IMG/VR virus record: IMGVR_UViG_3300032893_000248
Span: 1 to 26,472 of that record
Source: a virus
Reading direction: 5' to 3' (one strand)
DNA length: 26,472 nucleotides
In this document: piece after piece, positions 1 through 26,472 of the stretch
How the letters are laid out: every line of letters starts with the position of its first letter
Numbering within the stretch: position 1 is the first letter of the stretch
Translations under genes and position numbers: made by a program
Notes under the pieces: model-generated
What the model was told of the DNA's origin: nothing
The model's database searches: none
What the model saw: only the letters and a program-made list of their open reading frames with translations

Positions 1-39
1 CTGTCCCTCCCTCCCCGAATTCCCCTGGAAACGCCTCAC

Positions 40-77
40 CTTGATCATTCAAGCGATCACGCATGCATACTTATGCA
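40..77. repeat. Two adjacent short inverted repeats
   Basis: Bases 40-53 form a perfect dyad CTTGA-TCAT-TCAAG, and bases 64-77 form another, TGCATA-CT-TATGCA. They sit in the least GC-rich part of the first 130 bases, downstream of the terminase stop codon. I see no gene in 1-127. The dyads could be protein-binding sites or part of a control region for whatever lies to the left of the window. Their role is unknown. Confidence 0.5.
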
Positions 78-115
78 CTCGCCACGCTCGCAGCGACCCG
101 CCCGACCCGCTTGAC

Positions 116-132
116 GGTGACGCAGCGTCACC
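116..132. repeat. Perfect 17-bp palindrome over the terminase stop
   Basis: GGTGACGC-A-GCGTCACC has 8-bp arms around a single central A and overlaps the terminase stop codon at 128-130. A one-base loop cannot form a normal RNA hairpin, so a dyad binding site is more likely than a terminator. The same 8-1-8 geometry with a central A recurs at 8678-8694 with different arm sequence. Confidence 0.5.
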
Positions 133-1603
133 CGGCGAGCCAGCGGACACGCGGCTGCGCCGGCTCCGGCAAAGTCCGGGCCAGGTGCACGGCGCCGGCC
201 GCGGCGTAGGCGGCATCGACGTGGCCGGCGCCGCGGCGGGCGAACCGCCACCCGTCGGCAACCGGTAGCCGCTTGGCGCCGAGCAGCTGTGTGGTGAGCA
301 GTGGGTCGCCGGCGTGGAGGATGCGGCGGGCGTGGACTTGTTCGGCGAGGCCTTGGCAGGCGGCGGTGGCTTCGGCGGTGCCGAGGGAGTCGAAGCCGAG
401 CTTGGTCAGGTCGGCTTCGAGGGCGGCGGTGGGTCCGGATCGGAACCAGCCGCGGGCCTTGGGTTGGATGCGTTCCATCCATCCGGGTAGGTCGGTGCGG
501 AGGTCTTCGGTGGTGGTCCAGGAGGCGACGGCTTCGATGCGGGTTCGGCCGTCGTCGCCGAGGGCTGCGACGGCGAGGGTGGCGTGGGCGAGGTCGGGGG
601 CGATGTCGATGAATGCGGTGACCTTGTGTCGGAGGTCGTTGAGGGTGAGGGCGGGGTCTTGGCAGGCGGTCCAGGCGGTGTCGGAGACGACGGAGTCGGC
701 GAGGGTGTCGACGCGTTGGCAGAGGATCTCGGTGCGGAAGACGGCGGCGGGGTCGGTGGCGAGGGCGGTGCGGATCGCGGCTTCGCTGATCGTGTAGCCG
801 AGGCCTGGTTCGCCTTGGGCCCACGCCTTGGGGTCGTCGAGGGCGCAGTCGTCTTCGGCTGACCATTCGAAGATTCCGAGTTTGGGGTCGTTGCCGGTGA
901 GTGCGGCTTCGCGGAGGTGGTTGAGGACGACGGATTGGTCGTCGCCGGCGTTGGAGATGGCGAAGGTGAGGGCGCTGGGGCGGGCCATGGTGGTCTTGGA
1001 GAGGGCGGCCCATGCGTCCCAGTTGCGTTGCTCGCGGAGTTCGTCGAGGAGGAGGAAGTCGACGGAGAGGCCGCGGCCTGCCTGCCGGTTGGCGGCTGAG
1101 ATCTTCCAGCGGCGGCCGCCGGTGAGGCGGACGTGTTCGTCGCCGTTGACGCGGGAGACGCGGTCGAGTTCGTTTTTGAGGTCGGGGGTTTCGTTGATGG
1201 TGTCGCAGCCGGCGCGCCAGGCTTCGCGGGCGATGTCGAGGGTTTGGGCGACGGAGAGGACGAGGCGGGCGCCGTTGAGGTACAGCTGCCAGAGGGCGAG
1301 GGTGCGGGCGAAGCTGGTTTTGCCGGATTGGCGGCCGACGAGGACGAGGACGGTGCGGTAGCGCTGGCCGCCGGACCGGTCGAGTTCCAGGGCGTGGATT
1401 CCGAGCCAGCGTTGCCAGGGCAGGAGGGGTTCGCCGATGACTTTTTCGGCGAAATCTGCCAGTTCGTAGCCGCGGCTGGTGGTGCGGGTGAGTCTTCTGG
1501 CTGGGGGGGTCCAGAGGCGGGGTTCGGTGCGGCCGAGGAGTTCAGGCTGGGCGGCGGGCGTCGCGGAGTTGCGCGAGCGGCGACTTGGGGGCTGCCCGGC
1601 CAT
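128..1603 (-). CDS. terL: Terminase large subunit
   Basis: This is the ATPase-nuclease motor that packages DNA into the prohead. The 491-residue length fits the family. Near residues 89-96 there is a Walker A-like VGRQSGKT, followed by Walker B LLLDE near 184-188, a coupling motif ISNAG near 216-220, and the start of the RNase H-like nuclease at FIDIAPD near 330-336 with a later acidic GHVDAAY near the C-terminus. The ATG start has a GGGGAGG ribosome site about 6 nt upstream on the minus strand. It overlaps the small-subunit gene by 62 nt in another frame. Its orientation, opposite to portal and capsid, is unusual for this virion gene order. The motif calls are visible in the sequence; the assignment to a terminase subfamily is not made. 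Confidence 0.93.
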   Translation of the reverse strand: MAGQPPSRRSRNSATPAAQPELLGRTEPRLWTPPARRLTRTTSRGYELADFAEKVIGEPLLPWQRWLGIHALELDRSGGQRYRTVLVLVGRQSGKTSFARTLALWQLYLNGARLVLSVAQTLDIAREAWRAGCDTINETPDLKNELDRVSRVNGDEHVRLTGGRRWKISAANRQAGRGLSVDFLLLDELREQRNWDAWAALSKTTMARPSALTFAISNAGDDQSVVLNHLREAALTGNDPKLGIFEWSAEDDCALDDPKAWAQGEPGLGYTISEAAIRTALATDPAAVFRTEILCQRVDTLADSVVSDTAWTACQDPALTLNDLRHKVTAFIDIAPDLAHATLAVAALGDDGRTRIEAVASWTTTEDLRTDLPGWMERIQPKARGWFRSGPTAALEADLTKLGFDSLGTAEATAACQGLAEQVHARRILHAGDPLLTTQLLGAKRLPVADGWRFARRGAGHVDAAYAAAGAVHLARTLPEPAQPRVRWLAG

Positions 1604-1847
1604 GGTCTGCCTCCCCTGCGCTGGTGGTGGTCTTGCGGGCGGTGGGGGTGGCGCCGAGTTGGGCGAGGGTGGCGAGGTAGGTGGGGGCGGCGGTGGTGAG
1701 GCGGGCTTCGCCGTGGTCGATGGCGGCGGCGAGGTGGCGGGCGAGGGCGACGGCTGCTTGGTCGGCTGGGGTGAGGGTGAGTGCGGTGAGGGTGGCTTCG
1801 AGGGCGGGGGCGAGTAGTTCGTCGGCCGGCCGGACGGTGCGCGTCAC
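1542..1847 (-). CDS. Probable terminase small subunit
   Basis: This 101-residue, Ala/Leu-rich, helical protein lies directly upstream of and overlaps the large terminase gene, the normal place for the DNA-recognition subunit. The pattern of a helical block containing LARHLAAAID, then a TYLATLAQLGATP helix, then a basic Arg/Lys-containing tail resembles small proteins found next to actinophage terminases. GTG at 1847 is the only plausible start: the frame closes upstream with no alternative start. A GGAGGG run sits immediately before it, closer than ideal. The role rests mainly on context; sequence similarity to P27-type small terminases is an impression only. Confidence 0.7.
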   Translation of the reverse strand: MTRTVRPADELLAPALEATLTALTLTPADQAAVALARHLAAAIDHGEARLTTAAPTYLATLAQLGATPTARKTTTSAGEADHGRAAPKSPLAQLRDARRPA

Positions 1848-1885
1848 CCCTCCATGATGGCAAGACTTGCTAGCGGCGTGCCTGC

Positions 1886-1911
1886 TTGACTGTCAGGTGT
1901 TGCCGTACTCT
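1886..1911 (+). promoter_or_regulatory. Promoter-like motif before the portal operon
   Basis: TTGACT (1886-1891), CAGGTGTT (1894-1901) and TACTCT (1906-1911) lie in the gap between the divergent terminase and the portal operon. A TACTCT -10 element would start RNA at about 1918-1919, exactly at the GTG of the next gene, giving a leaderless message. The TTGACT to TACTCT spacing of 14 is short for an ordinary sigma-70-type promoter. CAGGTGTT followed by GTACTCTG recurs at 8687-8708. Confidence 0.5.
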
Positions 1912-1918
1912 GTGGGTT

Positions 1919-2218
1919 GTGACGGTGGTGGCCGTGGCCCGGCGGTCGAGCGCGGAGCGGGCTGCGGTGCGCGCGCAGGCCAGGGCGAGGTCGCGGGCGC
2001 GGTGGCTGGCCCGGCGCCGGGCCTCGCGGGCATGGTCGGTGCGGGTGTGGCGCCGGTGGTGGCCGATGGTGACTCCTGGCGCCGGGCTGGCCGCGTTCAC
2101 CGGGGCGGCGTGGCGGGTGTCGACAGTGCTCGGGCTGGTCGTCCTGGGCGTCGCCCTGTTCGCGGTCGACTGGTACGCGGGGTCTGAGGAGATCGAGCGT
2201 CGGCGGGGCCGGCGGTGA
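1919..2218 (+). CDS. Small single-pass membrane protein, unknown role
   Basis: A 99-residue protein with a very Arg/Ala-rich first half and one strongly hydrophobic segment near the C-terminus (around STVLGLVVLGVALFAV), followed by a basic tail. The predicted topology is one membrane helix. I chose GTG at 1919 because it falls where transcription from TACTCT would begin and is followed by several other GTG codons; an upstream TTG at 1886 overlaps the promoter-like element and is less likely. The stop overlaps the portal start (GTGA, 2215-2218), so it is translationally coupled to the portal gene. I do not recognise a family. Confidence 0.6.
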   Translation: MTVVAVARRSSAERAAVRAQARARSRARWLARRRASRAWSVRVWRRWWPMVTPGAGLAAFTGAAWRVSTVLGLVVLGVALFAVDWYAGSEEIERRRGRR

Positions 2219-3495
2219 GCCTGGTCCGGGCGGCGCTGTCCCGCGTGACGGGCCGGGCGGGTGGCGCGCCGGTGCCGATGCAGGGCCGGAACCGGATGGG
2301 GTTCGCCAGCCGGCCGGGGTCGTCGGATCGGATGCTGTCCGCGCAGGCCGCCGTCTCCACGGTGTATTCCGTGACGGCGGCGATCGCGGAGGACGTCGGG
2401 CAGGTCGCCTGGTATCTGGCGTCGCTGCCGGGTCCGGACTCGATTGTCGCGCCGGGCGGCGTCGGGATCATCCCCGAGGTGATCACGCACCGGCATCCGG
2501 CTGCGGAGCTGTGGGCGAACCCGAACCCGTGGTTCACGCGGGTGGCGTTGGTGGAGCGGGTGCAGATGCACGCCGAGCTCGCCGGGGTCGGGTACGTGAT
2601 CGTGGACCGGGGGCCCAGCACGAGGGGTGTGCCGCTGGCGTTGTGGCCGGTGCTGCCGAACCGGATGCAGCCGGTCCCGGACGCTGATCAGTTCCTTGCC
2701 GGGTGGATGTACACGGGCCCGAACAACGAGCAGGTGCCGTTGGGCACGCACCAGGTGATCCCGATCATGGGGACTCCGGACGCGTCCGACCTGTACAGCT
2801 CGATGTCGCCGGTGCAGCCGTTGATGCCGGATATCGAGGCGGTCCGGCACAGCTCGGAGTACAACCGGAACTTCTTCCTGAACTCGGCTGAGCCGGGCGG
2901 TGTGATCGAGGTCCCGAACAACCTGGAGGACAAGCAGTTCGACCGGTTGCAGCGGCAGTGGAATGAACAGCACCGGGGTGTGTCGAACGCGCACCGGGTG
3001 GCGATCCTTGAGGGCGGCTCGAAGTGGTCGCCGCGCCAGTTGACGTTCAAGGACATGCAGTTCATGGAGCTGCGGAATCTGTCCGCGGAGATTATCCGTG
3101 AGGCGTGGCGGATCTCGAAGACCCGCCTGGGGCAGACCGAAAGCGTGAACCGGGCGACCGCCGAAACCGCGATCTACACCAACTCCCGGCACATCACGAA
3201 GCCTCGGTGTGTGCGCTGGCAGGAGGCGTTGAACACCAGGCTGTTGCCGATGTTCGGTCCGGTCGGTCAAGGCGTGCAGTTCGTGTTCGACCTGCAGGTC
3301 CCGAAGGACACACAGGCCGACGACGCGGAGCGCACCAGCAAGGCGAACGCGGCGGCGCTGCTGGTCGGTGCCGGGTATGACCGGGCGCAGGTGTTGGAGA
3401 CGGTCGGGTTGCCGCCGATGGATTGGGTTGGTGTGCCGCCGGGCGCCAAGCAGCCGCAGGCGCCGCAATCCTCGTCGAACGGGGGCGCTCAGTGA
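2215..3495 (+). CDS. Portal protein, HK97-like family
   Basis: The portal is the dodecameric ring at the capsid vertex through which DNA enters and leaves. This 426-residue protein shows the usual family layout: an N-terminal stretch with AAVSTVYSVTAAIAEDVGQV (around 42-62), a central block with LWPVLPNRMQPV and the LYSSMSPVQPLMPDIE segment, then SAEIIREAWRISKTRLG, a hallmark-like helix near the clip/stem region, and a disordered Gln/Pro/Ser-rich tail. GTG at 2215 overlaps the upstream stop by 4 nt. The next gene overlaps its stop in the same way. The position before a protease and capsid gene supports the call. Confidence 0.92.
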   Translation: MSLVRAALSRVTGRAGGAPVPMQGRNRMGFASRPGSSDRMLSAQAAVSTVYSVTAAIAEDVGQVAWYLASLPGPDSIVAPGGVGIIPEVITHRHPAAELWANPNPWFTRVALVERVQMHAELAGVGYVIVDRGPSTRGVPLALWPVLPNRMQPVPDADQFLAGWMYTGPNNEQVPLGTHQVIPIMGTPDASDLYSSMSPVQPLMPDIEAVRHSSEYNRNFFLNSAEPGGVIEVPNNLEDKQFDRLQRQWNEQHRGVSNAHRVAILEGGSKWSPRQLTFKDMQFMELRNLSAEIIREAWRISKTRLGQTESVNRATAETAIYTNSRHITKPRCVRWQEALNTRLLPMFGPVGQGVQFVFDLQVPKDTQADDAERTSKANAAALLVGAGYDRAQVLETVGLPPMDWVGVPPGAKQPQAPQSSSNGGAQ

Positions 3496-3932
3496 GCAAG
3501 CGGCATCCGTCGTTCCCGGACGCCCGGCCGGCGGCAAAGAAGCAGCCTCCGGAGATCACGTGGAAGGACGAACCCGCTGACGAAAACTACCGGTCGGCGG
3601 CCAACTTCCTGGGCCTGGTCCTCCCGGCCGGTCTCGTGACGAGGTCGGTGCAGGCGCTGCGGACGGTGGGAACCCGGAAGTACAACCCTCATGACCTGCT
3701 GCGTGCGGCCAGGTTGAAGCCGGCGAAGGCGTCGGACCTCGTCTACCAGAACGAGATCGGGAAGGTCGAGGCCGGGGAGCCGTGGTCGCCGGTGCTGCTG
3801 GTGGCCATGTACCCGAGCCTGATCATCGCGGATGGCTACCACCGGGTGTCGGTCGCGTTTGACCTGGAGGAGCAGGACGTGTGGGCGCGGATCGTGCCCT
3901 GCCACGACCAGGAACTGGAAGGTGACGACTGA
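3492..3932 (+). CDS. ParB/sulfiredoxin-fold-like phage protein
   Basis: A 146-residue protein starting at a GTG that overlaps the portal stop (GTGA). Residues 103-118 include VAMYPSLIIADGYHR; a DG-x-HR motif preceded by a hydrophobic strand is typical of ParB-N/sulfiredoxin-like nucleotide-binding folds, where it binds phosphate. The N-terminal 35 residues are polar and probably flexible. Genes with this motif occur near portal and capsid genes in actinobacterial prophages, but their role there is not known to me. It could be a packaging accessory or a DNA-binding or nuclease-like factor. The fold call is from a short motif only. Confidence 0.55.
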   Translation: MSKRHPSFPDARPAAKKQPPEITWKDEPADENYRSAANFLGLVLPAGLVTRSVQALRTVGTRKYNPHDLLRAARLKPAKASDLVYQNEIGKVEAGEPWSPVLLVAMYPSLIIADGYHRVSVAFDLEEQDVWARIVPCHDQELEGDD

Positions 3933-5050
3933 TGCCCGCGATGGCAGTGCATCACACCGCGACCGAGGATTCGCCGTGGGACGGGCCGGCCGCGGTCAAG
4001 GCGATGCCCAACAGCAAGGCGACGCTGCACTACTGCCACGCGTGGGAGGACACCGACGCGGGCGATGAGAAGGCGGACTACCGGTTCCCGCACCACAAGG
4101 TGAAGGGGGGCCCGGCGAACCTCGCGGCGTGCCGGAACGGGCTGGCCCGGCTGGAGGGATCGACGATCCCGGACGGCGACAAGGCGGGTGTGAAGGAGCA
4201 CCTGCAGGCACACCTTGACGACGGCAACCAGGACGACGGCGACGGCGAGGCCGGCGCGAGCAACAGTGGCCGGCCGTGGCGGTCGATCCACAACCGGGGG
4301 ACGCGGCCACGGGATCGGGCCTGGTACCGGATCGAGGCGAAGGACAACGGGGCCGCCGAGGTGCTGCTGTACGACGAGATCGGCGGCTGGTGGGGGCTGG
4401 CGGCCGAGGACTTCGTCCGGGACCTGGCGAAGGTCGACGCGAAGCAGATCACGTTGCGGATCAACTCGCCGGGCGGCGACGTCTTCGATGGGCTGGCCAT
4501 CTACAACAGCCTGCGGCAGCACTCGGCGACGGTGACGGCCCGGGTCGAGGGGCTCGCGGCGTCGGCGGCGTCGTTCATCGCGATGGCGGCTGACACGGTG
4601 CAGGTGTGCCGTGGCGCGATGCTGATGATTCACGACGCGGCCGGGTTCGCGATCGGGAACGCCGCGGACATGCGGACGCTGGCGGACCTGCTCGACAAGT
4701 GCTCCGACAACATCGCTGACCTGTACGCCGGCCGCGCCGGGGGGACCGTCGACGACTGGCGGGCCGCGATGAGAGCGGAGACCTGGTATTCGGCGCGGGA
4801 GGCCGTTGAGGCGGGCCTGGCCGACGAGCTGCTGGGCGACGACGCGACCGGCGGCGACGGGAACCCGACGGACGCATTCGATCTGAGCATCTTCGCTCAC
4901 GCCGGCCGCGACAACGCGCCGGCCCCTTGGATGCCCGGTCGGTCGGATGGCCCCCGACGCCCGACCGACCGGGTGAAGAACTCCACCGCGGGGGCGGTGG
5001 TTGACACCGATGGAATCGCTGCCGCCTTGAGAGGAGCGTTCAAGCGATGA
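3932..5050 (+). CDS. Head maturation protease, ClpP-like, with N-terminal extra domain
   Basis: This serine protease cleaves the capsid scaffold domain during head assembly. Residues 130-300 carry the ClpP/crotonase fold: INSPGGDVFDGLAIYNS (177-193, oxyanion region), GLAASAASFIAMA with probable nucleophile Ser211, and MLMIHDAAGF with probable catalytic His234. Residues 1-97 are a separate domain (Trp/His-rich, with a HAWEDTDAGDEKADYRFPHH-type core) also seen attached to other phage prohead proteases, followed by an acidic Gly/Asp linker. The start ATG shares one base with the preceding stop, and the stop overlaps the capsid start. The order portal, protease, capsid is diagnostic. Confidence 0.9.
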   Translation: MPAMAVHHTATEDSPWDGPAAVKAMPNSKATLHYCHAWEDTDAGDEKADYRFPHHKVKGGPANLAACRNGLARLEGSTIPDGDKAGVKEHLQAHLDDGNQDDGDGEAGASNSGRPWRSIHNRGTRPRDRAWYRIEAKDNGAAEVLLYDEIGGWWGLAAEDFVRDLAKVDAKQITLRINSPGGDVFDGLAIYNSLRQHSATVTARVEGLAASAASFIAMAADTVQVCRGAMLMIHDAAGFAIGNAADMRTLADLLDKCSDNIADLYAGRAGGTVDDWRAAMRAETWYSAREAVEAGLADELLGDDATGGDGNPTDAFDLSIFAHAGRDNAPAPWMPGRSDGPRRPTDRVKNSTAGAVVDTDGIAAALRGAFKR

Positions 5051-6444
5051 GCCCCACCGCAGTGCCTACCAAGGCCAGCGAACTGGAAGAGGCGATCTCG
5101 GACCCGAAGAAGCTCGCCAACTACTTCGAGGACGGGAAGCCGAAGCCGGAGTTCTCCGAGCTGATCCGGAACTACGCGAAGGCCTCCGGGAAGAAGGAGA
5201 CCAAGGATCTGCGGAAGCAGATCGACGACCAGGCGTCGGCCATCTTCGCGCAGATGGCGAAGGACATGTTCGGTGCCGGCCCGGAGAAGGGCGCGAAGCT
5301 GCCGTCTCCGTTAGACCTGCGCAACGGCCAGGACCGGGCGCCGAAGCCGACCAACGCGGTCGCCAAGGCCGCGGCCGAGCTGGACAAGGTGTTCCGCAAC
5401 TCGACGGACTTCTTCCAGGCCATCTGGTCGCGGCGGGACAGCCTGCCGAACCGGGCCGACCTGGAGGACCGGGTGTCCCGGGCCACCCAGATCGTCAACA
5501 GCTTCGGCAGCATCATCCCCGGCGACGGCGGGTTCCTGGTGCCGGAGACGCTCCGCGCGGAGATCCTGAAGGCTGCGATCGAGCAGTCCATCATCCGGCC
5601 GCGGGCTCGGGTCATCCCGATGGACTCGCTGCGGGTGCCCATCCCGACGATCGCCGACACCAGCCACGTCAGCTCGGTGTGGGGTGGCATCACGGCCTAC
5701 TGGACGGAAGAGGCCGCGGCGCTCACCGAGTCGTCGCCGACGTTCGGTCGGGTCGTCCTCGACGCGAAGAAGCTCACCGGGTACGCGGAGATCCCGAACG
5801 AGCTGCTGGCGGACGCGGTTGCGTTCACCGGGTTCTTCGACCAGACGTTCCCGCAGGCGCTGGCCTACTTCGAGGACGTCGCGTTCTTCTCCGGTACCGG
5901 CGCCGGTGAGCCCCTCGGGGTCATCTCGTGCCCCGCCAGCGTCCAGGTGGCCGCGGAGGCTGGGCAGCCGACCAAGACGATCGTCTGGGAGAACCTGGTC
6001 AACATGTACTCCCGGATGCTCCCCACGTCGCTGGGGAACGCCGTGTGGGTCGCGAACATCGACACGTTCCCGCAGCTGGCGACGATGGCGCTGTCCGTCG
6101 GTACCGGCGGCGGGCCCGTCTGGATCGGGAACTTCGCTGGCGGCACCGGCGGCGCGCAGACCCCGCCCGCCACGATCCTGGGCCGGCCGGTCCTGTTCAC
6201 CGAGAAGGTCCCGACCCTCGGCACCACCGGCGACATCATGTTCACCGACCTGTCGTACTACCTCGTCGGCGACCGGCAGATGATGCAGGCGATGCAGTCG
6301 GAGCACTACAAGTTCGCCAACGACAAGACCGCGTTTCGCATCACCGAACGCGTCGACGGGCAGCCGTGGCTGCACTCGGCGATCACCCCGCACTCCGGGT
6401 CCAGCAACACCCTGACCCCCGTCGTCCAGCTCGCGTCCCGCTGA
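5047..6444 (+). CDS. Major capsid protein, HK97 fold
   Basis: A 465-residue shell protein. Residues 1 to about 150 are charged and helical, consistent with a cleavable scaffolding (delta) domain. The mature HK97-fold part begins around FGSIIPGDGGFLVPE (near 155-168), continues through RVPIPTIADTSHVSSVWG, a WTEEAAALTESSPTFG strand-loop, the KKLTGYAEIPNELLADA segment, GTGAGEPLGVI, and the late ILGRPVLFTEKVP and DRQMMQAMQSEHY blocks, all typical of this family. ATG overlaps the protease stop (ATGA). The gene is followed after a short gap by small virion-type proteins. Confidence 0.95.
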   Translation: MSPTAVPTKASELEEAISDPKKLANYFEDGKPKPEFSELIRNYAKASGKKETKDLRKQIDDQASAIFAQMAKDMFGAGPEKGAKLPSPLDLRNGQDRAPKPTNAVAKAAAELDKVFRNSTDFFQAIWSRRDSLPNRADLEDRVSRATQIVNSFGSIIPGDGGFLVPETLRAEILKAAIEQSIIRPRARVIPMDSLRVPIPTIADTSHVSSVWGGITAYWTEEAAALTESSPTFGRVVLDAKKLTGYAEIPNELLADAVAFTGFFDQTFPQALAYFEDVAFFSGTGAGEPLGVISCPASVQVAAEAGQPTKTIVWENLVNMYSRMLPTSLGNAVWVANIDTFPQLATMALSVGTGGGPVWIGNFAGGTGGAQTPPATILGRPVLFTEKVPTLGTTGDIMFTDLSYYLVGDRQMMQAMQSEHYKFANDKTAFRITERVDGQPWLHSAITPHSGSSNTLTPVVQLASR

Positions 6445-6472
6445 GCCCGGAACCTGAGAGGAGAGAACAGAC

Positions 6473-6895
6473 ATGGCTGGCCAGGAAGGACTCGGGCGCG
6501 TCTTCAACGTCGTCCCGATCGCTGCCGGTGTCGCGATCAGCATGAAGGAGTGCTCGGCGATCACATTCGTGTGCACCGCCGCGGACACCTTCACGATCAC
6601 GGTGGCGTCGACGTTCGGCGGCGCCTACGCAACGCCGGGGAACATCATCGACCACTATTATCAGGCGACCGCGACGAACGGGACCGCCGCGTGGACGAAG
6701 CAGACGCAGGTCGCATCGAACGCGGTGGTGCAGGCCGGCGCGAACACCACGGTCATCACGGTGACCGGGTCGAAGCTGCCGGACCCGAAGTGCTACATCA
6801 AGTGCACCGCGTCCGGTGCGGGTCTGGTGAAGGCGATCCTGCATGACCTGACCGCGCAGCAGGCGCCCGCGAACCTGACGATCCCGTCGGCCTGA
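6473..6895 (+). CDS. Small virion-associated protein, possible capsid decoration
   Basis: A 140-residue protein with a good ribosome site (GAGAGGAG) about 10 nt before the ATG. It is rich in Thr, Ala and Val with alternating hydrophobic residues (for example AITFVCTAADTFTITVAST), suggesting a beta-sandwich, and has three cysteines. Sitting immediately after the major capsid gene, it may be a decoration or head-stabilising protein. That is inference from position and composition; no family is recognised. Confidence 0.6.
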   Translation: MAGQEGLGRVFNVVPIAAGVAISMKECSAITFVCTAADTFTITVASTFGGAYATPGNIIDHYYQATATNGTAAWTKQTQVASNAVVQAGANTTVITVTGSKLPDPKCYIKCTASGAGLVKAILHDLTAQQAPANLTIPSA

Positions 6896-6914
6896 GAAGG
6901 GGAGTCAGCAGGCA

Positions 6915-7376
6915 ATGACGACGATCATCAAGAACGCGGATGTCCGGACGATCGCGAAGGGCATCCTGGTGTCGCGGGCGACCGCGACGCTTCCCCAGTC
7001 GACGACCGGGAACATCTTCACCATCACCGGCGGCCGGATCATCCTGCGGGGCCTCGTCGGCACCGTCACCACAATCATCCAGGTGCAGGCTGACGCCACG
7101 AAGCTGACCAGCTCGCCGACCACCGGCAGCGCGGTGGACCTGTGCACCACCACCGACATCACCGGTCTGGAGGTCGGCGGGATGCTCGCGCTGCCGGCCG
7201 CGGTCGGGTCGGCGCTGGTGAAGGCGAACGGCGGGGCGTGTGCGATCGCGGACCCGGGGCTGGTGCTGCCGGTCGGTTCGATCGTCCTGAACTGTGGTGC
7301 GTCGAACACCGGCAGCGTGAAGTGGGATCTGATCTACACGCCGTTGGACAACGGCGCTCAGGTCGCGGCGGCGTAG
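6915..7376 (+). CDS. Small virion-associated protein after capsid
   Basis: A 153-residue beta-rich protein that begins MTTIIKNADVRTIAKGILVSR and contains GGRIILRGLVGTVTTIIQ and a closing SNTGSVKWDLIYTPLDNG. A ribosome site AAGGGGAG lies about 11 nt upstream. The pattern of a closing W-x-L-x-Y-x-P-L-D strand is seen in actinophage proteins encoded near the capsid. It is a plausible head protein (decoration or spike base), with unknown function. Confidence 0.6.
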   Translation: MTTIIKNADVRTIAKGILVSRATATLPQSTTGNIFTITGGRIILRGLVGTVTTIIQVQADATKLTSSPTTGSAVDLCTTTDITGLEVGGMLALPAAVGSALVKANGGACAIADPGLVLPVGSIVLNCGASNTGSVKWDLIYTPLDNGAQVAAA

Positions 7377-7379
7377 GTC

Positions 7380-8210
7380 ATGGGCCGCACGAGTACGTTG
7401 GGTGGCCCCAGCACCAGTGATGGTGCTGGGGTCCCCAGCTCCAATGTCACCTCGCGGCTGGTCGGTGCGGACGGGCAGTCCCGGCTGGTCTCTGAGGCGC
7501 TGCCGGTGCCTTTGCCTGTCGCGCAGGGCGGGACCGGAGCCACCACCCCCGCCGCGGCGCAGACAGCTCTAGGGCTGGGGTCCGCGGCCACGAAGACGCC
7601 GGCCCAGCTGGCGGCCGATGCCGCGTTCACGGGGGTGTACGCGTCCATCTACACCGTCGCGGGCCCCTACCTGGCCGCGAGAGAGTACGCGCTGCTGGGC
7701 AGCCAGTCGTTCGCGGTGACGAACTTCGATCGGGGGACCGGCACCGACCAGGCGGGGGCGTTGACGTCGGCTGTGATGACGTCGGTCGCGTTGTACCTGC
7801 TGGCCGGCAGCGTGGTCACCAACCTGACGTTCATCTCCGGGAACACGGCGGCGAACGCGCCGGCGAACTGGTGGTTCGCCCTGTACGACACGCAGGCGAC
7901 TCCGGCGCTGCTGGGGCAGACAACGGACCAGACGACGGCGGCGTGGGCGGCGAACACGGCGAAGACGCTGGCGTTGTCGTCGCCGGTGAGCATCACGACG
8001 ACCGGCGTGTACTACGCGGCGTGCATGGTGAAGGCGACGGGTGTGCCGTCGCTGCTGGCGCGGGCCACCTACGTGTCGGGTGCTGGCGCTGTGATTGCTG
8101 GGGCGAAGGTGTTGGCGCAGACGTCGGGGGCGGCGTTGACGACGACGGCTCCGGCGACGATCGCGACGCCGACGACGACGGGGGTCACCCCGTTCGTGAT
8201 CGCGACCTGA
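7380..8210 (+). CDS. Fibre-like virion protein with GGTGAT motif
   Basis: A 276-residue protein. Residues 40-60 read VAQGGTGATTPAAAQTALGL, a sequence typical of phage tail fibres and related trimeric fibres, where it marks a shaft or trimerisation element. After that comes a beta-rich Thr/Ala-rich globular region (about 95-276), reminiscent of receptor-binding or surface heads. It lies in the capsid module rather than the tail module, so it may be a head fibre. No ribosome site is visible; the ATG is 3 nt after the previous stop, suggesting coupled re-initiation. Confidence 0.65.
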   Translation: MGRTSTLGGPSTSDGAGVPSSNVTSRLVGADGQSRLVSEALPVPLPVAQGGTGATTPAAAQTALGLGSAATKTPAQLAADAAFTGVYASIYTVAGPYLAAREYALLGSQSFAVTNFDRGTGTDQAGALTSAVMTSVALYLLAGSVVTNLTFISGNTAANAPANWWFALYDTQATPALLGQTTDQTTAAWAANTAKTLALSSPVSITTTGVYYAACMVKATGVPSLLARATYVSGAGAVIAGAKVLAQTSGAALTTTAPATIATPTTTGVTPFVIAT

Positions 8211-8227
8211 GGGGGGTTGATGTTCCG

Positions 8228-8434
8228 GTGACGCAGAACACGGGCGGCTGGTACGGGCTGGCCGGGATCGTCGCCGATCAGCGGCTGCAGCGGCGGTCGG
8301 AGGCGTCGCGGCGGCCTGCGGCGTGCTTCGACGACGGGGAGCCGCTGCGGCCGGGCCCGGACGGGGAGTTGTACTGCCGGTTCTGCGGCCGGCACTACGA
8401 GGGCAAGTCTCAGCTCGACTACGACAAGGTGTGA
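8228..8434 (+). CDS. Small cysteine-containing protein
   Basis: A 68-residue product starting at GTG 8228, with a GGGGGG ribosome site at 8211-8216. It has a basic helix (residues 14-30), then C33, C50 and C53 in the pattern AACFDDGEPL...LYCRFCGRHY, resembling a zinc ribbon in which the first knuckle has lost one cysteine (H56 or D35 may help). Similar tiny proteins occur in actinophage structural operons. Its role is unknown. Confidence 0.6.
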   Translation: MTQNTGGWYGLAGIVADQRLQRRSEASRRPAACFDDGEPLRPGPDGELYCRFCGRHYEGKSQLDYDKV

Positions 8435-8441
8435 CCCCCTG

Positions 8442-8660
8442 ATGCCACGCAACAGTGTCGCTTCCGGCCCGTCTGTCGGCCTGCCCGCCGTGTTCGTCCC
8501 GCCGGTGTCGAACAACGCCGTCGGCTACACGGAGCGGGAGGCGTACCGGGCTGTCGTGGCCGCGGCGACCCGCACGGTGCCGACCGCCCCGACCGTCGGG
8601 CATCCGATCGTGTGGGCGTGGTCACCGACCCTGCACGAGGTTGTGGCGACACAGCCCTAA
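8442..8660 (+). CDS. Small hypothetical protein
   Basis: A 72-residue protein with no recognisable domain. It has a hydrophobic/proline N-terminal half (GLPAVFVPPV), a central helix-like TEREAYRAVVAAA, and an aromatic IVWAWSPTLHEVV segment. The start ATG is 7 nt after the preceding stop with no strong ribosome site. It is the last gene before the 135-nt gap that holds the palindrome and promoter-like motif. Reality is supported by operon position only. Confidence 0.5.
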   Translation: MPRNSVASGPSVGLPAVFVPPVSNNAVGYTEREAYRAVVAAATRTVPTAPTVGHPIVWAWSPTLHEVVATQP

Positions 8661-8697
8661 CACCCGTCAGCCGTGGCAACACCTGACAGGTGTTAGG
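8656..8697. repeat. Nested inverted repeats, operator or attenuator candidate
   Basis: Within the 8661-8795 gap there is a perfect 17-bp palindrome AACACCTG-A-CAGGTGTT (8678-8694). Its right arm can also pair with a second copy further left: CCTAACACC (8656-8664) and GGTGTTAGG (8689-8697) form a perfect 9-bp stem. Two competing foldings around one arm, just upstream of a -10-like TACTCT, suggest an operator or an attenuator. No poly-T run follows. Confidence 0.55.
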
Positions 8698-8708
8698 CGG
8701 GTACTCTG
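8687..8708 (+). promoter_or_regulatory. Second copy of the CAGGTGTT...GTACTCTG motif
   Basis: CAGGTGTT (8687-8694) followed 7 nt later by TACTCT (8702-8707) matches the arrangement before the portal operon, where the gap is 4 nt. It lies about 90 nt upstream of the connector gene at 8796. No -35-like hexamer is found at 16-18 nt, so an activator-dependent or phage-specific promoter is possible. The rest of the gap to 8795 shows nothing further. Confidence 0.45.
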
Positions 8709-8795
8709 GCAGAAGTTCACAACTGAACAGCCCAACCCGGCCGCCCGAGGGAGGCCTGGACGCAGGAAGCGACGTCAAGGGGACGGGAACCAAGC

Positions 8796-9884
8796 ATGAG
8801 CGCGGTCGTCGGACCCGTGCGGTACGCGTCAGTCGAGGACGTCAAGACGGCCATCGACACGCAGTACACCGCCCGCCTTGACCCCCTGATCCTCGGCGAC
8901 ATCGAATCCCACTCCCAAAGCGTCGAAGGCCTCCTCCACCGCAAGTTCTGGCCCTGCATCGACACCCGATGGTTCGACTGGCCCAACCTGCAGTACGCGT
9001 GGCCGTTCACCCTCCACCTGGAACAGCACGAGGTCATCTCCGTCACCTCGGTCGTGTCCGGCGGGGTGACCATCCCCATCGGAAACATCTACCTGGAACC
9101 CAACGGCGACGGCCCCCCGTACGACCGGCTCGAAATCAACCTCGGCACGTCGTCCAGCTTCGGCGGCAGCGCAGCGACCTGGCAGCGGAACATCGCCGTC
9201 ACCGGCGTCTATGGGTTCGGCAACGACACCAGCCCGGCCGGCAGCCTCGTCGGCGCCATCAACGCCTCGGTCACGACCCTGACGGTGTCCGATTCCAGCC
9301 TCGTCGGCGTCGGCCCCGCCATCCTCATCGACACCGAGTACGCGACCGTCGAGTCCCGCGCCATGACCAGCACCGGCGCCACCATCACCGGCGACATGGC
9401 CGTCTCACAGGCCGGCGCAGGCCTGAACGTCACCATCTCCGACACCAGCAAGGTGCACGCCGGGGAAACCATCCTGATCGACGCCGAACGGATGCTCATC
9501 CAGGACCGCCTCACGTCGAGCATCAACGTGGTCCGCGCCTACGACGGGACACCGCTGGCAGCGCACACTCACGGCGCGACGATCTACGCGCCCCGACAGC
9601 TGACCGTGGTCCGCGGCTGCTGGGGCACCACCGCGGCCGCGCACCTCGACGCGGCCCCCATCGCCCAGCACAAGCCTCCCGCACTGATCCGGGACCTGAC
9701 CATCGCGAAGGTCATCACGCACGCGCAGTGGATGTCCGCCGGCGGCACCGATGTGCTGGCCCGGTCCGGGGTCGGCGGCGGCCCCCGCGGCAAGGGCGCC
9801 ATGCTGCACCTGCGGTCCACGCAGGAGATCGAGGACGACGCGTACGCCCGGTTCGGCCGCAAGGCCAGGACGCGGAGCATCTGA
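8796..9884 (+). CDS. Head-tail connector (adaptor) with beta-module insertion
   Basis: A 362-residue protein. The N-terminus (YASVEDVKTAIDTQYTARLDPLILGDIESHSQSVEGLLHRKFWP) is a helical arrangement typical of head-tail adaptor proteins that bind below the portal. Classical adaptors are about 100-200 residues. Here residues of about 150-280 form a Thr/Val/Asp-rich beta insert containing two similar units (TLTVSDSSLVGVGPAILIDTE and NVTISDTSKVHAGETILIDAE) and ending in GCWGTTAAAH. The C-terminus returns to a helical, basic segment. An A/G-rich ribosome site (AAGGGGA) precedes the ATG. It opens the connector and tail operon. Confidence 0.75.
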   Translation: MSAVVGPVRYASVEDVKTAIDTQYTARLDPLILGDIESHSQSVEGLLHRKFWPCIDTRWFDWPNLQYAWPFTLHLEQHEVISVTSVVSGGVTIPIGNIYLEPNGDGPPYDRLEINLGTSSSFGGSAATWQRNIAVTGVYGFGNDTSPAGSLVGAINASVTTLTVSDSSLVGVGPAILIDTEYATVESRAMTSTGATITGDMAVSQAGAGLNVTISDTSKVHAGETILIDAERMLIQDRLTSSINVVRAYDGTPLAAHTHGATIYAPRQLTVVRGCWGTTAAAHLDAAPIAQHKPPALIRDLTIAKVITHAQWMSAGGTDVLARSGVGGGPRGKGAMLHLRSTQEIEDDAYARFGRKARTRSI

Positions 9885-10273
9885 TGGCGGGCGTGCAGAT
9901 CACGACGGTAGGCCCGATCTTCGACGGTGAGGCCGAGGTCGCGTTGGCGGCCCTGGCCACGGAGATCGTGTCGCAGGTCGCCGACGCCGCATTGAGCGAC
10001 CTGCAGGCCCGGTTCCATGAGACGTTCATGGCGCCGACCGGCGCCTACGAATCGCAGGTGGTCAAGAACCTGGCGTCGCCGACGTCAGCGGAGATCGGCG
10101 ACGGCGGATCCCGGTACGGGCCGTGGCTGGAAGGCACGAGCCACCGCAACCAGACGACCCGGTTCAAGGGCTACCACAACTTCCGGTTCGTCACCCAGAC
10201 CTACCAGCGGCAGAAGGCCGCGGCGATCGCGACGCAGATCCTCGCCTACCAGATGGGCAGGTTCGGCGGATGA
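9884..10273 (+). CDS. Neck / HK97 gp10-like protein
   Basis: A 129-residue protein starting at an ATG that shares a base with the previous stop. A helical N-terminus (VALAALATEIVSQVADAALSDLQARF) is followed by TGAYESQVVKNLASPT and YGPWLEGTSHRNQTTRFKGY, which resembles the conserved loop of HK97 gp10-like neck or tail-completion proteins (Y-x-P-x-x-E-x-G-T). Position between adaptor and tail terminator fits. The overlap ATGA joins it to the next gene. Confidence 0.65.
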   Translation: MAGVQITTVGPIFDGEAEVALAALATEIVSQVADAALSDLQARFHETFMAPTGAYESQVVKNLASPTSAEIGDGGSRYGPWLEGTSHRNQTTRFKGYHNFRFVTQTYQRQKAAAIATQILAYQMGRFGG

Positions 10274-10728
10274 GCCTGGACCTGACAGGCATCCTCGACG
10301 GGCTCGTCTCGCACGCGTCGGCGACCGGCTACTTCCAGCGGGTGAACACGCATGAGCCGAAGTCGGCGCCCGGGTGGGGGTTGACGTGCGCGATCTGGGC
10401 GCAGGAGATCGCGCCGCTGCCGGCCGCGTCCGGGCTCGCGGCCACGAGCACGCTGGTGACGTTCTCGTTGCGGATCTACACCGACATGCTGCAGGAGCCG
10501 CTGGACCAGATCGACCCGAAGGTTCTGGCCGCCACGGACGTGCTGATGGAGGCGTACTCCGGGAACTTCACCCTCGGCGGGACGGTCCGGGACATCGACC
10601 TGCTCGGGCAGTTCGGCCGCGGCTTGAACGCGGAGGCCGGCTACATCAACCTCAACCAGAAGCAGCTGCGGTGCATGACGATCAACGTGCCGTTGGTCGT
10701 GAACGACCAGTTCCCGCAGGCCCCGTAG
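10270..10728 (+). CDS. Probable tail terminator / tail completion protein
   Basis: A 152-residue protein. Its length, position (after gp10-like, before tail tube) and pattern match tail terminators that cap the tail tube: an N-terminal helix (LTGILDGLVSHASATGYF), a strand TLVTFSLRIYTDML, then a helix DPKVLAATDVLMEAY and a C-terminal strand pair ending in MTINVPLVVND. The start overlaps the previous stop as ATGA. The assignment is by position and secondary-structure pattern rather than a signature motif. Confidence 0.65.
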   Translation: MSLDLTGILDGLVSHASATGYFQRVNTHEPKSAPGWGLTCAIWAQEIAPLPAASGLAATSTLVTFSLRIYTDMLQEPLDQIDPKVLAATDVLMEAYSGNFTLGGTVRDIDLLGQFGRGLNAEAGYINLNQKQLRCMTINVPLVVNDQFPQAP

Positions 10729-10737
10729 GAGGACCGG

Positions 10738-10899
10738 ATGTTGCAGGTGTGCAAGGCGTGCGGGTGCCGGGGCATCGCGCACGACATCGAGGTGTGCCCG
10801 CACTGCGGTGCACCGCTGGCGCCGGCAGCCCCGGCGGTGGAGCTGGTGGATGCGCCGAAGAGCGGCCGGGTTCGGCGTGCCGCGGGTGGTGACGACTGA
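10738..10899 (+). CDS. Tiny zinc-ribbon protein in the tail operon
   Basis: This short gene encodes 53 residues, with a strong ribosome site (GGAGG about 5 nt before ATG). It has two CxxC knuckles, C5-K-A-C8 and C20-P-H-C23, forming a complete zinc ribbon in 25 residues, then an Ala/Pro linker and a basic/acidic tail (KSGRVRRAAGGDD). Its stop shares a base with the next start (TGATG). Its position between tail terminator and tail tube suggests a virion-assembly or regulatory role, not determined. Confidence 0.7.
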   Translation: MLQVCKACGCRGIAHDIEVCPHCGAPLAPAAPAVELVDAPKSGRVRRAAGGDD

Positions 10900-11597
10900 T
10901 GGCCAAGCAGGGCGGTCTCGGTGCAGCGCTGGCCGTGGGTGGCGGTCCGGCGCTCCTGGACGTGACCACGCTGGCGCAGACGGGCATGGACCGGCTCGGC
11001 GGGAAACGCGACGCGAAGTTCGACGTCACCGTCGTGTACGACCCGTTGGTCGAGCACCCCACCCTGTCGGCGCTGCCGACGACCGACGTCATCCTCACGT
11101 TCGCCGTCCCTACCCTCGCGGTCGGCGCGCCCGCCTGCTGCATGAACTCCAAGCAGACCAACTACGACGGCACCCGCGCCGCCGACGGCCTCTACACGTT
11201 CGCGGTGTCGGCGCTGCCGAACAGCTATGGCCTGGAGTGGGGGAACCTCCTCACCGCCGGCATCCAGACCGACACCACCGCAACGAACGGCGCCTCCTGG
11301 GACACCGGCGGCAGCCTCTCCTACGGCGCGCAGGCCTACCTGCAGGTCTTCTCGGTGACCGGCACGTCGGTGACGGTGAAGATCCAGGATTCGGCGGACA
11401 ACTCCAGCTGGGCGGACGTCGCCAGCCTCGCGTTCACGGCGGCCACGCCCGCAGGGTCACCGCAGGCGCAGCGGATCAGCATCGCCAACAACGCCACCGT
11501 CCGCCGGTACGTCCGCGCGGCCAGCACGGGCACGTTCTCCAACGCCCAGTACGCCGTCGTCCTGGTCAAGAACCCGCTCGCAGGGGTGATCTTCTAG
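10899..11597 (+). CDS. Tail tube-like protein, long paralogue with C-terminal domain
   Basis: A 232-residue protein. The first 130 residues align by eye with the downstream 134-residue protein at 12050: both start MAK-xx-GLGAA, both contain DVT-x(6)-M-D/E-RL, and both have a PTTDV/PSTSV stretch and a final TFAV block. Residues of about 130-232 are an extra beta-rich domain (VKIQDSADNSSWADV...NNATVRRYVRAASTG), like C-terminal Ig-like or surface domains on phage tail proteins. It may build or decorate the tail tube. The assignment is from position and the paralogue comparison. Confidence 0.65.
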   Translation: MAKQGGLGAALAVGGGPALLDVTTLAQTGMDRLGGKRDAKFDVTVVYDPLVEHPTLSALPTTDVILTFAVPTLAVGAPACCMNSKQTNYDGTRAADGLYTFAVSALPNSYGLEWGNLLTAGIQTDTTATNGASWDTGGSLSYGAQAYLQVFSVTGTSVTVKIQDSADNSSWADVASLAFTAATPAGSPQAQRISIANNATVRRYVRAASTGTFSNAQYAVVLVKNPLAGVIF

Positions 11598-12043
11598 TGC
11601 CCGGCGTCGAATCGTTCCGGCTGGACCCGCTGGGGCCGCCGCAGGCGTACCGGACGGTCGCGTTCGCTCGGCCGTTGACGCGGGACTTCTGGCGGCCAGC
11701 GTCGTGCGCTGACGTCGACTGCGAGCACTACCTGCGCGGGTGGGCGACGAAGGTGCTGCCGGGGTCCGCGGATGAGGCCGCTGTGCGCGGGTCTGGCCGG
11801 GCGTGGAGTGCCGTGGAGAAGACCGAGGACGGATTCCTCAGGTTCATGTTCCCGCCCGGCCAGGCCTGCTTCCGGGCGTCGACGCACCGAGTGCCGGTCG
11901 AGCGGGAGCCGATCTGGTTTTCCCGCAACGGGGATCACCGCGCCGACCTCGGCGGGCACGTGAGGCACACGCGGGTCGAGCACTGGGTGGAAGAACTCGC
12001 CGAACAGTCGGCGCGGATCACTGACGCAGTACAGAGAGGATGA
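11597..12043 (+). CDS. Conserved actinophage-type tail-module protein
   Basis: A 148-residue protein starting at GTG, which shares a base with the previous TAG. It contains paired cysteines (ASCADVDCEHYLRGW, about residues 38-52), a GQACFRASTHRVPVEREPIWFSRNG segment in the middle, and ends with VRHTRVEHWVEELAEQSARITDAVQRG. The spacing of aromatic and acidic residues in this last block is familiar from proteins encoded in actinophage tail modules. Its function is unknown. The gene separates the two tail tube-like paralogues. Confidence 0.6.
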   Translation: MPGVESFRLDPLGPPQAYRTVAFARPLTRDFWRPASCADVDCEHYLRGWATKVLPGSADEAAVRGSGRAWSAVEKTEDGFLRFMFPPGQACFRASTHRVPVEREPIWFSRNGDHRADLGGHVRHTRVEHWVEELAEQSARITDAVQRG

Positions 12044-12049
12044 CCAGCA

Positions 12050-12454
12050 GTGGCGAAGACAACCGGTCTCGGTGCGGCGATCAGCGTGGCCGACGCCTCC
12101 GCAACCCCGCAGACCATCAGTAACGATTGCACCAACTTCACGTTCGCGAGCCCGCGGGCGGTGCAGGACGTGACCGGCGTCGACAAGTCGGCGATGGAGC
12201 GGCTCCTCCTCCTGGCCGACGCCAGCATGACCCTGAACGGGGTCTTCAACTCGGCCACGAACATGAGCCACGACGTGTTCAAGACCATCCCGTCGACGTC
12301 GGTGGCCAGGGCCGTGGTCCTTACCGTCGCGTCGAAGATCTGGACCACGTCGATGATGCTGACCGACTACACCCTCACCAGGGCCGCGGCCGGCGAACTC
12401 ACCTTCGCCGTCCCCGGGTCGCTGACGGGCGGCTCCGCGCCGGTCTGGTCCTGA
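12050..12454 (+). CDS. Tail tube-like protein, short paralogue
   Basis: A 134-residue protein with GTG start and an AGAGAGGA ribosome site about 9 nt upstream. It shows the MAK-xx-GLGAA opening, DVTGVDKSAMERLLLLADASMTLNGVF, and ends TRAAAGELTFAVPGSLTGG. This length and pattern fit a compact major tail protein, and its place directly before the chaperone and tape measure is canonical for the tail tube gene. It is likely the main tube subunit, with the longer paralogue at 10899 as variant. The conclusion is by synteny and internal comparison. Confidence 0.7.
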   Translation: MAKTTGLGAAISVADASATPQTISNDCTNFTFASPRAVQDVTGVDKSAMERLLLLADASMTLNGVFNSATNMSHDVFKTIPSTSVARAVVLTVASKIWTTSMMLTDYTLTRAAAGELTFAVPGSLTGGSAPVWS

Positions 12455-12459
12455 TCCCC

Positions 12460-12861
12460 GTGGGGTTCAGTGCGCGACCCGTCTACGAGCTGGTCTTCGC
12501 GGAGGACACCGGCTTGGAGGGCCTGGAGGTGTCGGCTCGGGGGGCCGACGTCGCCACCTACCTGGAGATCCTGCAAGCGGACGACCTGCCGGCGGTGGAG
12601 CAGATCCCGCAGCGGCTGAAGTTGATCGCGCCGCTGCTGGTGTCGTGGAACCTCGAAGACGACGCTGGCTCCCCGGTCCCCACCACGTGGGAGGGCATGC
12701 AGGGGGTGGATCAGCGGCTGCTGGGTCAGATCATCGAGGCGTGGCTGCGGATGGTCGCTGGTGTCCCGGGCCCTTTGGGCAGGCGATCGACGAGTGGCGG
12801 GCCGCCTCCGACGCTGCCGGATGTGGACCTGCCTATGGAGTCGCCAAGCCTGCCGAGCTGA
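12460..12861 (+). CDS. Tail assembly chaperone (G-like, upstream frame)
   Basis: A 133-residue product translated without frameshift; GTG at 12460 is used, with no clear ribosome site. Helical N-terminal core (VATYLEILQADDLPAVEQIPQ), then LLGQIIEAWLRMVAGVPGP. From the slippery run at 12765 the zero frame gives a low-complexity Pro/Ser tail (RRSTSGGPPPTLPDVDLP), while the -1 frame continues with a well-formed helical sequence. This is the hallmark of the chaperone pair that coats the tape measure during tail assembly. Its position directly before the tape measure gene agrees. Confidence 0.8.
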   Translation: MGFSARPVYELVFAEDTGLEGLEVSARGADVATYLEILQADDLPAVEQIPQRLKLIAPLLVSWNLEDDAGSPVPTTWEGMQGVDQRLLGQIIEAWLRMVAGVPGPLGRRSTSGGPPPTLPDVDLPMESPSLPS

Positions 12862-12989
12862 CGGAGGCGGAGCTCCTGGTGGGGCTGGCGGACCGGTGGC
12901 ACATGCTCCCGTCGCAGGTCCGGCGGGCGGCGATGACGGAGGACCTGCGGTACCTGGCGATCCTGAACCGAGCGCATGGAGGGAGGTGA
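12460..12989 (+). CDS. Tail assembly chaperone fusion (GT-like) by -1 frameshift
   Basis: If the ribosome slips back one base in the run at 12765-12779, translation continues in the -1 frame to the stop at 12989, giving a fusion of about 176 residues. The new C-terminal part reads FGQAIDEWRAASDAAG, then ELTEAELLVGLADRWHMLPSQV, then a helical LRYLAILNRAHGGR. A balanced helical domain with W-H-x-x-P-S-x-V resembles the T domain of many siphophage chaperones. The frameshift is inferred; the -1 open frame and slip site are visible. The exact base of slippage is not known. Confidence 0.8.
12765..12780 (+). promoter_or_regulatory. -1 ribosomal slippery site, five homotriplets
   Basis: Bases 12765-12779 are CCCGGGCCCTTTGGG: five homotriplets in the -1 frame. 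The zero frame reads CCG GGC CCT TTG GGC. Overlapping X-XXY-YYZ heptamers therefore occur at 12768 (G-GGC-CCT), 12771 (C-CCT-TTG) and 12774 (T-TTG-GGC). C-CCT-TTG with weak A/U-containing TTT pairs is the most likely slip point. The run is also self-complementary around GGGCCC. Confidence 0.8.
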
Positions 12990-12995
12990 GAAGCG

Positions 12996-15650
12996 GTGGC
13001 CGGGAACGTCGTCAGGATCCTGATCACTACGGATTCTGCGCAGGCGCAGGCTGGTCTGGCGAAGGTGAAGGCCGAGGGCATGTCTCTCGGCAGCGTGATG
13101 AAGCTGGCCGGCGCGGGCATGGTGGTGGGGTTGGGTGTTGCGACGGTCGCGACGTTGAAGATGGCGTCGGAGTTCCAGGGCAGCATGGAGCGGATCCACA
13201 CTCAGGCCGGGGTCGCGCAGGACCAGATCAAGGGCCTCGGTGACGGGGTCCTGAAGCTGGCCGGGCAGGTCGGGCAGGACCCCAACAGCCTGGCGGAGGC
13301 CCTGTACCACATCGAATCCAGCTTCGCGTCGACCGGGATCTCCGGTGAGCATGCCCTGAACCTGTTGAAGGTCGCGGCGGAGGGCGCGACCGTCGGGCAC
13401 GCGAACCTCGTCGACGTCACCAACGCCCTCGACGCCGCCGTCGTCTCAGGCATTCCCGGTGTGGAGAACCTGACGTCGGCGATGGGCACCCTGAACGCGA
13501 CTGTCGGCGCTGGCGATATGAACATGCAGGACCTCGCCAACGCCTTCTCCACCGGCCTGCTCGCATCGGTGAAGAGCTTCGGCCTGTCCATCACCGACGT
13601 CGGTGCCGCCTTGGCGGTGTTCGGCGACAACAACGTTCGCGGACAGACGGCGGCCACACAGCTGCGGATGGCCGTGCAGTCGCTGGCCGAGCCAGCGAAG
13701 GGCGGTGCCGCGGCTCTCGCGAAGCTTGGCCTGCAGTCGGATAGCCTCGCCAAGGACATGCAGTCCGGTGGCCTCAACGCTGCTCTCGGTGACCTGATCA
13801 CGCACATGAACGCGGCGGGCATTAGCGCAGACCAGCAGGGTCAGATCATCACTGATGCGTTCGGGAAGCGGGCCGGGCAGGGCATCAACGTCCTGGTCGG
13901 TCAGTACGACCGGCTGCAGTCGAAGTACACGGACCTGGCGAAGGGCGCTACCGGGTTTCAGGACGCGTGGACGGCGACGACGCACACGCTGCAGTTTCAG
14001 TTGTCGGCGTTCGTGGACGGCGCGAAGGCCGCCGGGATCAGCCTGGGCACCGCGCTGCTGCCGGCCGTGTCGGACCTGCTGACCGTGCTGAAGCTGGGGT
14101 TCCCGATCGTTCAGGGGCTGGCGCAGGTGTTCACGGCTATCCCGGCGCCGGTCCGGGACGCCGCGCTGGCGTTGGGGGTGTTCGCGCTCGCGGCGAAGCT
14201 GCTCGGGCCGGCGCTCGCGCAGGTCGGCGCGAAGGTGAAGGAGACCGGTGCCAGCCTGGCCGGCTGGGGTAAGGGCATCACCAGCGCGGAAGGCATCACC
14301 GGGAAGTTCAAGGCGGGCCTCGGGGGTGTGGTTGGTGCGCTGGGTGGCCCGTGGGGTATCGCGATCACGGCGGGGACGACGCTGCTGGGGTTGTGGGCGG
14401 CGCACCAGCAGGAAGCCAACCAGCGGACGCAGGACTTCCGGTCTGCCCTGGAAGCGTCGGGCGGTGCGATCGACGACACGACGAAGAAGCTGGCCGCGCA
14501 GCAGCTGCAGGAGTCCGGTGCGCTCGACGCCGCGAAGCAGCTGGGGATCAACCTGGGTGATCTGACTCAGGCGGCGTTGGGGAACCGTGACGCCTGGACG
14601 AAGGTCAACGATGTGTTGTCCCAGCACAAGGACATTCAGACGTCTGTGCATGGGGCGATGAGTCAGAGCCAGCAGCAGGCGGGCAGGCTGGCTGTCGCGG
14701 CGGACAAGGTGCGTGCCGCGATCGGTGATGAGTCCGGCAGCCTGGCCGATGCGAAGTCCAAGCAGCAGGACTTGACGGCCGCGCAGGGTGAGGGCACCAC
14801 CAGTTCGGGGACGCTGGCCGACGCGAACGCGAAACTGTCGCAGGCGCTGAACGACTTGTCGGATGCTCTGGACTCGTCGAAGAACGCGATGCTGGGGGCG
14901 ATGGGCGCCGAGGACGCCTATTACGCGTCGGTGGATGCGGCGACGAAGGCGGTGAAGGACAACGGTAGCGGCCTGGACGTTCACACGGAGAAGGGCCGCG
15001 CGAACCGGAAAGCGTTGGAGGACCTGGTCAAGACAGGCCTGGATTACGTGAAGGGTTTGAAGGATCAGGGGGCTTCGCAGGATCAGGTGGATGCCGGTCT
15101 GCGGATGGTGGAGGGCAACTTCGTCAAGACCGCGAAGCAGATGGGGTTGACCACGGCGCAGGCTAAGGCGTTGGCGGCCCAGTTCTTCGGCGACGCAGAT
15201 GCAGCGTCTTCGGCGGCTAACGACGCGTCCGCCTATGCCCGAGCACTCAAGGCGATCCCATCGACGGTGACGACCCGGATCATCGTGAATGGGGCGTCGC
15301 AGCTGGCGCAGGTGTCGTCGTCGTCGGCGAACGTGCGGGAGAACCGGACGCCCGTGCAAGGCTCGGGTGGGGTGCCGCACGCTGCCGTTGGTGGGCCGCG
15401 CGGCTCCCGCACTCTCGTCGGGGAGTACGGCCCCGAACTCGTTGATCTGCCGTACGGGTCGATGGTCCGGTCGAACCCGGACACGCAGCGGCTGATGAGC
15501 GGCGGCGGCGCCGGCAGCGAATCCGAGGTGGTGGTCCGGTTCCTCGGTGACACCGAGATCGCACGAGCCTTCGTCGAGCTGATCCGCAGGACGGTCCGGG
15601 TGTCCGGGACCCGCGACGTGCAGCTGCTGTTCGGCGGTGCCCTGTCGTGA
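12996..15650 (+). CDS. Tail tape measure protein
   Basis: This 884-residue protein sets tail length. GTG start with an excellent ribosome site (GGAGGGAGGTGAG) upstream. It opens with VVRILITTDSAQAQAGLAKVKAEG and a hydrophobic segment (GAGMVVGLGVATVATLKMASEF), followed by the TP901-type core (FQGSMERIHTQAGVA... LAGQVGQDPNSLAEALYHIESSF). Hydrophobic segments appear near residues 370-400 and 440-470; the middle (about 470-770) is coil-rich. The end has GEYGPELVDLPYG, near residue 808, a motif common at tape-measure C-termini. From about 0.15 nm per residue, the tail would be roughly 130 nm, an estimate only. The stop overlaps the next gene (GTGA). Confidence 0.95.
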   Translation: MAGNVVRILITTDSAQAQAGLAKVKAEGMSLGSVMKLAGAGMVVGLGVATVATLKMASEFQGSMERIHTQAGVAQDQIKGLGDGVLKLAGQVGQDPNSLAEALYHIESSFASTGISGEHALNLLKVAAEGATVGHANLVDVTNALDAAVVSGIPGVENLTSAMGTLNATVGAGDMNMQDLANAFSTGLLASVKSFGLSITDVGAALAVFGDNNVRGQTAATQLRMAVQSLAEPAKGGAAALAKLGLQSDSLAKDMQSGGLNAALGDLITHMNAAGISADQQGQIITDAFGKRAGQGINVLVGQYDRLQSKYTDLAKGATGFQDAWTATTHTLQFQLSAFVDGAKAAGISLGTALLPAVSDLLTVLKLGFPIVQGLAQVFTAIPAPVRDAALALGVFALAAKLLGPALAQVGAKVKETGASLAGWGKGITSAEGITGKFKAGLGGVVGALGGPWGIAITAGTTLLGLWAAHQQEANQRTQDFRSALEASGGAIDDTTKKLAAQQLQESGALDAAKQLGINLGDLTQAALGNRDAWTKVNDVLSQHKDIQTSVHGAMSQSQQQAGRLAVAADKVRAAIGDESGSLADAKSKQQDLTAAQGEGTTSSGTLADANAKLSQALNDLSDALDSSKNAMLGAMGAEDAYYASVDAATKAVKDNGSGLDVHTEKGRANRKALEDLVKTGLDYVKGLKDQGASQDQVDAGLRMVEGNFVKTAKQMGLTTAQAKALAAQFFGDADAASSAANDASAYARALKAIPSTVTTRIIVNGASQLAQVSSSSANVRENRTPVQGSGGVPHAAVGGPRGSRTLVGEYGPELVDLPYGSMVRSNPDTQRLMSGGGAGSESEVVVRFLGDTEIARAFVELIRRTVRVSGTRDVQLLFGGALS

Positions 15651-18382
15651 CCGTCACATGGCAGGTGCGGACCGAGCTGCAGCTGGCCGGGGTGTGGACC
15701 GACGTCAGCAGCCTGGTGTACGCCCGGGACCGGGTGGTGATGTCGCGGGGCCGCCGCTCCGAAGGATCGACCGCGGACGCGCAGGCCCTGGCGTGCACGA
15801 TGAACAACCGGTCGGGGAACCTCTCGATGCGGAACCCGACCGGCACCTGGTACGGGAAGCTCACCAGGAACACCCCGATCCGGACGTCGCTGCCCGCCGC
15901 GTCGTCGTGGCTGTCCCTGACTGCGCTCGGCCGGTACGCGTCCTGTCCGGACAGTGTCCCCTTGTCCATCACGGGGGACCTGGACTTCCGGGTCGACCTG
16001 TGGGCGAACACCTGGTTCCAGGACATGGACCTGGGCGGCAAGTTCGCTACCACCGGGAATCAACGGTCGTGGGCGTTGCAGCTCAACGCGAACGGGACAG
16101 TCCGGCTGTCGACGTCACCGGACGGCACGACGGTGATCGACCACGATTCGACGGTGCCGCTGCCGATCCCCGTCTCAGGCCGGAAGGCGATCCGGGCCAC
16201 CCTGCAGGTCAACAACGGGTCGGGCGGGCACACCGTCACGTTCTACACGTCGGACACGATCGGCGGGACGTGGACGCAGCTGGGCGCCGCGGTCGTCACG
16301 GCCGGCACGACCAGCTTGTTCGACTCGACGGCCACACTGCTGGCGGGCGACCTCGACGGCGGCAAGGCGTCGTTCGGGGTCGTCCGCTACTACGGGCTGC
16401 GCGTGTACCAGGGGATCGCGGGCACCCTGCGGGCCAGCCCCGATTTCACTGCGCAGGCCGACGGCGCCGCATCGTTCACCGACGCGCAAGGGAACGTGTG
16501 GACGCCCGGTGGTGGCGGCGCGCTGGTGGCGCGGGACTACCGGTTCGCTGGTGAGGTCCCGGAGTGGCCCACCCAGTGGGATGTCACGGGCACCGACGTG
16601 TACGTGCCGATCAGTGCGGCCGGCCCGATGCGGCGGCTCGGGCAGGGCGCGAAGGCGCTTAGGTCGGCGTACTACCGGGGGTGCACGTCGCCGGTGCGGC
16701 CGGTGACTGGGCTGGTCGGGTACTGGCCGATGGAGGACGGCGCGGGGTCCACGCAGTTCGCTGCGGCCGGCGTGCCGGGTGTGAGCGCGGGCGGGTGGAT
16801 CGGCACCCCGAAGCTGGCCGCCGACTCTGCGTCGTTCGCTTGCTCGGCGCCGCTGTCGACGGTCGAGGACGCGATGGTGTCGTTCACGCCGGCCGGGTAC
16901 ACGGCCGGCGCCGGGCAGGCCCGGGTGCTGCTGTCGATCCCGGCGGCCGGGACAACGAACAACGCGGTGCTGATGCGGGTCGTCACTACCGGGTCCGCGT
17001 CCCGGTGGGAGCTGGTCTACCAGACCGGCGGGAACCTGGTCCTGAACGTGTACTCCGCGTCCGGCGCCAGCTTGTTGTCGACGGTGCCCGGCGCGTTCGG
17101 CGTCAACGGCGTGCCGCTGCGGTTGTCCCTGTCGCTGGCCCAGTCCGGCGGGAACATCAACTGGACGTTCTCCACTCTGGCGGTCGGCGGGCTGGTCGGC
17201 CTGTACACGTCGAACACCCTGGCCAGTCAGACGATGGGCTACGTGAAGCGGGTCGACCTGAACCCGTCGCGGGCCATGTCCGGGGTGACGATGGGGCATC
17301 TGACGGTGCAATCGGCGGTCACGTCGCTGTGGGACCTGAACAGCCTGCTCGTGTCGTGGGCCGGTGAGACAGCGTGCGCGCGGGTGACGCGTCTCGCCGG
17401 TGAGGAAGGGCTCGCCGTGTTGGCGATCGGCGACACCCCGAACGCTGTGCCGTTGGGCCCGCAACGGCAGGACACCCTGCTGAATATCCTGCGGGAGACC
17501 GAGACCACCGACGGCGGTGTGCTGTACGAGCTCCGCGACCAGCTCGGGTTCGGGTACCGGTCGTTGGCGTCGCTGCTGCAGCAGCCGGCCGCCCTGACCC
17601 TGAACTACACGACCGCGGACCTGTCGGCGTTCAGCCCGGTCGAGGACGACCAGGCGGTCCGCAACCAGGTGACGGCGTCCCGGCCGTCGGGGTCGTCCGC
17701 GACGGTGAGTCAGGACACCGGCACCCTGTCGACCCTGGCGCCCCCGAACGGCGTCAACGTCTACGACACCAGCGTGACCGTGAACCCGGAGTCTGATGGG
17801 TTCTTGCAGCACATCGCCGGGTGGGCTGTCCGCCTCGGAACGGTTGATGAGCCGCGGTTCCCGGCGCTCGGGTTGAACCTGGCCCGGACCAACTACACGG
17901 GCTCGCCGGCGGTGCTGGGTGCCGCGGCGGCACTGGAGCCGGGTGACCGGCTGGACGTGCTGCATCCGCCAGCGTGGATGCCGCCGGACACGATCCGCCT
18001 GCAGGTCGTCGGCTCCACAGAGGCGTTGGATCAGTACCGGCGTGAGTTGACGCTGGTGTGCCGCCCGGAGACCGCGTTCGTGCAGGTCGGCGTGTACGAC
18101 GATGGCGTGTCGCGGTACAGCCCGGACGGGTCGACGTTGGCGGGGACGATGACGACGGGGGCGACGTCGGTGTCGGTGAGCTGCGGGAACTCGGTGTGGA
18201 CGACGACGGATGTGCCGGTGCAGATCGTGGTGGCCGGTGAGGTGATGACGGTGGGGACGATCGCGGGTGCCGGGCCGACGCAGACGTTCTCCAACATCAC
18301 CCGGTCGGTGAACGGGGTTGTGAAGGTGCACGCTGCGGGTGAGGCGGTCGCGTTGGCTTCACCGGTCTATTACGCGCTGTAG
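15647..18382 (+). CDS. Minor tail protein, large, with LamG-like regions
   Basis: A 911-residue protein starting at GTG in a 4-nt overlap with the tape measure stop. The N-terminus (WQVRTELQLAGVWTDVSSLVYARDRVVMSRG) resembles distal tail/baseplate proteins of actinophages. Two beta-sandwich regions look LamG/concanavalin-like: about 100-250 (DLDFRVDLWANTWFQDMD) and about 350-540 (GLVGYWPMEDGAGSTQF, a typical opening). The last third (LLNILRETETTDGGVLYELRDQLGFGYRS... GDRLDVLHPPAWMPPDTIRLQVVG) is a baseplate hub-like domain often seen in Streptomyces phage tails. It likely combines hub structure with carbohydrate binding at the tail tip; the last statement is inference. Confidence 0.8.
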   Translation: MTVTWQVRTELQLAGVWTDVSSLVYARDRVVMSRGRRSEGSTADAQALACTMNNRSGNLSMRNPTGTWYGKLTRNTPIRTSLPAASSWLSLTALGRYASCPDSVPLSITGDLDFRVDLWANTWFQDMDLGGKFATTGNQRSWALQLNANGTVRLSTSPDGTTVIDHDSTVPLPIPVSGRKAIRATLQVNNGSGGHTVTFYTSDTIGGTWTQLGAAVVTAGTTSLFDSTATLLAGDLDGGKASFGVVRYYGLRVYQGIAGTLRASPDFTAQADGAASFTDAQGNVWTPGGGGALVARDYRFAGEVPEWPTQWDVTGTDVYVPISAAGPMRRLGQGAKALRSAYYRGCTSPVRPVTGLVGYWPMEDGAGSTQFAAAGVPGVSAGGWIGTPKLAADSASFACSAPLSTVEDAMVSFTPAGYTAGAGQARVLLSIPAAGTTNNAVLMRVVTTGSASRWELVYQTGGNLVLNVYSASGASLLSTVPGAFGVNGVPLRLSLSLAQSGGNINWTFSTLAVGGLVGLYTSNTLASQTMGYVKRVDLNPSRAMSGVTMGHLTVQSAVTSLWDLNSLLVSWAGETACARVTRLAGEEGLAVLAIGDTPNAVPLGPQRQDTLLNILRETETTDGGVLYELRDQLGFGYRSLASLLQQPAALTLNYTTADLSAFSPVEDDQAVRNQVTASRPSGSSATVSQDTGTLSTLAPPNGVNVYDTSVTVNPESDGFLQHIAGWAVRLGTVDEPRFPALGLNLARTNYTGSPAVLGAAAALEPGDRLDVLHPPAWMPPDTIRLQVVGSTEALDQYRRELTLVCRPETAFVQVGVYDDGVSRYSPDGSTLAGTMTTGATSVSVSCGNSVWTTTDVPVQIVVAGEVMTVGTIAGAGPTQTFSNITRSVNGVVKVHAAGEAVALASPVYYAL

Positions 18383-18405
18383 AACGAGGGACGGGAGGGG
18401 TTGGG

Positions 18406-18834
18406 GTGGCGCAGGTTGCGGGTGCGCTGATCAAGGCGACGGACTTCGGGTTCACCGGCCAGGAGGCCGTGATGGGCGCGAGCTACAGCGTCACCACGGT
18501 GCAGGCGGATATCGGGCTGTCTGTCACGTTCCCGACGGTGTTGGCCAACCAGCAGGCGCTGGTGTACTTGAACAGCAACCTGCAGTGCAACACGGCGGTC
18601 GCGTCCCGGTTCATGAACCTGTACTGCCTCGTCGATGGGGTTGCTGAGACGTCGACCCTGCCATGGTTGGTGAACGCGAACCAGAACGCCGCCCGCGTCC
18701 CGGGATTCAAGTCTTGGCGGGTGACGTTGGTGGCGGTCGGCTCGCACACGGTCAAGATTCAGGGGCAGACCGGCACCACGAACGGCGATTTCACTGTGGT
18801 GGGCGGCGACATCATCGTCGTCCCCTGCCTGTGA
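18406..18834 (+). CDS. Minor tail / tail tip protein, jelly-roll-like
   Basis: A 142-residue protein with GTG start and GGGAGGGG ribosome site. It is a strand-rich sequence with regular turns (SVTTVQADIGLSVTFPTVL, FMNLYCLVDGV, WRVTLVAVGSHTVKIQGQTG, GGDIIVVPCL). H-T-V-x-I-Q-x-Q and the closing strand resemble compact jelly-roll or TNF-like tip domains common in small phage receptor-binding proteins. It lies between the tail hub and lysis genes, so a receptor-binding or tip role is plausible; it is not demonstrated. Confidence 0.6.
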   Translation: MAQVAGALIKATDFGFTGQEAVMGASYSVTTVQADIGLSVTFPTVLANQQALVYLNSNLQCNTAVASRFMNLYCLVDGVAETSTLPWLVNANQNAARVPGFKSWRVTLVAVGSHTVKIQGQTGTTNGDFTVVGGDIIVVPCL

Positions 18835-18849
18835 GAGAGGAGGCACGGA

Positions 18850-19812
18850 ATGACGCTGTACGTCGTGGACGCCAGCCACTACCAGGCTGGTCTGCCGGTC
18901 GGATCGCTTGCCGCGCAAGGGTTCTCTGCGGGGATCTTCAAGGCGACCGAGGGTATCTCCTACGTGGACGCCAGCTTCGGCGCGTTCATCCAGGAGGCGC
19001 GCGCCGCCACGCTGCCGTGCGCCGCGTACCACTACCTGCACCCGACAGGCATGCCGGCGCAGGCCGCGTTGACGGCGCGGGTGGTGCCGGCTGACATCCC
19101 GGTGTGGGTGGACGTCGAGGGCGCCGCCACGCTGGACCAGGCGTACGCCTACGCTGACGCGCTGCGCGCGCTCGGCCGGCGCATCGGCGGGATCTACTCG
19201 GGGTCCCGGCCGGCGCCCGGCTACGGCGGCTGGTGGCGGGCCGCCTACCTGACCGACCCCACCGGCTATGCATCGACGACGTACGCCGCGCTCGGCGGCG
19301 ACACCGGGTCGCCCTGGTCGTCCGGTTGCGACCTGTGGCAGTTCTGCCAGCACGGCCGGCTCGCCAGCTACAGCGGGGACGTGGACTTCTCGGCGTTCCG
19401 CGGCACCACGCAGCAGCTCCTGGCCCGCGGATGGTTCTGGACCCCCGCGGCACCCACACCTGACCCGACGATCCCGGAGGACAGCATGTTCGCTCAGTCC
19501 ACGCACGCCAGCAGCGACGGCACGATCAGCAGCGGCGACATCTTCCAGCTCGACGCCGCCGGCCGCCGCAAGATCCCGGACCTGGCGACCTGGCGGGTCC
19601 TGCAGGCCGCGAACCCCGCGTTCGTCCAGCTGACCGGGGACCAGATCGCCGCCGGCTGGCCGCCCGCCGGCACCGCGGTCGCCACGGTCGACGAGGCGGC
19701 GCTGGCCGTCCAGCTGGAGACCGACCTCGCCCAGCACCTGGCTGGTGGTGTCGACGCGGCAGCACTGGCCGCCACCCTCGCCGCGAACCTCGCGGCACGC
19801 CTCGCGCAATGA
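18850..19812 (+). CDS. Endolysin: GH25 lysozyme (muramidase)
   Basis: The enzyme cleaves the MurNAc-GlcNAc bond of peptidoglycan to release phage. Residues 1-190 show the GH25 signature: VDASHYQ with D7, FKATEG with E34, AYHYLHP, WVDVEG with D88 and probable acid E90, and DLWQFCQHGR followed by GDVDFSAF (D177-D179). After a Pro/Thr linker (195-210) comes a C-terminal segment (about 212-270, SGDIFQLDAAGRRKIPDLATW...VQLTGDQIAAGW), possibly a wall-binding or structural domain, then an Ala/Leu-rich helix. GAGAGGAGG lies before the ATG; ATGA links it to the next gene. There is no signal peptide, so a holin is needed. Confidence 0.92.
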   Translation: MTLYVVDASHYQAGLPVGSLAAQGFSAGIFKATEGISYVDASFGAFIQEARAATLPCAAYHYLHPTGMPAQAALTARVVPADIPVWVDVEGAATLDQAYAYADALRALGRRIGGIYSGSRPAPGYGGWWRAAYLTDPTGYASTTYAALGGDTGSPWSSGCDLWQFCQHGRLASYSGDVDFSAFRGTTQQLLARGWFWTPAAPTPDPTIPEDSMFAQSTHASSDGTISSGDIFQLDAAGRRKIPDLATWRVLQAANPAFVQLTGDQIAAGWPPAGTAVATVDEAALAVQLETDLAQHLAGGVDAAALAATLAANLAARLAQ

Positions 19813-20123
19813 ACAACACCAACGCCCCACCACCAACCCAGCCCGGAGGGGCACCGGACGTGACGAACGACGATCTACGCATCACCCTGGCCAGGATCGA
19901 GGCCAAGCTCGACGTCACGCTCCCGGCACACTCGGAACGGCTGAACGAACATGCGCGGATCCTCGACGCCCACGACGTCCGGTTGCGGGCTGTGGAGCAG
20001 GCGGGGGCGGCCGTCAACGCGGGCACCGCGCAGGCCCGGCGCCTGCCGAACTGGGTGCCGGTGGTGGCGGCGTTCGCTGGGGTGGCCGCGGTGATCGTGG
20101 CCGCCATCGCGCTGACCAAGTAG
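19809..20123 (+). CDS. Holin-like membrane protein with coiled coil
   Basis: A 104-residue protein overlapping the lysin stop (ATGA). A disordered Pro-rich start is followed by a helical/coiled stretch (RITLARIEAKLDVTLPAHSERLNEHARILDAHDVRLRAVEQAG) and a single C-terminal membrane helix (VPVVAAFAGVAAVIVAAIAL). This arrangement, a coiled coil and one membrane segment directly after endolysin, is typical of actinophage holin or spanin-like proteins. Which of the two membrane proteins forms the pore is not determined from sequence. Confidence 0.7.
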   Translation: MNNTNAPPPTQPGGAPDVTNDDLRITLARIEAKLDVTLPAHSERLNEHARILDAHDVRLRAVEQAGAAVNAGTAQARRLPNWVPVVAAFAGVAAVIVAAIALTK

Positions 20124-20162
20124 GAAGCCCTGTACGACCGTCTCGACCTGTTGGAGGAGTCA

Positions 20163-20381
20163 ATGCCCACCCCGAAGCTCCCGGCCACGCTGGTGGCCGT
20201 CCTGGGCGTCCTGGCGACCGTCCTGACGGCCGTCGGTGACGTGCTCCCGTCCCCGTGGCGGGGTATCGCCGCCGTGGTGCTGGCGGTGCTGACCGCGCTC
20301 GGTGTGACCGGCACGCAGATCGCGGTCCGCGCGCACGGTGAGGCGGAGTACGCGCGCGGCGCCAGCCGGCGGGCCGCATGA
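20163..20381 (+). CDS. Two-helix holin candidate
   Basis: A 72-residue protein with two predicted membrane helices (LPATLVAVLGVLATVLTAVGDVL and GIAAVVLAVLTALGVTGTQIAV) separated by a short PSPWR turn, and a charged tail (RAHGEAEYARGASRRAA). The ATG at 20163 is chosen because GGAGGAG sits 5 nt upstream; the upstream TTG at 20151 lies inside that ribosome site. This is the standard small class II-like holin design. It overlaps the next gene by ATGA. Confidence 0.75.
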   Translation: MPTPKLPATLVAVLGVLATVLTAVGDVLPSPWRGIAAVVLAVLTALGVTGTQIAVRAHGEAEYARGASRRAA

Positions 20382-21355
20382 CCGCCGTCGTGTTCCGGGC
20401 CGGCCGGCTCGCGCCGACCCCCGGCAAGCCGCGGCTGCGACTGGCCGACCACCTCGACCCAGCGACTCTGCTGGCGGTGCCGGCCGCGCAGGACTGGTGC
20501 ACCGCTGCGGGCCCCTACTCGATGGCGGGCAACGACCAGTGGGGTGACTGCACGTGCGCAGAGGTCGCGCACCACGTGCAGTCTGAGGTGTGGTTCGGCG
20601 ACCAGGTGCACGCGGCGTTCACCGATGGGCAGGTCCTCGGCCTGTACAGCGCGATCACGGGGTTCGACCCGAACGCAGGGCCGCCCGGGTCCAACCCGAC
20701 CGACCAGGGCGCGAACATGCAGGACGTCCAGGCGTACTGGCACAAGACCGGGCTGGCCGGGCACACGACCGCCGCGTACGCCGAGGTGGACGTGCACAGC
20801 ATGGACGTCGTGTGCGCCGCCATCGACCTGCTGGGCGCCATCTCGGTGGGGATCAACTTCCCGGCCTCGGCGATGGACCAGTTCAATGCCGGGCAGGACT
20901 GGGACACGGTCCCCGACGACGGCGGCATCGAAGGCGGCCACGCCATCCTCGTCGCCGGCTACGACAAGGCGGCGCAGACGTTCACGCTGGTCACCTGGGG
21001 TCGGGTGATCCGAATGACGTGGCGGTTCTGGCGGGCCTATGTGGAGGAGGCGTGGGCGCCGATCCTGGGCGCGGAGTGGGTGAACGATCGGACGAAGGTG
21101 TCTCCGGTGGGGCTGGACCTGCAGGGTCTGGGTTCGGCGTACGCCGAGCTGACCGGGAAGCCGAACCCGTTTCCGGCCCCCAACCCGGGGCCTGCTCCTG
21201 CGCCTGCTCCTGATGGTGTGGGGGTGGCTGCGCAGGCTTTGGCCGGTGACCCGCTGGTGGTCGACTGGGCCAGCCATCACCACTATGGGCGGGAGACCCG
21301 GGAGGTCGCGCGCCGGGTTCAGGCGGTGATCGCCGCGGTCCGGGCTGCTGGCTGA
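20378..21355 (+). CDS. Papain/C39-like cysteine peptidase in the lysis cassette
   Basis: A 325-residue protein. MAGNDQWGDCTCAEVAHHVQ (about 49-68) gives a probable nucleophile Cys58 in a G-D-C-T context; EGGHAILVAGYD gives a probable catalytic His188, followed by VTWGRVIRMTWRFW, the usual third-motif position in this papain-like group with Trp-Gly in place of the classic Asn block. Residues from about 270 onward form a Pro/Ala linker and a short helical tail with DWASHHHYGRETREVARRVQ. It has no signal peptide. The 4-nt overlap with the holin implies co-expression at lysis, so a second wall-degrading (amidase or endopeptidase) activity is reasonable; substrate unknown. Confidence 0.7.
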   Translation: MTAVVFRAGRLAPTPGKPRLRLADHLDPATLLAVPAAQDWCTAAGPYSMAGNDQWGDCTCAEVAHHVQSEVWFGDQVHAAFTDGQVLGLYSAITGFDPNAGPPGSNPTDQGANMQDVQAYWHKTGLAGHTTAAYAEVDVHSMDVVCAAIDLLGAISVGINFPASAMDQFNAGQDWDTVPDDGGIEGGHAILVAGYDKAAQTFTLVTWGRVIRMTWRFWRAYVEEAWAPILGAEWVNDRTKVSPVGLDLQGLGSAYAELTGKPNPFPAPNPGPAPAPAPDGVGVAAQALAGDPLVVDWASHHHYGRETREVARRVQAVIAAVRAAG

Positions 21356-21418
21356 ACCAGAGTCCAGCGCCTGACCCCTTGGTCGTGTCCGGGGCTACTC
21401 CTGGGCCCCGGGCGCGCG

Positions 21419-21456
21419 AGCGGCCCCCGCTGACCTTCGGGTCGGCGGGGGCCGCT
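21419..21456 (+). terminator. Strong terminator after the lysis cassette
   Basis: A 17-bp stem with a TTCG tetraloop at 21436-21439: left arm 21419-21435, right arm 21440-21456, with a single G-T wobble. The sequence after the stem is TTCGTCGTCT, a weak T-tract. The outer stem and following bases recur in a second hairpin at 21968-22000. Confidence 0.8.
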
Positions 21457-21481
21457 TCGTCGTCTCAACACGCCGATTTCC

Positions 21482-21511
21482 TTGCGCACGATAACCTGTC
21501 GGTGCTACGGT
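21482..21511 (+). promoter_or_regulatory. Promoter for the single-gene cassette
   Basis: TTGCGC (21482-21487) and TACGGT (21506-21511), 18 nt apart, with a TG-like extension (GTGC) before the -10 element. Predicted start of RNA is near 21518, inside the palindrome that follows. Confidence 0.55.
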
Positions 21512-21528
21512 TTTCTTACGCAAGAAAA
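21511..21528. promoter_or_regulatory. A/T-rich operator-like palindrome
   Basis: TTTTCTT-ACGC-AAGAAAA is a perfect 7-bp dyad in an otherwise GC-rich region, placed over the predicted transcription start. Because the downstream gene ends in a ribbon-helix-helix DNA-binding domain, autoregulation at this site is likely. Confidence 0.55.
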
Positions 21529-21567
21529 ACGACCAACACACAGCCCCCCCCAGGGAAGGAACCCGCA

Positions 21568-21951
21568 ATGAACCGCGCCAACCTGTATCTCCTCCAGCTC
21601 GCAGCCGAGCATGGGATCGCTCCAGCCCGCTGCTCCAGGTGCGGCGCCTCCGGGGTCGACACCAACTGGAGCTCGCCCGGCCACGACGACGGCCGCGACG
21701 CCGACTACCTCGGCTGGCAGTGCCAGCGGTGCGGCAAGACGACCGGGCTGACCCGCCGGACGATCGTCGGCCGGGTGCCCGCCGAGGCCCGCCCGGACCG
21801 TCGGGGCCGGCCTGCTCGCGGCAGGGTGTCCGCCACCTACCGGCTCAGCCCGCGGACCCGCGACCTCGTCAAGGGCGCCGCCTCAACCGAAGGCATCGAG
21901 CAGTCCGAGCTGGTCGAGCAGATCCTCCGAGCGTCCCGCCGGCTCAGGTGA
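21568..21951 (+). CDS. Zinc-ribbon plus ribbon-helix-helix protein
   Basis: A 127-residue protein starting at ATG 21568 with AGGGAAGGA upstream. It has two CxxC knuckles (C22-C25 in RCSRCG and C52-C55 in QCQRCG) separated by a polar, acidic loop, a basic hinge (RRTIVGRVPAEARPDRRGRPARG), and a C-terminal RHH-type domain (about 86-125: VSATYRLSPRTRDLVKGAAS...SELVEQILRAS). The strand followed by two helices is typical of Arc/CopG-like regulators. It has its own promoter and is bracketed by two terminators, so it behaves as an independent unit. Probable role: repressor or anti-repressor; partner unknown. Confidence 0.7.
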   Translation: MNRANLYLLQLAAEHGIAPARCSRCGASGVDTNWSSPGHDDGRDADYLGWQCQRCGKTTGLTRRTIVGRVPAEARPDRRGRPARGRVSATYRLSPRTRDLVKGAASTEGIEQSELVEQILRASRRLR

Positions 21952-21967
21952 TCCGCTCCCGCACGCG

Positions 21968-22000
21968 AGCGGCCCCCGTCCATGATGGGCGGGGGCCGCT
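21968..22000. terminator. Second copy of the terminator, bidirectional
   Basis: Left arm 21968-21981 and right arm 21987-22000, a 14-bp stem with one wobble and a 5-nt loop. It shares the GCGAGCGGCCCCCG left side and CGGGGGCCGCTTCGTCGT right side with the hairpin at 21419-21456. It lies between convergent genes (21951 end and 22011 end) and may stop both. Confidence 0.75.
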
Positions 22001-22010
22001 TCGTCGTTGC

Positions 22011-22451
22011 TCAGACGTCCAGCCGCCAGGCGGGGTCGAAGCCCGGGTGGCCCGCGTACGGCTGGGCCATCCTCGCCAGCACCATCCGCAGCGACTTCAC
22101 GATCAGGTCCCGCATCGCGATCCGCAGCTCATCCTGATCGGTCGCCTGCTCGATCAGGTTGTTGGCGAGCACGAGCTGGTAGTCGTCCAGGATGACCCGC
22201 TTGGCCGCGACGTCGGCGAGCACCCGCGCCGGATCCCAGCGGGCGATGTGCGCGGTGACCACCTGGCCCTGCTCGCCGTCGTCGAACGTCTCCAGGATCG
22301 GGTGCCCATCATCGTCGCTGACGAAGTTCCGGCCTTGCGTCTGGCTGGCTTCCCAGTCGCGGTCAAACCATCGTCGAGCCGCCCGCGCCGCCGCCTCGTC
22401 CTCGTCGAGGCGCGCCCGCAGGAACGCCACCAGGTCGCTCACGGCCGCCAC
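22011..22451 (-). CDS. DUF6221-like protein
   Basis: A 146-residue protein recognised from its layout as a DUF6221-type protein of actinobacteria: an N-terminal DLVAFLRARLDEDEAAARAA helix, a central TAHIARWDPARVLADVAAKRVILDDY helix, and a C-terminal RMAQPYAGHPGFDPAWRLDV. No enzymatic motif is visible; function of the family is unknown to me. It overlaps the upstream minus-strand gene by 13 nt and is the last gene of the unit, ending about 10 nt before the convergent terminator. Confidence 0.75.
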   Translation of the reverse strand: MAAVSDLVAFLRARLDEDEAAARAARRWFDRDWEASQTQGRNFVSDDDGHPILETFDDGEQGQVVTAHIARWDPARVLADVAAKRVILDDYQLVLANNLIEQATDQDELRIAMRDLIVKSLRMVLARMAQPYAGHPGFDPAWRLDV

Positions 22452-22801
22452 TCTCCGGAGACGATGTCGTCGTAGACCCAGCGGAGCGCCCGCAGCCTGC
22501 CCAGGTGCTCGCCGAGCCTGCTGCCACGTCGGTCCCGGTTCATCAGGGCCTCAATGACAGATGTCGGCGGATCCGGGTCGACGGGGACGACGACCTGCGC
22601 CCGACGCTCGACCTCGGCCATGACCGCCGGAAGATCCGCCGCCCGGACGACAGCCCGCAGGCGAAGTTCGGCCTGCTGGACCTCGGCCGCGCGCCGGACG
22701 GCCTCCCGGCCGCCGGGCATCGCCGAGACGAACGCCGTCATGCCCACCTTGTCTGCTCCCGCCATCTCACGCAGCCGGGCCATGCTCATCGGCTCGCTCA
22801 T
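22439..22801 (-). CDS. Hypothetical helical accessory protein
   Basis: A 120-residue, mostly helical, Arg/Ala/Glu-rich protein (SMARLREMAGADKVGMTAFVSAM, then REAVRRAAEVQQAELRLRAVVRAADLPAVMAEVERRAQ, ending RLRALRWVYDDIVSGEWRP). No known domain is recognised. The start ATG overlaps the previous gene's stop (ATGA on the minus strand, 22798-22801), and its 3' end overlaps the DUF6221-like gene, so translation is coupled. Confidence 0.55.
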   Translation of the reverse strand: MSEPMSMARLREMAGADKVGMTAFVSAMPGGREAVRRAAEVQQAELRLRAVVRAADLPAVMAEVERRAQVVVPVDPDPPTSVIEALMNRDRRGSRLGEHLGRLRALRWVYDDIVSGEWRP

Positions 22802-23112
22802 CCGCGTGCCTCTCTCGCCTTGCGCATCTGCAGGTGGTCCAGCTCGGTGCGGGCCCGCTGCACCGCATCGTGGTAGGAGGCGACCTCGTCCTCACACTCG
22901 GCGCGGCCGGCCTCGACGCCAGCCTGCCACGACCGCCGGCACCACGACGCGATCGCGGTCTGCTCGCCCGGGTGCGACGCGCGGATCCAGTCCCGGACTT
23001 CGCGGTCCCACGCGCCGAGTGTGAAGTCGGCGAGGACGGTGTCAAGCATCTCGTCGGCCTCGGCCGAGGTGACCGGCGGGGCGACGTCGAGGGGGCCCGT
23101 CGGCGGGTTCAC
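22798..23112 (-). CDS. Hypothetical acidic-helical accessory protein
   Basis: A 104-residue protein. GTG at 23112 is preferred to the upstream ATG at 23193 because it overlaps the preceding stop as GTGA and removes a basic N-terminal extension that only mirrors the upstream gene. It contains two Trp-rich helices (LGAWDREVRDWIRASHPG and ASWCRRSWQAGVEAGRAECEDEV) and a coiled C-terminus (VQRARTELDHLQMRKAREARG). No family is recognised. Confidence 0.6.
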   Translation of the reverse strand: MNPPTGPLDVAPPVTSAEADEMLDTVLADFTLGAWDREVRDWIRASHPGEQTAIASWCRRSWQAGVEAGRAECEDEVASYHDAVQRARTELDHLQMRKAREARG

Positions 23113-23381
23113 CGGGTCACCCCAGCTAGCGCCATGACCGCGCCCGAGACGGCGTCGTAGGCGGCGGTCTGTGCGTCCAAGAGCGGGAGCCATTCGTCGT
23201 GCGGCCGGTCCGTGTAGATGGCCCGGACGTGGGCTTCGGCGGCTTCGATGGCAGCCCGGACCAGGCGCATCAGGTCGAGCGCCTGGCTAGTCGTGATGAC
23301 TGCTGCAGGCAATTCCAACGTTCGGGCGTGAGAGGGAGAATCCGGTCCGGAGTCTCCAACTCTGGTGGGTACGGTGTTCAT
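23109..23381 (-). CDS. Small helical accessory protein, first of the unit
   Basis: A 90-residue protein with a GGAAAGGGG ribosome site about 9 nt before the ATG. After a disordered start, it is helical (TTSQALDLMRLVRAAIEAAEAHVRAIYTDRPHDEWLPLLDAQTAAYDAVSGAVMALAGVTR). No domain is recognised. The hairpin at 23410-23441 lies just upstream, leaving only about 28 nt, so this unit is probably fed by read-through from the lipoprotein gene or by a promoter overlapping the hairpin. Confidence 0.6.
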   Translation of the reverse strand: MNTVPTRVGDSGPDSPSHARTLELPAAVITTSQALDLMRLVRAAIEAAEAHVRAIYTDRPHDEWLPLLDAQTAAYDAVSGAVMALAGVTR

Positions 23382-23409
23382 GCGATCAGCCCCTTTCCGG
23401 CTGGTCGTG

Positions 23410-23441
23410 GCCCCCCGGTCGCCGGCATGCGGCCGGGGGGC
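23410..23441 (-). terminator. Hairpin between minus-strand units
   Basis: GCCCCCCGG (23410-23418) and CCGGGGGGC (23433-23441) make a perfect 9-bp stem with a 14-nt loop. It lies 9 nt downstream of the lipoprotein stop on the minus strand. No T-tract follows, so it could be a leaky terminator or attenuator. Confidence 0.55.
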
Positions 23442-23450
23442 ACTGCTGTG

Positions 23451-23867
23451 TCAGCCCAGCTTGAGCCGGACCGGTCTGGTGATGTCGGCCTCCGCGTACC
23501 GGATGACCCCGCGGTGGGAGACCTCGATCCCGTAGAAGCCCTTCCCGGCCGGGACACCCGGCACGGTGAACGCGAACATACAGTCGGTCCGCGACGGCAG
23601 GGATGACGCCGCCGGGGTACCGGCCTGGAGCTGGCCGAGGGCCACAGTCACACCGTTCGCGTCGGAGATCGTGACCTGCGCCCCGATCTCGATGTCTGCA
23701 TATCCGCCGCTGGGGAAGCAGCTGCTGTCCATGGCCGGGACGTCGGCCACGGTCAGGTCACCCGACACGGTGAAGGTGGCCGGCATCGGCGGTGTGCTCG
23801 CCGCGGCCGACGCTCCTCCACATCCGGCCAGGAGCAGGCAGGCGGCGATGAGCGACGGCGTACGCAT
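23451..23867 (-). CDS. Internal-start product: secreted lipoprotein (alternative)
   Basis: This is the same frame as the HTH fusion, started at ATG 23867, giving 138 residues. GGGAGGAC lies about 5 nt upstream of the ATG. It has a short basic start (MRTPS), a hydrophobic core (LIAACLLLAG), and a lipobox Cys at residue 16, a complete lipoprotein signal. The remaining part has two cysteines (SSCFPSGGY and TDCMFAF) that may form a disulfide, and ends with VSHRGVIRYAEADITRPVRLKLG. It may be surface-exposed in a lysogen. It is listed separately because the strong internal start makes it at least as likely as the fusion. Confidence 0.65.
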   Translation of the reverse strand: MRTPSLIAACLLLAGCGGASAAASTPPMPATFTVSGDLTVADVPAMDSSCFPSGGYADIEIGAQVTISDANGVTVALGQLQAGTPAASSLPSRTDCMFAFTVPGVPAGKGFYGIEVSHRGVIRYAEADITRPVRLKLG

Positions 23868-24116
23868 GGCGTCCTCCCGTGACGGCGTGACCTGCCGATC
23901 ACGGTACGCCGTCATGGCGGCCAGCCGCTCGGTCTCGTCGAGGCTGATGGGCTGGAGTCCGCGCAGCTTGGCCGACATCTGCGGCTGGGACAGGCCGAGA
24001 GCCCGACCGAGCTGGGCCTGTGTCATCTGCCGCCGCGCGCGCCAGGCGCGCACCTCTGCGGCCACTCGGAACCGTAGGGGGTTCGCGGTGCCCCCTGACA
24101 CCTCGGGTGTCGCCAT
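23451..24116 (-). CDS. XRE-type HTH fused in frame to a lipoprotein domain
   Basis: A 221-residue frame. ATG at 24116 is preferred to the TTG at 24152, because a good promoter places the RNA start at 24116-24117. Residues 18-70 form an XRE HTH (VRAWRARRQMTQAQLGRALG, then LSQPQMSAKLRG). Without any stop, it runs into MRTPSLIAACLLLAGC (84-99), a lipobox with Cys99, and then a secreted domain of about 115 residues (FTVSGDLTVAD... FYGIEVSHRGVIRYAEADITRP), a type common in actinobacterial lipoproteins. Met84 (23867) has a strong ribosome site GGGAGG. Either a membrane-tethered regulator is made, or the locus yields two proteins. The usual last HTH helix looks shortened. Confidence 0.7.
   Translation of the reverse strand: MATPEVSGGTANPLRFRVAAEVRAWRARRQMTQAQLGRALGLSQPQMSAKLRGLQPISLDETERLAAMTAYRDRQVTPSREDAMRTPSLIAACLLLAGCGGASAAASTPPMPATFTVSGDLTVADVPAMDSSCFPSGGYADIEIGAQVTISDANGVTVALGQLQAGTPAASSLPSRTDCMFAFTVPGVPAGKGFYGIEVSHRGVIRYAEADITRPVRLKLG
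23880..23914 (-). repeat. Hairpin inside the HTH-lipoprotein junction
   Basis: TGACGGCGT (23880-23888) and ACGCCGTCA (23906-23914) form a perfect 9-bp inverted repeat with a 17-nt loop. It sits immediately upstream of the lipoprotein ribosome site. It looks like a former intergenic element now read as coding, or a control hairpin for the internal start. Confidence 0.5.
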
Positions 24117-24123
24117 GCCGATG

Positions 24124-24152
24124 ACAGTACCGAGAAAACCGATACCTGACAA
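24124..24152 (-). promoter_or_regulatory. Leftward promoter of the switch, leaderless
   Basis: On the minus strand: -35 TTGTCA (24152-24147) and -10 TACTGT (24129-24124), separated by 17 nt. RNA would start near 24117-24116, at the ATG itself. There is no ribosome site before that ATG, which agrees with a leaderless message. One CGATA repeat lies in the spacer. Confidence 0.7.
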
Positions 24153-24222
24153 GGGTGGACCGATAGCCAGGCGACACGCCCGGGAATTTTCAAAGCTTGA
24201 CGGGGCGTCGATAATCTCGATA
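24140..24222. promoter_or_regulatory. CGATA operator-like repeats in the divergent switch
   Basis: CGATA occurs at 24140-24144, 24161-24165, 24209-24213 and 24218-24222, the first pair 21 nt apart (two helical turns) and the last pair 9 nt apart. Two copies lie in or just behind the leftward promoter and two lie at the rightward promoter. They are candidates for binding by the HTH proteins encoded on each side. Confidence 0.5.
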
Positions 24223-24226
24223 GACC
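24187..24226 (+). promoter_or_regulatory. Rightward promoter region of the switch
   Basis: Two overlapping candidates: TTTTCA (24187-24192) with GATAAT (24210-24215) at 17 nt, and TTGACG (24197-24202) with TAGACC (24221-24226) at 18 nt. The second would start RNA at the ATG at 24234, leaderless; the first has the better -10 element. No ribosome site precedes the ATG. Confidence 0.6.
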
Positions 24227-24233
24227 ATACCCC

Positions 24234-24506
24234 ATGACCACTACCCCATCCACCGAGGTCACTACCAACGACCTCATCCGTGGGGCGATGGCGCTGCGCG
24301 GCTACGTCCAGCGTGACCTGGCCAAGGTTCTCGGCGTCACCCAGCCGCAGGCATCGGCCCGGCTCACGGGCCGCCAGGACTGGGCGCTCGGCGAGATCCG
24401 CAAGGTCGCCGCGTGGCTCCGCATCGACGTCGCCGCCCTCGTCTCCGCTCAGCCGGACTTCGCCGCCCTCGTCGCCACCGACACCGCCCCGGCCGGTGCC
24501 GCGTGA
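24234..24506 (+). CDS. Small XRE/Cro-like HTH regulator
   Basis: A 90-residue protein with an HTH domain over residues 12-66 (NDLIRGAMALRGYVQRDLAKVLGVTQPQASARLTGRQDWALGEIRKVAAWLRIDVAAL). The QRDLAKVLGVTQPQASARL block is the helix-turn-helix. It is transcribed divergently from the other HTH gene and begins the rightward gene series, as Cro does. It overlaps the next gene by GTGA. It resembles the partner HTH in the DNA-recognition helix (VTQPQASARL versus LSQPQMSAKL), so both may read the same operators. Confidence 0.85.
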   Translation: MTTTPSTEVTTNDLIRGAMALRGYVQRDLAKVLGVTQPQASARLTGRQDWALGEIRKVAAWLRIDVAALVSAQPDFAALVATDTAPAGAA

Positions 24507-24946
24507 AGGGCACCTACGAGCGGACCGCCGACGGCCGCACCCGCTACATCCCGCCCGCCGGCTCCCGCGGCGTCGACCGCGTCCCCGCCCGCCTCCGCGA
24601 CCTCGCGCCGTCGGTCGCCGTCGACGAACTGCTGGTGCCCGCCCCCGGGCTGTCCGGCGGCCGCGTCCTCACCCGCCGCGTCGACCCCGGCGCCCGACCC
24701 GAATGGCACCCCAAGGTCGGCGTCACCCGAACCGCCCGCGCCGTCCACCGGACGCAGGCCCGCCAGCAGGCTGACGCCGATCACAACCGCCTCCGCCAAA
24801 TCGCGGCCATCCGCACCTACGCCGCGGCGATCCTGGCCAGTCCGAAGGACGTCGCCGACGTCGTCCGCCTGCTCGGCCCCACCGACGCCGCCTGGGCGCT
24901 CCGCGTCCGCGTCGAAGACCTCGCCGACCTGGCCGGTGCAGCATGA
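24503..24946 (+). CDS. Hypothetical protein, early cluster
   Basis: A 147-residue protein starting at GTG in a 4-nt overlap with the HTH gene. The N-terminal half is basic with short strands (TYERTADGRTRYIPPAGSRG, LVPAPGLSGGRVLTRRVDPG), followed by a helical C-terminal half (ARQQADADHNRLRQIAAIRTYAAAILASPKDVADVVRLLGPTDAAW ends in DLADLAGAA). No domain is recognised. The arrangement suggests a DNA- or protein-binding adaptor; this is only a guess. Confidence 0.65.
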   Translation: MKGTYERTADGRTRYIPPAGSRGVDRVPARLRDLAPSVAVDELLVPAPGLSGGRVLTRRVDPGARPEWHPKVGVTRTARAVHRTQARQQADADHNRLRQIAAIRTYAAAILASPKDVADVVRLLGPTDAAWALRVRVEDLADLAGAA

Positions 24947-25122
24947 GCGCCTCGGACCAGCTGACCCTGCTCCTCACCGGCGCCCTCGCCGTCCTCGGCC
25001 TCATCGGCACCGCCCTCACCCCAACCCTCGTCGACGCGTGGCTGCAACGCCGGATGGTCGTCCGGCACACCCGGCAGCGCCGGCACCTCGCAGGCGTGCA
25101 CCGGTCGGGGTGGAGGCCGTGA
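24943..25122 (+). CDS. Tiny membrane protein, early cluster
   Basis: A 59-residue protein, ATG overlapping the preceding stop (ATGA). One long hydrophobic helix (LTLLLTGALAVLGLIGTALTP, about 7-27) is followed by a strongly basic tail (RRMVVRHTRQRRHLAGVHRSGWRP), so the tail is expected to be cytoplasmic. No family is known to me. Confidence 0.7.
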   Translation: MSASDQLTLLLTGALAVLGLIGTALTPTLVDAWLQRRMVVRHTRQRRHLAGVHRSGWRP

Positions 25123-25301
25123 CCACCGCCCGCCTCGACCCGCAGCCCTGCCCCCGCTGCCGCCTCCACGTCACCCCGGTCACGCACCCGACCCCGCGCT
25201 GCGACAGCCCCTGCTGCCCGTGGCGGCGCTGCGGCGACCACTTCATCTCCCCCTTCGGCCGGATGATCGCCAACCCCGCGGCCCGAGGCGGCACCCGATG
25301 A
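25119..25301 (+). CDS. Small cysteine-rich protein (zinc-finger-like)
   Basis: A 60-residue protein starting at GTG 25119 (GTGA overlap; GGTGGAGG just upstream). Six cysteines are C11, C14, C28, C32, C33 and C38, with a H41 nearby: CPRC, then RCDSPCCPWRRCGDH. This could form one or two zinc sites. The tail (FISPFGRMIANPAARGGTR) is short and basic. Role unknown; GTG at 25110 is an alternative start. Confidence 0.6.
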   Translation: MTTARLDPQPCPRCRLHVTPVTHPTPRCDSPCCPWRRCGDHFISPFGRMIANPAARGGTR

Positions 25302-25570
25302 GATCCCCACTCGCCGCCGTCGCCCCCGTCACCAGCCTGCCCACACCTCGCGGCCGCTGCCTGCACTGCGACCGCCGCATCCTGACCCGCCACTACCGCA
25401 TCCTCATCGACCGCCACGAGGGCCCACTGATCCTCCACGAACGGTGCGTCCACCCCATCCGGATCACCCGCCGCGGACGCCTCATCGCCGACCTCGCCGG
25501 CGCAGCCTTCCTCACACCCGTCGTGATCGCCGCGATCTGGCTGGCGTGGGCCGCATGGGGCAACCAGTGA
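25298..25570 (+). CDS. Membrane-anchored zinc-finger protein
   Basis: A 90-residue protein with ATGA overlap. Residues 21-24 (CLHC) and 47-50 (HERC) make a likely C2HC zinc site around ILTRHYRILIDRHEGPLIL, and residues 63-87 (IADLAGAAFLTPVVIAAIWLAWAAW) form one membrane helix. The zinc part precedes the helix; positive residues (RITRRGR) just before the helix place the zinc domain in the cytoplasm. No family is recognised. Confidence 0.65.
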   Translation: MRSPLAAVAPVTSLPTPRGRCLHCDRRILTRHYRILIDRHEGPLILHERCVHPIRITRRGRLIADLAGAAFLTPVVIAAIWLAWAAWGNQ

Positions 25571-25725
25571 GGAGGACCCGCACCGTCACCTCGGTGCTCC
25601 TGCTCGCCGCGATCGGCGCCTTCATCGTGCTCGCGCTCGCCGGGTGCGGCCCCGACGGCGGAGCCAGCAAGAGCGACTGGTGCCAGATCCCCAACGCCCA
25701 CGGCTGCCCCACCACCAGCCCCTAG
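25567..25725 (+). CDS. Small lipoprotein, early cluster
   Basis: A 52-residue protein starting at GTG in a 4-nt overlap. A basic start (MRRTRT), hydrophobic core (VLLLAAIGAFIVLALAG) and lipobox LAGC with Cys27 are complete, leaving a mature peptide of 26 residues with C39 and C47 that may pair. Such small lipoproteins made by prophages can block new infections at the cell surface; here this is inference from the signal only. Confidence 0.65.
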   Translation: MRRTRTVTSVLLLAAIGAFIVLALAGCGPDGGASKSDWCQIPNAHGCPTTSP

Positions 25726-25729
25726 AACT

Positions 25730-25769
25730 GGCGGCCCCCGCCGCCGTGACCCGGCGACGAGGGGCCGCC
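25730..25769. repeat. GC-rich hairpin before the repeat-protein gene
   Basis: GGCGGCCCC (25730-25738) and GGGGCCGCC (25761-25769) form a perfect 9-bp stem with a 22-nt loop in the gap between the lipoprotein and the repeat gene. No T-tract follows. It may be a partial terminator separating the two units. Confidence 0.5.
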
Positions 25770-25812
25770 CACCACCACCCGACTACCCGCAGCACAGAAA
25801 GGACCAACCCCC

Positions 25813-26472
25813 ATGCCACGCATCACCAGCCTCACCCCCGAACAGGAAGCCCTCCTGCCCGTCATCCGCGACAAGTGGCTCACCATCGGCCTATCCACCG
25901 GCACACCCGACAAGGCCGCCGCCGAGGCAGCCCTCGCCGACGTCTACCGGACCGGCGGCCTCCAGCCACCCCGGTTCGTCATCTGGCTCGACTCGCCCTG
26001 GGCCGGCGTCCTCGGCAGGTGCTACGCACCCGAGATCGTCGGCCAGGTGGGCGGCCAGGTGGACGGCCAGGTGCGCGGCCAGGTGGGCGGCCAGGTGGAC
26101 GGCCAGGTGTACGACCAGGTGGACGGCCAGGTGTACGACCAGGTGCGCGGCCAGGTGCGCGGCCAGGTGCGCGGCCAGGTGGACGGCCAGGTGCGCGGCC
26201 AGGTGGACGGCCAGGTGCGCGACCAGGTGTACGACCAGGTGGACGGCCAGGTGTACGACCAGGTGGACGGCCAGGTGGGCGGCCAGGTGCGCGGCCAGGT
26301 GGACGACCAGGTGGGCGACCAGGTGGACGGCCAGGTGGACGGCCAGGTGGACGGCCAGGTGTACGGCCAGGTGGACGGCCAGGTGGACGGCCAGGTGTAC
26401 GGCCAGGTGGACGGCCAGGTGCGCGGCCAGGTGGGCTCGAGCGAGATCGGGAACGACTCACCCAATGGTGGC
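25813..26472 (+). CDS. Tetrapeptide-repeat protein, DUF6745-like, partial
   Basis: The gene is open from ATG 25813 (AGAAAGGA 10 nt upstream) to the end of the window, so at least 220 residues are visible. Residues 1-76 form a compact domain: LTPEQEALLPVIRDKWLTIG, then STGTPDKAAAEAALADVYRTGGLQPPRFVIWLDSPWAG. This start and a following run of Q-V repeats resemble DUF6745-like proteins of actinobacteria. Residues 77-208 are 33 copies of [G/D]-Q-V-[D/R/Y/G]. Then SSEIGNDSPNGG leads out of the window, where a C-terminal domain is expected. Function is unknown; the repeat may form an elongated or solenoid structure. Confidence 0.75.
   Translation, partial: MPRITSLTPEQEALLPVIRDKWLTIGLSTGTPDKAAAEAALADVYRTGGLQPPRFVIWLDSPWAGVLGRCYAPEIVGQVGGQVDGQVRGQVGGQVDGQVYDQVDGQVYDQVRGQVRGQVRGQVDGQVRGQVDGQVRDQVYDQVDGQVYDQVDGQVGGQVRGQVDDQVGDQVDGQVDGQVDGQVYGQVDGQVDGQVYGQVDGQVRGQVGSSEIGNDSPNGG
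26041..26436 (+). repeat. 33 tandem 12-bp coding repeats
   Basis: Thirty-three uninterrupted units of GRC-CAG-GTG-NRC (consensus GGCCAGGTGGAC). The CAG and GTG codons never vary, even at silent positions; only the first codon (GGC, 7 times GAC) and fourth codon (GAC 14, CGC 8, TAC 6, GGC 5) change. Units 6-9 and 16-19 share almost the same order, pointing to expansion of multi-unit blocks. Length changes by whole units keep the frame. Confidence 0.95.

Follow-up and report, generated by a model that had tools for sequence, protein, structure and literature searches.

A truncated DUF6745-family gene at the end of a phage contig carries a tetrapeptide array that may serve as an exchangeable binding arm

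The right-hand end of IMG/VR record IMGVR_UViG_3300032893_000248 holds an open reading frame in which a non-repetitive domain runs into a long array of four-residue repeats before the record stops, raising the question of which protein the array belongs to and what it might contribute to a phage. The window analyzed here is the whole record, 26,472 bases in length and classed as linear. Head, tail and lysin genes are present, with matches for the terminase and a GH25 lysin, and the nearest major capsid protein is that of Streptomyces phage Dagobah (44.7%); the source is a high-GC phage, probably with an actinobacterial host.

The ORF (25813-26472, + strand) begins with an ATG placed 9 nucleotides after an RBS-like AGAAAGGA (25796-25803, +) and contains no stop in the 220 codons present before the record ends. 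Residues 1-75 (25813-26037, +) form a non-repeat N-terminal domain (SLTPEQE..RDKWL..GLST..VIWLDSPWAGV), and residues 76-207 (26038-26433, +) form the array of 33 units of the form X-[G/D]-Q-V, followed by a final 13 residues (GSSEIGNDSPNGG; 26434-26472, +). The array remains in perfect register with a period of 12 bp and zero indels, and TRF places it at 26040-26434 with 32.9 copies and 87% matches. The initial annotation described 33 perfect 12-bp units; their number and register hold, but the units are not identical and fall into nine types. The variable residue X is Asp in 14 units, Arg in eight, Tyr in six and Gly in four, and the first unit has Val (GTC), so the earlier statement that X is limited to these four residues, all with NRC codons, applies to 32 of the units. 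The residue before Gln is Gly (26 units) or Asp (7 units), and the codons GGC/GAC, CAG and GTG show zero synonymous variation, with changes restricted to positions 1, 2 and 5 of the 12-bp unit. Under the codon usage of the window such synonymous choices have a chance of ~10^-27, a figure that ignores the origin of units by duplication.

The gene closes a rightward cluster that begins with an HTH regulator in a Cro-like position (24234-24506, +; PHROG 4583 transcriptional repressor, E 3e-8), near which a promoter-like site is located (24187-24215). A second HTH regulator in a repressor-like position (23451-24152, -; PHROG 4583, E 8e-6) diverges from the first, and this pair, 1.3 kb upstream of the array-bearing ORF, makes placement of the gene in an early cluster plausible; the further label of a prophage-expressed accessory protein is one suggested by position. 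The small lipoprotein previously noted upstream of the repeat gene is a lipoprotein-like ORF (LLAAIGAFIVLALAGCG; 25567-25725, +) a short distance ahead of it. The repressor-like ORF combines its HTH domain with a lipoprotein-like stretch (MRTPSLIAACLLLAGCGG) in one frame, perhaps reflecting an internal start or two functions sharing that frame, and the leftward cluster before the switch encodes a DUF6221 family protein (22011-22451, -; PF19730, E 4e-29).

No profile in Pfam, NCBIfam or PADLOC matched the window ORF above cut-off, and its PHROG matches (36210 and a tail-lysozyme PHROG) cover the repeat part only. Identification came from homologues of the N-terminal domain, which is 73% identical in the viral contig locus L003, 65% in L004 and 55% in the Nocardia farcinica locus L072, with a range of 55-73% across L003, L004, L072, L074 and L082. 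L003 and L004 also run from the N-terminal domain to a contig end inside a QV array. In L005, L006, N. farcinica L008, a Mycobacterium prophage (L011) and a spring phage (L010) the domain is followed by a spacer or array and then by a C-terminal core, which Pfam assigns to DUF6745 (PF20530) in L005 and L006. Searches with the core gave 58 genome loci and 49 viral loci, and the N-terminal domain accompanies the DUF6745 core in 103 of 116 core ORFs; a scan of genome contigs with the N-terminal domain alone gave no relative, and an alignment of seven core members proved too diverged for use as a search query. The segment between the domain and the core varies from 13 residues in some phages to over 300 in others at one site, which indicates that the array has been inserted into a common scaffold. 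By these comparisons the DUF6745 family consists of a scaffold, formed by the N-terminal domain and C-terminal core, with a single insertion site for a segment of four-residue period.

The array begins at residue 76 in the window ORF, as it does in L003, L072 and L073, and the gene is probably the front half of an array-bearing DUF6745-family protein. Its membership rests on the N-terminal domain and the array, because the core lies off the record: no DUF6745 core is present anywhere in the 26,472-base window, and the truncated ORF, which has no match among the Pfam profiles, stops before the point at which the core starts in homologues. The DUF6745 link made in the initial annotation is therefore borne out by full-length homologues with N-terminal domain, repeat and core, and domain and repeat are kept together in relatives, the absence of such relatives having been named as evidence against the annotation. 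That annotation had missed the position of the array inside a scaffold rather than as a C-terminal tail, together with the partner gene, the separate repeat proteins and the likely cause of the contig break described below. Among known proteins, DUF6745 of N. farcinica L008 and gp38 of Mycobacterium prophiGD102-1 carry the N-terminal domain and a four-residue array in the same place as the window gene, and gp174 of Microcystis phage Ma-LMM01, compared by sequence match and fold search only, also has the N-terminal domain. The window gene differs from the known DUF6745 proteins in ending before the core and in an array alphabet of D/R/Y/G instead of W/R/G. L008 and L009, located on plasmids 2 and 3 of N. 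farcinica NCTC11134, are 99.9% identical over 5.8 kb, which could reflect a duplication or an assembly error; the reading frame of L009 is interrupted across the array, and its DUF6745 annotation covers just the C-terminal part. Plasmid matches in Lactococcus, Hymenobacter and Burkholderia were weak, consisted of simple repeats and were judged unrelated.

A small protein of roughly 100-150 residues adjoins the core, on either side, in 102 of 116 loci. This DUF6745 partner has the motifs Q-G-D, G-[NH]-x-H, H-x-E-H and R-Q-R-E, with conserved His, and has no match in Pfam or NCBIfam, its sole profile match being PHROG 27831, which has no function assigned. The structure model of the partner is all-beta with a mean pLDDT of 91.5, and that of the L072 protein reaches a pLDDT of about 90 or higher across most of its two conserved parts. 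Neither core nor partner matched PDB sequences better than E 0.5, and comparison with PDB folds gave no convincing match for the core (best Z 4.4 over 58 residues, a WRKY domain) or the partner (best Z 2.7), a known fold still being possible for each. In the viral library the best match is DUF6745 of Ma-LMM01, and the hits at E < 0.001 are confined to DUF6745 proteins and to phage proteins or fragments that are uncharacterised. None of the window ORF, the core and the partner matched a PADLOC model of anti-phage defence. In one chromosomal clade of DUF6745 and its partner (L046-L068), which is without a perfect array, the genes adjoin members of the STM4013, STM4014 and STM4015 families; we know of no function for the STM4013-STM4015 cluster.

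The reading that we favor, at roughly even odds (a probability of about 0.5), is that a phage scaffold bears the array as a multivalent and exchangeable binding arm, shuffled by recombination and diversified by selection. In its favor are the location of nearly all arrays in DUF6745 genes, the partner next to most cores, the single insertion site, variation that is almost wholly non-synonymous and keeps to one alphabet, block indels between close relatives, the mutual exclusion of arrays in cis and separate repeat proteins, and the four-residue periodicity of array-free spacers. Recombination between near-identical 12-bp units would reshuffle the arm with the frame kept, and selection would keep the array heterogeneous if whatever the arm engages varies from one host or competing element to another. 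The biochemical step of the module would then fall to the scaffold and the His-rich partner, probably early in infection; the HTH pair upstream of the window gene and the location of some relatives near replication genes provide a context for early action. Counting against a binding arm are the low pLDDT of the modeled array (48-58), a residue alphabet that is narrow for a recognition code, the near-random order of units, and a window copy that ends before the core and has a 13-residue tail matching no relative. TAL-effector-like recognition likewise combines a constant repeat with variation at chosen codons and recombination between units; the resemblance is functional only, the TAL-effector-like unit being about 34 residues compared with four here, and no sequence relation is claimed. 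Pentapeptide-repeat and other solenoids also have a short repeat with one small or hydrophobic fixed residue and a variable one, but pentapeptide repeats have a period of five compared with four (12 bp) in the window array, and structure modeling predicted no solenoid.

The chief rivals to the binding arm are self-association of the array and a length spacer, with slippage, a DNA element and targeted mutagenesis judged less likely. In the first of these the array would be a disordered, low-complexity sequence whose aromatic and Arg residues cross-link copies of the protein, the number and mix of stickers tuning assembly without a specific target. Sticker-and-spacer sequences are typically rich in Tyr/Trp, Arg, Gly, Gln/Ser and Asp, and the residue mix of the arrays is similar. 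The L072 array is drawn as a helix at a pLDDT of about 48-63, and because the confidence is low a structured binding surface is unproven; low array values (48-58) and the near-random unit order fit self-association. Against it, arrays have an invariant hydrophobic residue once every four positions, a feature that array-free spacers retain in part and that suggests structure, with period-4 hydrophobicity in 24 of 60 such spacers at p<0.05 compared with 0-1 of 60 for periods 3, 5 and 7. Because array-free spacers often keep this periodicity, the four-residue-period segment is probably ancestral and the perfect arrays its expansion on mobile elements; viral, phage or plasmid records account for 22 of 24 array lineages.

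Self-association is further disfavored by the separate repeat proteins, which in some loci carry shared end caps. Cores with a short spacer have, within the fetched flanks, separate proteins of about 50-150 residues with a similar repeat (L005, L006, the L088 group, L097, L098, L107 and L109). Counted as lineages (70% clusters), such proteins accompany 7/9 compact cores, 0/24 with the array in cis and 0/40 with a long array-free spacer (Fisher 8e-6 against array in cis and 2e-8 against long spacer); in the per-locus counts some overlapping ORFs may be spurious, and L109 was added by manual inspection. The small repeat proteins form families of up to a dozen per phage (L088 3781-8147, L098 1578-9309, L107 4770-7735, L005 5851-7393 and L006 125-3180), and at some loci have conserved ends and variable middles, as in MKSVxKQI...VKHEI in L098 and VIPLGKPL...REDLTP in L107. 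Taken together, self-association is possible but rather unlikely.

A second rival holds that the array is a slippage-prone spacer or stalk between two domains, important for its length or flexibility alone or not at all. The intrinsic instability of tandem 12-bp repeats, the wide range of lengths and the existence of array-free homologues are consistent with such a spacer. The pattern of substitution is not, since neutral turnover would give synonymous and replacement variants equally. In 27 arrays, aligned in a phase that places the variable codons first and including the close relatives L077, L011, L078 and L076, the constant half depends on the lineage (Q-V, Q-L, S-L, S-V or A-T) and is fixed nearly to the codon within one array. 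Almost all deviations in 840 interior units affect the first or second base of codon 1 or codon 2; synonymous differences number 3 among 3,360 codons, and the pooled pN is 0.140 compared with a pS of 0.0026. Another 59 arrays, found with a pattern in which the variable bases were free and the other bases fixed, have Gly, Trp or Arg at X and mostly Asp or Gly next to it. Comparison of the arrays shows one recurring alphabet at the variable residues, composed of aromatic, Arg, Gly and acidic residues, in lineages with different constant codons, which again argues against length alone. Arg is written by a single codon (AGG or CGG) in 53 of the 57 Arg-containing arrays among the 59, so that unit types look clonal and shuffled rather than randomly written.

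The arrays also differ in unit number and order between close relatives. Prophages L077 and L011 have 19 and 46 units despite flanks that are 99.6% identical, and their arrays can be aligned through block indels and 1-2 changed units. In pairs with flanks roughly 94-97% identical, unit order agrees no better than in shuffled arrays. As judged by these comparisons, the segment in phages and plasmids, often a 12-bp array homogenized at the DNA level, changes by in-frame gains and losses of blocks. Two identical units stand side by side less often than in shuffled arrays (z -3.1), a further point against a spacer of free length, which we consider unlikely. The initial suggestion of an adjustable surface agrees with the behavior of the arrays, replacements within one alphabet accompanied by nearly zero synonymous change, and the accompanying suggestion of a nucleic-acid mimic is not supported, because the arrays combine acidic, Arg, Gly and aromatic residues in proportions that change from one array to another.

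It is highly improbable that the 12-bp units act as DNA, for example as replication iterons or as recombination or packaging sites, with translation incidental. The near-perfect DNA units and the replication genes close to some relatives would suit this role, but the constant codons vary by lineage as the protein pattern stays, and the repeat also occurs as diverged separate proteins. In addition, a scan of 2.9 million viral contigs with DNA patterns of the array alone, variable bases left free, gave 82 stretches, of which 79 lie in frame within DUF6745 ORFs recognized by N-terminal domain and/or core.

In about half of the array stretches found, as in the window, a contig end falls within the array or next to it, and the array is likely the cause of the break at its right end. 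This frequency, and a 30-base tail after the window array that occurs in no other viral contig, could be taken to mean that a wrong join affects the array or the final 39 bases. Such a mis-assembly is scarcely probable given that finished plasmid and prophage records hold complete genes with arrays of similar length; the window array is therefore ordinary for the family, and doubt is limited to the tail. In several contigs the array is found at both ends (L126/L127, L140/L170, L144/L151, L147/L188, L149/L180, L150/L173 and L178/L179), and these contigs probably represent circular genomes that the assembler linearized within the array; they may be near-complete though classed as linear. The contig of L004 (G002) starts inside the array and continues with the core (341-961) and the partner gene (1099-1419), suggesting a circular genome opened in the array. 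The window has no partner gene upstream of the truncated gene or anywhere else, the partner in G002 being downstream of the core, and the missing core and partner are predicted to lie just past the right end.

Least probable is targeted mutagenesis of the variable bases, as in diversity-generating retroelements, whose targets in phage proteins resemble the array in replacement variation at fixed sites (here two or three nucleotides per unit), since random writing would give both Arg codons in one array, the adenine-directed pattern is missing (the A of CAG is unvaried in the window array and in nearly all others) and close pairs differ instead by block indels with 1-2 changed units.

A literature search on DUF6745, PF20530 and phage tetrapeptide arrays, with few subscription journals covered, gave nothing relevant, and the passages searched in a paper on M. 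abscessus prophages (PMC8092301) are silent on such a repeat. The family is known as DUF6745 only, and we found no paper describing the array system. Tentatively, the module may be a new three-part phage system composed of the DUF6745 scaffold, the His-rich beta partner and tetrapeptide arms, either carried in cis or split off into as many as a dozen proteins, which would keep a fixed alphabet and be reshuffled by recombination to follow a changing target in the host or a competitor. Repeats that are diversified at chosen residues and otherwise identical usually mark a recognition front. Here the same alphabet recurs in dozens of phage arrays beside a conserved partner, and the split-gene version suggests that the arm is separable. 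As phage contigs often break in or beside the DUF6745 gene, the module is probably under-annotated.
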